From contig NZ_CP035926.1 of NCBI RefSeq assembly GCF_004214815.1, positions 248,001-312,000 on the forward strand: a stretch of 64,000 nucleotides of DNA, in the 5' to 3' direction. Of the stretch, positions 1 to 64,000 are shown one piece after another (within the stretch, counting starts at the first letter, position 1; each line of letters begins with the position of its first letter). The DNA comes from Aliarcobacter thereius LMG 24486 (GTDB taxonomy: Bacteria; Campylobacterota; Campylobacteria; Campylobacterales; Arcobacteraceae). The translations under genes were made by a program, and so were the position numbers. The notes beneath the pieces were generated by a model. It did not search any database. It had not been told where the DNA came from and saw only the letters and a program-made list of their open reading frames with translations.

Positions 1-110
1 ACTTTATCAATATCTGCAGCATAAACATAGTTTATATCTTCAGTGTTTTGTAAAATATTTAATCCTGCATCATGGATATGGTCACAAACTACAATTGTAT
101 ATTTACTCAT
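1..110 (-). CDS. serA: D-3-phosphoglycerate dehydrogenase, N-terminal fragment
   Basis: The reverse-strand frame opens at an ATG at 108-110 and runs off the window edge, so only about 36 residues are visible. It begins MSKYTIVVCDHIHDAG, the N-terminus expected of the enzyme that oxidises 3-phosphoglycerate in the first step of serine synthesis. An AGGA ribosome-binding site overlaps the stop codon of the upstream rpsA gene, so the two are probably cotranscribed. I recall the same serA/rpsA neighbourhood from Campylobacter. The family call rests on a short fragment plus synteny. Confidence 0.75.
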   Translation of the reverse strand, partial: MSKYTIVVCDHIHDAGLNILQNTEDINYVYAADIDK

Positions 111-122
111 TTTAAAAAATTC

Positions 123-1778
123 CTACTTTTTGAATTGATCTTTTATAGCATCACCTAAAGTCATAGATATATCATCATTAACAGATTTTAACATCTCTCT
201 TTCTTGTTGTTGTTCTAATCTTTTAATAGATAATCTAACTCTATTTCTTTTTGTATCAATATTTATAACAACAGCTTCAAGTTCATCACCAATTTTTACT
301 TCTTCAGCATTTAATGGACCGAAATCTTCTGTTCTAATAAGACCATCAAGATTATTTTCAAGTTTAATAAATACACCGAAATCTTTTTTATCTTTTACAT
401 TTCCTTTCACTATATCACCTAGTTTATAATTGTCTTGAAATTTCTTTGCAGGAGATTCAGCTATTTCTTTAATTGAAAGTGAAATGTTTTCTTTCTCTTT
501 ATCAATTTTAATAATTTTAACTTCTACTTCATCACCTTTTTTGAAGATATTTTTACATTTTGTATTTGTTTCCCAAGAAGCTTCTTCATTGTGTAAAAGA
601 CCATCAACATCACCTAAAGTAATAAATGCACCAAATTCAGTTAATGTAGAGATTTTACCTTTTAAAATATCTCCAACTTTATTTGTTTTTACAAATTTAT
701 TAAATGGTTTTTCTTGAAGATTTTTTAATGAAACTCTTAATCTTTTTTTATCAATATCAAGTTCAATAACTTCAACATTTATTTCATCACCAATAGTTAA
801 ACTCTCTTTTGGGTTTTTAATATTTTTATTCCATGAAAGTTCAGAAATATGTAAAAGTCCTTCAATATCATTTCCTAAATCAACAAAAGCTCCATAAGAT
901 TCAAAATTAGAAACAGTTACTGTAATTGTATCTCCAACTTCTAATTTATCTTTAATCTCTTCCCAAGGATTAGATAAAGCAGCTTTAATAGATAAGCTTA
1001 AGTGTTGTTTTGTTTTATCATAAGATAAAACTACAACAGAAACAGTGTCTCCTTCATTGTAGTAGTTTGCAGGATTTACAGGACCTTTATAAGAGATTTC
1101 ATTGTAGTTTACAAGTCCATCAACTCCACCTAAATCAACAAACATACCATAAGAAGTGATTTTTTTAACAACTCCATTTACAGGTTCATTGTTCTCTAAA
1201 ATTTTAGCAACTTTATCATCTTTTAATGATTTGTTCTCTTCAATTAATTTTTTTCTAGAGATAATAATTGAACCTTGGTTTTTATTTACTTTTATTACTT
1301 TAGCTTTTACACTTTTTCCAAGTGCACCAATAGTTTTCATAAAAGATTGAGCTAATGGCATAAAGTATTCACAACCATTTTCATCTTCAACTGTGAAACC
1401 ACCTCTTTGTTTAACAGCTACAACTTTTCCTTCAACAATAATATCTTCAAAATTTTCACCATGAGTTGCTATAAAATCATTAAATTTAGCTCTTTGTAAA
1501 ACTTTTTTATGAGAGATATTAGGTCTTTCACCTCTATTTCCCATAAGCATAACAGAGATTGTATCTCCTACTTTATATTTTACTTCACCATTCTCTTTAA
1601 TTTCATCTAAAGATAAAAGACCTTCTATCTTTTGACCAACATCAACTAAAACTCTATCATCATTTATTTCAACAATTATACCATCAACTACAGAGTTATT
1701 CTCTGCTTGTTCAAAAGACTCGTTTAATAATTGTTCAAAATCAAAGTCTTCACCTAAATCTATATCTTCCATATGCAT
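123..1778 (-). CDS. rpsA: 30S ribosomal protein S1
   Basis: Ribosomal protein S1, 551 residues (E. coli S1 is 557), helps the 30S subunit bind and unfold mRNA. Six S1/OB-fold repeats can be counted, near residues 31-100, 113-180, 200-268, 285-352, 372-440 and 457-522. The later ones carry the typical YGxFVDLG..GLLH pattern (SYGAFVDLG, EFGAFITLG, DFGVFIKLE). Two ATGs lie close together at the start. The first (1778) is chosen because AAGAAGG sits 6 nt upstream of it, against 12 nt for the second. A TATAAT -10 element at 1819-1824 gives it its own promoter besides read-through from ispH. Confidence 0.95.
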   Translation of the reverse strand: MHMEDIDLGEDFDFEQLLNESFEQAENNSVVDGIIVEINDDRVLVDVGQKIEGLLSLDEIKENGEVKYKVGDTISVMLMGNRGERPNISHKKVLQRAKFNDFIATHGENFEDIIVEGKVVAVKQRGGFTVEDENGCEYFMPLAQSFMKTIGALGKSVKAKVIKVNKNQGSIIISRKKLIEENKSLKDDKVAKILENNEPVNGVVKKITSYGMFVDLGGVDGLVNYNEISYKGPVNPANYYNEGDTVSVVVLSYDKTKQHLSLSIKAALSNPWEEIKDKLEVGDTITVTVSNFESYGAFVDLGNDIEGLLHISELSWNKNIKNPKESLTIGDEINVEVIELDIDKKRLRVSLKNLQEKPFNKFVKTNKVGDILKGKISTLTEFGAFITLGDVDGLLHNEEASWETNTKCKNIFKKGDEVEVKIIKIDKEKENISLSIKEIAESPAKKFQDNYKLGDIVKGNVKDKKDFGVFIKLENNLDGLIRTEDFGPLNAEEVKIGDELEAVVINIDTKRNRVRLSIKRLEQQQEREMLKSVNDDISMTLGDAIKDQFKK

Positions 1779-1818
1779 ATTGTACCTTCTTGTTTACCAG
1801 TTTTTTTAAAATAGGAAG

Positions 1819-1824
1819 ATTATA
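1819..1824 (-). promoter_or_regulatory. rpsA promoter -10 element
   Basis: On the minus strand the sequence reads TCTGTATAATCTTCC, about 41 bases before the rpsA ATG. The same TCTGTATAAT string occurs at the rpsL promoter (54335-54344), which supports a shared ribosomal-protein promoter type. No clear -35 box is visible, as is usual in Campylobacterota. Confidence 0.6.
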
Positions 1825-1847
1825 CAGAAAAATGACTTAATTTATAT

Positions 1848-2681
1848 CTATAAACTTTTAATTTTGTCTATAACTTTTTGAATAACCCAATCAGGAGTGC
1901 TTGCACCAGCAGTTATACCGCAAAACTCTTTTTCTTTGAACCACTCTTTTTTTAATTCATTTTCATTTTCAATCAAATAAGAATCTTTACAGTTTTCTAA
2001 ACAAATAGAGTGAAGTTGTTTTGTATTAGAAGAGTTTTTTCCACCAATTACAATCATTACATCAGATTTTATTGATATATCTCTAGCTGCATCTTGATTT
2101 TCAAATGTTGCATCGCAAATAGTATTAAAAACTCTTACTTCTTTATTTTTTAATATTAAAGCATTTACAATTTCAAGATAAGTCTCTTTCTTCTTTGTAG
2201 TTTGTGCAACAGTTGCAATTTTTTTATTTTTGAAATTTATCTTTTCTAAATCTTCAATAGATAATATTACATTTACATCATCTAAATCTTCAGCATAAGA
2301 CATAACACCTTTGACTTCAGGATGTTCAGTATCTCCAAAAATAAGAATTGAATAACCCTCTTTTGACATATTTTTAACAATATTTTGAGGAGTTGTTACA
2401 AAAGGACAAGTAGCATTTATGACTTTTTTACTACTTTTTCTAAGATCTCTTAAATCATTTTTTGGAATTCCATGAGTTCGTATTATTACTGTATCATCAG
2501 GTTTTACATCACTTAATTTTGAATATAAACCAACTTTAAAGTCTTTTTTTAATCTATTAATTTCATCATCATTATGAATTAATGGTCCCATTGTTGCACT
2601 GTTTTCATACTTTTCTGCAATTTCAATTGCTCTTTTTACACCAAAACAGAAACCATAACTACTAGCTAACTCTATTTTCAA
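1848..2681 (-). CDS. ispH: 4-hydroxy-3-methylbut-2-enyl diphosphate reductase
   Basis: IspH (LytB) performs the last step of the non-mevalonate isoprenoid pathway, reducing HMBPP to IPP and DMAPP with an iron-sulfur cluster. At 277 residues it has the normal compact bacterial length. The three cluster cysteines are visible: Cys12 (GFCFGV), Cys90 (NATCPFV) and Cys187 (NTICDAT). The family motif AQTT is near residue 157, and the C-terminus has GITAGASTPDWVI. It lies between aroA and rpsA on one strand. The 9-base gap to aroA suggests cotranscription. Confidence 0.96.
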   Translation of the reverse strand: MKIELASSYGFCFGVKRAIEIAEKYENSATMGPLIHNDDEINRLKKDFKVGLYSKLSDVKPDDTVIIRTHGIPKNDLRDLRKSSKKVINATCPFVTTPQNIVKNMSKEGYSILIFGDTEHPEVKGVMSYAEDLDDVNVILSIEDLEKINFKNKKIATVAQTTKKKETYLEIVNALILKNKEVRVFNTICDATFENQDAARDISIKSDVMIVIGGKNSSNTKQLHSICLENCKDSYLIENENELKKEWFKEKEFCGITAGASTPDWVIQKVIDKIKSL

Positions 2682-2690
2682 AACTTATCC

Positions 2691-3971
2691 TTAGTTATAT
2701 AAAGAGTCTAAAATCTCTTTAAAATTTGGAAAAGATGCATTTATACAATCAACATCTTCAATCTCCATACCAGATATAAGACCAGCAATTGCAAAACTCA
2801 TAGCAATTCTGTGGTCACCAAAAGAGTCTATATTAGCACTTGTTAAACTTCCACCAATAATCTCATATCCATCTTCAAACTCTTTATAATCAACTCCACA
2901 AAGTTTTAAATTATCAACGACAGCTTTTATTCTATCGCTCTCTTTTACTCTTAGTTCTTTTGCATTTTTTACAAGAGATTTCCCTTTTGCTAAACTCATA
3001 GCAATTGCTAAAGCAGGAAGTTCATCTATAAGCCAAGATATATTTTTACTAACTTCAATTCCATTTAATTCATTTCCAATAATCTCAATATCACCTATTG
3101 GTTCATAAATATTCTCTTTTTCAATGAAATTAACAGTAGCACCCATTTTTTTTAAAATTATATAAGCTTCTATTCTTGTAGGATTTAAAGATGCATTTTT
3201 TATTATAACTCTTGAACCTTTATTGATAGCAGCAGCAAGAGCAAAGAAAAATCCACTCGAAGGATCAGCAGGGACAGTCATATTTAGAGCTTTTAAATGA
3301 GAAGTTAGAGGTTTTATATTTATAAAACCTTCATCATCAGTAAATATTTCAGCTCCCATTCCTTTTAACATTCTTTCTGTGTGATCACGAGTAAGTTCAT
3401 TCTCTTTATAACGACTTACATTAGTAGCTCTTAAAGCTGCTAAAATCATAGCTGATTTAACTTGAGCTGAATCAACAGGAGAGATATAAGTAAAAGCTTC
3501 TAAGTTTTTTTCCCCTCTTATAAAAAGAGGTGCTTTATTTCCATTTTCTCTACCATCAATTTGTGCTTTTATTGCTCTTAAAGGCTCAGCAACCCTTTTC
3601 ATTGGTCTACTTCTTAAATATTTATCTCCACTTAAAACAAAAGCTCCATCAACACTTGCTAAAAGTCCACAAAAAAGTCTCATAGCAGTTCCAGAATTTC
3701 CGCAATCAAGTATGTTTTCTGGTTCTATTAATTTTGGGCTTGGAGTTATTTCAATACTGCTTCCGTCTCTTTTTATTTTTGCTCCAAGTTGTTCAACAAT
3801 ATTTAAAGTATTTAAAGTATCTTCAGCTGTAAGATAGTTTTTTATATAAGATGTCTTATCTGAAAAAAGTGCAAACATGGCACATCTATGAGAAATTGAT
3901 TTATCACTTGCAATATTTTCAATAGTTATATCAAATTTTTTTGATAATTTTTTAATACTAAAATTTGCCAC
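2691..3971 (-). CDS. aroA: 3-phosphoshikimate 1-carboxyvinyltransferase (EPSP synthase)
   Basis: EPSP synthase, 426 residues, transfers the enolpyruvyl group of PEP to shikimate-3-phosphate in chorismate synthesis. Family signatures seen are DKSISHR near residue 23 (substrate-binding Lys and Ser), [12 protein letters not shown] near residue 89, RPM(K)R near residue 123, and KESDRIKA plus FGDHRIAMS in the C-terminal half. It follows pheT with a 9-base gap and precedes ispH, giving the order pheS-pheT-aroA-ispH-rpsA-serA along the minus strand, so it is probably part of one long operon. Confidence 0.97.
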
Positions 3972-3980
3972 TTTTTTTCC

Positions 3981-6305
3981 TTATCTTAATGTAATATTTA
4001 AATCTTTCTTCAAAATATCTAATATTGAAGATATAACTAAATTTATATCTTCATCTTCTAAAGTCTTTTCATCACTTTGTAGAGTAAATCTGATAGTTAA
4101 ACTCTCAAAATCTCCAAGCTTATCATCACTATAAATATCTATTAAATTGTATTGTTTTATTAGTGGATTTTTAATAGAATCAATGACTTTTTTAATATCT
4201 TTGAACTCCATATTTTTTGGAGCAAGAATACTTAAATCTTTTATAGATGTTTGGAATTTTGAATAAGAGTTTGCTAAAACTTTATCATCTTTAATCATTT
4301 CAAAATCAATTTGAGCAATGAAAGTATCGTTTAAATCATAATCTTCACAAACACTTGGATGAAGTTTTGAAATAAATCCAGCTACTTTTCCATCTATAAT
4401 AACATTTGCATTTTGGAATGGATGGATGAAACTATTATCAATTTTATCCATTGGTACTAAATCAAATTTTCCAATACTATTTAAAACTTTCTTTGAAAAT
4501 TCAAAAAAGTCAATATTCTTTGGTTTTCCTGCATTGCATACATCTTCTAAGCTATTTGCACCTGAATAAATAAAAGCAATTTTTTTGCTTTCAGCTCTAT
4601 TTTCATCAAATATTGTACCAATTTCGAAAAATGCACTAGATCTTATTCCATGGCTAAAGTTATTTGAACAAGCTTCTACAAGATTTAATAAAAGAGTTGT
4701 TCTAAATGTGTTTAACTCTTTTACAATTGGATTAATTAAATCTAAATTCTCTTTAACTGTTTTAAACCCATATTTCTCTAATTTTTCTTTTGAAGTAAAA
4801 ACATATGTTAAAGTTTCAAAGAAATTATTTTCAATAGCTTTAAATCTAACTTTGTTTCTTTTTAATATATCTTTTGAAGTTTTATTTACTCTATTTACTT
4901 CATCAACTGCTAAAGGTTTTGATTTAATATTATCAATTCCAATCATTCTAATAATTTCTTCAGATACATCAGCAATGTTTTTTATATCATGTCTATATAC
5001 AGGGGCTTTTACTACAAGTAAATTATCAACAGAATCTTTAATTTCAAAAGATAAAGATGATAAAATTCTTTCTATTTCATGTTTATCAATTTTTTGACCA
5101 ATTATTGAGTTTATTTTATCTACACTTAAATTTATTGCATCTCTTTCTATATCGTCTAAAAACTCTTTTGAACCAGAATATACAATAACTCCAAATTTTG
5201 ATAAGTAGTTACAATAGTAATCAATAGCAACAGTTATATTTGGGTTACTTCCTCTTGATGTTTTATAGAAGATTTCACTTGTTTTTGGTTTCTTATCAAA
5301 AACTAATTTTGAAATAGTTTCAGGATCTTTATATGAAGCTTCAATTAAAAAATCACCATTTATATCTTCTATTATATTTTTATGATTTACTCCAATATTG
5401 CTTAGTTCTTCACCATTTGAATAAAAACTATCAATTCCATCTCTATTTTTCTTAACTTCAAAACTATAAAAATCATTTTTCATTAAAGATTGCTTACTAT
5501 TATAGATATTTAGGATTGCTCCAATAGAGTGCATAATATACTCTAAAGAGTTTTTAATTTCAAAATTTTCTTTAAATTTACCAATAGTTGCAAGTCTAAT
5601 ATTTGATAGAAGATCAATCTTGAAATTTTTGATTTCAACAGCTTTATAAGCTAGATTTGAATCAAAGTTAGAAACATCAACTATAAATTTTTGACCTATA
5701 CTTAATCTTTCATAATTAATATGTTTTTCAAACATAATTAATGATAGATTATAATAAGCAGCTAACTCTCTAGCAACTCCTAAAATACTAAGACAATCTC
5801 CTCTATTTGGAGTTAGACCAATTTCTATAATATCATCATTTAATAAAGGATAAGCACTTAGTTCTTTTCCTAAAACTAATTCTCCAATTGAATTATCTAA
5901 AATCATAATTCCATCATTTAATTTTGGAAGTCCTAATTCAGTAGAAGAACAAATCATTCCGTTTGATTCAACTCCTCTTAGTTTTGCAGCTTTTATTTTA
6001 AAATCATCTCCTAAAATAGCACCAATTTTAGCAACAGGAACGAATTGTCCTTCTTCAACATTTGAAGCTCCACAAACTATCTGTTCAACATTTGATCCAA
6101 GATCAACTAAACAAATATTTAATTTATCAGCTTCTGGATGCTTTTGTTTTTTTAAAACTTTTCCGACTACAACATTTGAAGCTATTGTTTTACTATCTAA
6201 ACTATCAACTTCTAATCCAATACTGTTTAAAGTTTTACAAAGTTCACTTGTAGAAATTTTTGAAATATTTATAAACTCTTCTAACCATTTTCTTGTAACT
6301 ATCAT
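3981..6305 (-). CDS. pheT: Phenylalanyl-tRNA synthetase beta subunit
   Basis: The beta subunit, 774 residues, partners PheS in the alpha2-beta2 synthetase that charges tRNA-Phe and edits mischarged tyrosine. Visible modules are an N-terminal tRNA-binding OB domain (residues about 40-150, [18 protein letters not shown]), a B3/B4 editing region in the middle, B5 around residues 395-465 (APVYRHDI), and a C-terminal FDX anticodon-binding domain ([12 protein letters not shown] onward). Its ATG overlaps the pheS stop by four bases (ATGA), which implies translational coupling. Its length is slightly below the 790-800 usual for Gram-negatives. Confidence 0.96.
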
Positions 6306-7294
6306 TTAAATTGTCCTAATAATCTTATATCGCTTTCAAATAGAGATCTTAAGTCTCCAATACTATGAATTAACATTGCAAATCTTTCAACTCCAAGGCC
6401 AAAAGCATAACCTGATTTATCTTCATAACCAACAGCATTAAAAACATTTTGATCAACTACACCACAACCAAGAACTTCTAACCAACCAGTTTGTGAACAA
6501 ACTCTACAACCTTCGCCTTTACAAAATACACATGAAATGTCAACTTCTGCTGATGGCTCTGTAAATGGGAAAAAAGATGGTCTAAATCTTACTTCAACAT
6601 CACCAAACATATGTTGTAAAAACTCTACCAAAAGATGTTTTAAATTTGCAAAAGATACTTTGTCTGCTTTATCAACAACTAAACCTTCAATTTGATGGAA
6701 CATTGGAGTATGAGTTATATCAAAATCTCTTCTAAAAACTGTTCCAGGGGCTATCATCCTAATAGGTGCTTTTTGTGTAAGCATAGTTCTTATTTGCACA
6801 GGAGAAGTATGAGTTCTTAAAAGTGTGTAATCTTTGTTATAAAAAGTATCAGCCATATCTCTTGCTGGATGGTATTGTGGTAGATTTAAAGCTTGGAAGT
6901 TATGAAAATCATCTTCTACAAGAGGACCTTCTTCTACTGCAAAATTCAGATTTTGAAAATAGTTTATTATTTTATTCATTGTTTCAGCCACAGGATGTGT
7001 TGCACCTGAACTTATAGTATTATTAAACTTTGTTACATCTATTTTTTCTGATTCTAATCTTTGATTTAAAAACTCTTTATTTAAAAACTCTTTTTTCTCA
7101 TCTAGTTTTGTTGTAAGACTCTCTTTTTGAAGATTTAAGTTCTGAGCAAACTCTTTTTTCTCTTCATTTGGAATCTCTTTCATTCTTGCGAATTCTAAAG
7201 TTAAAAAACCTTTTTTCCCAAAAATATCAATTCTTATATTTTCAAGCTCTTCAAATGTAGACGAAGAGTTTATTTTTTCTATCCAATTTTCCAA
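6302..7294 (-). CDS. pheS: Phenylalanyl-tRNA synthetase alpha subunit
   Basis: The catalytic alpha subunit, 330 residues. An N-terminal coiled-coil arm (residues about 1-85) is followed by the class II core with HPAR and MADTFY (motif 1 region), [28 protein letters not shown] (motif 2) and [10 protein letters not shown] (motif 3). The start is a TTG at 7294. An AGG ribosome-binding site precedes it by 7 bases, and no in-frame ATG fits the family N-terminus better. It heads the pheST-aroA-ispH-rpsA-serA block and is divergent from the HIT gene across a 161-base gap that must hold both promoters. Confidence 0.96.
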
Positions 7295-7370
7295 TTTTTT
7301 TCCTATAATTAAAATTAATCTATACTCATTAGAACTTGCGAGTCTATCTAAAATTTTATTAGAGTTTGGT

Positions 7371-7376
7371 TATAAT
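7371..7376 (+). promoter_or_regulatory. Candidate -10 element for the HIT gene
   Basis: A perfect TATAAT lies 80 bases before the TTG start of the HIT gene, in the divergent gap with pheS. A second AT-rich candidate (AATATATT near 7431) lies closer, so which one is used is uncertain. Confidence 0.4.
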
Positions 7377-7455
7377 GAAGTTTTAAAATAGGTCTAAATT
7401 TCTAAGAGATATAGATACTTTTTATTTAGAATATATTAAAACAAGGAGAGAGAAT

Positions 7456-7800
7456 TTGTGTATATTTTGTAAAATTGTGAATAAAGAACTTCCAAGTAGT
7501 TTAATTTTGGAAGATGATAACTTCTTAGCCTTTCATGATATTAATCCAACAAGAAAAGTTCATGCTTTAGTGATTCCAAAAGAGCATTATGAATCTTTTG
7601 AAGATACACCTTCAAATATTATGGGTAAATTAAGTGAATTTATAAAAAAAGTTACAAAAGAGTTAAATGTTTCAGAAAGTGGATATAGAATGATAACAAA
7701 TATTGGATCAGATGGTGGTCAAGAAGTTTCACACTTACATTTTCATATAATTGGTGGAGAAAAAGTAGGGCGATTAGTACGAGATAAAGATGATTTATAA
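7456..7800 (+). CDS. HIT family nucleotide-binding protein
   Basis: A 114-residue histidine-triad protein, a family of nucleotide phosphoramidases and hydrolases acting on purine-nucleoside substrates such as AMP-lysine. The triad HLHFHII is at residues 93-99, with His97 as the likely nucleophile, and CIFCKI at the N-terminus is typical of HinT-type members. Translation starts at TTG (7456), with AAGGAGAG 7 bases upstream. It follows pheS divergently, an arrangement I recall from Campylobacter. It sits 14 bases upstream of an outer-membrane protein gene and is probably cotranscribed with it. The cellular substrate cannot be told from sequence. Confidence 0.93.
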   Translation: MCIFCKIVNKELPSSLILEDDNFLAFHDINPTRKVHALVIPKEHYESFEDTPSNIMGKLSEFIKKVTKELNVSESGYRMITNIGSDGGQEVSHLHFHIIGGEKVGRLVRDKDDL

Positions 7801-7814
7801 TATAAGGAAATAAA

Positions 7815-8543
7815 ATGAATAAAAATATAAAAGTAGCAATTATTGCTTCAAGTTTACTTCTAAGTTCAGCAAATGCTGATTTCTTAAGAGCAGAATTAGG
7901 TGCTGGTGCATGGCTTGCAAAACCAAGCGGTGAGATAAAAGCAAAAAATGGAAATGGAATTGATAGCTCAAAAGAAGATAGTCAAACAAATTTTTATGCT
8001 TGGGCATATTTTAAACATTTCTTACCTCTTGTTCCAAATCTTAAATTAGAGTATTCAAAAGTGGAAAATGAAGGTAGAGCAGATGGTAATTTCTCATCTT
8101 ATAACACAACGGATCAAAGTTCAGATTTTACTATGAAGCAAATAGATATTATCCCTTATTATAATATTTTAGATAATACATTTTGGACAACAATTGATTT
8201 AGGAGTTGATTTCAAATTAATTGATGCAGATTATGAAGTTTCAGGAATTCCTAATAGTAAAATTTCAAAATCTTTTGTGCTTCCAATGGGGTATGCAAGA
8301 GCAAGAGTTGAAATTCCAGCAACACCATTTGGAATTGAAGCAGATATAAAATATATTAAGTATAGTGATAATCAAGCTTATGATAGCAAAATAAAAATAG
8401 ATTATACTTTTGATTTTCCAGTTGTTCAACCAGCTTTAGAAGTTGGATATAGAGTTCAAAAAATTAAAGTTGATAAATTGTCAAATTTAGAAACAGATTT
8501 AGATTTCAGTGGAGTTTATGCAGGATTAATGCTTAGATTTTAA
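7815..8543 (+). CDS. TIGR04219-type outer-membrane beta-barrel protein
   Basis: A 242-residue secreted protein with a clear signal peptide (MNKNIKVAIIASSLLLSSANA, cleavage after residue 21). The mature part has alternating hydrophobic and polar strands and ends in aromatic Phe (GLMLRF), the C-terminal signature that targets barrels to the outer membrane through BAM. The opening RAELGAGAWLAKPSG resembles the TIGR04219 family known from Proteobacteria. Function is unknown. It is preceded by AAGGA and followed immediately by a strong bidirectional terminator shared with accA. Confidence 0.8.
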   Translation: MNKNIKVAIIASSLLLSSANADFLRAELGAGAWLAKPSGEIKAKNGNGIDSSKEDSQTNFYAWAYFKHFLPLVPNLKLEYSKVENEGRADGNFSSYNTTDQSSDFTMKQIDIIPYYNILDNTFWTTIDLGVDFKLIDADYEVSGIPNSKISKSFVLPMGYARARVEIPATPFGIEADIKYIKYSDNQAYDSKIKIDYTFDFPVVQPALEVGYRVQKIKVDKLSNLETDLDFSGVYAGLMLRF

Positions 8544-8550
8544 ATAAAAA

Positions 8551-8575
8551 AAGGAGAAGATAAATTCTTCTCCTT
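8551..8575. terminator. Bidirectional intrinsic terminator
   Basis: A perfect 10-bp stem (8551-8560 with 8566-8575, GAGAAG-type core) has a 5-base loop. It is flanked by an A-run on the left and a T-run on the right. It lies between the convergent beta-barrel gene and accA, so it can end both transcripts. Confidence 0.85.
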
Positions 8576-8597
8576 TTTCTTAAAATATTAGAAATTT

Positions 8598-9533
8598 TTA
8601 CTCTTCAAATGAACCAAGATTCATGATTTTTTGATATTTTTTAGCTTGTCTCTCTTCAGGACTTAATAATTTTAACTCTTCTAAAGAGTCTAAAAAATAC
8701 TTCTTAAGAGCCATAATAGCTTCATCTTTTTTTCTATGAGCACCGATTAAAGGCTCATTTATAACATCTTCTATCAGATTTTGTTGTTTTAAGTTTTCAG
8801 CTGTAATTTTTAAAGCTTGTGCAGCTGTTTCAACTTTTGTTGGATCATTCCATAAGATTGCACTACAACCTTCAGGAGAAATAACTGCATAAACAGAATA
8901 TCTCATCATAGCAAGTTTATCAGCTATACTAATTGCTAGTGCTCCACCACTTCCACCTTCTCCAATTACAACTGAAACAGATGGAGTAGTTAGATTTGCA
9001 AATTCATAAAGATTTCTAGCAATAGCTTCACTTTGATTTCTCTCTTCTGCTCCAAGTCCTGGATATGCACCTGGAGTGTCAACTAACATAAGAATAGGAA
9101 TTTGGAATTTTTCAGCCATTTGAGCAGCTCTTAAAGCTTTTCTATAACCTTCAGGATTTGGCATACCAAAGTTTCTTTTTAATTTCTCTTTAGTTCCTCT
9201 ACCTTTTTGTTCACCAATTATTAATACTTGTTGTTCATTTATAAAGCCTAAATAGCAAACAATAGCATGGTCATCAATATAGTGTCTATCTCCATGAATC
9301 TCATAAGCTTGATCTAAAATACCATTTATATAATCAAGTGCATAAGGTCTATCAGGATGTCTTGCTAATTGAAGTTTTTGATAATCATTTAAATTTTTAA
9401 AAGTTTTTTCAACTTCTTTTTCAAGTTTTTTTTCTAAGATTTCAATTGCAGGTTCATCAGCTTTAATTCTAGCTAATACAATTTCATCTTCAATTTTTTT
9501 AATTTTCTCTTCGAATTCTAAATAAGTTGCCAA
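8598..9533 (-). CDS. accA: Acetyl-CoA carboxylase carboxyltransferase subunit alpha
   Basis: The alpha subunit of the carboxyltransferase, 311 residues, pairs with AccD to move the carboxyl group from biotin to acetyl-CoA, forming malonyl-CoA. The typical N-terminal helical region ([14 protein letters not shown]) precedes the crotonase-like core, with [54 protein letters not shown] and [11 protein letters not shown]. It follows fabF by 46 bases and continues the fabG-acpP-fabF-accA order, so malonyl-CoA supply and chain elongation are encoded together. AccD and the biotin subunits are not in the window. Confidence 0.97.
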
Positions 9534-9579
9534 TATTTTTCCTTAAAATAAAGAGCATTGCTACTCTTAGATTTTTAAA

Positions 9580-10839
9580 TTATTTTGTAAATTTTTTAAA
9601 AATTACAGAACCGTTAGTTCCACCAAAACCAAAATTATTTGTCATTACTGTATTTAGTTCTACATTTCTAGCAATATTTGGAATTACATCTAAATCACAT
9701 TCTGGATCTTGATTTTCTACATTAATTGTTGGAGGGATTATTCCATCATTTAATGCTTTTATTGTCATAATAGCTTCAATCGCTCCTGCTGCACCAAGGC
9801 AGTGTCCAATTTGACCTTTTATTGATGATACTAAAGGAGAGTTTTCTTTTCCTCCAAATAGTTCTTTTATAGCTGAAGTTTCATTTTTATCTCCAACAGG
9901 AGTTGAAGTCCCATGCATATTTATATAATCAATTTTTACAGAAGTTCCTAAAGTTCTCTCTGCCATTAAAAGAGCAGATTTCATAGCTCTTAAAGGACCA
10001 TCAACAACTGGAGAAGTTATATGATTTGCATCACCACTCTCTCCAAAACCAATAATTTCACAATAAATTTTTGCATTTCTTTCTAATGCACTATCTAAAG
10101 ATTCTATAACTAGTGCTCCAGCACCTTCTCCCATTACAAAACCATCTCTATCTATATCAAATGGTCTTGAAGATTTTTTAGGATCATCATTTCTTGTTGA
10201 AAGAGCTTTCATAGCAGCAAAGCCACCAACACCAGCACCACAAACGGCACTTTCAGCCCCAACAACTAAAATTCTATCAGCCCCATCTAAAGCAATTGTT
10301 TTAAAAGCATCACAAATAGCATGAGTAGAAGCTGCACAAGCAGTAACATGACTTAAAGAAGGACCTTTTAAATTATGTTCAATTGAAATAAATCCACTTA
10401 ACATATTTGATAATGAAGAAGGAATAAAAAATGGAGATATTTTTCTTGAACCTCTTGTGTCACAAATTGTAGAGTTTTTTTGAATTGTTGATAATCCACC
10501 AATTCCAGAACCTGAAATGATTCCAAATCTAGCAGCATCATTTTCATCTACTTTTTTATTTTCGCTTGTAACAAATCCACTATCAATCATAGCTTCATGA
10601 GCTGCTTTAATTCCTAATTGAATAAATCTATCAGCTTTTTTTACCTCTTTTTTATCCATTACAGTTTCAGGATCAAAGTTTTTTACTTCTCCTGCAATTT
10701 GTACTGTAAAATCACTTGCATCAAAAAGTGTGATTGTATCAATTCCACAAACACCATTTTTAATTGCTTCAAAAGATTCTGCAACAGAGTGTCCTGTTGA
10801 ATTTATAGTACCTAGACCTGTAATAACAACTCTCTTCAT
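9580..10839 (-). CDS. fabF: 3-oxoacyl-ACP synthase II
   Basis: Beta-ketoacyl-ACP synthase II, 419 residues, condenses malonyl-ACP with acyl-ACP during chain elongation. The catalytic triad is visible: Cys168 in VTACAAS, His in NMHGTSTPVGD, and His in GQIGHCLGAAGA. A C-terminal NNFGFGGTNGS loop is present. The length fits the family (about 412). It follows acpP on the same strand with a 111-base gap, and an accA-type gene follows. Assignment to FabF rather than FabB rests on length, context and the GTSTPVGD motif. Confidence 0.96.
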   Translation of the reverse strand: MKRVVITGLGTINSTGHSVAESFEAIKNGVCGIDTITLFDASDFTVQIAGEVKNFDPETVMDKKEVKKADRFIQLGIKAAHEAMIDSGFVTSENKKVDENDAARFGIISGSGIGGLSTIQKNSTICDTRGSRKISPFFIPSSLSNMLSGFISIEHNLKGPSLSHVTACAASTHAICDAFKTIALDGADRILVVGAESAVCGAGVGGFAAMKALSTRNDDPKKSSRPFDIDRDGFVMGEGAGALVIESLDSALERNAKIYCEIIGFGESGDANHITSPVVDGPLRAMKSALLMAERTLGTSVKIDYINMHGTSTPVGDKNETSAIKELFGGKENSPLVSSIKGQIGHCLGAAGAIEAIMTIKALNDGIIPPTINVENQDPECDLDVIPNIARNVELNTVMTNNFGFGGTNGSVIFKKFTK

Positions 10840-10950
10840 AAAATATGCTCCATTTTCAAAATTTATTTAAATTACTCAATTTTTTTATAAAAACTCAATA
10901 ATAAAAATTAAATGAAAGAAAAATCTTTCATTTAAAGTACACGCAAGAAA

Positions 10951-11181
10951 TTATGCGTTGTTTTCAATGTATGATATAGCATCACCAACAGTTAAGATTT
11001 TTTCAGCTTCTTCATCTGGAATTTCAATATCGAATTTCTCTTCTAAAGCCATAACTAACTCAACAACATCTAGAGAGTCAGCCCCTAAATCTTCAATAAA
11101 TTTTGAATCCTCTTTTACTTCTGCTGGATCACAATCTAGTTGATCTACAACTACTGCTTTTACATCATCAAATAATGCCAT
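10951..11181 (-). CDS. acpP: Acyl carrier protein
   Basis: A 76-residue, strongly acidic acyl carrier protein. The DSL motif is at residues 35-37 ([12 protein letters not shown]), with Ser36 as the site for the 4'-phosphopantetheine arm. It shuttles acyl chains between the Fab enzymes encoded around it. The start ATG is preceded by AAAGGAA. It has its own TATAAT -10 (11212-11217), and the gap to fabG contains hairpins, which fits the need for much more ACP than enzyme. Confidence 0.98.
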
Positions 11182-11211
11182 TTTTAATTCCTTTTTTAAA
11201 ATTGTCCTAAA

Positions 11212-11217
11212 ATTATA
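11212..11217 (-). promoter_or_regulatory. acpP promoter -10 element
   Basis: The minus strand reads GGTATAATTTTAGG about 30 bases before the acpP ATG. It lies downstream of two AT-rich inverted repeats that separate fabG from acpP, which supports independent acpP transcription. Confidence 0.55.
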
Positions 11218-11242
11218 CCAAAAAAGTTTAAAAAAACTTTTA

Positions 11243-11270
11243 AATTAAATAAATATATATTTATTTAATT
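11243..11270. repeat. Perfect 28-bp AT-only palindrome between fabG and acpP
   Basis: Bases 11243-11270 are a perfect palindrome of A and T only, ending 3 bases before the fabG stop. A second smaller inverted repeat (AAAAGTTT with AAACTTTT, about 11222-11241) follows it in the direction of transcription and is rich in U on the minus strand. Together they could partly terminate fabG transcription. The lack of G and C makes the palindrome itself a weak RNA hairpin, so a protein site or chance is also possible. Confidence 0.45.
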
Positions 11271-11273
11271 AGA

Positions 11274-12017
11274 TTATACATATAAACCCCCATTAACTTT
11301 TAATATTTCACCTGTAATATAGCTTGAATGATCACTTAAAAGAAATGCAACTGCATCAGCAATTTCACTTGGATTTCCAAATCTTGAAAGAGGAATATTT
11401 TTTTCATATTCAGCTTTTACTTCATCTTTTAATAAATCAGTCATATCTGTTTTAATAAATCCAGGAGTTACACTATTAAATCTTATATTTCTACTTGCAC
11501 CCTCTTTTGCAAATGATTTTGTCATAGTATTTACTCCACCTTTTGAAGCAGAATAGTTTGTTTGCCCAGGATTTCCCATTTCTCCAACTATAGAAGAGAT
11601 ATTTACCACCGAACCAAATCTTTTTTTACTCATTGTTTTTAAAGATTCTCTACAACCAATAAATGTAGAAACTAAGTTTGCATTAATTACATCTGTAAAA
11701 TCTTCAACACTCATTCTAAGAGCTAGTTTATCTTTTGTAATTCCTGCATTGTTTACTAAATATGATAATTCTCCATCACTATCAACAATAGTTTTTATTG
11801 CATTGATAAATTCTTCTTCATTTGATACATCTGCTTTTATAATTGCAGCAGTTCCACCATTTTTTTCTATATTCTCTTTTAGAGCTTCTGCTTCTTCTAT
11901 TTTACTTCTATAATTAATCCAAACTTTTAAACCATAAGAAGCAAGATTTCTTGCAATTTCTGCACCAATTCCTTTACTTGCACCTGTAATTAATACATTT
12001 TTACCTGTAAATTTCAT
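11274..12017 (-). CDS. fabG: 3-oxoacyl-ACP reductase
   Basis: NADPH-dependent beta-ketoacyl-ACP reductase, 247 residues, a classical short-chain dehydrogenase. The nucleotide-binding motif is TGASKGIG at residues 11-18. NNAG is at 89-92. The catalytic Ser is near 141 (NISSIVG), with Tyr155 and Lys159 in YSASKGG. PGFIKTDMT is typical of FabG. It sits next to acpP and fabF, so it is the fatty-acid enzyme and not a general SDR. Confidence 0.96.
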   Translation of the reverse strand: MKFTGKNVLITGASKGIGAEIARNLASYGLKVWINYRSKIEEAEALKENIEKNGGTAAIIKADVSNEEEFINAIKTIVDSDGELSYLVNNAGITKDKLALRMSVEDFTDVINANLVSTFIGCRESLKTMSKKRFGSVVNISSIVGEMGNPGQTNYSASKGGVNTMTKSFAKEGASRNIRFNSVTPGFIKTDMTDLLKDEVKAEYEKNIPLSRFGNPSEIADAVAFLLSDHSSYITGEILKVNGGLYV

Positions 12018-12072
12018 TTTTATCCTTTATTTTGTTAATTTTATTATATCAATTCTTTAATTTAAATATTTA

Positions 12073-12618
12073 TTATGCTCTATGAAAAATCTTTTCTCTA
12101 AATTTAATTGCAATAAGATAGAATATTGGCATATCCAAAAGAGCTAAGGATACTTTTATTAAATAATCTCCAATTATTAGTTTTAAAATAGTTTCAAAAG
12201 GCATTACAAATGAAAATGCCAATATGAAGAAGATTGAAGTATCAAAAAATTGTCCTATTAGTGTACTTCCATTACTTCTTAGCCACCAAAGATTTATAAA
12301 TTTTCTTTTTAAAAATTTAAATATTCTTACATTTATATATTGTGAAACAACTAAACAAGTAAGCGATGCAAAGGCTATTTGCCAACCAGCAATTAAAATT
12401 GTTGGAATAATTGCAATTAAAACTCCATATTTAATTACATTCAAAACCTCTTTTTTTTCAAAGTTCTCACTTAATATATCAGTTAGTAAAAATGTAAATG
12501 GAAACATAATTGCTCCATAAGTAAGCCATTCATTAATGGGAAATTGAACTGTATAGTTTGCTGTAATTACTAATGATGAAAATATTGTTACATATAAAAT
12601 TAGTTGTTTTTTTGTCAT
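12073..12618 (-). CDS. yhhQ: VUT family queuosine precursor transporter (YhhQ-like)
   Basis: A 181-residue polytopic membrane protein with five to six hydrophobic segments. The features typical of the VUT/DUF165 family are visible: FPFTFLLTDILSE near residues 39-51, a basic loop with LKRKF, and GSTLIGQFFDTSIFF near residues 117-131. The E. coli homologue takes up the queuosine precursors preQ0 and preQ1. It is divergent from a small membrane gene and only loosely attached to fabG (55-base gap). The substrate is inferred from the family. Confidence 0.82.
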   Translation of the reverse strand: MTKKQLILYVTIFSSLVITANYTVQFPINEWLTYGAIMFPFTFLLTDILSENFEKKEVLNVIKYGVLIAIIPTILIAGWQIAFASLTCLVVSQYINVRIFKFLKRKFINLWWLRSNGSTLIGQFFDTSIFFILAFSFVMPFETILKLIIGDYLIKVSLALLDMPIFYLIAIKFREKIFHRA

Positions 12619-12703
12619 TTATTCTCTTTTTTTATTTTTAAGCCTAATATTTTACTATCTCTTATATAAAAATTAGCAAAATCGAAACTTATATAGATTA
12701 AGA

Positions 12704-12709
12704 TATAAT
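12704..12709 (+). promoter_or_regulatory. Promoter -10 for the small membrane protein-rsmE pair
   Basis: AGATATAATCT lies 28 bases before the ATG at 12738, which also has AAGG spaced 6 bases from the start. No -35 box is recognisable. Confidence 0.55.
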
Positions 12710-12737
12710 CTAAAATTAAATAATAAAAAGGTTTTTT

Positions 12738-13142
12738 ATGGAAATTATGCAAAATGCTATTACAGTACACATCTATTCTTTATATGTTTTTCTATTTATA
12801 ATGATGTTTAATCTTTATTCAGTTATTAATAGAAAAAGTTTCATATCTTTAGCCAAAAGATTAAAGTTTATGACTCCAATATATCATTTAAGTAATGCAA
12901 TAGTAATTTATACTGGAACAATTGTTGCTTTTTATTCACATATGTTTAGTCTTAAAATTGCTATTATGATACCAGCTTCAATATTTTTACTTGTGATTGA
13001 AATTAAAAGGTATAAAAAACAAAGAGTTATATTGGTATCACAAACAGAACTTCAAGAAGAGTTTTATAAATATGCAAGTAAAATATATATGATAGAAATT
13101 ACTGTTTTAATATTAATATTTATGCTTTCAAGAGTTCTTTAA
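12738..13142 (+). CDS. Small conserved membrane protein
   Basis: A 134-residue protein I do not recognise with certainty. Four hydrophobic segments can be placed near residues 8-28, 50-68, 70-88 and 112-132. Short basic loops (NRKSF, KRLKFMT, KRYKKQR) would face the cytoplasm. No catalytic motif is visible, though His10 and His51 lie in or near membrane segments. It has a good AAGG ribosome-binding site, and its stop codon is directly followed by the rsmE ATG, so it is expressed as the first gene of that pair. Confidence 0.7.
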   Translation: MEIMQNAITVHIYSLYVFLFIMMFNLYSVINRKSFISLAKRLKFMTPIYHLSNAIVIYTGTIVAFYSHMFSLKIAIMIPASIFLLVIEIKRYKKQRVILVSQTELQEEFYKYASKIYMIEITVLILIFMLSRVL

Positions 13143-13814
13143 ATGCAATATGTTTTTGATAAAAATGCGAAGGATAATACTCTTTTTATAAAAGATGAAA
13201 ATTATAATTACTTAATAAAAGCAAGAAGACATAAGCTTGGAGATAAAATTGCTTTTAGAAACTTAGAAGATAATTTTATCTATATTTACAAGCTTTCAAA
13301 TATAGATAAAAAATCTGCAATTTTAGATTTAGAGTTAGAAGAAGAGAAAATTATTGAAAATGATAAAGAGCTTCATCTTGCTTGGTGTATTATTGATCCA
13401 AAAATAATTTATGAAAATATAACAAGTTTAAATGAACTTGGAGTTTCTAAAATAAGTTTTATATATAGTGATTTTTCACAAAAGAATTTCAAAATAAATT
13501 TTGAAAAGTTAGAAAAAATATTAATTAATTCTTCTTCTCAATGTGGAAGAAGTAGTATTGTTAAAATTGATATATATAAAAATATTGATGAATTTATTAA
13601 AGATTATCCAAAATCATATATTCTTGATTTTTCTAATAATTTAATAGAAAGTAAAAAAGATTTAATTGATAATTTAATTGTTGGTCCTGAAGGTGGATTT
13701 TCAAAAAGAGAAAGAGAACTTTTTAATAAAGATTTAGTACTTGGATTTAAATCAAATTTGGTTTTAAGATCAGAAACTGCAATTATATCTGCAAGTTCAA
13801 AGATAATTATATAA
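13143..13814 (+). CDS. rsmE: 16S rRNA m3U1498 methyltransferase
   Basis: RsmE, 223 residues, a SPOUT-fold enzyme that methylates U1498 of 16S rRNA using SAM. The N-terminal PUA-like domain contains ARRHKLGDKI. The C-terminal knot region has SSSQCGRSS near residues 131-139, VGPEGGFSKRE near 180-190, and LVLRSETAI close to the end. It starts at the base after the upstream stop codon, which implies coupled translation. A strong hairpin terminator follows. Confidence 0.93.
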   Translation: MQYVFDKNAKDNTLFIKDENYNYLIKARRHKLGDKIAFRNLEDNFIYIYKLSNIDKKSAILDLELEEEKIIENDKELHLAWCIIDPKIIYENITSLNELGVSKISFIYSDFSQKNFKINFEKLEKILINSSSQCGRSSIVKIDIYKNIDEFIKDYPKSYILDFSNNLIESKKDLIDNLIVGPEGGFSKRERELFNKDLVLGFKSNLVLRSETAIISASSKIII

Positions 13815-13826
13815 AAAACATATAAA

Positions 13827-13854
13827 AAAAGCTAGAAATTTCTTTCTAGCTTTT
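13827..13854. terminator. Bidirectional intrinsic terminator
   Basis: A perfect 12-bp stem pairs 13827-13838 with 13843-13854 (core GCTAGAAA) around a 4-base loop, with an A-run before it and T-rich sequence in the right arm. It separates convergent rsmE and petC. Confidence 0.85.
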
Positions 13855-13871
13855 GAAAATAGGAGATATTC

Positions 13872-14933
13872 TTAGTGAATATCTCTCCATTTTACACCTT
13901 TCCATAAGAAAGCAATTATTGCAAAAATTATTGCATATACAATAAATCTTGGTCCTAATTCTTCTCTTTCTTGTTTCTTAGTATCACCAATCTCTTCAAG
14001 ATAAGCAATAACTTGTTCTTGAGATTCTTGATTTAAACCAACTCTTGGCATTGCTGTACCTTCAAGTAATTTTTGAGGGTCATTTACAAGTTTACCAATA
14101 TAATCTGGTCCTCTACTGATAATATGTTGAGATAAATCAGGAGGAAGTTTTCCCATATATCTAGCTATATCATCATGATTTGTAAAAGATAACATAGTTT
14201 TATCTTTCATATCAGCATATTGTAAATCATGACATCTTTGACAAGCATTAACATAAACTTCTTTATTTGTCATCTCTTTTGGAGCAATGGCTTCTAAATA
14301 AGCAACCATATCAGCTATTTCTTGAGAACTCATCCATCCATAACCTGGCATTGGGTGAGCAGCTGAACCATCTTCAAATTTATGAGATACTTTTGAAGCA
14401 AGTATAGGATCTTTTATAAATGCTACTAAAAATTCTTTAGTATAAAGTTTACCAGAACTTCCTAAATCAGGTGGAGTAACTCCATATGCAGAGCTTAATG
14501 TAGCATTATCCATAACTTGTGCAAAACCTTTTGATTCAATGCTATGACAAGCTGTACAGTTTGCATTTACTAGCATTTCACCATTTGATACATTACCATT
14601 TGCATTTATAGCTTCTTGATTACTTGCCCAAAATTCATTGATAGTTTTTTCAAAATTTTGAGCTTTTGTTAATTCAGCTTCAGCTGCTTTTACAGCTTTT
14701 TCTAAATTAGATCTATTTTCATCATTTGCTTTTACTAAAGCTTTATTTGCATCATCTAAAGCAATCTGAAGTTTATTAACATTCTCTTTTGAAGTTTGTG
14801 AATCAGCTTCTGCAAAATTAAAATTTGCATTTGACACAGATGGATGCATTTGAGAGTGAGCAAAAGGCTCAACACCCCAATACATTACAAGTGTAAGAAC
14901 TACAACTACTGCTAATATTTTTAATTCTCTCAT
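13872..14933 (-). CDS. petC: Cytochrome bc1 complex, dihaem cytochrome c subunit
   Basis: The cytochrome c subunit, 353 residues, of the quinol-cytochrome c reductase, which passes electrons from the Rieske protein to periplasmic carriers. An N-terminal membrane segment (about residues 5-21) is followed by a charged, Ala/Glu/Lys-rich coiled-coil stretch (about 44-105). Two c-type haem domains follow, with haem sites at Cys126-Cys129-His130 (CTACH) and Cys231-Cys234-His235 (CQRCH). There is a C-terminal anchor near residues 330-348. As I recall, Campylobacterota use such a dihaem protein instead of classical cytochrome c1. It is the last gene of petABC, 3 bases after petB. Confidence 0.93.
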   Translation of the reverse strand: MRELKILAVVVVLTLVMYWGVEPFAHSQMHPSVSNANFNFAEADSQTSKENVNKLQIALDDANKALVKANDENRSNLEKAVKAAEAELTKAQNFEKTINEFWASNQEAINANGNVSNGEMLVNANCTACHSIESKGFAQVMDNATLSSAYGVTPPDLGSSGKLYTKEFLVAFIKDPILASKVSHKFEDGSAAHPMPGYGWMSSQEIADMVAYLEAIAPKEMTNKEVYVNACQRCHDLQYADMKDKTMLSFTNHDDIARYMGKLPPDLSQHIISRGPDYIGKLVNDPQKLLEGTAMPRVGLNQESQEQVIAYLEEIGDTKKQEREELGPRFIVYAIIFAIIAFLWKGVKWRDIH

Positions 14934-14936
14934 CTT

Positions 14937-16181
14937 TTATCCTCTTCTTTCTTGATCTTTTTTCGTAATAAATGGAAGTAGAACAAATAGTAGAATAAAT
15001 GTAATTGCTGCAAAGAATCCTACCCAAGCATTTGTACCTGTTGGAGGAAGTTTTCCCCAGATTGTTAATACAATTAAATCTGCAACTAAAATCCAGAACC
15101 AAATAAAGAAAAATGGTCTTTTGTGTGCTGGAAGAACTTTACTATCTCTATCTAACCAAGGTAAAACAAAGAAAACACCATTTGCAAATGCAAATGCCAT
15201 TAAACCTAAATTAAATGCTGAAATTCCAGCAATATCAAAGAAGAAACCTCTTAAAACTTCATATGACCATAAGAAATACCACTCAGGGTAAATATGAGCT
15301 GGAGTAACCATTGGGTTTGCTGGTTCAAAGTTAATTGGATCCATTGCAAAACTATAATGGAAGAACACTAAATAGAAGTAGAAAATTAAGAAAACTCCAA
15401 GAACTGCTAAATCTTTTGAGATAAATACAGGCCAGAAAGGAATAACTTTTGACTCTTTTTTATTTCCTGAAAGATATTTTTGTGCTTCTGCATCATAATC
15501 AATATCTTCTGAACTTTGGTTATTAACGTGAGGAATTCTTAATGTATAGAAGTGTAATCCAATTAATCCCATAATAACTATTGGTAATAAGAAAACATGA
15601 AGCATAAAGAATCTTGTAAGAGTTGCATCAGCAACGTTAAAATCACCTCTAATCCAAACTACAAGTGCATCACCAATAAAAGGTACTCCACCAAATAAGT
15701 TTGTAATAACCATAGCTGCCCAATAAGACATTTGTCCCCATGGAAGCATATATCCAGAGAAACCAGCTGCAGAGAATGTAACAAATAGTAACATACCAGA
15801 AATCCAAATCATCTCTCTACCTTGCTTATAAGAACCATAATAAATTCCAGTAAGCATATGAATATAGATAATTAAGAAAATAACAGAAGCTGCAACTCCG
15901 TGCATATGTCTAAATAACCAACCAAATGCAACTTCTTGCATAATTGTATAGTTTACAGAATTGAATGCTAAATTAACATCAGGTTTATAGTACATCATTA
16001 AAAATAATCCAGAGATTACTAAAATACCAAATGTTGTAGCAAGAAGAACACCCATAGCCCATAAAAAGTTTATATCTTTTGGAATCCAGTATTCTGTCAT
16101 CATTATTTTATTAAATGCTTTAACATTTAATCTTTGGTCTAACCACTCTCCTACAGAGTTAGCTTTTTCAAATTTTGCCAT
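14937..16181 (-). CDS. petB: Cytochrome b subunit of the bc1 complex
   Basis: Cytochrome b, 414 residues, long enough to hold both the N-terminal haem-binding part and the C-terminal part that is a separate subunit IV in b6f complexes. Membrane segments with haem-ligand histidines are visible (RHMHGVAASVIFLIIYIHM and FMLHVFLLPIVIMGLIGLH). The quinol-site motif PEWYF is in the C-terminal half (HIYPEWYFLWSYEVLRG). It oxidises menaquinol and recycles electrons across the membrane. It sits 10 bases after petA and 3 bases before petC. Confidence 0.97.
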   Translation of the reverse strand: MAKFEKANSVGEWLDQRLNVKAFNKIMMTEYWIPKDINFLWAMGVLLATTFGILVISGLFLMMYYKPDVNLAFNSVNYTIMQEVAFGWLFRHMHGVAASVIFLIIYIHMLTGIYYGSYKQGREMIWISGMLLFVTFSAAGFSGYMLPWGQMSYWAAMVITNLFGGVPFIGDALVVWIRGDFNVADATLTRFFMLHVFLLPIVIMGLIGLHFYTLRIPHVNNQSSEDIDYDAEAQKYLSGNKKESKVIPFWPVFISKDLAVLGVFLIFYFYLVFFHYSFAMDPINFEPANPMVTPAHIYPEWYFLWSYEVLRGFFFDIAGISAFNLGLMAFAFANGVFFVLPWLDRDSKVLPAHKRPFFFIWFWILVADLIVLTIWGKLPPTGTNAWVGFFAAITFILLFVLLPFITKKDQERRG

Positions 16182-16191
16182 TGCTCTTCCT

Positions 16192-16692
16192 TTATGCCAT
16201 CATCGCTTCAGCGATTTGTTTGTATTCTGGTCCTTCGTTTCCTAAAACCAAAGTATTTCCCTCAATTTCAAATGGTGGTAAATCTAAAGGTCTTGGTGGT
16301 GGACCAAAAGTCTGTTTCCCACTTGCATCGAAAACACCACCGTGACATGCACATTTCCATTCAGTTTTTTTCCAAGCTGGAATACAACCTAGGTGAGTAC
16401 ATAATCCAATAGCAACAGTATATCTGTCATTTGCAACAACTAGATCTCTAGCACTATTATCCATATCAGCTGTTTTTTTAAGTACGAAAATTGGTTTTCC
16501 TCTCCATGTAAATGTTTCTGGTTCACCAGCTTTTAAAGCACTTAAATCAACTTTAGTAAATCCACCAGCAAGAACGCTAGGAAGTGGATCCCAAACCTGT
16601 TTCATCCCGTATAAAGATGCGGCTCCTCCAACTGCAGCAACTGCTACAAAAGAGTAACCAATAAAATCTCGTCTATTAGTGTTTTTAGACAT
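16192..16692 (-). CDS. petA: Rieske iron-sulfur subunit of the bc1 complex
   Basis: The Rieske protein, 166 residues. A twin-arginine signal (NRRDFIGY, residues 6-13) precedes a membrane anchor, as expected for a cofactor protein exported folded by Tat. The cluster-binding boxes are CTHLGC (Cys98, His100, Cys103) and CACHGG (Cys114, Cys116, His117). The pocket GPPPRPLDLPP follows. It takes electrons from quinol in PetB and passes them to PetC. It is first in petABC. An FNR/CRP-like dyad lies about 66 bases upstream. Confidence 0.97.
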   Translation of the reverse strand: MSKNTNRRDFIGYSFVAVAAVGGAASLYGMKQVWDPLPSVLAGGFTKVDLSALKAGEPETFTWRGKPIFVLKKTADMDNSARDLVVANDRYTVAIGLCTHLGCIPAWKKTEWKCACHGGVFDASGKQTFGPPPRPLDLPPFEIEGNTLVLGNEGPEYKQIAEAMMA

Positions 16693-16757
16693 ATTTGGCT
16701 TCCTTTTTTTAAAATTAGAATCGAGGTTGATTGTATTGAAATATTACTTAAAGCTTA

Positions 16758-16771
16758 TTGACATATATCAA
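16758..16771. promoter_or_regulatory. FNR/CRP-like dyad upstream of petABC
   Basis: TTGACATATATCAA differs from the FNR consensus TTGAT-N4-ATCAA at one base. It lies in a wider imperfect dyad (16751-16778, with AAGC and GCTT at the ends). Its reverse complement, TTGATATATGTCAA, matches the dyad at 50926-50939 at 13 of 14 positions. The 150-base petA-thrC gap holds nothing else except the thrC terminator palindrome. The position suits control of petA by a Crp/Fnr-family protein. That is inference. Confidence 0.45.
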
Positions 16772-16828
16772 AATGCTTAATGATTGTGGAATAAAAGTAA
16801 CAAGTACTTTAAGAATTAGAAGTAAAAC

Positions 16829-16858
16829 TTATTAGAAAATCTTAAGATTTTCTAATAA
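16829..16858. terminator. thrC terminator palindrome
   Basis: A perfect 30-base palindrome (15-base arms meeting at 16843/16844) spans the last thrC codons and stop. On the minus strand the arm is followed by AAGTTTTACTTC. It is the likely end of the thrC transcript. Confidence 0.6.
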
Positions 16859-18323
16859 AACTAATGATATTTTCTTCGATTTTTTCTCTTTGTATAACTA
16901 AATTATGAATAATTTTTGAGTTAAATAGCTCTTTTATTGTATCAGGTAATTTGGCATTAAATTTAGTAGAAATCTCTTCTAAAGCCTCTTTATCTGTGTA
17001 TTTAGTGCTGTTTTGATTTAAAGCATTTAAAACAGTTGGAGAGAACTTTGTCCATTCAGCTGTTGAATAAATTACAGTGATTAAATCTTTATCTTTTAGC
17101 TCTTTGTATGCTTTGATACAAGTTGCTGTATGTGGATCCATTAAATAACCATTATCTAAAAAATCTTTAATTGTTTGATTACCAAATGAATCATTACTAA
17201 ATGTAGCAGAAAAGTATTTTTGTAGCTCTTTTGTTTCATCTTGACTCATTGTAAAAATATTTTTAGAGTTTAGATCTTCCATCAACTCTTTTGTTCTTTT
17301 TGCTCCAAAAAGATCATAAATAACTCTTTCAATATTTGATGATTTCAAGATATCCATAGCTGGAGATTTTGTTAATTTTAAGTCTTTATCTCTTATATCA
17401 TATATACCAGTTGTTAACCATTCAGTTAAAATATTATTTTCATTTGAGGCAACTAAAAGTTTTTCAACATTTAAGCCCATTTTTTGTGCATAATAAGCAC
17501 CTAAAACATTTCCAAAGTTTCCACTTGGAACTACAAGATATATCTTTTCACCATTTTTAATAGCATTTTGTCTTATAAGCTCTAAATATGACCAAAAGTG
17601 ATATATGATTTGAAAAATAATTCTTCCAAAATTTACACTATTTGCAGCACTTAGTTTAATATTTTCTTTTTCTAACTCTTCTTTAAAACTATTTGAAGAT
17701 AAAAGAGATTTTAGTGCATTTTGTGCATCATCAAAATTTCCTTCGATTCCTAGTACTTTTAAATTTTCTGCTTTTTCACAAACCATTTGAAGTTTTTGAA
17801 CATCACTTGTCCCTCCATCTGGATATAAACATACAACTTGAATATTTTTCTTATTTCTAAAAGTACTTAATGCAGCAGGTCCAGTATCTCCACTTGTTGC
17901 AGCTAGAATCAGATAGTTTTCATTCTTTTTTTGTGCAAGAGAACTTAAAATTGAGCCAAAAGGTTGTAAAGCCATATCTTTAAATGCTCTTGTTGGACCA
18001 TGATATTGCTCATTTACATATAAATCATTTTTTACTTTTACAACTGGGCTTGGATTATTTTTATCATCAAAATTATCATATAAATCTAAAGCTTTTTTTA
18101 TTTCACTATCTTCAATATCAATTTTAAATGCTTTTAAAATATTAAATGCAAGCTCTTTATAACTTTTATCTAGATGATTTTGTATAAAATCTTTTTCTAA
18201 ATTTGGTAAATTTTTTGGTACATAAAGACCACCAAAAGATGCACTAGGATTTAAAATTGCTTCGCTAAAGCTAACTTCATTTGGTTTAATTCCATCATTT
18301 CCTCTTGTTTCAATAAAACTCAT
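16842..18323 (-). CDS. thrC: Threonine synthase
   Basis: PLP-dependent threonine synthase, 493 residues, converts O-phosphohomoserine to threonine. The long N-terminal extension (SFIETRGNDGIKPNEVSFSEAI) and length place it in the larger E. coli/yeast-like class. The PLP lysine is Lys115 in GPTRAFKDMALQ. The phosphate-binding loop SGDTGPAAL is visible, as is VPSGNFGNVLGAYYA. It follows argB by 12 bases, so argB and thrC may be cotranscribed. Confidence 0.96.
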   Translation of the reverse strand: MSFIETRGNDGIKPNEVSFSEAILNPSASFGGLYVPKNLPNLEKDFIQNHLDKSYKELAFNILKAFKIDIEDSEIKKALDLYDNFDDKNNPSPVVKVKNDLYVNEQYHGPTRAFKDMALQPFGSILSSLAQKKNENYLILAATSGDTGPAALSTFRNKKNIQVVCLYPDGGTSDVQKLQMVCEKAENLKVLGIEGNFDDAQNALKSLLSSNSFKEELEKENIKLSAANSVNFGRIIFQIIYHFWSYLELIRQNAIKNGEKIYLVVPSGNFGNVLGAYYAQKMGLNVEKLLVASNENNILTEWLTTGIYDIRDKDLKLTKSPAMDILKSSNIERVIYDLFGAKRTKELMEDLNSKNIFTMSQDETKELQKYFSATFSNDSFGNQTIKDFLDNGYLMDPHTATCIKAYKELKDKDLITVIYSTAEWTKFSPTVLNALNQNSTKYTDKEALEEISTKFNAKLPDTIKELFNSKIIHNLVIQREKIEENIISFIRKS

Positions 18324-18335
18324 ATCTTCTCCTAA

Positions 18336-19235
18336 TTAATCATTTAGTAATTTTTCTATATTTATTCCATTATTTGGATTGTCAACTCTTATAAATTGTG
18401 TACCAATTCCATCACTTGTAAAGAGTTCAAGCAAAATTGAGTGCTCAACTCTTCCATCAATAATATGTGCTTTATTTACACCATTATGAATAGCTTTTAT
18501 GCAAGAATCAACTTTTGGAATCATTCCTCCAGCGATTGTTCCATCTTTTTTATAATCTTCAACACTTTTTTTATCTAAAGTTTGGATTAAATTTTTCTCT
18601 TTATCTAAAACACCAATTGTATCTGTTAAAAATATAACTTTTTGTGCTTTTACTGCACTTGCAATTTCACAAGCTGCTACATCAGCATTTATATTAAATC
18701 CTGGATGATTTGGTTCAAGTGAATCACCAATTGGAGCAATAACAGGAATAAATCCTTCGCCTAAAAGTTTATTAATCATTTCACCATTTACATAATCAAT
18801 TTCACCTGTAAAACCAAATTTACCACCATCTTTTGGACTAGCTTTTATTATTCCACTATCTTTTCCTGAAATACCAATAGCTTTTGCTCCATGATGATTT
18901 AATAAAGAAGCAATGTTTTTATTTATCTCTCCACTTAATACCATTTCAACAACTCTCATACTATCTTTACAAGTTACTCTATAACCATCAACAAAAGAAG
19001 AAGGTATTTCAAGTTTATTTAATAGTTCAGTAATTCTTGCTCCACCACCATGAACAACAATAGGTTTAATACCAAGAAGAGTTAACAAAACAATATCTTG
19101 AGCAAATTTTTCTTTTAAATCATCACTTGTTTGAGCACTTCCACCATATTTTATAACAATAGTTTTTCCATAAAACTTTTTGAAATAAGGTATTGCATCT
19201 ATTAAAGTTTGAACTTTTTTATTAGTTTGTGGCAT
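18336..19235 (-). CDS. argB: Acetylglutamate kinase
   Basis: N-acetylglutamate kinase, 299 residues, phosphorylates N-acetylglutamate in arginine synthesis. The amino-acid kinase fold motifs are KYGGSAQ near residue 29, VVHGGGARITELL near 60 and NINADVAACEIA near 192. GGMIPKV and the C-terminal IDGRVEHSILLELFTSDGIGT are also seen. The N-terminal helix (KVQTLIDAIPYFKKF) is the hexamer-forming type found in arginine-inhibited enzymes, so feedback inhibition is plausible. No other arginine gene is in the window. Confidence 0.97.
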   Translation of the reverse strand: MPQTNKKVQTLIDAIPYFKKFYGKTIVIKYGGSAQTSDDLKEKFAQDIVLLTLLGIKPIVVHGGGARITELLNKLEIPSSFVDGYRVTCKDSMRVVEMVLSGEINKNIASLLNHHGAKAIGISGKDSGIIKASPKDGGKFGFTGEIDYVNGEMINKLLGEGFIPVIAPIGDSLEPNHPGFNINADVAACEIASAVKAQKVIFLTDTIGVLDKEKNLIQTLDKKSVEDYKKDGTIAGGMIPKVDSCIKAIHNGVNKAHIIDGRVEHSILLELFTSDGIGTQFIRVDNPNNGINIEKLLND

Positions 19236-19321
19236 TATTTTCCTTCAAAATACTTTGTAAAAATTAAAGCTTAAATTATAACTAAAAATCTCTTTTAAAA
19301 TGAAATATAGTAAAATCTTAT

Positions 19322-22051
19322 ATGGAAAAATATTTAGCATTAAAAGCAAGTGCAGGAAGTGGTAAAACTTTTGCACTAACCGTAAGATATATTAGTTTAT
19401 TGTTACTTGGTGCAAATCCAAATGAGATTTTAACTTTAACATTTACAAATAAAGCAGCATCTCAAATGGGTGAGAGGATATTGGATACTCTGCAAAAATT
19501 AGGAAGTGATGAAAGTTATTTAGAAGAGATCTCTAAAGTTTCTAAACTAAATAAATCTGAAATAATAGATAGAAAAGCAAAACTAATTGACTCTTTTACA
19601 AACTCAAGTTTGAGTATTTTTACAATAGATAAATTTGTAAATAAAATTTTAAAAGAGTTTAGTGGATATATTGGAGTAAGTGATGATTTCGAAATATTAA
19701 GTGATGATGAAGAACTTTTAGGACTTCATTTTTTAAATTCACTTGATGAAAAATTATATAAAGATTTGATTGATTTTTCAATATATGAAAAGAAAAAATT
19801 TAATTCTATTTTCTCTTTATTTAAATTTCTAATTGAGAAGAATGAGAATATAAATTCAATAGAATTAGATGAAACTTTAATTGATAGTTTAAAATCAGAG
19901 ATTTTAAAAGAAGCTTTTAAAGTAAAAGATCATTTTTTATCTTGTGAACTTGCTAGTGCAAGTGCAAAAAAAGCAGTATCTTTTGAAAATTTTGAAGAGT
20001 TGTTTTCTACAACTTGGATAGAAAAAGAGAGTTTATATGATTACTCTTATTTCAAAAAGTGTGCAGATGAAAATATAAATTTAATCTTTTTAAGATTAAA
20101 AGAAATATTTAAACAATATTACAAAATAAGATCAGCATATAGTCTTAGTAAAATTTCAAATTTATATTTAGCTTTTAAAGAGTTTAAAAGAACTTTTAAT
20201 AAAAGAAAGAATTATTATGAGTTTAGTGATATTTCAAATATGGTTTATGAGCTTCTTAGCTCGAAAATAGACAAAGATTTTTTATATTTTAGATTAGATA
20301 GCAAGTATAATCATATTTTGATAGATGAATTCCAAGATACGTCAATTCTACAATATAAAATTTTATATCCATTAATTGAAGAAATAATTTCAAGTACTAA
20401 CGATAAATTCAAAACCTTTTTTTATGTTGGAGATCCAAAACAGAGTATTTATAGATTTAGAGGTGGAAATAAAAAGCTATTTGATTATGTATTAGAACAA
20501 AATAATCAGATAGTTTTAGATAGTTTAAATACAAATTATAGATCACATAAGGTTTTAGTAGATTTTGTAAATAGTAATTTTTTATCTTTGACAAATTATT
20601 CTTATCAAGAGCAAAATTGTATAAAAGCAGGTGGATATATTGAGGTTTTTGAAGATGAAGAACTTTTAAATGAAGATAAGTTTGTAAATATTAAGAATAA
20701 GATTAATGAACTTTTGAAAGAGGGAATTAACGAAAATGATATAGCAGTTTTATGCTATACAAATAGCGATGTTTTAGAACTTTATTACTATTTAAAAGAG
20801 AGTATAAAAGAGATAAAAATACGAACTGATATGAGTTCAAAATTAATAAATTCACAAAATGTAAAAGCTATAATAAATTTAATAAAATATATCTATTTTA
20901 AAGAAGAGATTTATAAAGAGAATTATAATGCTTTAATTGGAAAAAGCATTAATAGCAATATAGATACTGATTTTTACTTTGAAGAAAAATCAGTTTATGA
21001 GATTGTGCATACTTTAGCATATAAATATGACTTAATGGATGAAAATATAATTCAACTTTTAGGAAATTTAAACTCTTACAAAAATATTGTTGAGTTTGTT
21101 TATAATATTGATAAATTAGAAACTAGTATTGAAAATAGTGAGAATAGTGGTTTGCAAATTCTTACAATTTTTAAATCAAAAGGTTTAGAATTTCATACAG
21201 TTATAGTTCTTGATAGAATTAAAAGAAAGAGTTATGATAGAAGCTCACTTCTTTTTTCATATAAAAATATAGAGTTAGAAAATATATATTATAAAATAAA
21301 AGGATATGAAAGTTTTGATGAAGATTATAAAAAAGCTTTAGAAGATGAAAAATCCTTAGTTGAAGATGATGAAAAAAATGTTCTTTATGTAGCTCTTACA
21401 AGAGCAAAATCCAATATGATTATATTTAAAAAAACAAAATCATCAGCTTTTGATATTTTAAATATGAAAGATATCAAAATTGGAGAGCTAGTTAGAAGTA
21501 AAATTATAGATAAAAAAGATGATATTGTAAAAGTTGAATATAATCCACTTTTTCTAGGTAAACAAGAGCAAAAAATAAAATCAGATATTAGCTTTAATGA
21601 TGAATATTTAAGAGCAAAATATATAGGACTTGCTACACACTACATTCTTGAAATGATGAATGATTTTACTCTTGATGAATTAGAATATACTTTAAAACTT
21701 GCAAAAAGTAGATATCTCAGTTTTTTAGCATATGAAGAGTTTGATAATATCAAGATATTAGTTTTAAATTTAATTACAAATGATATATTTATTAATCTTA
21801 TTAAAGATAAAGATAGATTTTCTGAACAGTATATTATGTATAAAGAAGAGTTAAAAATTATTGATTTACTACTATATAAAGATGGAATCTATACAATTAT
21901 TGATTATAAAACAACAAGTGAAATTTTAAGTTCACATAAAAATCAAGTAAGTTACTATAAAAAAGCAGTTGAAGATATTTTTAATACTAAAAATGTAGAA
22001 GCATATTTAATATATTTAAAAGAGAATAAAGTAGAAATATTAAAAGTATAA
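19322..22051 (+). CDS. addA: RecB-like/AddA-type helicase-nuclease
   Basis: A 909-residue UvrD-superfamily helicase with a C-terminal nuclease, used in double-strand-break end processing. Walker A is at residues 8-16 (ASAGSGKTF). Other helicase motifs are LTFTNKAAS (Ia), LIDEFQDTS (II), YVGDPKQSIYRFRGG (III), NYRSH (IV), FKSKGLEFHTVIV (V) and YVALTRAKSNM (VI). The PD-(D/E)XK nuclease region has GLATHYILE near 769, IIDYKTT near 860 and QVSYYKKA near 878. No AddB partner is adjacent. No Shine-Dalgarno sequence precedes the ATG, and a TATAGT -10 lies only 10 bases before it, so the mRNA may be nearly leaderless. The protein is shorter than Bacillus AddA (about 1230). Confidence 0.85.
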   Translation: MEKYLALKASAGSGKTFALTVRYISLLLLGANPNEILTLTFTNKAASQMGERILDTLQKLGSDESYLEEISKVSKLNKSEIIDRKAKLIDSFTNSSLSIFTIDKFVNKILKEFSGYIGVSDDFEILSDDEELLGLHFLNSLDEKLYKDLIDFSIYEKKKFNSIFSLFKFLIEKNENINSIELDETLIDSLKSEILKEAFKVKDHFLSCELASASAKKAVSFENFEELFSTTWIEKESLYDYSYFKKCADENINLIFLRLKEIFKQYYKIRSAYSLSKISNLYLAFKEFKRTFNKRKNYYEFSDISNMVYELLSSKIDKDFLYFRLDSKYNHILIDEFQDTSILQYKILYPLIEEIISSTNDKFKTFFYVGDPKQSIYRFRGGNKKLFDYVLEQNNQIVLDSLNTNYRSHKVLVDFVNSNFLSLTNYSYQEQNCIKAGGYIEVFEDEELLNEDKFVNIKNKINELLKEGINENDIAVLCYTNSDVLELYYYLKESIKEIKIRTDMSSKLINSQNVKAIINLIKYIYFKEEIYKENYNALIGKSINSNIDTDFYFEEKSVYEIVHTLAYKYDLMDENIIQLLGNLNSYKNIVEFVYNIDKLETSIENSENSGLQILTIFKSKGLEFHTVIVLDRIKRKSYDRSSLLFSYKNIELENIYYKIKGYESFDEDYKKALEDEKSLVEDDEKNVLYVALTRAKSNMIIFKKTKSSAFDILNMKDIKIGELVRSKIIDKKDDIVKVEYNPLFLGKQEQKIKSDISFNDEYLRAKYIGLATHYILEMMNDFTLDELEYTLKLAKSRYLSFLAYEEFDNIKILVLNLITNDIFINLIKDKDRFSEQYIMYKEELKIIDLLLYKDGIYTIIDYKTTSEILSSHKNQVSYYKKAVEDIFNTKNVEAYLIYLKENKVEILKV

Positions 22052-22054
22052 AAA

Positions 22055-22079
22055 AAGCGAAGGTAAAAAACCTTCGCTT
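22055..22079. terminator. Bidirectional intrinsic terminator
   Basis: A 10-bp perfect stem (AAGCGAAGGT, 22055-22064, with 22070-22079) has a 5-base A loop. It separates the convergent addA and atpB genes. Confidence 0.85.
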
Positions 22080-22106
22080 CAAGAAATAGTATAATTACTA
22101 TTTTTC

Positions 22107-22790
22107 TTAGTGTTCTTCTTCCATCATAATTGAACCAGCAATATAAACATAAGTAAGAATACAAAAAATAAATGCTTGTAAAACACCCATTACAGCTAAA
22201 AGGAAAAATCCTGGTAATGGTAAAATCCAAGGTACTAGCATTAAAAGTACCATTAAGAACATATCATCTCCTCTTACAGAACCAAATAACCTAAAAGATA
22301 ATGAGATTATTCTTGAGAAATGAGATATGATTTCTATTGGGAACATTAAAGGAGCTAAGATTGGTAAAGGTCCCATGAAGTGTTTAAAATAGTTTATAAC
22401 ACCATTTGTTTTTATACCTAAGTAGTTGTAGTAAACAAATACCATAATAGCTAAAGCTGCAGTGAAGTTAATATTACTTGTTGGAGCTTCAAATCCTGGG
22501 ATAACTCCCATCATATTACTAACAAAAATAATTAAAGCTAGTGTTCCAATAAGTGGCATATATCTTCTTGCATTTTGTTCACCCATAGAGTCTCTACCCA
22601 TTGCAATAATTCCACCTACAAATGCTTCCATAACATTTTGGCTTCCTGTTGGAACTAGTTGAAGCCTTCTTGTAGCCAATATTGAAACTACAAAAATAAT
22701 TAGAACTACTAAAGCTAAGTGAGATAGAATAATCCACACTTGATCGTGTCCACCAATAGTTCCTAAGAATGTAAACAATCTTCCTTCCAT
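22107..22790 (-). CDS. atpB: ATP synthase F0 subunit a
   Basis: Subunit a of F-type ATP synthase, 227 residues, forms the proton half-channels against the c-ring. Five to six membrane segments are visible. The essential arginine lies in SLSFRLFGSVRGDD. It stands apart from other atp genes, as I recall for Campylobacterota generally. The family's usual RLFGN is RLFGS here. A TATAAT -10 (22834-22839, minus strand) precedes it, so it is probably monocistronic. Confidence 0.95.
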   Translation of the reverse strand: MEGRLFTFLGTIGGHDQVWIILSHLALVVLIIFVVSILATRRLQLVPTGSQNVMEAFVGGIIAMGRDSMGEQNARRYMPLIGTLALIIFVSNMMGVIPGFEAPTSNINFTAALAIMVFVYYNYLGIKTNGVINYFKHFMGPLPILAPLMFPIEIISHFSRIISLSFRLFGSVRGDDMFLMVLLMLVPWILPLPGFFLLAVMGVLQAFIFCILTYVYIAGSIMMEEEH

Positions 22791-22833
22791 TTTCTTCCTT
22801 TTTTCTTTTCTACAAATACTAAATTATGTGACG

Positions 22834-22839
22834 ATTATA
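22834..22839 (-). promoter_or_regulatory. atpB promoter -10 element
   Basis: The minus strand reads TTAATATTATAATCGTC about 44 bases before the atpB ATG, in the 90-base gap to ilvA. Confidence 0.4.
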
Positions 22840-22880
22840 ATATTAATTTTCTAAAATCTATATAAATAAATAAAATTAAT

Positions 22881-24086
22881 CTAAATTTGTTTAAATTTGT
22901 ATCCGTTTTGTTTCAATTTTTCTCTAATCAGTTCTTGATGTTCTTCACCTTTTGTTGCTAATGCAATTGTTACATGAGCTTCTCCAAAATCTAGTTTTAA
23001 AGAGTTTCTATCAAAATCTATTTGAACAATATTTGCTGAGCAAGATGTAAAAATATCTGTTAGATTTTGTAATGCTCCTGGTTTGTCCATTAAAGTTACA
23101 ATTAAATTCATTTTTCTATGAGATTTTATTAAACCTTTTTCAATAATAAGAGAAAGCATTGTTACATCGATATTCCCACCACTAACAACTGCACAAATTT
23201 TCTTTCCACTAACATTTATTTTATCATGCATTATTGCAGCAACACTAACTGCACCTGCTCCTTCAACCATTAATTTATGTTTTTCAAGTAAAAACAAAAT
23301 TGCATTTGCTGTTTCATTATCACTTACTTCAACTATTTCATCTACATATTCCAAAATAATATCAAGTAGTTTTGGAGTTACATCACGAACAGCAATTCCA
23401 TCTGCAATTGTTCTAACACTACTTGAATCAATTGGCATTCTTGCTTCAAAGCTATCTTTCATCCCTCTTGCACCACTTGCAACAACACCAGTTATTTTAA
23501 TATTTGGATTTATTGATTTTGCAGCTATTGCAATACCAGCTATTAAACCACCACCACCAATTGGTACAACAATTTCATCAGTGTCATCAATATTTTCTAA
23601 AACTTCTAAGGCAATTGTTCCTTGACCTGCTATTACTTCATCATCTGCAAAAGGGTGAACGAACTCTTTATTTTTTTCTTTTGCAAATTTAATTGCACTT
23701 GCATATGCTTCATCAAAGTTTTCACCTGTTAAAACAACATTTGCACCATAAGAACGAACACCACTAACTTTTGTTAAAGGAGTAGCTTCTGGCATAAAAA
23801 TAGTTGCTTCACAGCCAAAATATTGTGCAGCAAAAGCTAAGCCTTGAGCATGATTTCCAGCACTTGCAGCAACAACACCAGCTTCTCTTTTTTTATCATC
23901 AAGCATTGCAACTTTATTAAAAGCACCTCTTAATTTAAAACTACCAGTTATTTGAAGATTGTCCTCTTTTAAATAAACTTCAGCATTTTTCTCTTTACTT
24001 AAAATTGGAGCTTTCATTAAAGGAGTTTTTGAGATTGTGTTTTCTAATCTTTTCTTTGCATCTTTTATATCATTTAGTGTAATCAT
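22881..24086 (-). CDS. ilvA: Threonine ammonia-lyase, catabolic-length form with ACT domain
   Basis: PLP-dependent threonine deaminase, 401 residues, converts threonine to 2-oxobutanoate for isoleucine synthesis. The PLP lysine is Lys51 in GSFKLRGA. SAGNHAQG is near residue 93 and the glycine-rich PIGGGGLIAG loop near 177. A single ACT domain occupies about residues 325-400 (MNLIVTLMDKPGALQNL). It is shorter than E. coli IlvA (514), which carries two regulatory domains. The threonine source thrC lies 5 kb away on the same strand. Confidence 0.93.
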   Translation of the reverse strand: MITLNDIKDAKKRLENTISKTPLMKAPILSKEKNAEVYLKEDNLQITGSFKLRGAFNKVAMLDDKKREAGVVAASAGNHAQGLAFAAQYFGCEATIFMPEATPLTKVSGVRSYGANVVLTGENFDEAYASAIKFAKEKNKEFVHPFADDEVIAGQGTIALEVLENIDDTDEIVVPIGGGGLIAGIAIAAKSINPNIKITGVVASGARGMKDSFEARMPIDSSSVRTIADGIAVRDVTPKLLDIILEYVDEIVEVSDNETANAILFLLEKHKLMVEGAGAVSVAAIMHDKINVSGKKICAVVSGGNIDVTMLSLIIEKGLIKSHRKMNLIVTLMDKPGALQNLTDIFTSCSANIVQIDFDRNSLKLDFGEAHVTIALATKGEEHQELIREKLKQNGYKFKQI

Positions 24087-24171
24087 TTTCTGTCTTTTTT
24101 AGGAATTTTAAAATTATTCTATCTAAAATCAAATTAAAGCTATTAAGATAAGATGATTAAAAAAGAGATAA

Positions 24172-24189
24172 TAAGAGAGATTTCTCTTA
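24172..24189 (-). terminator. Terminator downstream of metE
   Basis: A 7-bp stem (TAAGAGA with TCTCTTA, loop GATT) lies 12 bases past the metE stop. On the minus strand it is followed after a few bases by CUCUUUUUU. The stem is modest, so efficiency is uncertain. Confidence 0.45.
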
Positions 24190-24200
24190 CTATCTATAAA

Positions 24201-26465
24201 TTATAAGTTTTTTACTATTTTTACAGCTTCAACAAGGTTTTTTAAACTCTGTTTAACTTCTGGCCATTTTCTTGTTTTTAATCCACAATCAGGATTTATC
24301 CACAACTGTTCTTTTGGTAATACTTCAATTAAAGCTTTAATTTGATTAACCATCTCTTCAACACTTGGAACTCTTGGACTATGGATATCGTAAATTCCAG
24401 GTGCAATTTCATTTTTATAGTTTGTCTCTTTAAAAATTTTTAAAAGTCTATTTCCACTTCTTGCAGTTTCGATAGAGATAACATCAGCATCCATTGCTTC
24501 AATAGTTTTTATAATATCATTGAAATCACTATAACACATATGAGTATGAATTTGAGTATCAATTTTTGCACTACTAACACTTAGTTTAAAGTTATCAACT
24601 GCCCATTTTTCATAGTTTTTTATATTTTCAGTTCTTAAAGGATAACCCTCTTTAAATGCTGCTTCATCAACTTGAATCATTTTAATCCCAGCATTTTGTA
24701 AATCATCTACCTCTTTATTTATTGCAAGAGCTATCTGTTTTGTAACTTCACTTCTAGCAATATCATCTCTTACAAAAGACCAATTTAATATAGTAACAGG
24801 ACCTGTTAGCATTCCTTTTACTATTTTTTTAGTTTTGCTTTGAGCATATTTAATCCAATCAACAGTCATGGCTTTTGGTCTGCTTACATCACCAAAAATT
24901 ACAGGAGGTTTTACACATCTACTTCCATACGATTGAACCCAAGCATTTTTTGTAAATATAAAACCATCAAGTAATTCACCAAAGTACTCAACCATATCAT
25001 TTCTTTCTGGCTCTCCATGAACTAAAACATCAAGTCCAATTTCATCTTGAAATGCAATACAATCATCAATGTATTTTTTGATTTCATTTTCATATTGCTC
25101 TTTTGAAATATTGTTTAATTTATAGTTTTTTCTATTTTCTCTTATTTCAGGAGTTTGTGGAAATGAACCAATAGTTGTAGTTGCAAGTGCATCATAGTTG
25201 AAAAAATCTCTTTGAATTTTTATTCTATCTTCAAATTTATCAGTTCTTTCAAGTTTTTTAAGATTTTTAACTTCATCTTGAACCTCTTTTTTATGAATTC
25301 TTGTAGATTCTTCTCTTTTTTTATTATCTTCTTTATTTTTTTTAATACTTGCTTCATCATCTAAAGATAATTTTTCATTAAAAAATATTTTAGAGATAAG
25401 TCTTAATTCAGTTAATTTTTCTATTGCAAATGCTAAAGAACTTTTTATCTCTTTATCCAAATTCTCTTCATATTTTAAACCATAAGGAACATGTAGTAAT
25501 GAACAAGAAGTTCCAATAATTAATCTATCTTTTGGAACAATTTTTGAAATATCTTCCAATAAAGTAACTTTCTTTTCAAAATTACTTTTCCAGATATTTC
25601 TACCATCAATTACTCCAGCTATTAACACTTTATTAGAATTAGCTATTAAATCTAAAACTTCTTTATTTTTTTCTCCATAAACAAAATCTAAAGCTAAAGC
25701 CCAAATTGGTGTATTTACTAATATTTTACTAGCTTCATTTGAGTGCTCAAAATATGTACTTACAACAATTTTTATATTTGAAGATACATTAGCTAGTTCA
25801 TCATATAATGGTTTTAATAAAGATAAAACTTTAGTATCAATATCTTTTGCAAAAAATGGTTCAGCAAATTCAACAACAATTTCATCATCTAGTTTTGAAA
25901 TCTCTTTTAATAGCTCTTTATAAACAGAAGTAACTTTGTTTATATGTAAGAAATTATCACTATTATCAACACTATTTGAAAGTGCTAAATATGTAATTGC
26001 ACCTATTAAATTTATTTTTGTTTTAATTCCTAGTTCTTTTGCCTCTTTATACTCATTAATTACTTTTTTTGGATTTAAAGAGAAATTTGTATCTTTTTCA
26101 AGTTCAGGAACTATATAATGGTAGTTTGTATTAAACCATTTAGTCATTTGCATAGCAACTCTTGTATCATCACCTCTTGCCATAGTAAAATATAATTCAC
26201 TCTCTTTTAAACCTTGAAATCTTTTTGGAATAGCTCCTAAAAGAACAGTTGTATCAAGCATATTGTCATAAAGTGAAAAATCATTTGATGATATAAAATC
26301 TATTTTTGCTTCTTTTTGATAAGTCCAGTGTCTTTGTCTTAAATTTTTTGAAATAAATTCTACTTCATTAAAATCAACTTTTTTTGCCCAAAATTCTTCT
26401 AAAACTCTTTTGAGTTCTCTTTTTTCTCCAATTCTTGGAAATCCTAATACATAGTTTTTTGACAT
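24201..26465 (-). CDS. metE: Cobalamin-independent methionine synthase
   Basis: MetE, 754 residues, transfers the methyl group from methyltetrahydropteroyl-glutamate to homocysteine with a zinc site. The N-terminal half starts with LGFPRIGEKRELKRVLEEFW. The C-terminal catalytic half has TTIGSFPQT, HGEPERNDMVEYF, and the zinc ligands in THMCYSDF and NPDCGLKTRKW. A Lys/Glu-rich linker (about residues 367-410) joins the halves. The leader contains two inverted repeats, one of terminator form just before the ribosome-binding site, so attenuation is possible. Confidence 0.97.
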   Translation of the reverse strand: MSKNYVLGFPRIGEKRELKRVLEEFWAKKVDFNEVEFISKNLRQRHWTYQKEAKIDFISSNDFSLYDNMLDTTVLLGAIPKRFQGLKESELYFTMARGDDTRVAMQMTKWFNTNYHYIVPELEKDTNFSLNPKKVINEYKEAKELGIKTKINLIGAITYLALSNSVDNSDNFLHINKVTSVYKELLKEISKLDDEIVVEFAEPFFAKDIDTKVLSLLKPLYDELANVSSNIKIVVSTYFEHSNEASKILVNTPIWALALDFVYGEKNKEVLDLIANSNKVLIAGVIDGRNIWKSNFEKKVTLLEDISKIVPKDRLIIGTSCSLLHVPYGLKYEENLDKEIKSSLAFAIEKLTELRLISKIFFNEKLSLDDEASIKKNKEDNKKREESTRIHKKEVQDEVKNLKKLERTDKFEDRIKIQRDFFNYDALATTTIGSFPQTPEIRENRKNYKLNNISKEQYENEIKKYIDDCIAFQDEIGLDVLVHGEPERNDMVEYFGELLDGFIFTKNAWVQSYGSRCVKPPVIFGDVSRPKAMTVDWIKYAQSKTKKIVKGMLTGPVTILNWSFVRDDIARSEVTKQIALAINKEVDDLQNAGIKMIQVDEAAFKEGYPLRTENIKNYEKWAVDNFKLSVSSAKIDTQIHTHMCYSDFNDIIKTIEAMDADVISIETARSGNRLLKIFKETNYKNEIAPGIYDIHSPRVPSVEEMVNQIKALIEVLPKEQLWINPDCGLKTRKWPEVKQSLKNLVEAVKIVKNL

Positions 26466-26485
26466 TATTAATCCTTAAATAAAAA

Positions 26486-26548
26486 GTTTCATATTTTTTG
26501 AAACCATAAATTATTTACTACTTGATTATTTAAATTACATAAGTAGTA
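26486..26548 (-). promoter_or_regulatory. metE 5' leader with two inverted repeats
   Basis: Reading the minus strand toward metE, TACTACTT and AAGTAGTA (26541-26548 and 26517-26524) form an 8-bp stem around 16 bases. A 6-bp stem follows (GTTTCA/TGAAAC, 26486-26491 with 26499-26504) and then UUUUU. The second hairpin lies only 14-20 bases before the metE ATG, so every metE mRNA started upstream of it must cross it. The layout resembles an attenuator. No known riboswitch was recognised, and the stems are short and AT-rich. Confidence 0.3.
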
Positions 26549-26555
26549 AAAACTA

Positions 26556-26577
26556 AAAAGCCTTTATTGAAAGCTTC
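26556..26577 (-). terminator. Probable terminator of the cysteine-rich unknown gene
   Basis: The minus strand forms AGCTTT-loop-AAAGGCT with one bulged G, followed by UUUUUAGUUUUU, about 43 bases after the stop of the 26620-26961 gene. Confidence 0.45.
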
Positions 26578-26619
26578 TATAAAATATTAATTGGTATTTA
26601 TTATAAAAATAATTTTAAA

Positions 26620-26961
26620 TTAAAGATTAATAAAAGGAGGATGAACGCCAGTTCTTCTAAAAGCAAAAAATGTACAATAAAATGGACATCTAGGAATATA
26701 TTTAAAAAGTCTTACTGCAAGAGCAGTTTTTCTTCTAAAGAAACAGTCGCAATGACAAGGTTTACTTGATTGTAATAAACAAGATTTTTGAAGTAAATCT
26801 TCTAATAAAGGTATCTCTTCATCTTTTTTGCTTACAATTTTAAGATTTGAAATAAATAAAGATTTGAAAGCAGCAGTAGTTCTGTGCAGAGTTAATACAC
26901 ATGAATATGCTTGAATTGAAGCTAATGCGAAATATTTTTTCCCAAAACCTTTAACTTTCAA
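26620..26961 (-). CDS. Small cysteine-rich protein of unknown function
   Basis: A 113-residue protein I do not recognise. Codons are AT-ending and AGA-rich like its neighbours, and an AAGGAAA ribosome-binding site precedes the TTG start, so it looks like a real gene. Seven cysteines are present (21, 61, 69, 71, 73, 92, 96). The striking part is CHCDC at 69-73, then RRKTALAVRLFKYIPRC and PFYC at 93-96, a layout that could bind zinc or an iron-sulfur cluster. Net charge is strongly positive. There is no signal peptide and no clear membrane span. It is divergent from trmD and upstream of metE, but terminator-like hairpins separate it from metE. Confidence 0.6.
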   Translation of the reverse strand: MKVKGFGKKYFALASIQAYSCVLTLHRTTAAFKSLFISNLKIVSKKDEEIPLLEDLLQKSCLLQSSKPCHCDCFFRRKTALAVRLFKYIPRCPFYCTFFAFRRTGVHPPFINL

Positions 26962-27070
26962 AGAATTTCCTTATATAATATGTTTGAAACTTTAAGAAAC
27001 ATTAACTTAATAATAAGTAAAACGAATTAAAGATATTATATTAACTTAACATTATGAAGGAGAAAAAGAG

Positions 27071-27748
27071 TTGAAGTTTACATTTGTAACACTTTTCCCA
27101 AATTTAATTGAACCATATTTTAAAGATTCAATATTAAAAAGAGCAGTTGAATCAAATTTTATATCATATGAGTTTTATAATCCTAGAGATTTTACAACAA
27201 ATAAGCACAAAAAAGTTGATGATACTATGATTGGTGGAGGAGCTGGAATGCTTCTTTTTTGTCAACCACTTTTTGATTGTTTAGATGAAATAAAAAGAAA
27301 AAATGAAGATACATATATAATATTCCCATTAGCAGCTGCAAAACCTTTTAGACAAAATGATGCAAAAAGATTAGCAAAAAAGAGAAATATAGTTTTTGTT
27401 AGTGGTAGATATGAAGGGATTGATGAAAGAGTTATTGAAAAATATGCAGATGAGGTTTTTAGTATAGGAGAGTATGTTTTAACAGGAGGTGAATTGCCAT
27501 CTCTTGTTATGGCAGATGCTATATCTAGGAACGTAGAAGAAGTTTTAGGAAATGAAGCATCATTAGAAGTTGAGAGTTATGAAAATAATCTTTTAGAAGC
27601 TCCTTCATTTTCAAAACCAGAAAATTATGAAAATTTAATTGTAGTTAAAGAATATTTAAAGGGAAACCATAGTAAAATTTGCGACTTAAAATTTCAGATG
27701 TCCGTTTGTAGGACGAAATACTATAGACCTAATAAGGAAAGAAGATGA
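27071..27748 (+). CDS. trmD: tRNA (guanine-N1)-methyltransferase
   Basis: TrmD, 225 residues, methylates G37 of tRNAs to prevent frameshifting, using a SPOUT trefoil knot that binds SAM. Motifs seen are [11 protein letters not shown] at the start, [28 protein letters not shown] near residue 110 and [21 protein letters not shown]. It starts at TTG with GAAGGAG 9 bases upstream. The stop overlaps the rplS ATG by four bases. Its C-terminus ends soon after the EYLKGNH region, so it is slightly short for the family. The usual upstream partners rpsP and rimM are absent here. Confidence 0.96.
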
Positions 27749-28101
27749 AAAACAGATATATAGCAAGTTTTGAAGCAGCTCAAATAGCTTCAATTGAAGT
27801 TCCAGCATTTAGAGCAGGGGATAACCTAAGACTTGGTGTTGAAATTAAAGAGGGTGAAAAAAAGAGAGTTCAAACTTTTGAAGGTGTTGTAATTGGAAGA
27901 AGCGGAAACGGTGTTGATGCTACTTTTACTATTAGAAAATTAGGAGCAAATAATATTGGTGTTGAGAGAATTTTCCCACTATATTGTGAGTCTTTAAAAT
28001 CTATTGAAGTAATAAGAAGAGGGGATGTAAGAAGAGCAAAACTTAACTATCTTAAAACTTTAAAAGGTAAAGCCGCTAAAATTAAAGAGCTTAAAAAATA
28101 A
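27745..28101 (+). CDS. rplS: 50S ribosomal protein L19
   Basis: L19, 118 residues, lies at the 30S-50S interface. The family pattern is plain: [33 protein letters not shown], then [21 protein letters not shown] and a basic tail ([13 protein letters not shown]). It overlaps trmD (ATGA) and so is translationally coupled to it. Confidence 0.98.
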
Positions 28102-28105
28102 TAAG

Positions 28106-28122
28106 AAGAGTTTAAAACTCTT
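28106..28122 (+). terminator. Weak terminator after rplS
   Basis: A 6-bp stem (AAGAGT with ACTCTT, loop TTAAA) is followed by TTTTATT five bases past the rplS stop. The stem is short, so some read-through into the DedA gene is likely. Confidence 0.45.
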
Positions 28123-28158
28123 TTTATTAACTTACAAAAATACTAAAAATATAAAATT

Positions 28159-28758
28159 ATGCTTTCAGAAATAATAAATTTTATTGTAGATAAAGTTCAA
28201 GATTTTGGTTATCTTGGAATATTTATAATGATGTTTCTTGAGAGTTCTTTTTTCCCTTTTCCATCAGAAGTTGTTATGATTCCAGCTGGATATTTAGCAT
28301 TTAAAGGTGAGATGAGTATATTTTTAGTAGTTCTTTTTGGAATACTTGGTTCTTTGGCTGGAGGACTTTTTAATTACTTTTTTGCACTTAAATTTGGTAG
28401 GACTTTTCTATTAAGATATGGAAAATATTTTTTTATTAGTGAAGAAACTATAATTAAAATGGAAAAATTCTTTGAAAGGCATGGACATATTTCTACTTTC
28501 TTTGGAAGATTAATTCCTGTTGTAAGACAATATATCTCACTTCCTGCTGGATTATCAAAGATGAATATAGCTCTATTTTCTATTTTTACAAGCTTAGGCG
28601 CAGGTATTTGGGTGATAATCTTAACACTTTTAGGATATTTCTTAGGTGGTAATGAAGAGCTTATAAAAGACTATTTACATCAAATTATCATAGCTTTATT
28701 GATATTAATTGCAATTTTCTCTTATATTTATTATAAGAAGGTAAGAAAGAAAAAATAA
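28159..28758 (+). CDS. DedA family membrane protein
   Basis: A 199-residue DedA/SNARE-associated family protein. These inner-membrane proteins have been linked to undecaprenyl-phosphate and phospholipid translocation. Visible features are the family region [21 protein letters not shown] near residues 28-48, [11 protein letters not shown], and [21 protein letters not shown] near residues 116-136, which holds the conserved arginines. Several hydrophobic segments follow. No Shine-Dalgarno sequence is visible and a TATAAA lies directly before the ATG, so the start may be leaderless or rely on read-through from rplS. Confidence 0.9.
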
Positions 28759-28759
28759 A

Positions 28760-29332
28760 ATGTATAAAATAGTAGATATTTTTAAAAAGCTATTTGATTA
28801 TTTACTAACATTTTTGACTCTTATTTTTATTGTTTTTATAGAGCTTGTTTGGGAAAAAACTGCAAAACCAATATTTAATTTTATATCAAAAATTATAGAC
28901 AAAATAAATATATTTGACAAAGTTATAGAAAGAATTAATAACTTAAATAAATATATTATACTTTTTATTTTTTTAATATTATTTGCAATAGTTGAATTTT
29001 TTGGGATCTATGCAGCTATCTTATTTTTTAGAGCTGAAATATTTCTTGCAGTTTTCGTATATCTTTTAAAGTTTCCATTTGCAGTTGTAATATTATGGTT
29101 TTTTGATATTACAAAATATAAACTCCTTAGTTTTAAATGGTTTGAAATAGTTTATTCTTTGACAATTGATTTAAAATTAAAAATACAAAACTCTAAGATT
29201 TATAATAAGATATATAATAAATTTTATGAAATTAAGAACTATTTAGTAGATAAGTTTGATATTACAAATCACCCTATTTATAATAGAGTGATTGAATTTT
29301 ATGAAAAAGTTAAAAGAAGATTTGATATTTAG
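28760..29332 (+). CDS. Membrane protein of unknown function next to DedA
   Basis: A 190-residue protein I do not recognise. It begins one base after the DedA stop codon, so it is coupled to that gene. Hydrophobic segments lie near residues 15-32, 64-90 and 93-115, with lysine/asparagine-rich linkers. The last 70 residues are soluble, Tyr/Lys-rich and weakly repetitive (KIYNKIYNKFYEIKNY). No catalytic motif is seen. The pairing suggests a role in the same envelope process as DedA, but this is inference only. Confidence 0.65.
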   Translation: MYKIVDIFKKLFDYLLTFLTLIFIVFIELVWEKTAKPIFNFISKIIDKINIFDKVIERINNLNKYIILFIFLILFAIVEFFGIYAAILFFRAEIFLAVFVYLLKFPFAVVILWFFDITKYKLLSFKWFEIVYSLTIDLKLKIQNSKIYNKIYNKFYEIKNYLVDKFDITNHPIYNRVIEFYEKVKRRFDI

Positions 29333-29356
29333 ACTTATAAACAAGATTTTATAAGT
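29333..29356. terminator. Terminator between convergent genes
   Basis: A 9-bp perfect stem (ACTTATAAA, 29333-29341, with 29348-29356) begins right after the plus-strand stop codon and is followed by TTTATACC. It overlaps the last codons of the converging aminotransferase gene. Confidence 0.5.
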
Positions 29357-30444
29357 TTTATACCTTTTGTTATTTGTTCAAAGCTTGAGTGAGTATAGTT
29401 AAATCTAATCTCAGCATTTGGTATTTTATCTATATAAAATTGATTTCCTGGAACATAAACAACTTTTTTCTTTAAACACTCTTGAACAAGTGCAAAAGTA
29501 TCAATCTTTTTATCTTCAAATCCACCATATAAAAACATTCCACCTTTTGGTTTTTGATGTTTAAATTCAGGCATTAATATATTTAATTGTTCAGAAAAAA
29601 AATCAGCTTTTGCTTTATAATCATCTCTTATTGATTGAAGATGTTTTTCATATTTATTTGTATCTTTTAAATATTCTGCCAAAATATATTGAGAAATACC
29701 ACTTGAATGAAGATCTATACTCTCTTTTATAATCATTAATGATCTTATCTTTTCTTCATCAGCTCTTATCCAACCAATTCTAAGACTTGGAACCAAAGTC
29801 TTTGAAAAACTTCCTAAATGAAAAGAGTTGTTTGGTAAATCTTGGCTTATATATTTACTTTTTTTATTGAAAAATAGTTCACTATATGGGCTATCTTCTA
29901 TAAGAAGAGCATTGTGTTTTTTTACAATATTAACTACAGCATCTCTTTTGTCTTGGCTATAAGTTGTTGCACTTGGATTCTGGAAATCAGGAATTAAATA
30001 TGATAATTTTGTAATTTTTAAACTTTTTTCAAATTCATCTATATTTACACCATCATTTTCAAGTTTTACACCTTGCATTTTTAAATTATTTAATCTAAAA
30101 ATATTCATAGCACCTAAATATGATGGCTCTTCTATAGTAATCTCTTTATTCTCAAAAAATTTAGCCAAAATATACATGGCTTGTTGGCTTCCTGTTGTAA
30201 TTAAGATATTATCTTTTGTTGTAGGAAAACCTTCATTTGTATATCTTTGTGCTATTTGTTCTCTTAATTCAGCTATTCCATTGCTTACAGTGTACTGATA
30301 AATCTTTGGAGTATCTAATATTTTATTTGTAGCTATTTTTAAATCTTCTATTGGAAATAAATTTTCACTTGGTAATCCACCTGCAAAAGATATTGTATGT
30401 TCATCTATTGCTTCAAGAATTTCCCTTATAAACGATCGTTTCAT
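29335..30444 (-). CDS. PLP-dependent aminotransferase (2-aminoadipate/LysN-like)
   Basis: A class I/II fold aminotransferase, 369 residues, like those related to 2-aminoadipate transaminase and MocR C-terminal domains. Signatures are ISFAGGLPSENLFP at the start, TTGSQQAMYILAKFF, the PLP aspartate region LIPDFQNPSATT, the PLP lysine in GSFSKTLVPSLRIGW near residue 215, and the substrate arginine in NAEIRFNYTHSS near the C-terminus. There is no N-terminal GntR domain. The amino-acid substrate cannot be told from sequence. It is divergent from an AraC/GyrI regulator that could control it. Confidence 0.85.
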   Translation of the reverse strand: MKRSFIREILEAIDEHTISFAGGLPSENLFPIEDLKIATNKILDTPKIYQYTVSNGIAELREQIAQRYTNEGFPTTKDNILITTGSQQAMYILAKFFENKEITIEEPSYLGAMNIFRLNNLKMQGVKLENDGVNIDEFEKSLKITKLSYLIPDFQNPSATTYSQDKRDAVVNIVKKHNALLIEDSPYSELFFNKKSKYISQDLPNNSFHLGSFSKTLVPSLRIGWIRADEEKIRSLMIIKESIDLHSSGISQYILAEYLKDTNKYEKHLQSIRDDYKAKADFFSEQLNILMPEFKHQKPKGGMFLYGGFEDKKIDTFALVQECLKKKVVYVPGNQFYIDKIPNAEIRFNYTHSSFEQITKGIKLIKSCL

Positions 30445-30531
30445 CTAAAATTCCTTAATTTTTATGAAATTTTACAGCAAAAATATTATTTATTCTTTAC
30501 AATAAATGCTTATAATATTAACAAAAAATGC

Positions 30532-30537
30532 TATAAT
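30532..30537 (+). promoter_or_regulatory. Candidate -10 abutting the AraC/GyrI start codon
   Basis: A perfect TATAAT ends 6 bases before the ATG at 30544, so a transcript from it would begin at or near the A of the ATG. Another TATAAT at 30511-30516 would give a 20-base leader. No good Shine-Dalgarno sequence is present. Confidence 0.35.
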
Positions 30538-30543
30538 TGAGTT

Positions 30544-31419
30544 ATGAAAAGAGATACTTTTAAAAAAAGAACAAGAATTGTAAATAATGTTATGAACTAT
30601 ATTTATCAGCATATTGATACAAATATAAATATAGATGATTTAAGTTTTGAATTAGAGATTAGTAAATTTCATCTACAAAGAATATTTAAAGAGGAGTTTG
30701 GGAAAAATATTTATGAAACAATTGTATCTATTAGACTTGAAAAAGCTGCAAATTTACTTATAACTAATCAGTATTCAACAATAAGTGATATAGCTTCAAT
30801 AACTGGATATAGTTCTCATATCTCATTTCTAAGATCATTTAAACAAAGATTTAAAATGACACCAAAAGAGTGGAGAAATGGAGGATATGAAAAATATTCA
30901 AATAAAATTGTAGAAAAACTATCTTCAAATAGAGATAATATTGATTTTACAAAAATAGAGCCAGTGGTTGTAAGAATGCCTCAAATGAAGGGATATTATA
31001 TAAGGCATGATGGTTATGATAAATCAATCAAGCAAACTTGGACTAAACTTCAAACTTGGATCTATACAAATGAGATAAAAAATTATAAACAAATTGCTCT
31101 TCATCATGATAATCCAATAATAACTCCTCTTGACAAATGCCAATATAATGCAGTAGTTGTTTTAGAAGATGATAAATTTTTAAATAACTTATCTCTTCCA
31201 AGTTTAACTATTCAAAAAGGAATTTATGCAAAATTCTCTTTAAATGGAAAATATGGTGATATTATAAAATTAATACAGTGGGTTTATCATACTTGGCTTA
31301 TAAAAAGTGGATATGAAACTACAACAAATCCATCATATACTATTTATCACAAGAACCATTTTTTAAGTGAAGATGGGAATTTTATATTGGATTTTTATTT
31401 ACCTATTAAATTTGTTTAA
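30544..31419 (+). CDS. AraC family regulator with GyrI-like effector domain
   Basis: A 291-residue regulator with its DNA-binding part first. Two AraC helix-turn-helix motifs lie at about residues 12-112 (INIDDLSFELEISKFHLQRIFKEEFG, then ISDIASITGYSSHISFLRSFKQRF and MTPKEWR). A GyrI-like small-molecule-binding domain fills about 135-290 (VVRMPQMKGYYIRHDGYD). This N-HTH/C-GyrI order is like Rob and SoxS-related multidrug regulators, which respond to hydrophobic compounds. It is divergent from the aminotransferase, with 99 bases between. The effector is unknown. Confidence 0.88.
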   Translation: MKRDTFKKRTRIVNNVMNYIYQHIDTNINIDDLSFELEISKFHLQRIFKEEFGKNIYETIVSIRLEKAANLLITNQYSTISDIASITGYSSHISFLRSFKQRFKMTPKEWRNGGYEKYSNKIVEKLSSNRDNIDFTKIEPVVVRMPQMKGYYIRHDGYDKSIKQTWTKLQTWIYTNEIKNYKQIALHHDNPIITPLDKCQYNAVVVLEDDKFLNNLSLPSLTIQKGIYAKFSLNGKYGDIIKLIQWVYHTWLIKSGYETTTNPSYTIYHKNHFLSEDGNFILDFYLPIKFV

Positions 31420-31475
31420 TGAGGTAGAAACTAAAAACTAAATACAATACGATTAAAATTTAAAAGGTATAAAAT

Positions 31476-31859
31476 ATGCAACAAATAATAAGTACAACAA
31501 AAGCTCCAAGTGCAATTGGACCATATAATCAAGCAGTTAGTTTTGGAGAATTGATTTTCACATCGGGGCAAATAGCACTTGATGCAAAAAAGATGGAAGT
31601 TGTAAGTGGAGGAATAAAAGAGCAAACAAGACAAGTTATGGAAAACCTAAATGCAATATTAGAAGAAGCTGGAAGCTCTTTTGATAATGTTATTAAAACA
31701 ACTTGTTTTTTATCAGATATGGACAATTTTAATTCTTTTAATGAAGTTTACGGAGAATATTTTCAAGTATTAATAGCTCCAGCTAGAAGTACTGTTGCTG
31801 TTAAAACATTACCAAAAAATGTTTTGGTTGAAGTTGAAGTAATAGCTTTTAAAAACTAG
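31476..31859 (+). CDS. ridA: RidA family reactive enamine/imine deaminase
   Basis: A 127-residue RidA/YjgF family protein that hydrolyses reactive enamines and imines released by PLP enzymes such as threonine deaminase. Key family positions are visible: TTKAPSAIGPYNQAV at the start, FTSGQIALD, and the substrate-carboxylate arginine in APARSTVAV near residue 105, followed by LVEVEVIAF. Preceded by AAAAGG 7 bases before the ATG. The window also encodes the classic substrate source, IlvA. It is followed 2 bases later by a zinc-ribbon gene. Confidence 0.95.
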   Translation: MQQIISTTKAPSAIGPYNQAVSFGELIFTSGQIALDAKKMEVVSGGIKEQTRQVMENLNAILEEAGSSFDNVIKTTCFLSDMDNFNSFNEVYGEYFQVLIAPARSTVAVKTLPKNVLVEVEVIAFKN

Positions 31860-31861
31860 AT

Positions 31862-32227
31862 ATGATTTTAGGAGCTTGTCCATATTGTGGTGATGGACAA
31901 ATTGAAGTTAGAAAAAAAGAAGTAAGAGGCAAAAAAGTCGAACTCTATGCTTGTTCAAATGCTTCTTGGATAAGTGAAGATGGAGAGTTTTTTGAATTAA
32001 CTAGTTCTTCAAAATGTGGGTTTAGAATTTGGCAAAATGCTTTGAGTAGATATGGTCACTATTTAAAACATAGTGAAGTTCGGGCTTTATTAAATAATGA
32101 AGAATTAGAACTAAAGTTTAAAAGTCAAAAAAGATTTGGACAAAAAGAGAGAAAAGATTATTATAAGAAAGTAGTTTTACACGAAGAATATGGTATTCAG
32201 ATTATTTTTGATGAAGATTTTTATTAA
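31862..32227 (+). CDS. Zinc-ribbon protein resembling topoisomerase C-terminal repeats
   Basis: A 121-residue protein of unknown role. The first half has CPYCGDG at residues 6-12, then YACSNASW, and a closing CGFRIWQNAL near 52-61. This four-cysteine pattern (CxxC...C...C) resembles the topoisomerase I/III C-terminal zinc-ribbon repeat. The second half (LKHSEVRALLNNEELELKF) resembles the helical part that follows such repeats. No topoisomerase catalytic domain is attached. It begins 2 bases after the ridA stop with no ribosome-binding site of its own, so translation is probably coupled. Confidence 0.7.
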   Translation: MILGACPYCGDGQIEVRKKEVRGKKVELYACSNASWISEDGEFFELTSSSKCGFRIWQNALSRYGHYLKHSEVRALLNNEELELKFKSQKRFGQKERKDYYKKVVLHEEYGIQIIFDEDFY

Positions 32228-32229
32228 GA

Positions 32230-32255
32230 TATGACGATGATTATTCATCGTCATA
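32230..32255. repeat. Perfect inverted repeat between convergent genes
   Basis: An 11-bp perfect stem (TATGACGATGA, 32230-32240, with 32245-32255) has a TTAT loop and lies 2 bases past the zinc-ribbon stop, overlapping the end of the converging small acidic gene. It has the form of a terminator, but neither strand shows a U-run after the stem. Confidence 0.5.
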
Positions 32256-32471
32256 GTGCCCTTTGCTATTTGGAGTAAAATCATCTTCTGTATAATCAAA
32301 GTTATCGTAATCATCATAATCAACTGTAAAAATCTTTGGATAACCTAATTTTACTAACTCTTTATCAATATTTTCTTCACTCAATCTATTTTTTATTCTA
32401 CTCATTATAAGCTCGATATCTTCTTCTTTTATATCATTTGCTCTTAATTCATAAATAATAGCTAAACTCAT
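32241..32471 (-). CDS. Small acidic protein of unknown function
   Basis: A 76-residue protein (start MSLAIIYELRANDIKE) I do not recognise. The ATG at 32471 is chosen because GAGGG lies 5 bases upstream; a TTG four codons earlier would put the start on top of that ribosome-binding site. The N-terminal 45 residues look helical. The C-terminal third is very acidic and Tyr/Asp-rich (VDYDDYDNFDYTEDDF). It starts 15 bases after the peptidase gene stop, so they probably form one transcript. Confidence 0.6.
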   Translation of the reverse strand: MSLAIIYELRANDIKEEDIELIMSRIKNRLSEENIDKELVKLGYPKIFTVDYDDYDNFDYTEDDFTPNSKGHYDDE

Positions 32472-32486
32472 TTTTTCCCTCAAAAA

Positions 32487-33581
32487 TTAAAATTGTTTTG
32501 AAAAGTTTTTAATATAAAAACTACTTAAAATAAAAATAACAGATTTCACAGACAATATATTTGCTGTTTCATCAACAGTATGGTAACCAGTTGTAGGTAT
32601 TTGTAGTGTAGTTCCTTGAATAGTTCCATTTGATTCTAAAATAATTCTTCCAAGTTCTGTACTTCCAATACTTAAAGGTTTTAGTCCATCTTTTACTCTT
32701 GAAATATTTTTCTCTTTTAGGAATTCATCTTTACAAGAAAAAGATATTTTGTTTTTCTTACAAAAAGATTTTATCTCTTTTAAAAGTGGAGATTTAAATT
32801 TGGCATTTGCATCTTTATTTCTTAAAACTATTTTTTGCTTATTTGCTTCATCTCTATTGTCATAAGGGCTAGTATCAAGAACAATTAATCTATTTGTAGA
32901 AAGTTTATTTTTTTTAAACCATTCATTTATAAATCTCCAGCTTTTTCCAGCTTCTTCTTGAGCTGTAAAAAATGCTGTTCCTTGAAATCCATTTTGGTAT
33001 AGAAATAAAATTATTGCAGCACTAATAACATTATCAAGCTGAGCTGAAATTAAATCTTCTTCTTGTTTTAGTTTATCAACAAAAGCAATAGGAGTACTAG
33101 GAACTAAATGATTTAAACCTTCAATTTCAAAAATTAGATTGTTTATCTCTTCTTTTAAAAAAGAGTCTTTTATCTTTCCCATACCTAAATATCCACCATT
33201 AAATGGATCATAAGCATGAACATCTTGATTTATATATCTTTTAGAGATTAATTGAAATGTTTGTTCAGAAAGGGAATTTCCTCTTAAATCAGAGCGATTT
33301 TTTGCTAAAAAAGCAGCAAATTGGAACTCATTTGGACCAGTGCAAATTATTCCATGTCTATCAATATGAGCACTTAAAATACCATTTGTTGGTTCATTAC
33401 CAATAGCAACTAAGAGTCCATCATAGTGTTCAGTTTTGATACCTAATTCATCTAACTCTCTTTTTAAGTAGAGTAAAAATGAGTGTTCAGCACCTGTTAC
33501 TGAAGGAACTCTTATTAACTGTTTTAGTAAATCAAGAAAAATACTAAAGTTTTTTTGCTCATTTAAAAATGAAGCATTCAA
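32487..33581 (-). CDS. M42/M20-like metallopeptidase
   Basis: A 364-residue zinc peptidase of the M42 (glutamyl aminopeptidase/endoglucanase-like) or related M20 group. Metal- and catalysis-related sites are visible: SAHIDRHG near residue 75, SAQLDNVISA near 184, FTAQEEAGKSW near 210 (general-base Glu), VLDTSPYD near 233 and TGYHTVDETANI near 335. RVPSVTGAEHSF at the start is the typical opening. The substrate is unknown. It precedes a small acidic protein gene on the same strand. Confidence 0.82.
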   Translation of the reverse strand: MNASFLNEQKNFSIFLDLLKQLIRVPSVTGAEHSFLLYLKRELDELGIKTEHYDGLLVAIGNEPTNGILSAHIDRHGIICTGPNEFQFAAFLAKNRSDLRGNSLSEQTFQLISKRYINQDVHAYDPFNGGYLGMGKIKDSFLKEEINNLIFEIEGLNHLVPSTPIAFVDKLKQEEDLISAQLDNVISAAIILFLYQNGFQGTAFFTAQEEAGKSWRFINEWFKKNKLSTNRLIVLDTSPYDNRDEANKQKIVLRNKDANAKFKSPLLKEIKSFCKKNKISFSCKDEFLKEKNISRVKDGLKPLSIGSTELGRIILESNGTIQGTTLQIPTTGYHTVDETANILSVKSVIFILSSFYIKNFSKQF

Positions 33582-33652
33582 GATAACTCCTAGAAAAATT
33601 ATAAAATAGAATAATATTCTACGCGAAGAATTATAAACTAAATTTTTAGAAA

Positions 33653-33671
33653 TAAGCTAAATTATAGCTTA
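33653..33671. repeat. Inverted repeat in the peptidase-reductase gap
   Basis: TAAGCTA and TAGCTTA flank AATTA, a 7-bp dyad in the 195-base gap between divergent genes, about 105 bases before the sirohaem reductase ATG. It could be an operator. No known regulator consensus was recognised. The rest of the gap is plain AT-rich sequence with AAGGA before the ATG. Confidence 0.3.
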
Positions 33672-33776
33672 ATATAAAAATTAATATTATATAGTAAATT
33701 AATCAAGTTTATTTTAATCTATATTTAAAAATTTAAGGATATACTTCTAAAATTATAATAGTTATAAGGAAAAAAT

Positions 33777-35354
33777 ATGGCAGATTTATCAGCACTTGAA
33801 CAATTAAAAGCTTCAAGAAATCCTTTAAAAGTAATAGATGATATCTATAAAGAGGCTTTAGAAGGGATTCCTTTAAGTGATGAATATATTGGACTTTTAA
33901 AATGGTATGGAATGTATCCACATGTAAATAAAGATAATCTAGAAGATAAAAAATACTTTATGAAAAGAATCAAGATTGTTGATGCAAAGATGAACTTAGA
34001 GCAATTAAATATAATTGCACAAATTGGAGTTAAATTTGCTCAAAATTACATTGATTTTACAACTAGACAAAATGTGCAGTACCATTTTATACAAATAAAA
34101 GATATGCCAGAGATATTTGAACTTCTAAAAAGTGTTAATCTTACTTCAAGAATGGCTTCAGGAGATGGACCAAGACCAATAATGACTTGCCCAGTTAGTG
34201 GAATAGCAGAAGACGAGATTTTGGATGTAAAAGATATTTTAAAAGATGTAGATAACTATTTTGATAAACACGATGATGAGTTTTGTAATTTTCCAAGAAA
34301 ATATAAGATGGGAATAAGCGGATGTTCTCATCACTGTGCAAATCATGAAATTCAAGATTTAGCATTTACAGCTTTTAAAAATATAGAAGGAGAAGTTTTA
34401 TTTGATTTAACTTTAGGTGGAGGATTATCAAAATCACAACAAATAGCAACAAGATTAAATAAATATGTAAAAAAGGAACAAGTACGAGATGTAGCGGTTG
34501 CTGTTGCAAATATTTTTAGAGATAATGGAAATAGAGATAGTAGAAGCAAAGCAAGAATCAGACATCTTCTAAATGATTGGGGAGTTGAAAAATTTATAGC
34601 TAAGATAGAAGAAAATCTAGGATATAAACTTGAAGATGGAGAAATTGAACCAAAAATAACTCCAAGTGAAAAAAGAAATCACTTTGGAATACATAAACAA
34701 AATCAAAAAGGGCTTTATTATATCGGTTTTGCTACAAATGCAGGGAGAATTGAAGCAAGTAATTTATTAAAAATATATGAAGTTTGTAAAAAATATGAAG
34801 TTGGTGGTTTGGCATTAACTGCTACACAAAATTTTGTAATTTATGATGTAAAAGAAGATATTGTAGATGAGTTTGCAAAAAAGATTGAAGATTTAGGTTT
34901 CCCATATAAAAATAGTGCTTTAAGAGCTAGGTTACAATCATGTACAGGAAGAGAATTTTGTAAATTTGGAGTAACTGAAACAAAAGAGTATGTAAGAAAT
35001 ATTGTTGATATTTTAGAAGAGAAGATAGAAGATTTTGATGAAGAGATAACAATAGCTTTTGCTGGATGTACAAATGGATGTTCACAACCACAAATATCAG
35101 ATATTGGACTTGTTGGTTGTATGATGAGAGATGAAAATAAAAATAGAGTAGAGGCTTATGAAATATTATTTGGTGGAAATCTTCAAGGAACTTCTAGTAG
35201 TTTATCTAAAAAAATAGGAGTAAAAATTCCTGCTACAAAAGTTGTTGATTATATTGTAGGATTAATAGAAGACTATAAAACAAAAGATGAATTTGATACT
35301 TTTAAAGAGTATATAAATTCATATATTCCTATTAATCAAATAGAAGAAGAATAA
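33777..35354 (+). CDS. Sirohaem-dependent nitrite/sulfite reductase
   Basis: A 525-residue one-chain reductase of the ferredoxin-type nitrite/sulfite reductase family, performing six-electron reduction with sirohaem and a 4Fe-4S cluster. The four cluster cysteines are Cys389 and Cys395 (CTGREFC) and Cys431 and Cys435 (CTNGC). An early half-domain has TTRQNVQYHFIQIKDMPEI, a substrate/sirohaem-side pattern, and GISGCSHHCANHE near residue 180. No flavoprotein partner, sirohaem synthesis gene or sulfate-activation gene is adjacent, so the choice between nitrite and sulfite cannot be made here. The start has AAGGAAAAAAT before the ATG. Confidence 0.88.
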   Translation: MADLSALEQLKASRNPLKVIDDIYKEALEGIPLSDEYIGLLKWYGMYPHVNKDNLEDKKYFMKRIKIVDAKMNLEQLNIIAQIGVKFAQNYIDFTTRQNVQYHFIQIKDMPEIFELLKSVNLTSRMASGDGPRPIMTCPVSGIAEDEILDVKDILKDVDNYFDKHDDEFCNFPRKYKMGISGCSHHCANHEIQDLAFTAFKNIEGEVLFDLTLGGGLSKSQQIATRLNKYVKKEQVRDVAVAVANIFRDNGNRDSRSKARIRHLLNDWGVEKFIAKIEENLGYKLEDGEIEPKITPSEKRNHFGIHKQNQKGLYYIGFATNAGRIEASNLLKIYEVCKKYEVGGLALTATQNFVIYDVKEDIVDEFAKKIEDLGFPYKNSALRARLQSCTGREFCKFGVTETKEYVRNIVDILEEKIEDFDEEITIAFAGCTNGCSQPQISDIGLVGCMMRDENKNRVEAYEILFGGNLQGTSSSLSKKIGVKIPATKVVDYIVGLIEDYKTKDEFDTFKEYINSYIPINQIEEE

Positions 35355-35355
35355 T

Positions 35356-35469
35356 TTTATTTATTCAAGTATGAGCTCCAAAGTAAAAAATGAAGATTGG
35401 CTTTTCTTATAAATAATTTGAATAGAAATTTAGAAGAAATACTTTGAAGCCCACAATTCAATAAATAAA
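35356..35469. repeat. 114-base long-hairpin element between convergent genes
   Basis: Outer arms 35356-35385 and 35440-35469 are imperfect inverted repeats: 25 of 30 Watson-Crick pairs. An inner pair of arms (35403-35414 with 35428-35439) adds 11 of 12 pairs around a 13-base loop, leaving a 17-base one-sided bulge. Of the five outer mismatches, three are A-C or C-A on the plus strand, which read as G-U wobbles in minus-strand RNA. The element starts one base after the reductase stop codon. No target-site duplication was found, and no second copy was noticed in the window. It could be a palindromic mobile relic or a structured RNA. Confidence 0.6.
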
Positions 35470-35490
35470 GAGTAAAGCTCTTTATTTATT
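35460..35490 (+). terminator. Terminator after the sirohaem reductase
   Basis: A perfect 13-bp stem (35460-35472 with 35478-35490) and 5-base loop are followed on the plus strand by ATTTTC. Its left arm overlaps the right outer arm of the long-hairpin element, and its right arm overlaps the last codons of the convergent gene. Confidence 0.7.
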
Positions 35491-35991
35491 ATTTTCTAGT
35501 TTTTTAAGAATTTTGTTTGTATTTCTTATACTTATAAATATTGTTGCAAAAAGAAGTACAAAAGCTAAAATTATACTTACATTTACAGCTGTACTTGAAG
35601 ATAATTTTATCAAACTTCTACTAGGTTTTTGCTCTTTTTTAGGCTCTTGTTTAGCAACTTCCTCTTCTATTTTATCAAAACCATTTGGTGGTGGAACTCC
35701 TATCTTCTCTTCTTGGTGGTCTGCACCTCCTCCATCCAAAACTATTTTATAAGGAATTTTTGGGATATCAACTATCAAATCATCATCTGTTAATCTTTTT
35801 TGAAAAAGTATTTCTCCTGAATGTAAGGCTTCAAGTAATATTAAAGCACCAGCAGCACTTTCTCCTGTATTAAACTCTCCAGCAATTGTTATTGTTCCAT
35901 CTTTATTGTCATCTACATATAATACTAAAGAGTGTGCAAAAATATATAATGGAGATAGTAAAAGTATTGCTATTTTAGATATTTTATTCAT
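35482..35991 (-). CDS. Anchored periplasmic protein of the siderophore-uptake cluster
   Basis: A 169-residue protein with a signal peptide (about residues 1-19, ending IFAHS), a periplasmic domain of beta-strand type (LVLYVDDNKDGTITIAGEFNTG), a Lys/Glu/Pro linker (residues about 105-125) and a C-terminal membrane segment (about 133-158) with a basic tail. The layout resembles the CbiL/NikL-like accessory proteins of metal transporters, which is inference. It is the last gene after the TonB receptor, DUF3649-like and PepSY genes, and its start overlaps the PepSY stop by 8 bases, so it belongs to that operon. Confidence 0.65.
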   Translation of the reverse strand: MNKISKIAILLLSPLYIFAHSLVLYVDDNKDGTITIAGEFNTGESAAGALILLEALHSGEILFQKRLTDDDLIVDIPKIPYKIVLDGGGADHQEEKIGVPPPNGFDKIEEEVAKQEPKKEQKPSRSLIKLSSSTAVNVSIILAFVLLFATIFISIRNTNKILKKLENNK

Positions 35992-37543
35992 CTGTTTTTC
36001 CTTTTTTTAAAATCTTTGCTAATATAAAATCTTCTCTTTTATTTGGTAGTTTTTTTGCAATAAATAAAAGTAAAATACCAAATAAAGCTAGTGCAATATC
36101 AACTCCTAAAATATTAAGAATAATAATTTGAAATTTTATAAAGTGTAAAATAGGAGCTAATAAAAATATAACTCCACCAATAAATAGAAACTCTTTACTA
36201 GCTTGAAAAGAGTTTATTCTATAAAATGACCAAAATAGTGTAAATAGCCAAACATTATAAAAACTTCCTTGTTGCCATAATACTCTATCTTCTAAATCAA
36301 ATGGAAGAATCCATTGTAGTAAAAATAGTAAAGCAGTTGCTGGAATTACACCTACCATAGTTGTTAAAGATAATTTTCCCATCCAGTGATAAAAAGTAAT
36401 CTTTCCTTCTAGTTTTTTTGCTCTTTTTTCAAGCCAAAGCATAATTCCAAATCCGATTGAAATACCACAAAGTGCCATTAAAATAGCTACAATAGTTCTT
36501 GAAAAAAAGTCTATCCCAAATAAAAAGTGTAAGAAAAATAGACTTTCAGCAATTAAAACAGGAATAGTAGTATCTAATACTTTTTTATTTTCAATTACTT
36601 CTCCTGTATGAGCATTTAAAGCTATATAAGGAATATTAAATATACCACCATTTAAAAAAGGCTTATATGGATTATAAGCTAAGAATTCAACTCTTGCAGT
36701 AGTATCGTTCCAATTTAAAACTTTTATCTGTTTAAAAGTTAGTTCGGGATTTATTTCAATAGCTTTTAATAAAAGCTCATTTAAAGGAAGCATAGAAGCC
36801 TGAATATTCTCTTTCTTAACAGCTTTATTCTGTGGAAATAGTTCAGAACCAACAAGTTCATCAATAGACTTTGCTTCACCTTTTGTTAGCATTTTTGCCA
36901 TAGGTGGAGCAGAAATTAAACCAAGATTCATAACTGCACCACTTATAGTAATAAGTAAAAATGGTAAAAATGCCCAAGTAAATATTTTTATATGAATAGT
37001 AGAAAAAAGACCTTGTTGATTTTTTACTTTATAATTAAATTTAAAATAATATATTAAATAAAGTCCAGTTATTACTAAAACTAAAGTTCCAACTGCTGTA
37101 AACCCAAATGCTAATCTTCCTAAAAGTTTTAAAGGTTGTCCATAATGAAGCTCATTTAAAAAACTTGCTAAATTTGTAACTTCTTTACTTTCATTCTCTA
37201 TTTTTTCATTTGTAAATGGATTAAAAACCACTGGTTTTACAAAACGATTTCCAACACTAACAGCTGTTTCTCCAATACGACCAGGTAAGTTTATAAGAAT
37301 ATTATCTTTTGGATAGTTTGGATCTTTTAAAACTTCATCTATCATATAGTTATAATTTATTTTTGTAAGATCAGCTTTTTCTATATATCTAGAAGGTTTT
37401 TCCCAAGTTTGAATTTGTGGTAAAAATATTGCAAATACTCCAAAGAATATTGCAAGGTACATAATAATAGAAAATGTAACTCCAGCAGTAATATGAAGAG
37501 CAAATAATCTTTGTTTAAATAATTTTAATCTTTCCATATTCAA
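35984..37543 (-). CDS. PepSY-domain membrane protein (siderophore-associated)
   Basis: A 519-residue PepSY-associated membrane protein. It opens with a membrane segment typical of the family (RLFALHITAGVTFSIIMYLAIFFG). A large periplasmic region follows (to about residue 145), then segments near 150-175 and 190-215, a second PepSY-like region and several further C-terminal segments. Members next to siderophore receptors are thought to reduce ferric chelates in the periplasm so that iron is released. The gene lies 2 bases after the DUF3649-like gene and overlaps the next gene by 8 bases. Confidence 0.85.
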   Translation of the reverse strand: MNMERLKLFKQRLFALHITAGVTFSIIMYLAIFFGVFAIFLPQIQTWEKPSRYIEKADLTKINYNYMIDEVLKDPNYPKDNILINLPGRIGETAVSVGNRFVKPVVFNPFTNEKIENESKEVTNLASFLNELHYGQPLKLLGRLAFGFTAVGTLVLVITGLYLIYYFKFNYKVKNQQGLFSTIHIKIFTWAFLPFLLITISGAVMNLGLISAPPMAKMLTKGEAKSIDELVGSELFPQNKAVKKENIQASMLPLNELLLKAIEINPELTFKQIKVLNWNDTTARVEFLAYNPYKPFLNGGIFNIPYIALNAHTGEVIENKKVLDTTIPVLIAESLFFLHFLFGIDFFSRTIVAILMALCGISIGFGIMLWLEKRAKKLEGKITFYHWMGKLSLTTMVGVIPATALLFLLQWILPFDLEDRVLWQQGSFYNVWLFTLFWSFYRINSFQASKEFLFIGGVIFLLAPILHFIKFQIIILNILGVDIALALFGILLLFIAKKLPNKREDFILAKILKKGKTDE

Positions 37544-37545
37544 TC

Positions 37546-37848
37546 CTAATATAAAAAATAAAGTGATATAGCAAAAACTATACTTGGAACAGTAGATTTT
37601 ACAAGTGCTTCAAATTTCGTATAAGATAAAGCTATCCAAGTAGCACTACATGCCCACGCAGAAGTATTAAACATAATTGATATTATTCCAGATTGTTTAA
37701 TTTCCATAGGTATTATAAAAGCTAGTAGAGTCATACCTAAATAAGCAACAAACAAACCGCCAAAAATGGCGGCTAATGTTCTAAATAGTCCTATTTCTTT
37801 CCCTGAAACTTCAGGAGTAGATAAATATAAATAAGTTTTTTTTAACAT
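37546..37848 (-). CDS. DUF3649-like small membrane protein
   Basis: A 100-residue protein with three hydrophobic segments (about 24-48, 54-76 and 82-99). The first contains FGGLFVAYLGMTLLAFIIP and the second has SAWACSATWIALS. Small proteins like this, often listed as DUF3649 or iron-uptake factor, sit between TonB receptor and PepSY genes in many Gram-negatives. Function is unknown. It is 10 bases downstream of the receptor gene and 2 bases upstream of the PepSY gene. Confidence 0.6.
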   Translation of the reverse strand: MLKKTYLYLSTPEVSGKEIGLFRTLAAIFGGLFVAYLGMTLLAFIIPMEIKQSGIISIMFNTSAWACSATWIALSYTKFEALVKSTVPSIVFAISLYFLY

Positions 37849-37858
37849 AAATTATTCT

Positions 37859-39922
37859 TTAGAATTTATAAGCAATAGAAGCTAAAAAAGTCCTAGGAGT
37901 TCCTACATAAACTCTTGTTCCAGCTGCATTACTAGTCATAGCACCATTTACATACTCTTTATTTGTTAAATTCTGTACACTTAAATTGGCTCTCCAATTT
38001 GCTTTTTTATACCCAATAGTAGCATTGTATATTGCTACTGAATCTAGTTTAATATTATTTGAATCATCTGCATATTTACTACCTAAATATTTAACTCCAC
38101 CACCTATATAAAAGTCTGGAAGTTTTAAAGATGCTAATTTATATGTTGTAAATAAGTTTGCAGTATGGTTTGGAATATTTTTTAATTTATTATTATTTAG
38201 ATCTTTATTTTTTGTATCAGTATATCCATAAGATGCTATTATAGACCAATTATCTGTTATCTCACCACTTAAATCTAGTTCTAAACCTTGGCTTTCTTGT
38301 TCTCCACTAGCAATTGACCATCCTCCAACAGCAGGTGCATTTGGATCTGGTAGAGCAATATTTTCTTTATTTATTTTAAAAATAGAAGCTGATAAATCAA
38401 ATTTATTATTAAATAGTTTTTGTTTTATTCCTAGTTCATATCCTTTACCTGTTTCCGGATCTAAAATATTATTATTTATATCAGTTGCACTATTAGGATT
38501 AAATGATTCAGAATAGTTAGCAAATATGCTTGTTTTTGGAGCTAGATTATAAACTATACCAAATGATGGAGTGATTGCATCTGTTTTCTTTCCATTTTGA
38601 GGTTTTGATTCACTATATCTTATACCAGCATTTAAAATTAAATCATCACTTAGATATAAACTATCTTGTAAAAATATCCCATAAGATTCAAGATATTTTT
38701 TATTTCCTGTCATATCTCTAGCATTTGGATGCTCACTTAAATTAGAAAGATGTTCATAACTAGGATTTGATAAATTTATATTATATGGAATATTTGGTAC
38801 AAAAAACATAGTAGTCTTTGAGTAAGATCTATTATAATCACTTCCTATACTTAGATGATTTTTCTTATTAAATAAATCAAATTCTTTATTAAATGTATAT
38901 TGTAAAGCATGTTCAGAAAATTCTTGTTTTTGATAAGCATATAATCTTGTTAAAGTATTTGTTGATTCATCAAATCTTGATGGCATATGAACATTTCCAT
39001 TAATACCTTTATAATCAATATATCTATATTTAAAGTTTGAATTCCAAGTTTCAAATACACTATCAAAATCGAAACCAGCAATTTTTTGTGTTTTTTCAAA
39101 TTTTTCATCAGGGTGAGAACTTGTGTTTTTTATAGGTGCTACAAGTTTTCCTTTACTATTTACATAAGTTCCAAAATCAGATGGAGTTGTTTCATCTGTA
39201 TATTCACTTATAAAAGTAAAAGTATTATTATCGTTTATATCATAAGCTAAACTAGGAGCTATAAATACCTTATTTGTATCTGTATTACTATTTGTCCAAC
39301 CTTCATCATATTTTAAAACAGAATTTAATCTAAAATATAAAGATTTATTTTCATTTAATGCTCCACCAATATCAAGTTTTGGACTATAAGATGGATTGTC
39401 TGTTGTTTCAAATTCTATTGAAGCTAAAGAATTCTTTGTAGGTTTTTTCTTTACAAGATTAACTAATCCCCCAGGGCTTGATTGACCATATTGTAAACTA
39501 TCAGGACCTTTCAAAACTTCAATTGAATCAAGTCCAAAAACTTCAGGTCTAGCTATTTTATTTGTAAGTTTTATTCCATCATATAAAATAGGTACTCCTG
39601 AAAATCCTCTCATTGAGATCTCATTTGTTCTTCCATGGCTACTATTTGTATATACAGTATTTGATGAATTAGTTATAATATCATCGATATTTTGAAGAGC
39701 AGCATCCTCTATAAAACTTTTATTAAAAATTTGAATAGATTTTGCCATATCTTCTTTTGTTAAACCATTTCTATTTATACTTGATATTTCATTGCTTTGA
39801 AAACTTGAGTTATCTTTAGATTCTTTAACTGTAATTTCATCTAATCTTGTTGTATCATTTGCATTTAAAGTTACACCCATAGCTAAAATAGTAGTAACAG
39901 AGAGTGCTAGTTTAATTTTCAT
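37859..39922 (-). CDS. TonB-dependent siderophore receptor
   Basis: A 687-residue outer-membrane receptor. The start is placed at ATG 39922, which has GGAAGAAAA before it and begins a signal peptide (MKIKLALSVTTILAMGVTLNA). An upstream in-frame ATG would add 22 residues without secretion features. A TonB box-like segment (DEITVKES) and plug domain (IIDDxxTNSSNT-type, SMRGFSGVPILYDGIK, SIEVLKGPDSLQYGQSSPGG) precede the barrel, which ends in Phe (ASIAYKF). The plug is of the FpvA/FhuE-like siderophore class. A Fur-like box lies 39 bases upstream, and the PchR-like gene lies just beyond. Confidence 0.93.
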   Translation of the reverse strand: MKIKLALSVTTILAMGVTLNANDTTRLDEITVKESKDNSSFQSNEISSINRNGLTKEDMAKSIQIFNKSFIEDAALQNIDDIITNSSNTVYTNSSHGRTNEISMRGFSGVPILYDGIKLTNKIARPEVFGLDSIEVLKGPDSLQYGQSSPGGLVNLVKKKPTKNSLASIEFETTDNPSYSPKLDIGGALNENKSLYFRLNSVLKYDEGWTNSNTDTNKVFIAPSLAYDINDNNTFTFISEYTDETTPSDFGTYVNSKGKLVAPIKNTSSHPDEKFEKTQKIAGFDFDSVFETWNSNFKYRYIDYKGINGNVHMPSRFDESTNTLTRLYAYQKQEFSEHALQYTFNKEFDLFNKKNHLSIGSDYNRSYSKTTMFFVPNIPYNINLSNPSYEHLSNLSEHPNARDMTGNKKYLESYGIFLQDSLYLSDDLILNAGIRYSESKPQNGKKTDAITPSFGIVYNLAPKTSIFANYSESFNPNSATDINNNILDPETGKGYELGIKQKLFNNKFDLSASIFKINKENIALPDPNAPAVGGWSIASGEQESQGLELDLSGEITDNWSIIASYGYTDTKNKDLNNNKLKNIPNHTANLFTTYKLASLKLPDFYIGGGVKYLGSKYADDSNNIKLDSVAIYNATIGYKKANWRANLSVQNLTNKEYVNGAMTSNAAGTRVYVGTPRTFLASIAYKF

Positions 39923-39960
39923 TTTTCTTCCTTCATATAAAAAATATGAGCAATAATAAA

Positions 39961-39980
39961 GAAAATAATACTTATTATCA
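39961..39980 (-). promoter_or_regulatory. Fur-like box before the siderophore receptor
   Basis: The minus strand reads TGATAATAAGTATTATTTTC, a dyad close to the Fur pattern of facing TGATAAT/ATTATC halves. It lies 39 bases before the receptor start, in the 104-base gap to the AraC gene, which also contains AT-rich -10-like sequence. Confidence 0.6.
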
Positions 39981-40026
39981 ATATGCAAAAGTCATATAAA
40001 GGAAATTGTAAACTAAAAAAAGGAAA

Positions 40027-41004
40027 TTATAAAAGTTCTATCTGTTTTTTATAATCATTTGGAGATATTTTAAAACTATTATAAAATAGTTTACTAAAAT
40101 TACCAGAGTGCTTATAACCGACTCTTAAAGAAACTTCTTTTACACTTAATCCATTTTTTAAAATCTTTTTAGCAACTTCTAGCCTTCTTTTTTGAATCAT
40201 TTCAGCAATAGTTATTCCAAAATATTCTTTAAAATCTTTTTTTAAATAGCATTCATTTATTGCAGATTTATAAGCAATATCTTTTATTGAAAGATTCTGA
40301 TTATAATCTTTCATAATTATCTCTTTTGCTCTATTTAAACTATTAAGTCTATTTTGACAAATAGTAAAATCTTTATTTTCATTTGATGCAATCTTCTTAA
40401 TCGTATAATGTAAAAGATTCATATTTTTTGATTCTAAATATAGATTTTTTAATGAATCTTGATTTATATAGTTATCAATTAAGTTATTTAGTAATTCAAA
40501 TTGTTCTAAATCTATCAATCCATTATAAATATGATATCTCATATTTTTATAGGCACTATCCATATTGTTTTTAATATCTTTTATAGGATAAGCTAGTTCT
40601 AAAAATAGCTCTTCTTTTATTGCTATCATAATTGAATGATAATTCTTATTCTTTTTTAGATTATTTTTTGCATTAAAAGTATCTGATATTAATTCTACAA
40701 AAAAGTTATTCTTTTTTAATGTGAAATCATTTTCTAAAAAAGAGTAATTTAAATCCTCTGCTAGGTTGAATATAAATGTGGCTCCTGAAATACCACCACT
40801 TTGTTCAATAAGTGTTATATCTTTGTAAAGTTTGAATTTCTTAATTAATATGCCTATGCCATTACCCATGTCATACCAAAAATAAGCACCTTCTCCTAAA
40901 TTCTTATTAATATTTCTTATATGAATAAGCCTTCCAAAAGGATTTATAATCTCTTTTTCTAAATCTAAAAAATTATGAAAATTAATTTCTGGAATGATGC
41001 TCAT
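40027..41004 (-). CDS. PchR-like AraC family regulator
   Basis: A 325-residue AraC-family protein with the DNA-binding domain at the C-terminus (about residues 225-320: LSIKDIAYKSAINECYLKKDFKEYFG, then LSVKEVSLRVGYKHSGNFSKLFYNSF). The N-terminal part has the ligand-sensing pattern of siderophore-responsive PchR/YbtA-like proteins (GGISGATFIFNLAEDL). Such regulators bind the ferric siderophore and switch on its receptor gene. It begins 8 bases after fbpC and lies directly before the receptor gene, so it is probably expressed with the ABC transporter and acts on the receptor promoter. Confidence 0.87.
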   Translation of the reverse strand: MSIIPEINFHNFLDLEKEIINPFGRLIHIRNINKNLGEGAYFWYDMGNGIGILIKKFKLYKDITLIEQSGGISGATFIFNLAEDLNYSFLENDFTLKKNNFFVELISDTFNAKNNLKKNKNYHSIMIAIKEELFLELAYPIKDIKNNMDSAYKNMRYHIYNGLIDLEQFELLNNLIDNYINQDSLKNLYLESKNMNLLHYTIKKIASNENKDFTICQNRLNSLNRAKEIIMKDYNQNLSIKDIAYKSAINECYLKKDFKEYFGITIAEMIQKRRLEVAKKILKNGLSVKEVSLRVGYKHSGNFSKLFYNSFKISPNDYKKQIELL

Positions 41005-41012
41005 TTTGATTC

Positions 41013-41948
41013 TTAATTAAAGTGTAATAATTTATTCTCAAAGCTTATATTTATAATATCACCTATTTTAGGATTTTCATAAAAACTATTTAATATTAGA
41101 GCTCTTCCATTTGCAAGAGCAACTATTTCACTAAAATTACCATAAAAGATGTTATCTAAAACTTTTGCTTTTATATCTCCTTCTTTAGATATTTTTATAT
41201 GTTCAGGTCTTATATATGAATTCTCATCTATTTGTGTTATTTTCCCTAGAAAATTTGCACAATATATATCTTTTGGATTGAAATATAGCTCTTGAGCAGT
41301 ACCAACTTGTAAAATCTCTCCATCATTCATAATAGCAATTCTATCAGATAGAAAAAATGCATCTTCTTTATCATGAGTTATAAAAAGAGCTGTTATGTTT
41401 AAATCTTTAATCATCTCTTTTAGTTCAAGTCTTAAAATATTTCTAAGTTCTGTATCAATATTACTTAAAGGCTCATCAAGAAGTAATATCTTTGGTTTAT
41501 TAATAATTGCTCTAGCTAGTGCAACTCTTTGTTGTTGACCACCACTTAATTCGTGAGGATATTTGTCTTCATGACCTTTTAGTTTAGTTTTCTCTAAAAT
41601 ATATTCCAAATCTTTTTTTGAAGCATTACTTCCAAATAATATATTTGATGAAACATTAAGATGAGGTAATAAAGCATAGTTTTGAAAAACAATTGCTATT
41701 TCTCTATGTTTTGGATCAATATTTTTATTTGAAGAAAAAACTATTTTATCATCAATCTTAATTTCACCAGAATCAGGATCTTCTAAACCAGCAATCATTC
41801 TTAAAAATGTTGTTTTACCACTTCCACTTGTTCCTAATATTGTAAAAATTTCACCTTCATTTATATTTAAATTTAATCTATTTGCAACACAAATATTACC
41901 TTTACAAAATGTTTTTGTTAAATTATTTATTTCTACAATCTTTTTCAT
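41013..41948 (-). CDS. fbpC: Ferric iron ABC transporter, ATP-binding protein
   Basis: A 311-residue ATPase of the iron(III)/spermidine-type family. Walker A is GTSGSGKTT near residue 38, the Q-loop is VFQNYALLPHL, the signature is LSGGQQQRVALARA and Walker B is ILLLDEPLSNID. The last 75 residues form a shortened TOBE-like regulatory tail (YIRPEHIKIS). It shares one base with the end of the permease gene and drives iron import with it. Confidence 0.92.
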   Translation of the reverse strand: MKKIVEINNLTKTFCKGNICVANRLNLNINEGEIFTILGTSGSGKTTFLRMIAGLEDPDSGEIKIDDKIVFSSNKNIDPKHREIAIVFQNYALLPHLNVSSNILFGSNASKKDLEYILEKTKLKGHEDKYPHELSGGQQQRVALARAIINKPKILLLDEPLSNIDTELRNILRLELKEMIKDLNITALFITHDKEDAFFLSDRIAIMNDGEILQVGTAQELYFNPKDIYCANFLGKITQIDENSYIRPEHIKISKEGDIKAKVLDNIFYGNFSEIVALANGRALILNSFYENPKIGDIINISFENKLLHFN

Positions 41949-43510
41949 TATCTCTTCTTTGGTTTTTTATTTAAAAATATGACAGCAGTCGCAGTTGTAA
42001 TAACTAATATTAATGATGGAAATCCTGTTTTATAAAGCATTTCATTACTTGCAAGTTCATATATTCTTACTGCTAAAGTATCAAAATTAAATGGTCTTAA
42101 AATAAGTGTTGCTGGTAACTCTTTTGCAATATCTATATATAAAATTAAAAAACCACTTAGTAAATAAGGTTTTAAAAGTGGTAGATATATTTTAAAAATT
42201 GATTCTTTTGAACTTTTGCAAAAGATTTTAGAAACATCATCAATATTTGAAGGAATTTTACTAAAACCATTTTCAACACTTCCTATACTTGCTGCAAAAT
42301 ATCTTGTAGTATATGCAAAAATAAGAACTATAAATGAACCACCAAAAAACATTATTCCTAAACTTTTATCAACAAAATTTGAAATAATAAGTAAACCAAC
42401 TGCAACAACAGCACCTGGAATCGAATATCCAAGCATTGACAATTTGTGAGTTACATTTGAAATTTTTGTTGGATAAAATCTTAAAAAATAAACTATAACA
42501 AATGCTAACATAACAATAAATGCACTTGAAAATATATTTAGAGTTAATGTATTTAACAAATATTCAAAAGCACTTAAATCAAGTGTAAATATATCTAAAA
42601 AAGTCCAATATATTAAAATAGAACTTGGAATAAATAGTGTAAATGAAGCAATAACAAATGAGATTAAAAATGCTATAAAATTTTGTTTGCCTTTTAAAAC
42701 TATTTTTTCTGCTTTTTGGCTACTATTTGTAGAACTAGAGAATCTGAGTTTTTTTCTAATATTATGCTCAACTAAAAGTATAGAAAATACAAAAATAAGT
42801 AAAACCACTGCTACATTTATAGCTTCAAGTAAATTTTCATATCCATACCAGCTTTTAAATATTCCAACACTAAAAGTCTCTATTCCAAAATATAAAACTG
42901 TTCCATAATCGCTTAGAGTTTCCATAACAGCTAAAATTGCACCAGCAAATAAACTAGGATAAGCCAAAGGTAGATAAACTTTGAAAAAGGCTTTTGTATG
43001 ACTTAAATTTTGTAAAGATACAAGTTCAAAAATTGTTTTAGAAATATTAGAAAAAGATACTCTAGCTAATATATAAACATAAGGAAACATTGCTATTGTA
43101 AATATAAAAATAGCTCCAGACATATTTAAAATATCAAGTTTTAAAGAGTTGTCTGAAAAAACTTGAGATAAAAGTCCACGAAATTCAAAAAAACCAACAT
43201 AAGTATAACCGAAAATATAAGCAGGATAAGCAAGTGGTAAAACAAAACAGATAGAGAAAAAAGTGCTTCCTGTATATTTAAATCTTGCACTTAAATAAGA
43301 TGTAATTGTACCTAAAACTAAAACACCAAGCATTGTTCCAGCTACCAAAATAATGGTATCTAAAGTATAATCATATATATAGTCATTTCTTAAAAAATCA
43401 TCTAAAAAAGAGCTATTTATTAAAAAATAAAAAAGTAATATTAAAATAGGAAAAGATATACAAACTCCAAAAATTGGAGCTATATATCTTTTTAAATTAT
43501 TTATTTCCAT
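41948..43510 (-). CDS. fbpB: Ferric iron ABC transporter, fused permease
   Basis: A 520-residue inner-membrane permease with two tandem permease domains in one chain, typical of FbpB. About twelve membrane segments can be placed. The coupling-helix motifs occur once in each half: LSHTKAFFKVYLPLAYPSLFAGA near residue 167 and SSKESIFKIYLPLLKPYLLSG near residue 417. Its start overlaps fbpA by ten bases and its end touches fbpC, so the three genes are translationally linked. Confidence 0.92.
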   Translation of the reverse strand: MEINNLKRYIAPIFGVCISFPILILLFYFLINSSFLDDFLRNDYIYDYTLDTIILVAGTMLGVLVLGTITSYLSARFKYTGSTFFSICFVLPLAYPAYIFGYTYVGFFEFRGLLSQVFSDNSLKLDILNMSGAIFIFTIAMFPYVYILARVSFSNISKTIFELVSLQNLSHTKAFFKVYLPLAYPSLFAGAILAVMETLSDYGTVLYFGIETFSVGIFKSWYGYENLLEAINVAVVLLIFVFSILLVEHNIRKKLRFSSSTNSSQKAEKIVLKGKQNFIAFLISFVIASFTLFIPSSILIYWTFLDIFTLDLSAFEYLLNTLTLNIFSSAFIVMLAFVIVYFLRFYPTKISNVTHKLSMLGYSIPGAVVAVGLLIISNFVDKSLGIMFFGGSFIVLIFAYTTRYFAASIGSVENGFSKIPSNIDDVSKIFCKSSKESIFKIYLPLLKPYLLSGFLILYIDIAKELPATLILRPFNFDTLAVRIYELASNEMLYKTGFPSLILVITTATAVIFLNKKPKKR

Positions 43511-44508
43511 CTTCCCTTTGTAGCTATTTCAACAGCTTCTTTCGTATATTTTCCAACTTCATTTAAAGGAATTTGATCTTCTTTGAACTCCCCCCAAGAA
43601 GCAACAATTCCAGCTGGTTTTACTTTTGGATTAACTGGATATTCATAATTCCCTTCTGCTAATTCTCCTTGAGCCTCAACACTTGTTAAAAATTCAATTA
43701 GTTTTATAGCATTCTGTTTATTTGGAGAAAACTTTGTAATACTTGCTCCTGAAATATTTATATGAGTTCCAGTTGTATTTTGTGCAGGGAAAAATATTTT
43801 TACCTCTTTTGCAATCTCTTCATCTACTTTATCTTTACTATTTGCCATAACACCAAGATAATAAGAGTTTACAATTGCTAAATCAGCTTCACCACTTGCA
43901 ACTGCTCTTACTTGATCTTTATCTCCACCTTTTGGATTTCTTGCAAAGTTATTTGCTATACCTTTAGTAAATTCTAAAGCTTTTTCTTCTCCATGGTGAG
44001 CGATAATTGAAGCAATTAGAGATTTGTTATATGGATGAGTTGAAGTTCTTGTTACAATTTTTCCTTTAAATTTTGGATTGATTAAAGAAAAATAATCTTC
44101 TAAATCTTTTGGATCAACTGTTTTTGGGTTATAAACTACAATTCTAGCTCTTTTTGTAAGAGCGAACCAAGCACCATCTTCATCTCTTAAGTGAGATGGA
44201 ATATTTTTATTTAAGATATCTGATTTAATATTTTGAACCAAACCTCTTTGTTTTGCTAGATATAAATTTCCTATATCAGCAGTTATTAAAATATCAGCAG
44301 GAGAGTTTGCTCCTTCAATAGATAGTCTAGAAACTAGCTCTTCAGCTTTTGCACTTACAAGATTTACTTTGATTCCTGTTTTAGCTTCAAACTCTTTAAA
44401 AAGTTTTTTATCAGAATCATAATGTCTTTGTGAATAAACATTAACTTCACTTGAAGCAAAAATAACTGATGAGAAAAGAATTGTTAAACTTAATAGTATC
44501 TTTTTCAA
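43501..44508 (-). CDS. fbpA: Ferric iron-binding periplasmic protein
   Basis: A 335-residue periplasmic protein with a signal peptide (MKKILLSLTILFSSVIFASS). It opens with VNVYSQRHYDSD, the typical FbpA/FutA start, and has NSYYLGVMA near residue 217, the paired tyrosines that ligate Fe(III) in this family. It would accept ferric iron freed in the periplasm and hand it to FbpBC. It is the first gene of fbpABC-araC. A Fur-like box lies 79 bases upstream in the gap shared with the divergent glutamine amidotransferase. Confidence 0.93.
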   Translation of the reverse strand: MKKILLSLTILFSSVIFASSEVNVYSQRHYDSDKKLFKEFEAKTGIKVNLVSAKAEELVSRLSIEGANSPADILITADIGNLYLAKQRGLVQNIKSDILNKNIPSHLRDEDGAWFALTKRARIVVYNPKTVDPKDLEDYFSLINPKFKGKIVTRTSTHPYNKSLIASIIAHHGEEKALEFTKGIANNFARNPKGGDKDQVRAVASGEADLAIVNSYYLGVMANSKDKVDEEIAKEVKIFFPAQNTTGTHINISGASITKFSPNKQNAIKLIEFLTSVEAQGELAEGNYEYPVNPKVKPAGIVASWGEFKEDQIPLNEVGKYTKEAVEIATKGRWK

Positions 44509-44586
44509 ATTATTTCCTTTATTAATTAATTTTAAATTATAAACTTAGATGAAATTCTATTCTTTTAATACTTTATAATATCTTAA

Positions 44587-44605
44587 TATTAAGAATGATT
44601 ATCAA
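44587..44605. promoter_or_regulatory. Fur-like box in the fbpA upstream region
   Basis: ATTAAGAATGATTATCAAG carries the core ATGATTATCA, 9 of 10 to the central Fur consensus. It overlaps a 14-base palindrome TCTTAATATTAAGA (44581-44594). The 209-base divergent gap contains nothing else recognisable, apart from AAGGA before the plus-strand start. Confidence 0.5.
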
Positions 44606-44717
44606 GAGTATTGATATTTCAATCCCTATTTTGTTTTTTAATTTTAATAGAATTAAAGAATAGATATAATCATTTCATATAAATTTTAAAATCTATAAGT
44701 TAAGGAAAAAATATAAG

Positions 44718-45287
44718 ATGATTTTAATGATTGATAATTATGATAGCTTCACATATAATATTGTTCAATATTGCTTAGAACTAGGAGCTGATTTAAAGAT
44801 AATAAGAAATGATGAGCTTACTCTTGAAGAGATTATATCTTTAAATCCAAATAAAATTATAATATCTCCAGGACCTGCAACTCCAAATGAAGCAGGGATT
44901 TGTTTAGAAGTTATAGATTATTTCTCAGGAAAAATACCAATTTTTGGAATATGTTTAGGACATCAAGCAATAGCACAAAGTTTTGGAGCAAAAGTAGTTC
45001 GTGCAAAAAACCTAATGCATGGAAAAACATCAAGAATAAAAGTTTTAGAAAATACAAAAATTTTTGAAACTTTACCAAAAGAGTTCACACAAACAAGATA
45101 TCATTCACTAAGTGTTGAAAATAAAGATTTACCAGAAGAACTTATAATTACTTCAAGAAGTTTAGATGATGATGAAATTATGTCTTTAGAGATAAAAGAT
45201 AAAAATATTTTTGGTGTACAATTTCATCCTGAATCAATTATGAGTGAATATGGACATAAAATCTTTGAAAACTTTTTAAGGATATAA
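44718..45287 (+). CDS. Anthranilate/aminodeoxychorismate synthase glutaminase subunit
   Basis: A 189-residue class I glutamine amidotransferase that supplies ammonia to an anthranilate or aminodeoxychorismate synthase (TrpG/PabA). The motifs MIDNYDSFTYN, ISPGPATPNEAG, the nucleophile in FGICLGHQAIA (Cys near residue 80), RYHSLSVE and the catalytic His-Glu in GVQFHPESI are all present. No trpE or pabB partner is nearby, so the choice between TrpG and PabA is open; many bacteria share one subunit. It is followed one base later by an unrelated membrane gene. Confidence 0.92.
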   Translation: MILMIDNYDSFTYNIVQYCLELGADLKIIRNDELTLEEIISLNPNKIIISPGPATPNEAGICLEVIDYFSGKIPIFGICLGHQAIAQSFGAKVVRAKNLMHGKTSRIKVLENTKIFETLPKEFTQTRYHSLSVENKDLPEELIITSRSLDDDEIMSLEIKDKNIFGVQFHPESIMSEYGHKIFENFLRI

Positions 45288-45288
45288 C

Positions 45289-46485
45289 TTGTATTCAAAA
45301 GTAGTTTATAATACTCTTTTTTATATTGTATTAGCAATTATACTATATTTGCTTTTTATTCAAGCGAATAATGTATTAAGTATCTCATATAAAGAGGCTT
45401 TAAACTACTTTGAAAACATCTCATTACTTACAATTCTAACAAGAATATCAACTACCCTTTTTGGGCAAAATGATTTAGCACTTAGATTTCCATTTGTTCT
45501 TTTTTACTGTTTGAGTGTTATTTTTATGTATAAAATAATTGATGATTATTTTAAAACAGCAAAAGATAGATTTATTTCAATATTTATTTTTATGCTTTTA
45601 CCTGGTCTTTTAAGTGCTTCAATTCTAGTAAATAGTGCAATAGTAGTAACATTTCTAACAATATTTTATATATATTATTATAAGACTTATAAAAAACATT
45701 TATATTATGCTTTACCTTTTTTTCTAATAGTTGATAACTCATTTACTATTTTATTTCTTGCTCTATTTTTCTACTCATTTAAAGATAAAGATAGGAAATT
45801 ATTTTATATCTCTTTGGCACTTTTTATAATCTCTTTTTTCATATATGAGTTTAGAGTTGATGGAAGACCTCAAGGATTCTTACTTGATACTTTTGGAATA
45901 TATGCAGCTATATTTTCACCTGTTTTATTTTTATATTTTCTATATGCAATATATAGATCTGCTATTATAAAAAATATTGATTTGATTTGGTATATTAGTG
46001 CGACGGCATTACTGCTTTCTATCGTAGCATCTTTTAGACAAAAGATTTATATTGAAGATTTTGCACCTTTTGTTGTTATTTTTATACCAACAATGATGAA
46101 AATATTTCTTCATGCATATAGGGTAAGATTAAAAGAGTTTAGGAAAAATTATAATATTTTTATATATATTGTACTTTTTTTCTTATTCTTAAATATTTTA
46201 TTAACATTTGTAAATAAACCAATGTATCTATTTTTAGATAAAGGAAATAAACATTTTGTATATGAATATCACTTTGCAAAAGAGATAGCAGAAGAGCTTA
46301 AAAAAAGAGAAATTACAAATATTGTAAGTCCAGATAAACAACTTCTTTTAAGACTTAGATTTTATAAAATACAAGAGTATCCAGATTATTTTATTTCACA
46401 AGAAGCTTTTTATAATTATGATGAAAAAATAACAATTAAATATTACAACAAAGATATAGTTGATATTTATGTTAAAAAGTTATGA
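45289..46485 (+). CDS. GT39/ArnT-like membrane glycosyltransferase-family protein
   Basis: A 398-residue integral membrane protein with about nine hydrophobic segments. It has the general plan of GT-C glycosyltransferases that use polyprenyl-phosphate sugars: an acidic loop after the first segment (SYKEALNYFENISLL), then LGQ-like FGQNDLALRFPFVLF near residue 60, and a C-terminal soluble part. The similarity is weak and the sugar is unknown. It starts at TTG (45289) with AAGGAT upstream, and its last four bases overlap the next start codon. Confidence 0.6.
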   Translation: MYSKVVYNTLFYIVLAIILYLLFIQANNVLSISYKEALNYFENISLLTILTRISTTLFGQNDLALRFPFVLFYCLSVIFMYKIIDDYFKTAKDRFISIFIFMLLPGLLSASILVNSAIVVTFLTIFYIYYYKTYKKHLYYALPFFLIVDNSFTILFLALFFYSFKDKDRKLFYISLALFIISFFIYEFRVDGRPQGFLLDTFGIYAAIFSPVLFLYFLYAIYRSAIIKNIDLIWYISATALLLSIVASFRQKIYIEDFAPFVVIFIPTMMKIFLHAYRVRLKEFRKNYNIFIYIVLFFLFLNILLTFVNKPMYLFLDKGNKHFVYEYHFAKEIAEELKKREITNIVSPDKQLLLRLRFYKIQEYPDYFISQEAFYNYDEKITIKYYNKDIVDIYVKKL

Positions 46486-47111
46486 AACGCTCATTTTTAT
46501 TAATAGAAATAGTAGTTGCACTTATATTAGTTTCAATAGTTTATTCACAGTTCTTTTTAAAAAATAGTAATGAAAAGATAGACCTTTTTGTAGAAAAATT
46601 AGAGCTTTATTTAAATTTTTTAAGATATAAAGCTTTAATTGATGATAAAATAGATTTTGAAAATAGATTTTGGCATAAACAAAGATGGAGTATAAAATTT
46701 TTAAGATGTAGAGAAAATGAAGGTGGTGGAATTTATATGTCAATTTATAGCGATAATAATGCTTTAGGACATACAAATTTTGAAGAAGCACTAAAAGATC
46801 CTTTAACAAATAGATTAATCACAAGTTCTAATTTTTGTAAAAATAATCCAAAAAACTCTCCTTTTTCAATTTTAAAAAACTATGATATACAAAATGTTAA
46901 ACTATCTTGTAATAGTACAAGCTCTTTAGGACAGATCTCTTTTGGAGAAAATGGAAGAATTTATTCAAGATTATCAAATTTAGAAGAAGATTATTTTTCT
47001 TATGAAATTACAAAAGTTTGTAAAATGAGTTTTACTACAAAAGAGTCTTATAAAAGAGAGATAGAAATTTATCCCAAAACTGGATATATAAAATTAATTA
47101 AAAGAGATTGA
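46482..47111 (+). CDS. Pseudopilin-like protein
   Basis: A 209-residue protein whose start (MKRSFLLIEIVVALILVSIVYS) has the hydrophobic stretch and Glu five residues into it that define type IV prepilins and pseudopilins. A short basic leader and the usual cleavage context are present in reduced form (the FLLIE segment lacks the Gly often found before the cut). The remainder is soluble with four cysteines (near residues 76, 119, 147, 184). No pilus or secretion genes are next to it. Its ATG overlaps the upstream stop by 4 bases (ATGA). Confidence 0.6.
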   Translation: MKRSFLLIEIVVALILVSIVYSQFFLKNSNEKIDLFVEKLELYLNFLRYKALIDDKIDFENRFWHKQRWSIKFLRCRENEGGGIYMSIYSDNNALGHTNFEEALKDPLTNRLITSSNFCKNNPKNSPFSILKNYDIQNVKLSCNSTSSLGQISFGENGRIYSRLSNLEEDYFSYEITKVCKMSFTTKESYKREIEIYPKTGYIKLIKRD

Positions 47112-47120
47112 TTTAACTCA

Positions 47121-47137
47121 ATGATAATTATAATCAT
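47121..47137 (+). promoter_or_regulatory. Fur-like palindrome heading the NitT/TauT-NnrS operon
   Basis: ATGATAATTATAATCAT lies 41 bases before the permease ATG and overlaps candidate -10 elements (TATAAT at 47129-47134 and 47144-47149). The identical 17-mer in reverse complement occurs at 50963-50979 before the TonB receptor gene. This placement over a promoter fits iron-dependent repression by Fur; a Zur-type site cannot be excluded. Confidence 0.65.
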
Positions 47138-47178
47138 TTTAAATATAATTCAGAAAATATTTAAAATTGGAAAACAAT

Positions 47179-47961
47179 ATGAAACTTTTTTTAAAAATAG
47201 TTAAAGACTTCCCCTCTTATCTTTGGAGTTCTTGGGGTTCTATTGCATCTATATTTTTGTTTTTGGCTTTTTGGGATTTTGGTCATCAAATCTATGGTGA
47301 TTTAATTCTTCCAAGCCCAAAAGATACATTTACTTCATTAATTGCTATTTTGCAAGATCAAAATATGCAAAGTGAAATATTAATAACAATAAAAAGAGCA
47401 TTAATAGGATTTGGAATATCTATTTTAATAGGATCCTTTTTAGGGCTTTTAGCAGGACTTTTTATAACAGCATCAGTTATGAGTAGACCAATAGTTACAA
47501 TTCTTTTTGGTATGCCACCAATTGCATGGATTGTTTTAGCAATGATTTGGTTTGGAATGAGTGATACAACAGTTATTTTCACAGTTTTTATAGCATCTTT
47601 TCCTATTGTTTTTGTTGGAGCTTTAGAAGGAACGAGAACTTTAGAAGGAAAACTAAAAGAGATGGCAGATAGTTTTTATTTACCTTTTTCAATGAAACTT
47701 TTTGACCTATATCTTCCACATATTTTTTCATATATTTTTCCAGCATTTATAAGTGCTTTAGGAATGTCTTGGAAAATAGTTGTTATGGCTGAACTATTAT
47801 CTACAAGTGATGGATTAGGAGCTTCTTTAGCAGTTGCAAGAAGTCAGCTTGAAACTTCAACAGCTTTAGCACTTGTAACAATAATGATTGCAAGTTTATT
47901 GCTTATTGAATATTTGATTTTTGAACCAATAAAAAGGGAGATTGAAGCATGGAGAGATTAG
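47179..47961 (+). CDS. NitT/TauT-type ABC transporter permease
   Basis: A 260-residue permease of the SsuC/TauC/NrtB family. Six hydrophobic segments and the coupling-loop region (EGTRTLEGKLKEMADSFYL, near residues 153-171) are visible, followed by LGMSWKIVVMAELLS, typical of this family. The ATG at 47179 is chosen since GGAAAA lies 7 bases before it; the TTG four codons upstream has no ribosome-binding site. It overlaps the ATPase gene by 13 bases. Known relatives carry sulfonates, nitrate, thiamine precursors or metal chelates. The Fur-like box suggests a metal-related substrate here. Confidence 0.88.
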   Translation: MKLFLKIVKDFPSYLWSSWGSIASIFLFLAFWDFGHQIYGDLILPSPKDTFTSLIAILQDQNMQSEILITIKRALIGFGISILIGSFLGLLAGLFITASVMSRPIVTILFGMPPIAWIVLAMIWFGMSDTTVIFTVFIASFPIVFVGALEGTRTLEGKLKEMADSFYLPFSMKLFDLYLPHIFSYIFPAFISALGMSWKIVVMAELLSTSDGLGASLAVARSQLETSTALALVTIMIASLLLIEYLIFEPIKREIEAWRD

Positions 47962-48689
47962 AAGTAAAAGAGTTAAATTTTTCTTTTGGCTTTAAAGAGA
48001 TATTAAAAGATATAAATTTTAGTTTAGAAAAAGGAGAAGTTGTATCGATAGTTGGACCAAGTGGTGGAGGGAAAACAACACTTCTTCATATTTGTTCTAA
48101 GCTTCTTAAAGTTGATGATGGATTTATTAAAAATAGTTTTAAATCTAGCTCATTTGCTTTTCAAGAACCAAGGCTCCTTCCTTGGAAAAATGTTATTGAT
48201 AATATAGCTTTAGGACTTCGTGCAAAAAATATTTCATATAAAGAGTCAATAAATAGATCAAAGAATATAGCTTTAGAATTTGGATTAGATGAAGAAGATT
48301 TTGAGAAATTTCCAAAAGATTTAAGTGGTGGAATGAAACAAAGAGTATCTTTTGCTAGAGCTTTAGTTGTAAATCCAAGTTTGCTTTTTTTAGATGAACC
48401 ATTTTCAGCTCTTGATATTGGTTTAAAAAAAGAGTTACAAAATCTTCTTATAAAAGAGATAGAAGAAAAAAATTTAACAGTTTTATTTATAACTCATGAT
48501 TTAATGGAAGCAATAAAACTAAGTAATAAAATAATTGTATTAAAAGCAGAACCAGTTGGGCATATTTCAACTATATTTACAATAAATAGACCTAGATTAA
48601 CAAGAGATGATGAATTTGTTTATAATGAAACTGCAAAATTCCTAAAAGATAGAGAAATTATTAGTAGTTTTGAATTGGAGATAAAATGA
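47949..48689 (+). CDS. NitT/TauT-type ABC transporter ATP-binding protein
   Basis: A 246-residue ATPase with Walker A (VGPSGGGKTTLL near residue 36), a Q-loop of the TauB/SsuB form (FQEPRLLPWKNV), signature LSGGMKQRVSFARAL and Walker B (LLFLDEPFSALD). The switch histidine follows in LFITHDLMEA. It starts inside the end of the permease gene (13-base overlap) and overlaps the NnrS gene by four bases, so the three genes are one translational unit. Confidence 0.93.
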   Translation: MERLEVKELNFSFGFKEILKDINFSLEKGEVVSIVGPSGGGKTTLLHICSKLLKVDDGFIKNSFKSSSFAFQEPRLLPWKNVIDNIALGLRAKNISYKESINRSKNIALEFGLDEEDFEKFPKDLSGGMKQRVSFARALVVNPSLLFLDEPFSALDIGLKKELQNLLIKEIEEKNLTVLFITHDLMEAIKLSNKIIVLKAEPVGHISTIFTINRPRLTRDDEFVYNETAKFLKDREIISSFELEIK

Positions 48690-49918
48690 TAGAACAAGAA
48701 AAGCAATATAGCTCAAGACATTACTCTTATTATCCAAAAGGTGAGTTTCCTATATATTTAGCTTATGGATTTAGAGCTATTTTTTTGATTTTAGCACCAT
48801 ATATTGTAATAAATATTATACTTTGGGCATTTTTATTTGCTGGATATATTAATTTACCAATAGATAATATCTTAAATTGGCATATATATGAGATGATTTT
48901 TGGAGTTGGAAGTGCAATGATTGTTGCTTTCTTTCTTACAGGTTTGCCTGAATTGTTTCCATCAACTACTCCAATTGTTGGAAGAAAATTAGCATATATT
49001 ATAATATTGTGGATTTTAGGACGAATATCTTTTTGGTTTATGGATTATTTAGGAGTTTTTATTGTAGCAATTTTAAATATCTCTTTGCTAATTTATATCT
49101 CATATCTTGCGGTCATTCCAGCTTTTAAAGACCCAAACAAAAAGCATATTTCTTTAGTTTATGCAATGGCATTGATTGTTTTCTCACAAATAGCTTTCTT
49201 TTTGAGTGTTGCAGAACTTATAAAAATTGATTCATATAAAATATTACTTCTATCTTTGGTATTTTTCTTAGTACTTATTTTACTCGCTTTAAGACGAGTA
49301 AGTATGGAATCAATAAATCAGCTACTTGAACAAGAAAAGATAGATGATATATTTTTAGCAAAATCTTTTAGATATAACCTTGCTATATTTTGCTTACTTT
49401 TATATGGTTTTGTAGAGTTCTTATTTCCAGAAAATAGTGTTTTAGCTTATATTTCTTTTGCTTGTGGAGCATCTATTTTAGGGATAATAAATGATTTTTT
49501 ATTAAAAGATAATAGAATTATATTTAAGCCTTTTGTGCTATATATTATATCAATTATGATACTTACAGCTCTTGGATTTTTCTTTTTAGGATTTAATTAT
49601 CTTTTTGAACTTGGATTTACAAATCACTTTAGACACTTTTTAACAACAGGAAGTTTTGGAATGGTATTTTATGTAATTATGATAATAGTTTCAACAATAC
49701 ACACAGGAAGAGATATTTTCACAAATTGGGCATTAAACTTAGGACTTTTTTTAATAGTTTTATCAACATTTATAAGAGCATTTATTCCATATTATTATGA
49801 ATATATGATTTTAGCTTATATATTATCTTCAATATTATGGGCTATTCCATTTGTAATATATATGAAAATATTTTTCCCATTTTTATTAAATGTTAGAGTA
49901 GATGGCTTAAAAGGTTAA
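48686..49918 (+). CDS. nnrS: NnrS family haem/copper membrane protein
   Basis: A 410-residue membrane protein with about twelve hydrophobic segments. Family signatures are WHIYEMIFGVGSAMIVAFFL near residue 66, the LTGLPE region after it, and HFRHFLTTGSFGMVFYVIM and HTGRDIF near residues 312-345. NnrS proteins bind haem and copper and have been tied to nitric-oxide resistance. Here it is embedded between ABC transporter genes (4-base overlap with the ATPase) and under a Fur-like box. That points to a role linked to metal supply. The conserved HxHEM is WHIYEM here, with one histidine replaced. Confidence 0.85.
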   Translation: MIEQEKQYSSRHYSYYPKGEFPIYLAYGFRAIFLILAPYIVINIILWAFLFAGYINLPIDNILNWHIYEMIFGVGSAMIVAFFLTGLPELFPSTTPIVGRKLAYIIILWILGRISFWFMDYLGVFIVAILNISLLIYISYLAVIPAFKDPNKKHISLVYAMALIVFSQIAFFLSVAELIKIDSYKILLLSLVFFLVLILLALRRVSMESINQLLEQEKIDDIFLAKSFRYNLAIFCLLLYGFVEFLFPENSVLAYISFACGASILGIINDFLLKDNRIIFKPFVLYIISIMILTALGFFFLGFNYLFELGFTNHFRHFLTTGSFGMVFYVIMIIVSTIHTGRDIFTNWALNLGLFLIVLSTFIRAFIPYYYEYMILAYILSSILWAIPFVIYMKIFFPFLLNVRVDGLKG

Positions 49919-49937
49919 ATTAAACAAAGGATAGTAG

Positions 49938-50906
49938 ATGAAATATTTTTTATTAATAATATTATTTTGTGCAAATGTTTTTGCAAAAGATGAAAGCAAA
50001 ATTATAATAGCTGGACCAATAGCAAGTGTTTCACACCCAATTTTACATATGGTTCAAGAAAATGTTTTAAAAGAGTTTGGAAAAGAGTTAGAGTTTAAAC
50101 TATGGAATAATCCAGATGAATTAAGAGCAATAATTCTAAAAAAAGAGGCTGATTTTATAGCACTTCCTACAAATGTTGCGGCAAATTTGTACAATAAAGG
50201 AGTAGATTTAAAGTTATTATCTGTTTCTATTTGGGGAATTTTAGAACTGCTTAGTAGAGATAAAAACTTAAAAACAATAGAAGATTTTAAAAATAAAGAG
50301 ATAATCGTACCTTTTAGAGCTGATATGCCTGATATTATTCTTCAAGCTTTGATAAGAAAAGCTGGTTTTGATCCAAAAAAAGATTTTAAATTAAAATATC
50401 TAGCTACTCCTGTTGATGCTATGCAAATGATGATATTAAGAAGAGCAGAACATGTTTTATTAGCAGAACCTGCTGTATCAATAGCTTTGAGAAAATCAAT
50501 TTCTTTCCCTGTAAAAATTCTTGCACCTGATATTTTTAGAAGTATAAATCTTCAAGAAGAGTGGGGAAGACTATATAATATTGAATCAAAAATACCACAA
50601 GCTGGATTAGCATATATTGGAGATACAAAAGGGAAAGAAGAACTTATAAATAAAGTTCTAAAAGAGTATGAAAAAGCCATTTATTGGTATAAAACAAATA
50701 AAAAAGATGCAAGTTTACTTGTATCAAAAAGATTAACAATGCTAGATAAAGATGGATTAGAAGATTCAATAGATTTTGTAAGATTTGAATATATAGATTC
50801 TGAAAATAGTAAAAATGATTTGGAGTTCTTTTTTAAAGTATTATTAGAAAATGATCCAAAGCTTATTGGTGGAAAGTTGCCAGATGAAGGTTTTTACTAT
50901 AAATAG
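49938..50906 (+). CDS. NitT/TauT-type periplasmic substrate-binding protein
   Basis: A 322-residue secreted binding protein (signal peptide MKYFLLIILFCANVFA). The two-lobe pattern is like SsuA/NrtA/ThiY-type proteins: IAGPIASVSHPILHM at the start, ADFIALPTNVAANLYNKG near residue 75, IEDFKNKEIIVPFRADMP near 113 and AEHVLLAEPAVSIAL near 172. Ligand-contact residues cannot be inferred by eye. It follows nnrS by 19 bases with AAAGGAT before its ATG. It should deliver the ligand to the permease encoded upstream. Confidence 0.85.
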   Translation: MKYFLLIILFCANVFAKDESKIIIAGPIASVSHPILHMVQENVLKEFGKELEFKLWNNPDELRAIILKKEADFIALPTNVAANLYNKGVDLKLLSVSIWGILELLSRDKNLKTIEDFKNKEIIVPFRADMPDIILQALIRKAGFDPKKDFKLKYLATPVDAMQMMILRRAEHVLLAEPAVSIALRKSISFPVKILAPDIFRSINLQEEWGRLYNIESKIPQAGLAYIGDTKGKEELINKVLKEYEKAIYWYKTNKKDASLLVSKRLTMLDKDGLEDSIDFVRFEYIDSENSKNDLEFFFKVLLENDPKLIGGKLPDEGFYYK

Positions 50907-50918
50907 ATAATTTTTTTT

Positions 50919-50946
50919 AATAGTATTGATATAAGTCAATACTATT
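50919..50946. promoter_or_regulatory. 11-bp dyad containing an FNR/CRP-like site before the TonB receptor
   Basis: AATAGTATTGA and TCAATACTATT pair perfectly around TATAAG. The centre TTGATATAAGTCAA (50926-50939) is one base off the FNR consensus and matches the petABC dyad at 13 of 14 bases. It is also hairpin-forming 13 bases past the binding-protein stop and could act as a terminator, though only a weak U-rich tract (ATCTTTTATA) follows. Both uses are possible. Confidence 0.45.
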
Positions 50947-50962
50947 ATCTTTTATATATATT

Positions 50963-50979
50963 ATGATTATAATTATCAT
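50963..50979 (+). promoter_or_regulatory. Fur-like palindrome before the second TonB receptor
   Basis: ATGATTATAATTATCAT is the exact reverse complement of the site at 47121-47137. It lies 18 bases before the TTG start and directly upstream of AAAGGAAG, overlapping the likely promoter, and is probably bound by the same regulator. Confidence 0.65.
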
Positions 50980-50997
50980 TTTTATAAAGGAAGAAAA

Positions 50998-53061
50998 TTG
51001 AAAAAAAGAATCATAGTTTCTGTTATTGCATCAATCTTAATACAAAATCTAAGTGCAAATGATACAAAAATAGAAGAGGTTAAAATCACAACTGCAACAA
51101 AAACTGAAAAAAATATAGATGGTGTTAGTGCATCTGTTATAGTAATTACAAAAGAAGATATTGAAAAGATATCTGCTTCAAATCTAAAAGATATTTTAGA
51201 TAAAGTCCCATCAATAAATTCACAATTTGGAAGATTCCCACATCCTAGCTCTGTATCAAAATCTGCTATATCTATTCGTGGAGTTGGAGTAAATGGAACT
51301 TTGATTTTATTAGATGGAAAAAGATTAAGTGGTGAAACAGAATCTCCATATGAAATGACAAGAATACCAGCTTCTATGATTGAAAGAATAGAAATAGTAA
51401 AAGGTTCTATGAGTACACTTTATGGAAGTGATGCTATTGGTGGAGTAATAAATATAATTACAAAAAAAGATTCAGAAGATATAAATCAAACTACTTTAGA
51501 TATGAAATATGGCTCAAATGCTTATAATGAAGCTAGAGAAAAAAATATAAATCTTTTAACTTTGGGAAATATAAATGGATTTAAATATAAAGCTTTTGCT
51601 TCAAGTATTGAAACATCTTCATATAAAAAAGATAAAAAATATACTCAAAAAGCTATAAATCCACAAAATGGAACACCTATTCAAACTCATCCACAAAACG
51701 GTAAGAGTGGAGTTTTGGCTACTACTTATGGAGATGAATCGACAATAAATAGTTTTGGACTTGGACTTGAGAAAAATCTTAAAGATAATCTTACATTTGG
51801 AATAGATTTAAACTATTTTAAAGAAGATAGAAGTGGAAAATACTTAGGTGGCTCACAAGCAAATGGTATCTCTGGAATGGTTTTAAATACTCCTGTTGAG
51901 TCTAAAGATGATAATAGAAGAGTTGATTTTCAAGCATTTGCAAAATATAATTTTAGTGATGAATTATCTACAAATTTAAGATATTATGAATCATATTATA
52001 AGAAACGAAATGAAACAAAACCAATAAACTTTGCAGGACCTATAAATAAAAAATTTAGTGCAAATGTAAAAATTGAAGATGTAGAATCAACTACAACTTA
52101 TGCTTTAAATAATGCAAATTTATTTACTTTTGGTTTAAATTATAGAAAAGAGACAAGAGATAGTGCAGCAATAAATCCAAATCCACAATCAAGCGAATTT
52201 ATTGAAAAGGTTATAGAGTACAAATCTATATATTTACAAGATGAAATAGAGTTAAATGATAGTTTAAATGCAACAATTGGGGCAAGATATGATGATATTT
52301 CAAATGCAGATAGTAAAACTACATTTCAAGCAGGACTTGTACAAAAACTAGGTGAAAATACAAGAGTAAGAGCAAATTATGCAAGTGGATATAGAGCACC
52401 TGATGTAGCAGAGCTTTATGTTGTTGCACCACTATTTAAAGATGGAAAAAGATATGGAGCTGGGGTTATGAATAATTTTAAAACAAGCTCTTATGATTTA
52501 AAACCAGAAAAATCAGATACATTTGAAATAGCACTTGCAAATAATTTTAATAACTTTAATTCTGAAATAGTATTATTTAAAACAGTAGTAAAAGATAAAA
52601 TTGAAATAGTATCTTATGGTGCAGGAGCAGGTAAATATTATACTTCTGAGAATTTAGAGAAAGTAAATATTAATGGTGTTGAAGTAAATTTAGATTATAA
52701 ATTTAATAATACTTTTGATACTTCTCTTAACTTTACTTATCTTGATACAGAAGATAAAAGTACAAATAAAGAGCTAGTGTATACTCCAAATTTATCAGCA
52801 AGTTTAAATTTAAACTACAAGGTTTTAGATAATTTATCTTCAAATATTATTCTAAGATATATTGGAAAACAGTATGATGATAAAGAAAACAAAGAGAAAT
52901 TAGATGATTATATGATAGTTGATTTAGCTTTAAATTATGAGATAAATAAAATATTTACACTTTATGGTGGAATTGATAATATATTCAACAAAAAAGTTGA
53001 TGAAAGAGTTGATGTAAATGTAGGTTCATATTATTTTGCTGGTATTAAAGCAAAATTCTAA
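50998..53061 (+). CDS. TonB-dependent outer-membrane receptor (CirA/FepA-like)
   Basis: A 687-residue receptor starting at TTG with AAGGAAG upstream. Signal peptide (about residues 1-21), TonB-box-like IEEVKITTATKTE, plug domain (SASNLKDILDKVPSIN, SIRGVGVNGTLILLDGKR, IERIEIVKGSMSTLYGSDAIGGVINIIT) and a barrel ending GIKAKF can all be traced. The plug is of the catecholate/vitamin-type CirA/FepA group. It is preceded by the Fur-like box and dyad and sits just behind the periplasmic binding protein gene. ExbB, ExbD and TonB are not encoded in the window. Confidence 0.93.
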   Translation: MKKRIIVSVIASILIQNLSANDTKIEEVKITTATKTEKNIDGVSASVIVITKEDIEKISASNLKDILDKVPSINSQFGRFPHPSSVSKSAISIRGVGVNGTLILLDGKRLSGETESPYEMTRIPASMIERIEIVKGSMSTLYGSDAIGGVINIITKKDSEDINQTTLDMKYGSNAYNEAREKNINLLTLGNINGFKYKAFASSIETSSYKKDKKYTQKAINPQNGTPIQTHPQNGKSGVLATTYGDESTINSFGLGLEKNLKDNLTFGIDLNYFKEDRSGKYLGGSQANGISGMVLNTPVESKDDNRRVDFQAFAKYNFSDELSTNLRYYESYYKKRNETKPINFAGPINKKFSANVKIEDVESTTTYALNNANLFTFGLNYRKETRDSAAINPNPQSSEFIEKVIEYKSIYLQDEIELNDSLNATIGARYDDISNADSKTTFQAGLVQKLGENTRVRANYASGYRAPDVAELYVVAPLFKDGKRYGAGVMNNFKTSSYDLKPEKSDTFEIALANNFNNFNSEIVLFKTVVKDKIEIVSYGAGAGKYYTSENLEKVNINGVEVNLDYKFNNTFDTSLNFTYLDTEDKSTNKELVYTPNLSASLNLNYKVLDNLSSNIILRYIGKQYDDKENKEKLDDYMIVDLALNYEINKIFTLYGGIDNIFNKKVDERVDVNVGSYYFAGIKAKF

Positions 53062-53069
53062 GGTTTTAT

Positions 53070-53471
53070 ATGTATGAATTTATAAAAACTATACATTTGC
53101 TTACAGTTATTTTATTTGTAGGAACAGTGTTTTTTAGAACTTTTGTTTTGTTTAAATTAAATAAATATTTTGAAAGTAAGCAGAGTTTAAATATACAAAA
53201 GATTTTAGGGAAAGAAGCACGAAGAATTATTGGAATCAACAATATAATATTGATTCTAACTGGATTTTATCTATTTTATACATTTTATTTACAAAGTGCT
53301 TCAATAGTTTTAAAGTCTAAAATGATTTTAGGATTAATTTTAGTAATTATTTTTTATATGCTTCCAAAAATATTGGAAAAAATTGGTGCAAATTTAAGAG
53401 TTTCTCTATCTTTACACTATATATATTTTTTATTATTAATTTTAGTAATTATATTTTCACAATATATCTAA
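53070..53471 (+). CDS. Small CopD/HemJ-like membrane protein
   Basis: A 133-residue protein with four hydrophobic segments (about residues 5-27, 52-70, 80-98 and 112-131). It opens with MYEFIKTIHLLTVILFVG, close in form to CopD-domain and HemJ proteins, in which the first-helix His can ligate haem or copper. A second His lies in SLHYIYF near residue 117. It starts 8 bases after the receptor stop, so it is the last gene of the TonB receptor operon. The function is not established. Confidence 0.6.
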   Translation: MYEFIKTIHLLTVILFVGTVFFRTFVLFKLNKYFESKQSLNIQKILGKEARRIIGINNIILILTGFYLFYTFYLQSASIVLKSKMILGLILVIIFYMLPKILEKIGANLRVSLSLHYIYFLLLILVIIFSQYI

Positions 53472-53499
53472 GAGTAAGAAAATATCTTACTCTTAGATA
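53465..53499. terminator. Strong bidirectional terminator
   Basis: A perfect 15-bp stem (53465-53479 with 53485-53499) and 5-base loop contain the stop codon of the small membrane protein gene. ATAAAATTT follows. It ends the receptor operon and may also end the convergent hydrolase gene. Confidence 0.75.
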
Positions 53500-53506
53500 A
53501 TAAAAT

Positions 53507-54265
53507 TTATTTACACCAATTCTCAATTGTAGAAGCGAAAAGTACAGGAGATTCAATCATTGGATAGTGACCAGAATCTTCAAACTCTAATATCTCTATA
53601 TTAAAATTATTTTCAAAATATTTTAATACTTCATTTTTTGAGAAAACTTTAAAATCATGTTTCCCTGTAATTATCTTTATTGGAGCATTTGTTGAAAAAT
53701 CATTTAAAGATGAATCAAAATATATGTTTAAATACATATCCATATAAGAAACTCTTGCTTCAAGTTTAGATGAATTGTAAGCTTGTTTTATACGATATTT
53801 TTTCCAAGATTCATTATATCTTTGACTAGATTGTTCTACAATTTCTTCAATTTTCCCACTATTGTTTCTCATTTGAAATATTAAATTCTCTTTTGCTTTG
53901 ATTGTACTTTTTACACCTATATAGGAAATTGGGTTTATTAAGATAAGTTTTTTTACTCTTAAATCTTTATTTGTTATATGTTGAGCAATCATCGTTGACA
54001 TAGAGTGTGCAAGTAGGATATAACTATTTATTCCTAAATTTGATACTAAATTAATAATATCATTTACAGCTTCATCTAAAGTATAATTGCCATTTATCTC
54101 TTTTGATAAACCATATCCTCTTAAATCAACCATAAAACAGCTAAACTCTTCTTGATTAAAATATTGTAAACAATTATCATAATTTGAGCAATCGCCCATC
54201 AACTCATGTAAAAATATAATATTTTTTTTGCCTGAACCAAATTTTTTGTAAGATAAAAACTTCAT
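53507..54265 (-). CDS. Alpha/beta hydrolase
   Basis: A 252-residue alpha/beta-hydrolase-fold protein. The oxyanion region is FLHELMGDCSNYD near residues 18-30, DLRGYGLS is near 47, the nucleophile elbow is LLAHSMSTM (Ser88), and the acid and base are in GKHDFKVF and DSGHYPMIES near the C-terminus. The elbow reads A-H-S-M-S and not G-x-S-x-G, which is less common. It has no signal peptide. The substrate cannot be predicted. It is convergent with the receptor operon and divergent from rpsL. Confidence 0.85.
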   Translation of the reverse strand: MKFLSYKKFGSGKKNIIFLHELMGDCSNYDNCLQYFNQEEFSCFMVDLRGYGLSKEINGNYTLDEAVNDIINLVSNLGINSYILLAHSMSTMIAQHITNKDLRVKKLILINPISYIGVKSTIKAKENLIFQMRNNSGKIEEIVEQSSQRYNESWKKYRIKQAYNSSKLEARVSYMDMYLNIYFDSSLNDFSTNAPIKIITGKHDFKVFSKNEVLKYFENNFNIEILEFEDSGHYPMIESPVLFASTIENWCK

Positions 54266-54338
54266 ATTTCTCCTAGATTTTTTTATGAAATCTTAATAAA
54301 AGAATATTAAACTAAAGTAAGCTTTAAAGATATTTCTG

Positions 54339-54344
54339 TATAAT
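54339..54344 (+). promoter_or_regulatory. rpsL operon promoter -10 element
   Basis: TCTGTATAATGCAAA has a perfect TATAAT 127 bases before the rpsL ATG and shares TCTGTATAAT with the rpsA promoter. The long leader this implies carries hairpins. No -35 box is recognisable. Confidence 0.6.
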
Positions 54345-54349
54345 GCAAA

Positions 54350-54471
54350 ACTTTTTTAGAAAACACTACAAGGTTTCCTAGAATGGTAGTATCGCTTCAA
54401 AATATTTTGGAGATTACGAGAAGCATGGGTAGGGCTATAGCTACTCAAACCAAATTTAATAAAGGAAAGAA
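54350..54471 (+). promoter_or_regulatory. Structured leader of the rpsL-rpsG-fusA operon
   Basis: The roughly 120-base leader can form two hairpins: CTTCAAAATATTTTGGAG (7-bp stem with one G-U, about 54394-54411), and GGGTAG/CTACTC (54427-54432 with 54441-54446) around GGCTATAG. GC content is well above the surrounding intergenic level. An AAAGGAAAG ribosome-binding site precedes the ATG. The layout would suit autogenous control by a ribosomal protein, but no known leader motif was recognised. Confidence 0.4.
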
Positions 54472-54855
54472 ATGCCTACAATTAATCAGCTTATTAGAAA
54501 AGAGCGAAAAAAAGTGATTGAAAATTCTAAATCACCAGCACTTAAAAATTGTCCTCAAAGAAGAGGAGTATGTACTAGAGTTTATACAACAACTCCAAAA
54601 AAACCTAACTCGGCTTTAAGAAAAGTTGCAAAAGTTAGATTAACTACTGGAATCGAAGTTATTTCATACATCGGTGGAGAAGGACATAACCTTCAAGAGC
54701 ACTCAATCGTGCTTGTAAGAGGGGGAAGAGTTAAGGATTTACCTGGGGTTAAATACCACATTGTAAGAGGTGCTTTAGATAGTGCTGGAGTAAATAACAG
54801 AACAGTATCTAGATCTAAATATGGTACAAAAAGACCAAAAGCAGCAAAAAAATAA
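54472..54855 (+). CDS. rpsL: 30S ribosomal protein S12
   Basis: S12, 127 residues, a decoding-centre protein. The conserved run [16 protein letters not shown] contains Lys43, a streptomycin-resistance site in other bacteria, here the unmodified wild-type lysine. [13 protein letters not shown] lies near residue 90 and contains Lys88. It heads the str operon rpsL-rpsG-fusA, 15 bases before rpsG. Confidence 0.98.
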
Positions 54856-54867
54856 GTAGAAGGATAA

Positions 54868-55338
<471 letters not shown>

Positions 55339-55349
55339 GAAAATAAATT

Positions 55350-57458
55350 ATGGCAAGAAAAATACCACTAAATAGAGTTAGAAATATAGGAATTGCTGCT
55401 CATATTGATGCAGGAAAAACAACAAGTACAGAAAGAATTCTTTTCTATACAGGAATTTCTCATAAAATAGGTGAAACTCACGAAGGTACAGCAACAATGG
55501 ACTGGATGGAGCAAGAGCAAGAAAGAGGTATTACAATTACTTCTGCTGCTACAACTTGTTTCTGGAATCACCCAAAAACTAATGAGCAATTACAAATAAA
55601 TATTATTGATACTCCAGGGCACGTTGACTTTACTATTGAAGTTGAAAGATCAATGAGAGTTCTTGATGGTGCTGTTGCGGTGTTCTGTTCAGTTGGTGGA
55701 GTTCAACCTCAATCTGAAACTGTTTGGAGACAAGCAAACAAATATGGAGTACCTAGAATTATCTATGTAAATAAAATGGATAGAACAGGTGCAAACTTTT
55801 TAAATGTTATGAACCAAGTAAGAGATAGATTAAAAGCTAATCCAGTTCCACTTCAAATTCCAATTGGAGCAGAAGATCAATTTAGAGGAATGGTTGATTT
55901 AGTAAAAATGAAAGCTTATACATACACTCTTGATGCACAAGCTGGTGAAATGTATAAAGTTGAAGAAATTCCAGCTGATTTAGTTGATATTGCTGCTGAA
56001 TATAGAGAGAAACTTGTTGAAGCTGCTGCTGAGTCAAGTGAAGAGTTAATGGATAAATATCTTGGTGGTGAAGAGCTAAGCGAAGAAGAGATTACATCTG
56101 GAATTAAAAAAAGATGTTTAGCAATGGAAATTACTCCAATGGTTTGTGGAACATCATTTAAAAACAAAGGTATTCAACCACTTCTTGATGCTGTTGCTAT
56201 GTATTTACCAGCTCCAACTGAAGTTGCTGATATGAATGGTGAAACTCAAGATGGAGATTCTGTAACAGTTGCTTCAAGTGATAAAGGTGAAGTTGCAGCT
56301 TTAGCATTTAAAGTAATGACTGACCCATTTGTTGGACAATTAACATTTACAAGAGTATATAGAGGAGTTTTAGAATCTGGAACTTATGTTATGAACTCTA
56401 CAAAAATGAAAAAAGAGAGAATTGGAAGACTTCTTAAAATGCATGCAAACTCAAGAGAAGAGATTAAAGAGCTTTATGCAGGAGAAATTGGAGCTGTTGT
56501 TGGTCTTAAAGATACAATTACAGGTGATACATTAGCAAGTGAAAAAGATCCAGTTATTCTAGAAAGAATGGATTTCCCAGATCCAGTTATTTCTGTTGCA
56601 GTTGAGCCAAAAACAAAAGCTGACCAAGAAAAAATGGGAATTGCTTTAGGAAAATTAGCAGAAGAAGATCCATCATTTAGAGTTGCAACAGATGAAGAGT
56701 CTGGACAAACTATTATTTCAGGAATGGGTGAATTACACCTTGAAATTCTTGTAGATAGAATGAAAAGAGAATTCAAAGTTGAAGCAGAAGTTGGTGCTCC
56801 ACAAGTTGCTTATAGAGAAACTATTAGAAATGCTGTTAAACAAGAGTACAAATATGCAAAACAATCTGGAGGTAAAGGACAATATGGTCACGTTTACTTA
56901 GAGATTAAACCAATGGAAGCTGGAAGTGAGCCTACATTCAAATTCAAAAACGAAATCAAAGGAGGGGTTGTTCCAAAAGAGTATGTACCTGCTGTTGAAA
57001 AAGGTTGTTTTGAAGCAATGCAAGGTGGTATTCTAGCTGGTTATCCAATGGTTGATATTGAAGTTACACTTTATGATGGAAGTTACCACGAAGTGGATTC
57101 ATCTGAAATGGCATTTAAATTAGCTGCTTCAATGGGGTTCAAACAAGGTTGTAGAAGTGCAGCTGCAGGTGCAGTATTACTTGAGCCTATTATGAAAGTT
57201 GAAATTGAAACTCCAGAAGAGTACATGGGAGATGTTATTGGTGATTGTAATAAAAGAAGAGGACAAGTTCAATCTATGGATGATAGAGCAGGTATCAAAT
57301 TAGTAACTGCTATGATTCCACTTTCTGAACTATTTGGATACTCAACAGATTTAAGATCTATGTCGCAAGGTAGAGCAACATATTCAATGTTATTTGATGC
57401 TTACCAAGAGGTTCCAAGAAATGTATCTGAAGAGATTATGAAAAAAAGAAACGGATAA
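55350..57458 (+). CDS. fusA: Elongation factor G
   Basis: EF-G, 702 residues, the GTPase that drives translocation. G1 is AHIDAGKTT near residue 17, switch I contains [13 protein letters not shown]3 is DTPGHVDF and G4 is NKMD. Domains II to V are complete (to EEIMKKRNG). The length fits the family. It is the third gene of the str operon. The tuf gene is absent, as a hairpin terminator follows at once. Confidence 0.98.
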
Positions 57459-57477
57459 TTTTATTATTTAATTCTTT

Positions 57478-57512
57478 AAAAAAGGGGATGTGCTTTGCAT
57501 GTTCCCTTTTTT
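57478..57512 (+). terminator. Terminator of the rpsL-rpsG-fusA operon
   Basis: A 16-bp stem (57478-57493 with 57497-57512, with GGGG and GTGC in the core and three G-U pairs) has a TTT loop and a U-run. It lies 19 bases after the fusA stop. Confidence 0.9.
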
Positions 57513-57575
57513 TATTAGATTTATATAAGAGATTATATACAATATATTTTATATAAGTTTACAAAAAGAGGACAA

Positions 57576-58445
57576 TTGAGAGTAGAAAAAAATTGCAAAC
57601 AACTAGAAAAAATCAAAAACATAGGAATAGTATTAAAACCTAATAGTCCAGAATTAAAGAATACTTTTTTGGATATAAAGAAACTATTCTTAAAAAACAA
57701 TATAAATATTATATTAGAAGAAAAATCTGCAAATATGATAGGTGAATTTGGAAGAGATTTTGATGATTTATGTAAGGAAGCTGATTTTTTAATAAGTGTT
57801 GGTGGAGATGGTACACTTTTAGGAGTTGCAAGAAAAGCATTTTTATATGATTTACCAGTTTTAGGTATAAATTTAGGTACTTTAGGATTTTTAACAGATT
57901 TAAATATTGATGATTTGGAAGATTTTATTAAAGATTTATTGACAAAAGATTATAAGATAAGTCCAAGGATGATTATTGAAGGTAAGATAGAAAATAAGAA
58001 CTTTATAGCTTTTAATGACATTGTAATTTCAAGAAAAAATCTTTCAAGTATGCTTGAAATAAGTGCAAAAATAGATAAAAAACCATTTAATAAGTATTTT
58101 GGAGATGGATTAATTGTTTGTACTCCAAGTGGTTCAACTGCATATAATTTATCTGTTGGTGGACCAATAGTTTATCCTCTTACAAATGCTTTTATAATAA
58201 CTCCAATAGCTCCACACTCTTTAACACAAAGACCAATAGTTGTACCAGCTGATTTTGAAATAGAGTTTAAAGTACCTTTTGATGAAGCAACAATTATAGT
58301 TGATGGACAAGAGTTTTATGAATTAAAAAAAGGTGAATATATAAGTATAAAAATTGCAAAAAAACAGGCAAAAATGCTTCATAGAACAAGTAGAGATTTT
58401 TTTGAAGTATTAAGCGAAAAATTAAGATGGGGTAATTTAATTTGA
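57576..58445 (+). CDS. nadK: NAD kinase
   Basis: NAD kinase, 289 residues, makes NADP from NAD and ATP. The catalytic GGDGTLLG motif is near residue 84. NDIVISR and GDGLIVCTPSGSTAYNLSVGG are also visible. It starts at TTG with AGAGGAC 4 bases upstream. Its stop overlaps the TTG of the next gene (TTGA), a four-base overlap. The order nadK-recN is shared with Campylobacter as I recall. Confidence 0.96.
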   Translation: MRVEKNCKQLEKIKNIGIVLKPNSPELKNTFLDIKKLFLKNNINIILEEKSANMIGEFGRDFDDLCKEADFLISVGGDGTLLGVARKAFLYDLPVLGINLGTLGFLTDLNIDDLEDFIKDLLTKDYKISPRMIIEGKIENKNFIAFNDIVISRKNLSSMLEISAKIDKKPFNKYFGDGLIVCTPSGSTAYNLSVGGPIVYPLTNAFIITPIAPHSLTQRPIVVPADFEIEFKVPFDEATIIVDGQEFYELKKGEYISIKIAKKQAKMLHRTSRDFFEVLSEKLRWGNLI

Positions 58446-59974
58446 TAAATAGAATATATATTAAGAATTGTTTGAGTTTTAAAGAAGTTGAACTAGAGTT
58501 TAATAGAGGATTAAATATTTTTACAGGTCCAAGTGGAGCTGGTAAATCTATTTTGATGCAAGAATTTTTAGCACTTTTTGGATTAAATGAGATAAAAAGT
58601 GAGATGGCTGAACTAACAATTAATAATTCAAAAATAAAGAATGAAGAGTTTGATATTAGTTTTGAAGAGGACATTACTTTAAAAAGTATTAAAAAAGATA
58701 AAACAAGATATTTTTTAAATAGTCAAACAATATCAAAAAGATCTTTAGCAGATATTTCAGTTTCTCTTATAAAATACTTAAGTTTAAAAGATACAAGTGA
58801 TTTCAAAAGTGAAGTATTAATAGAATTTATGGATAGATATGCAAGTAAGAATTTTACAGGATTTACTAGTTTAAAAAATGACTTTGATGCAAAATATAAA
58901 GAATTTGTAGAAGTGAGAAAAAAATTAGAAAAGTTAAGAGAAGATGAAAAAAATCTTGAAGATTTAAAAGAGTTTGCAAAATTTGAAATTTCTAAGATAG
59001 AAGAAGTAAATCCAAAACTTGGCGAATATGAAGAGTTAAATAATTTGAAAAAATCTCTTGCAAAAAAAGAAAAAATTGAACAAGCAAGTAAAAAAGCATC
59101 ACAAATTTTTGAAAGTACAAGTGCTGTAAATGAGTTGTTGGAAGTTTTAGAGCAAGATAGTAGTTTTTTTGATGAAGCAATTAATGAATTAAATAATATT
59201 TTAGAGAAATCAAATGATACTTTAAGCGAATTAGAAGATATAAATATAGAAGAAACTTTAACAAGAATAGAGCAAATATCTTTTTTGATTAAAAAGTTTG
59301 GTTCAATAGAAGAGACTATTTTATATAAAGAACAAAAACAAAAAGAGTTAGATTCATACAATAATATTAGTTTTGAAAAAGATGATTTAGAAAAAAGATA
59401 TAAAGAACTTTTTGAATATGTAAGTAATCTAGCTAATATGCTTACAAAATTTAGAAATCAAAGTAGAATTACACTTGAAAAAGGTGTAAATGAGTATTTG
59501 GAATTTTTATATTTAAATAGTGCAACTATTGATTTAGGAATAAAAGACTTGGATTCTCAAGGATTAGATTATATAGATTTTAAATTAAATGGTGTATCTT
59601 TGCAAACGATTAGCTCAGGTGAATATAATAGATTAAGATTAGCACTTTTAAGTGCAATAGCAAAACTAGATATTGATGAAAATGGAATACTTTTCTTAGA
59701 TGAGATAGATGCAAATTTAAGTGGAAAAGAGAGTGAAGCAATAGCAAAAGTTTTAATAAGTTTAAGTAAAAATTACCAAATATTTGCAATATCTCATCAA
59801 ATACAGCTAACTTCAAGTGCAGATCAGCATTTTTTAGTAGAAAAGAATAATGATATATCAACTGTAAGAGAGTTGAAAAAAGATGAAAAGATAATTGAAA
59901 TAGCAAGAATGATAAGTGGTGAAAATGTTACAAAAGAGGCATTGAGTTTTGCTAAAAATTTAATAAAAGAATAA
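58442..59974 (+). CDS. recN: DNA repair ATPase RecN
   Basis: RecN, 510 residues, an SMC-like ATPase that helps double-strand break repair. Walker A is GPSGAGKS near residue 30, two coiled-coil arms cover about residues 150-330, the signature is TISSGEYNRLRLAL near 388, and Walker B is ILFLDEIDAN near 417. It ends with the ISHQIQLTSSADQHFLVEK region typical of RecN. It is shorter than the E. coli protein (553) because of shorter arms. Start TTG overlaps the nadK stop. Confidence 0.93.
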   Translation: MINRIYIKNCLSFKEVELEFNRGLNIFTGPSGAGKSILMQEFLALFGLNEIKSEMAELTINNSKIKNEEFDISFEEDITLKSIKKDKTRYFLNSQTISKRSLADISVSLIKYLSLKDTSDFKSEVLIEFMDRYASKNFTGFTSLKNDFDAKYKEFVEVRKKLEKLREDEKNLEDLKEFAKFEISKIEEVNPKLGEYEELNNLKKSLAKKEKIEQASKKASQIFESTSAVNELLEVLEQDSSFFDEAINELNNILEKSNDTLSELEDINIEETLTRIEQISFLIKKFGSIEETILYKEQKQKELDSYNNISFEKDDLEKRYKELFEYVSNLANMLTKFRNQSRITLEKGVNEYLEFLYLNSATIDLGIKDLDSQGLDYIDFKLNGVSLQTISSGEYNRLRLALLSAIAKLDIDENGILFLDEIDANLSGKESEAIAKVLISLSKNYQIFAISHQIQLTSSADQHFLVEKNNDISTVRELKKDEKIIEIARMISGENVTKEALSFAKNLIKE

Positions 59975-60002
59975 AAACTATTTTTATCCTATTTTAAAAT
60001 GA

Positions 60003-60008
60003 TATAAT
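60003..60008 (+). promoter_or_regulatory. Promoter -10 of the chemoreceptor gene
   Basis: GATATAATTAATC lies 30 bases before the ATG, which has AAGGAGAGAG as a strong ribosome-binding site. A sigma-28-like element was looked for and not found. Confidence 0.5.
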
Positions 60009-60037
60009 TAATCTTCGTTTGATTAAGGAGAGAGAAT

Positions 60038-62953
60038 ATGTCAAAGAAATTATCAATTAAAGTTAAAATATTAATTTTATCTATTTTAACTATAGTATTA
60101 ATATCAATTGCCGTTGCTTTTGATTCTATAAACTCTATGAAAGAGTACTCAAATGAGAATATTGAGAACTATAAAAAAGAGGCTTATGATAGAAAAGAGC
60201 AGGAATTAAAAAACTATGTTTCACTTGCTATGAAAACTGTTGAAGCTTATTATGAGCGAACAAATATAGAAAAAATTAAATTAGAGTTAGAAGATGATTT
60301 ATATCAGCAAACAATGTTTTTATTCTCTATTTTAGAAGGGGAGTATGAAAAGTATAAAAACTCTTTGTCAAATAGTGATTTAGAAGAGAGATTAAAGAAT
60401 ATTGTAAACTCTACAAGATATGGAAAGACAGGATATTTTTGGATAAATGATTTAGATGCAAAAGTGATAATACATCCAATTAGCCCATCTTTAAATAATC
60501 AAAATATGCATAATTACAAAGATCCAAACGGTAAACAGATCTTTAAAGAGTTTGCAGAGATTGCAAAGAAAAAAGGTGAAGGATATATAGATTATGTATG
60601 GCCCAAACCAGGATTTGATAAACCACAAGCAAAGGCATCTTTTGTAAAATTATTTAAACCATATAATTGGGTAATTGGAACAGGTGAATATATAGAAAAT
60701 GCAACAGAAAGAATCCAAAAAGAAGCACTAAAAACAATCTCAGATATGAGATATGCAAATGATGACTATTTTTGGATAAATGATTCTCATCCATATATGA
60801 TTCATCATCCAAATACAAAGCTAAATGGAACAGATTTAAATACATATAAAGATCCATTTGGTACAAAACTTTTTGTTGAGATGTCAAAAGTTACTAATGA
60901 GAAAAAAGAGGGTGGACTTGTAAAATATTATTGGGATAAACCAAATATTCCAAATGATCCAAAAGCAAAATTCTCTTATGTTCAAAGATTTGCACCTTGG
61001 GATTGGATTATTGGAACAGGTGCATATGTAGATGATATTGAAGATGAAGTTACTTTAATGCAAGAAAATACAAATAGTAAAATAAATAGTGTTATATTTA
61101 GTATTACTATTTTTGCTTTTATTGCAATGATAATTGCAATTGCAATTTTTAATTACTTTATTAATTTAGCAATAATTAGACCTTTAGGTGAATTAGATGA
61201 TGCAATTAAAGATGTAATAAGTGGAGATGGAAATACTGATAGAATAGTAAATAAGTCTGATGATGAGATAGGAAAAATTGTAAATAGTTTTAATACCTAT
61301 ATAGATAAATTAAAAGAAGCATATATTGAAGATGGAAAAGTTATTCAAAATGTTGATGAAGTAATAGAGAAAGTTTCACAAGGATTTTATGTTTATAAAA
61401 TTGAACAAACATCATCTAATCCACAAATTAGAAGATTAAGAGATTCTATAAATCAAATGATTGAAAGAACAAATGAGAACTTAGTAAATCTAAATAATAT
61501 TTTAATAGAGTATGGAAACTCAAGATTTGTACAAAATGATTCTAAAATTGATACTACAAAAGTAAATGGAGTTATGTCATCTTTAGCAACAAGCACACTT
61601 TTAATAGGACATACGGTTTCAGAATTTTTATCTATGATTATTTCAACTGGTACAAAATTAAATAATGATACAGCAGTGTTATCAAAATCAGCTCAAGAAC
61701 TATCAACTTCTGCAAATGAACAAGCAACATCGCTGGAGCAAACAGCAGCAGCTATTGAAGAGATAACGGCAATTATTAAACAGAGTGTTCAAAAAACATC
61801 TCAAATGTCTATTTTAGCAAATGAGCTTCAAAAATCTTCAAAAAGTGGAGAAACTTTGGCTAATCAGACAAATGAAGCTATGGATCAAATAAATAAAGAA
61901 GTTAGTTCTATAAATGAAGCTATTGAAGTAATTGATCAAATAGCATTTCAAACAAATATCTTAAGTTTAAATGCAGCAGTAGAAGCAGCAACAGCTGGAG
62001 AAGCTGGAAAAGGATTTGCAGTTGTAGCCCAAGAAGTAAGAAACCTTGCAAATAGAAGTGCAGAGGCTGCTAAAGAGATTAAAAATATTGTTGAGATTGC
62101 AACTTCTAAAGCAAATGAAGGAAAAAATATTGCAAGTAGTATGAAGCTTGGATATTCAGAACTTAATAAAAGGATAGATGAAACAATAGTATTAATAGAA
62201 GATGTTTCAAGAGGAACTAAAGAAGAAGAGATAGGAATTCTTCAAATTAATGACACTATAAATGTACTAGATAGAGTTACTCAAGTAAATGCTGGTTCTG
62301 CAAGAACAATAAGTACTTTAGCAAGAGAAGCTTCAAGTTTATCTGATAATTTACTAAAAATTGCAGATAGAGCAAAGTTCAAACAAGTTGACCCAAAAAG
62401 TATAGATGATATTGATTTAGTTTTTAAGATCTCTAAATTAAAGAATGATCATATTAAATTTAAGTTAGAAAATTTTGATAAAGTAGGTCAAACAAAAGTA
62501 GCTTGGCAAGTTGAAAATGATTTAGAGTGTGATTTAGGTAAATGGATTGCAGAACAAGAACAAAAATCTATGAATTTTGTTAAAAAAGATTATTGGAAAG
62601 AGCTAAAAAAACATCATGAATTAGTTCATAAAAATGTTCAAGAGTATATAAATGAAGATTGTAAACAAGAACCAGATAGCCAAAAATTAAAATCATATTC
62701 TATTGAATTAGATAATTCAACTGTTGAAGTTTTTAAAGCTTTGGATAGAGTTAAAGTTGATAATATAGGAAAAGATGAAGTTTTAAATACAAAACAGGCT
62801 CAAAAACAGATAGAAAAGCCTGAAATAAATAAAGAAAAACAAGATTTAGAAACTATAAAAATAGATGTAAAAGATGTAAAGATTCTTGAGAAAACTGAAA
62901 AAAAACAAGAGTTTAAATCAAATTCAAATGATGATGAATGGGAGAGCTTTTAA
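60038..62953 (+). CDS. Methyl-accepting chemotaxis protein with two Cache modules and CZB domain
   Basis: A 971-residue chemoreceptor. A membrane segment (about residues 8-28) is followed by a periplasmic region with two similar Cache modules, near residues 90-225 ([17 protein letters not shown]) and 230-340 ([17 protein letters not shown]). A second membrane segment lies at about 346-372, HAMP at 375-428, and a long signalling helix pair with the conserved tip ([20 protein letters not shown], about 635-654). A C-terminal CZB zinc-binding domain lies at about 800-905 ([27 protein letters not shown]). A Lys/Glu-rich tail ends DDEWESF. No CheR docking pentapeptide is visible. Confidence 0.95.
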
Positions 62954-62961
62954 AAGCTCTC
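62942..62961 (+). terminator. Terminator overlapping the chemoreceptor stop
   Basis: A perfect 20-base palindrome (GAGAGCTTTT with its complement) spans the stop codon. It forms an 8-bp stem with a TTAA loop. TTGACTTAA follows, a weak U tract. The remaining 100 bases to the next gene show only AT-rich promoter-like sequence and AAAGGA. Confidence 0.5.
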
Positions 62962-63062
62962 TTGACTTAAAAAACTTACAAACTTAATCTTTATCAAAAA
63001 CAAGATACAATATCCCCTTAAAATAAATTAATATGCTATAAAAATAATCAAAGGAATCTTAT

Positions 63063-64000
63063 ATGAATAAGCAAAAAGTAGAGTTGCTTAGCCCAGCTGG
63101 GAATTTAGAAAAATTAAAAATTGCTATAAATTATGGTGCAGATGCTGTTTATGGTGGAGTTAGCCACTTTAGTTTAAGAATTAGAGCAGGAAAAGAGTTT
63201 ACATTTGAAACATTTAAAGAAGGTATTGAATATGCACATGCAAGAGGTAAAAAAGTATATGCAACAATAAATGGCTTCCCTTTTAATTCTCAAATAGAAC
63301 TTTTAAAAAAACATATTATAAATATGGCAGAAGTAAAACCAGATGCATTTATAGTTGCAGCACCTGGAGTTATTAAACTTTGTAGAGAATTAGCTCCACA
63401 AATACCAATTCATGTATCAACTCAAGCAAATGTTTTAAACTATCTTGATGCACAAGTTTATTGGGATATGGGAGTAAAAAGAATAATTGCAGCTAGAGAA
63501 ATATCATTAAAAGATATAAAAGAGATAAAAAAGCATTTACCTGAAATGGAGATTGAAATTTTTGTTCATGGTTCTATGTGTTTTGCATATAGTGGAAGAT
63601 GTTTAATAAGTGCTGTTCAAATGGGAAGAGTTCCAAATAGAGGTTCATGTGCAAATGATTGTAGATTTGAATATACACTTTATGCTGGAAATGAAGAGCA
63701 TGGAAGTCTGTTTAGACTTGAAGAGGAACCAGGAGTTGGAACATATATTTTTAATTCAAAAGATATGAATCTTGCAAGTCATATAAAAGAGATTTTAGAT
63801 ACAGGAGCTGTTGATAGTTTAAAAATAGAAGGAAGAACAAAATCACCATATTATGCAGCGGTAACTGCAAAAGCATATAGAGAAGCTATTGATGACTATT
63901 TTGCAGATAATTTTGATGCAGAAAAATATCAAAGAGAGTTACACACTACAAAAAATAGAGGATTTACAGATGCTTATTTGGTTCATAGACCATTTGAAAA
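63063..64000 (+). CDS. U32 peptidase family protein, partial
   Basis: The frame from ATG 63063 (AAAGGAATCTTAT upstream) runs off the right edge after 312 codons. It begins VELLSPAGNLEKLKIAINYGADAVY, and has VSTQANVLN, a cysteine-rich stretch (FVHGSMCFAYSGRCLIS near residue 175, SCANDCR near residue 200) and LKIEGRTKSPYY. These mark the U32 family: proteins annotated as collagenase-like proteases, several of which act in tRNA uridine hydroxylation (TrhP) with an Fe-S cluster. Which role applies here cannot be told. Confidence 0.9.
   Translation, partial: MNKQKVELLSPAGNLEKLKIAINYGADAVYGGVSHFSLRIRAGKEFTFETFKEGIEYAHARGKKVYATINGFPFNSQIELLKKHIINMAEVKPDAFIVAAPGVIKLCRELAPQIPIHVSTQANVLNYLDAQVYWDMGVKRIIAAREISLKDIKEIKKHLPEMEIEIFVHGSMCFAYSGRCLISAVQMGRVPNRGSCANDCRFEYTLYAGNEEHGSLFRLEEEPGVGTYIFNSKDMNLASHIKEILDTGAVDSLKIEGRTKSPYYAAVTAKAYREAIDDYFADNFDAEKYQRELHTTKNRGFTDAYLVHRPFE

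Follow-up and report, generated by a model that had tools for sequence, protein, structure and literature searches.

NnrS is a membrane protein of nitric oxide (NO) regulons without a settled function. The described systems closest to the locus reported here are the NitT/TauT-type importers SsuABC, TauABC, NrtABC and ThiXYZ, the catecholate siderophore receptors CirA and FepA, and the PqqU/PqqT route, which likewise joins a TonB receptor to a binding protein of the same fold and is not known to involve NnrS or Fur-type control. We analysed a 64,000-nt stretch of Aliarcobacter thereius LMG 24486 (contig NZ_CP035926.1, positions 248,001 to 312,000; hereafter the window, in whose numbering all coordinates are given unless stated otherwise). 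Its permease and ATPase have their best family matches among these NitT/TauT-type importers (NCBIfam profiles); unlike those systems, the importer of the window stands together with NnrS and a TonB receptor behind Fur/FNR-type boxes. Among importers of known substrate, every NCBIfam equivalog match shown scored below its cut-off. In the part of the literature that we covered, no description of an uptake system with NnrS was found, and the arrangement is apparently undescribed.

Gene content and spread of the locus

The locus consists of six plus-strand genes in two units. Unit 1 encodes a NitT/TauT-type ABC permease of 260 aa (47179-47961; PF00528, BPD_transp_1, 44.3 bits, cut-off 26.4), an ABC ATPase of 246 aa (47949-48689; PF00005, ABC_tran, 91 bits, over the cut-off), a NnrS of 410 aa (48686-49918; PF05940, 230.8 bits, cut-off 28) assigned to the cassette clade by tree, and a periplasmic binding protein of 322 aa (49938-50906), recognised by a weak SsuA-family match and a structure model. 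Unit 2 encodes a CirA-like TonB-dependent receptor of 687 aa (50998-53061), with Plug and TonB barrel domains over their cut-offs and a TTG start codon preceded by AAGGAAG, and a small membrane protein of 133 aa (53070-53471). An earlier note on this DNA had described these six open reading frames, with overlaps of 13 bases between the permease and ATPase genes and of 4 bases between the ATPase and nnrS genes, and all of them were found in place.

Comparison with relatives showed that the gene set recurs; one collection of relatives was confined to the 80 top-ranking of 529 related places. The earlier note had named a lack of conserved nnrS-importer co-occurrence outside the strain as grounds for refutation, and the outcome favoured its proposal: of 71 strong matches (5 of 76 rows, with E > 1e-20, were left out), 64 had NnrS no more than 5 kb away from the gene for the binding protein, and these came from 64/66 Campylobacterota genomes. 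The embedding of NnrS in an uptake operon, as proposed in the earlier note, is thus a conserved module across relatives, and the two partners it had named, the TonB receptor and the small His-containing membrane protein, both recur in their loci; relatives of the small protein were found in 8 other loci and on pACLO. Other lineages have a PF13557 porin as outer-membrane partner, and three congeneric strains (L033-L035) have no such partner beside the run. The module occurs in Campylobacterota, in Alphaproteobacteria and in further groups, in part carried by plasmids; on alphaproteobacterial plasmids it often adjoins denitrification genes. In the 24 of 64 plasmid records that were opened, selected for genus spread, denitrification or NO genes were near the run in 7 and iron or haem genes in 5. 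These sequence comparisons give good support to the view that the six-gene set is a conserved, widespread uptake module.

Of the 120 loci surveyed, which include some contigs twice (such as L033 and L073), a minority had iron-related genes close to the run: the raw counts, with family membership checked for examples, were FeoB 5, FeoA 4, ferritin 6, imelysin 7, Fur family 7 and TonB 2, and most of the 120 loci had no iron gene beside the run. FtrD/FtsX genes adjoin locus L060; the P19-type count omits the FtsX matches of 23% identity in L037 and L080. Regulator genes adjoin the cassette run in some relatives.

Transport proteins and the cassette NnrS

The binding protein matched no Pfam family and gave a weak SsuA-family match (29 bits versus a cut-off of 163.5). 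Its structure model, for which 42 sequences were given, had a pLDDT of 92 and was closest to 3hn0, PqqT and SsuA, with Z scores of 27.7 for PqqT with PQQ and 26.8 for SsuA. The nearest solved relative of the receptor was CirA (2hdf, E 2.8e-40); in contrast to CirA/FepA systems, however, the receptor scored below all curated cut-offs shown and its partner ABC transporter is not of the FepBDGC kind. It also fell below the cut-off of the haem receptor family TIGR01785 (205 versus 317 bits), and no His of the kind that would serve as ligand in a haem receptor was conserved at 90% in 23 cassette receptors selected by length and identity for alignment. No Cys was conserved in these window-type receptors, and Met137 was. 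In the small protein, His9 and His116 were invariant in 9 relatives. The earlier note had called this protein CopD/HemJ-like; the likeness stands as a resemblance only, since the match to UPF0093 (PF03653, HemJ) scored 20.0 bits versus a cut-off of 34.2, and family membership was not borne out.

A phylogenetic tree placed cassette NnrS and non-cassette NnrS in separate supported clades. Across the alignment, His339 was present in all 119 rows, and His66 and His317 in all 87 clade-1 rows, all 20 non-cassette rows and 11 of 12 clade-2 rows. Cassette NnrS thus shares with the NnrS of NO regulons the PF05940 family, these three histidines and FNR-type boxes; it differs in forming its own clades, in its operon, in its Fur-type box and at position 29, where His (20/20 non-cassette rows) is replaced by Phe (87/87 clade-1 rows) or Met.

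Cassette NnrS is predicted to have the fold of haem-copper oxidase subunit I, with 12 helices. The model, for which 40 sequences were given, superposed on CcoN with a VIA Z score of 29.0 (rmsd 3.5 over 375 residues) and on NorB with 28.6; by Foldseek the best match had an E of 1.2e-3 and none reached E ≤ 1e-3. It has a His close to the beginning of both helix 2 and helix 10, the positions at which CcoN binds its low-spin haem. In contrast to this predicted likeness, no sequence similarity between NnrS and CcoN was found (hhalign probability 0.2-0.3%), and NnrS did not match PF00115, PF05940 being its only family at E ≤ 1e-3. No conserved His was found in residues 183-246 (helices 6-7), the region of the CuB histidines of CcoN/NorB, and NnrS therefore appears to be without a CuB site.

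Promoter boxes in the window and in relatives

The earlier note had reported one palindrome at both units, and this was confirmed: the same 17 bases stand at 47121-47137 (+) and at 50963-50979 (-), and the 1.915-Mb genome has no other exact copy. New to the present analysis is that both promoters, by sequence, also hold a CRP/FNR-type box; all elements below are given on the plus strand. In unit 1, the putative CRP/FNR-type box TTGATTTAACTCAA (47108-47121; 1 mismatch to TTGAY-N4-RTCAA) is centred 41.5 bases before the predicted transcription start and abuts, as in relatives, the Fur-type box TGATAATTATAATCA (47122-47136; 1 mismatch to TGATAATNATTATCA), the two forming a 29-bp composite. The predicted -10 element TATAAT (47144-47149) is spaced from the FNR-type box exactly as is the consensus TAnnAT of the relatives, and was also listed by a promoter scan whose total of 43 was not above that of shuffles (46.6). 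In unit 2, the putative CRP/FNR-type box TTGATATAAGTCAA (50926-50939; 0 mismatches) stands at an equal distance from a predicted -10 element TATGAT (50962-50967), the hexamer pair of which was absent from the scan listing, and the Fur-type box TGATTATAATTATCA (50964-50978; 1 mismatch to TGATAATNATTATCA) lies over this -10 element.

Between the units, a 30-base palindrome (50918-50947) encloses the FNR-type box of unit 2 and can fold as a hairpin (-13.3 kcal/mol, z -3.2; among 200 shuffles, one folded equally well). It was first taken for a terminator, and the scan gave no terminator-like site; it may be an extended FNR-type box, though it could be terminator and box both. A third copy of the Fur-type palindrome, at genome position 1,288,612, lies within the end of an open reading frame read as ruvB and was attributed to chance. 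Single-genome statistics were modest: the palindrome occurred at ≤2 mismatches at 9 genome sites versus 7 for a control pattern, and at least 2 matches of the 20-mer were found in 4 of 100 shuffles of the window. The claim of a Fur-type box is hence based on the comparative evidence, not on the statistics of this genome by itself.

Comparison with relatives showed both box types to be features of the cassette; in the box counts, identical upstream stretches were counted once and related loci are not independent. The pattern TGATAATNATTATCA at ≤2 mismatches was found upstream of 93/147 cassette heads versus 37/466 control heads and 36/2,940 shuffles, which bears out the Fur form that the earlier note had read in the boxes. 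FNR-type boxes (TTGAY-N4-RTCAA) preceded 62/138 cassette heads versus 31/476 control heads, and both types together 44/138 versus 3/476. Where clade-1 heads had both, the spacing was exactly 14 bases in 30 of 42, as in unit 1, and the distance to the -10 element was fixed in the composites of relatives. The 29-bp composite was found upstream of 39 cassette genes versus 1 of 1,301 other open reading frames, and once in the A. thereius genome at up to 3 mismatches. The Fur-type box was present in 71/83 clade-1 loci and 2/13 clade-2 loci. Upstream of non-cassette NnrS copies, by comparison, 12/20 had an FNR-type box and 0/20 a Fur-type box; one of 21 regions (L199) gave no open reading frame, leaving 20, and the second NnrS of the own genome served as control. 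NssR-type boxes, of the pattern TTAAC-N4-GTTAA, were uncommon (9/129 clade-1, 0/17 clade-2 and 15/554 control heads). Outside Campylobacterota, an FNR-type box upstream of the binding-protein gene was found only in locus L251 among the loci scanned; six loci whose binding protein escaped the screen were omitted.

The conserved 7-1-7 box upstream of the cassette has the sequence form expected of a Fur regulon, and the conserved TTGAY-N4-RTCAA box, at an activating distance, that expected of a CRP/FNR-type regulon. Palindromes of the form TGA-N9-TCA are also recognised by other regulators, and Fur and CRP/FNR-type proteins are the candidate binders.

Cargo, control and the role of NnrS

Our leading reading, to which we give an even chance, is that the locus takes up a small iron chelate when iron is short and oxygen is low or NO is present, NnrS being a haem redox or NO partner. 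The TonB-dependent receptor, or a small porin in other lineages, would let a small metal chelate enter the periplasm. This is most likely an iron complex; the catecholate that the earlier note had offered as a first guess is a possible case. The NitT/TauT-type binding protein, permease and ATPase would carry the chelate or its carrier across the inner membrane. Cassette NnrS could act as a haem redox partner by which iron is reduced or freed at the periplasmic face, or alternatively could clear NO from the site, and the small protein with its two invariant His may hand on electrons. The layout predicted for both promoters has a CRP/FNR-type activator box at -41.5 and a Fur-type box that covers the core promoter; such genes would be expressed only if iron is low and, at the same time, oxygen is low or NO is present. 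A more specific form, an importer of novel build in which NnrS, derived from a haem-copper oxidase, has become a dedicated reductase that frees iron from the chelate and the 29-bp composite FNR/Fur operator is an AND-NOT gate, on only at low oxygen or NO plus scarce iron, is a tentative extension that we consider fairly unlikely.

A conserved operon in which one branch of NnrS accompanies an importer and a TonB receptor under iron-type control would offer a concrete, testable role for NnrS; given its predicted oxidase-like fold lacking CuB, cassette NnrS is a candidate membrane reductase. The composite operator is a compact signature for finding such modules and would exemplify the reading of two global signals at a single promoter. 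Should iron be the cargo, the importer would be built on a transporter type seldom tied to siderophores, which would bear on denitrifying, vent and gut bacteria.

NnrS might instead only protect the transporter or the cell from NO, with the importer meeting an unrelated anaerobic need under shared FNR-type control. The FNR-type boxes before non-cassette copies as well, and the denitrification or NO genes near the run on plasmids, fit this reading, as does the regular presence of NnrS in NO regulons (PMC1274295). It is nevertheless unlikely: cassette NnrS forms its own clades without the His29 of all other copies, keeps company with the importer in different clades and phyla, and is preceded by a Fur-type box that is cassette-specific. 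An organic cofactor or precursor, PQQ-like or another small aromatic acid, rather than a metal chelate, was raised as cargo by the PqqT-like model of the binding protein, and E. coli has TonB-dependent PQQ import (PMC12124388). SsuA is equally close, however, indicating that the PqqT match reflects the fold, and the Fur-type boxes point to metal; the own genome, unlike the PqqU/PqqT route, holds no PF01011 PQQ enzyme, which lowered PQQ as a candidate. We regard such a cargo as very unlikely.

Import of complexed copper to supply denitrification and cbb3-type enzymes, with NnrS, described as a haem-copper protein, using or sensing it, is rather unlikely, though copper has some support in one branch. 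As a first choice, copper was favoured by the clade-2 barrels, whose best match was TIGR01778 (TonB-copper, 180-187 bits), and was lowered by the Fur-box footprint, seen in most clade-1 loci, and by the iron neighbours. These barrels, like the window receptor (52.2 bits), miss the TIGR01778 (OprC/NosA copper) cut-off of 472 bits, and, besides the lack of conserved Cys/His in the receptors, no Cys or His is conserved at 90% across both binding-protein clades. On the other hand, the run lies within denitrification islands, a NosL domain is encoded by the gene that follows the binding-protein gene at locus L088, and a pseudoazurin gene precedes the run in Martelella. Copper was retained as a rival because of residues in the binding protein: Met130 varies hardly at all in either clade, and 42 clade-1 sequences all have His33, Met130 and Met162.

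A transporter-NnrS cassette in Campylobacterota

The host genome is a single 1.915 Mb contig, and the six plus-strand genes that an earlier note had claimed at 47179-53471 are present as described. A Pfam scan assigned the ABC permease, ATPase and TonB receptor (plug and barrel) families to the window proteins, and NnrS scored 230.8 bits against a cut-off of 28. No Pfam family matched the binding protein (49938-50906), which the NCBIfam SsuA family matches weakly (29 bits vs a cut-off of 163.5), and the last gene (53070-53471) resembles UPF0093 below the Pfam cut-off. A further periplasmic binding protein (PF13416 and related families), which reached none of the curated equivalog cut-offs, is encoded on the minus strand 3 kb upstream (43501-44508).

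The binding protein has matches (E up to 1e-3) in 69 of 298 Campylobacterota genomes and NnrS in 117. The association of NnrS with this transporter, which the earlier note had read from gene order in the host strain, extends beyond it: NnrS lies within 5 kb of 64 of the 71 binding-protein matches with E below 1e-20 (five weaker rows were left out), in 64 of 66 genomes. The recurrent run in 40 fetched and 80 named loci (the best 80 of 529 related places) is binding protein, permease, ATPase and NnrS. The run ends with the binding-protein gene in the window's own genus and its close relatives and begins with it in most others; in some related loci (e.g., L088, L095, L101, L126, L130, L133, L138, L144 and L150) it has no adjoining ABC genes. 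Metagenome-assembled genome records titled Helicobacter pylori, Desulfosporosinus and Helicobacter cetorum (L090, L092, L135 and others) carry environmental-type Campylobacterota cassettes, and their titles seem doubtful.

Promoter boxes across the NnrS clades

Of 147 cassette heads, 93 have the Fur-type box TGATAATNATTATCA (≤ 2 mismatches) upstream, vs 37 of 466 control heads from the same loci; shuffled cassette upstreams matched in 36 of 2,940 cases. On a slightly different head set, the CRP/FNR-type box TTGAY-N4-RTCAA (≤ 1 mismatch; hereafter FNR-type) preceded 62 of 138 cassette heads and 31 of 476 controls. Both boxes were present at 44 of the 138 cassette heads vs 3 of the 476 controls, counts that include related, non-independent loci, so nominal p-values for the box enrichment are too favourable.

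In cassette clade 1, the starts of the two boxes are exactly 14 bases apart, the FNR-type box first, in 30 of 42 two-box heads. This 29-bp composite (≤ 1 mismatch in the FNR-type and ≤ 3 in the Fur-type part) lies upstream of 39 cassette genes vs 1 of 1,301 other ORFs, the sole exception (at L100) being seemingly a small gene immediately before the binding protein. In the consensus of relatives the composite is followed, at constant spacing, by a TAnnAT element, which would place the FNR-type box at -41.5. In the window, motif matching places the composite of unit 1 at 47108-47136, followed by TATAAT (47144-47149), and no further composite was found in the genome at up to 3 mismatches. Unit 2 has the FNR-type box TTGATATAAGTCAA (50926-50939), TATGAT (50962-50967) at the same distance from it as in unit 1, and a Fur-type box (50964-50978) that begins 38 bases after the start of the FNR-type box; among relatives this spacing occurs once. 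The genome's own feoAB promoter contains TAATAATCATTATTA, a form expected of Fur sites. The analysis supports the earlier note's reading of an uptake system preceded by Fur-type boxes and extends it; the predicted composite FNR/Fur operator is new.

As controls, 21 regions with NnrS copies elsewhere were examined, 20 of which yielded an ORF. None of the 20 genes had a Fur-type box (≤ 2 mismatches), and 12 had an FNR-type box, in agreement with the NO-regulon role under FNR-like factors that PMC1274295 gives to NnrS. A tree of 58 proteins separates three groups, each by a supported branch: cassette clade 1 (26), cassette clade 2 (Campylobacteraceae-type; 12) and the non-cassette copies (20). 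By locus, Fur-type boxes occur at 71/83 in clade 1 and 2/13 in clade 2, and FNR-type boxes at 47/83 and 10/13. Judging by these counts per clade, FNR-type control is predicted to be common to all NnrS groups and Fur-type control to belong mainly to clade 1. Fur-family regulator genes (PF01475) at L057:5559-5987 and L144:6643-7059 adjoin cassette or porin genes. Upstream of one clade-2 cassette (L062:12084-12741), two small genes read as moaE- and moaD-like, a possible link to molybdenum.

Structural models, outer-membrane partners and cargo

The binding-protein model (pLDDT 92) is nearest to 3hn0 from Parabacteroides (Z 32.4), then to PqqT with PQQ (Z 27.7) and SsuA (Z 26.8). Trp56, Asp60, Asn79, Asp129, Asp132, Tyr154 and Pro178 are invariant in both clades and Met130 is at least 90% conserved; no Cys or His reaches 90% across both. 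The NnrS model (pLDDT 88.5) has twelve long helices and aligns with CcoN (Z 29.0, rmsd 3.5, 375 residues) and NorB (Z 28.6); the best Foldseek match, with E 1.2e-3, falls outside the limit of 1e-3, and sequence comparison with CcoN detected no similarity. His66 and His317, at the starts of helices 2 and 10, are placed by predicted topology on the same membrane side, and His339, after helix 10, on the opposite one. His339 is present in all 119 alignment rows, and His66 and His317 are each missing from one clade-2 row. At position 29, where helix 1 begins, all 20 non-cassette rows have His, all 87 clade-1 rows Phe and all 12 clade-2 rows Met. No conserved His was found in helices 6-7 across the 119 rows, and therefore a CuB site is predicted to be absent. 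If the analogy with CcoN applies, one low-spin haem could be bound by His66 and His317 at the periplasmic face; the role of NnrS in the uptake system is inferred.

Neighbours were counted in 120 loci (40 fetched plus the best 80 of 529, a few contigs being present twice). With the clade-2 barrels counted in, genes of the TonB-receptor family are found close to the run in 44 of them; 25 have a porin of ~320 aa (two scanned porins are PF13557), 8 encode the small membrane protein and 6 a Fur-family protein. No receptor stands beside the run in three strains of the window's genus (L033-L035). Three scanned clade-2 barrels (L059:6874-8763, L061:6896-8749 and L066:6765-8621) are closest to TIGR01778 TonB-copper (180-187 bits, cut-off 472), in alignments beginning only at model position 135, and no Pfam plug domain was found in them; from sequence, they are possibly plugless TonB-receptor-like barrels. 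By reading, L066:8654-11692 encodes a second binding-protein paralogue and a similar barrel, then a FepB-like binding protein and a FecCD-like permease in place of the usual one.

We infer the identities of both cargo and regulators, and hold an iron chelate as cargo with moderate confidence. The Fur-type boxes, the CirA-like receptor (50998-53061) and P19-type FtsX genes at L060, L069 and L088 point toward iron, as do raw counts of families, checked on example proteins, near the run in the 120 loci (FeoB 5, FeoA 4, ferritin 6, imelysin 7, Fur family 7, TonB 2). Copper is the rival cargo, favoured by the TonB-copper likeness of the clade-2 barrels, NosL beside L088 and pseudoazurin by the run in Martelella. 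In 23 window-type receptors Met137 is conserved but no His or Cys, which argues against haem and, weakly, against copper. A small porin in place of the receptor suggests a small cargo.

Relatives beyond Campylobacterota

At protein level, relatives turned up in 64 plasmid records; 24 of these, chosen for genus spread, were examined, 21 of them from outside Campylobacterota. NnrS is annotated within the run in 15/24 (12/21 non-Campylobacterota); eight records, one of them without annotation, show none there, and in one its place is taken by an unnamed ORF. A TonB receptor lies within four genes in 11/24 (9/21), genes of denitrification or NO metabolism (nor, nap, nnrU, hcp, pseudoazurin) are among the neighbours in 7/24, and Crp/Fnr and iron or haem genes occur in 7/24 and 5/24. 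Agrobacterium tumefaciens has the order TonB receptor, binding protein, permease, ATPase, NnrS, napEFDA; a divergent Crp/Fnr gene stands at the run on Arcobacter cloacae pACLO, and an iron ABC transporter adjoins it in Bartonella. In the phylum of a Thiomargarita record, which may contain foreign contigs, 10 of 398 sampled genomes match at E up to 1e-15, the Thiomargarita record among them. NnrS with such a transporter and receptor was not found among the literature titles and abstract openings listed, a scope that includes few subscription papers, which is weak evidence of absence. The distribution across phyla is new. In a record of Neisseria gonorrhoeae, barrel-like ORFs precede a relative of the binding protein (L261:8001-8795); a permease and an ATPase follow it, with an NnrS-like ORF at a greater distance.
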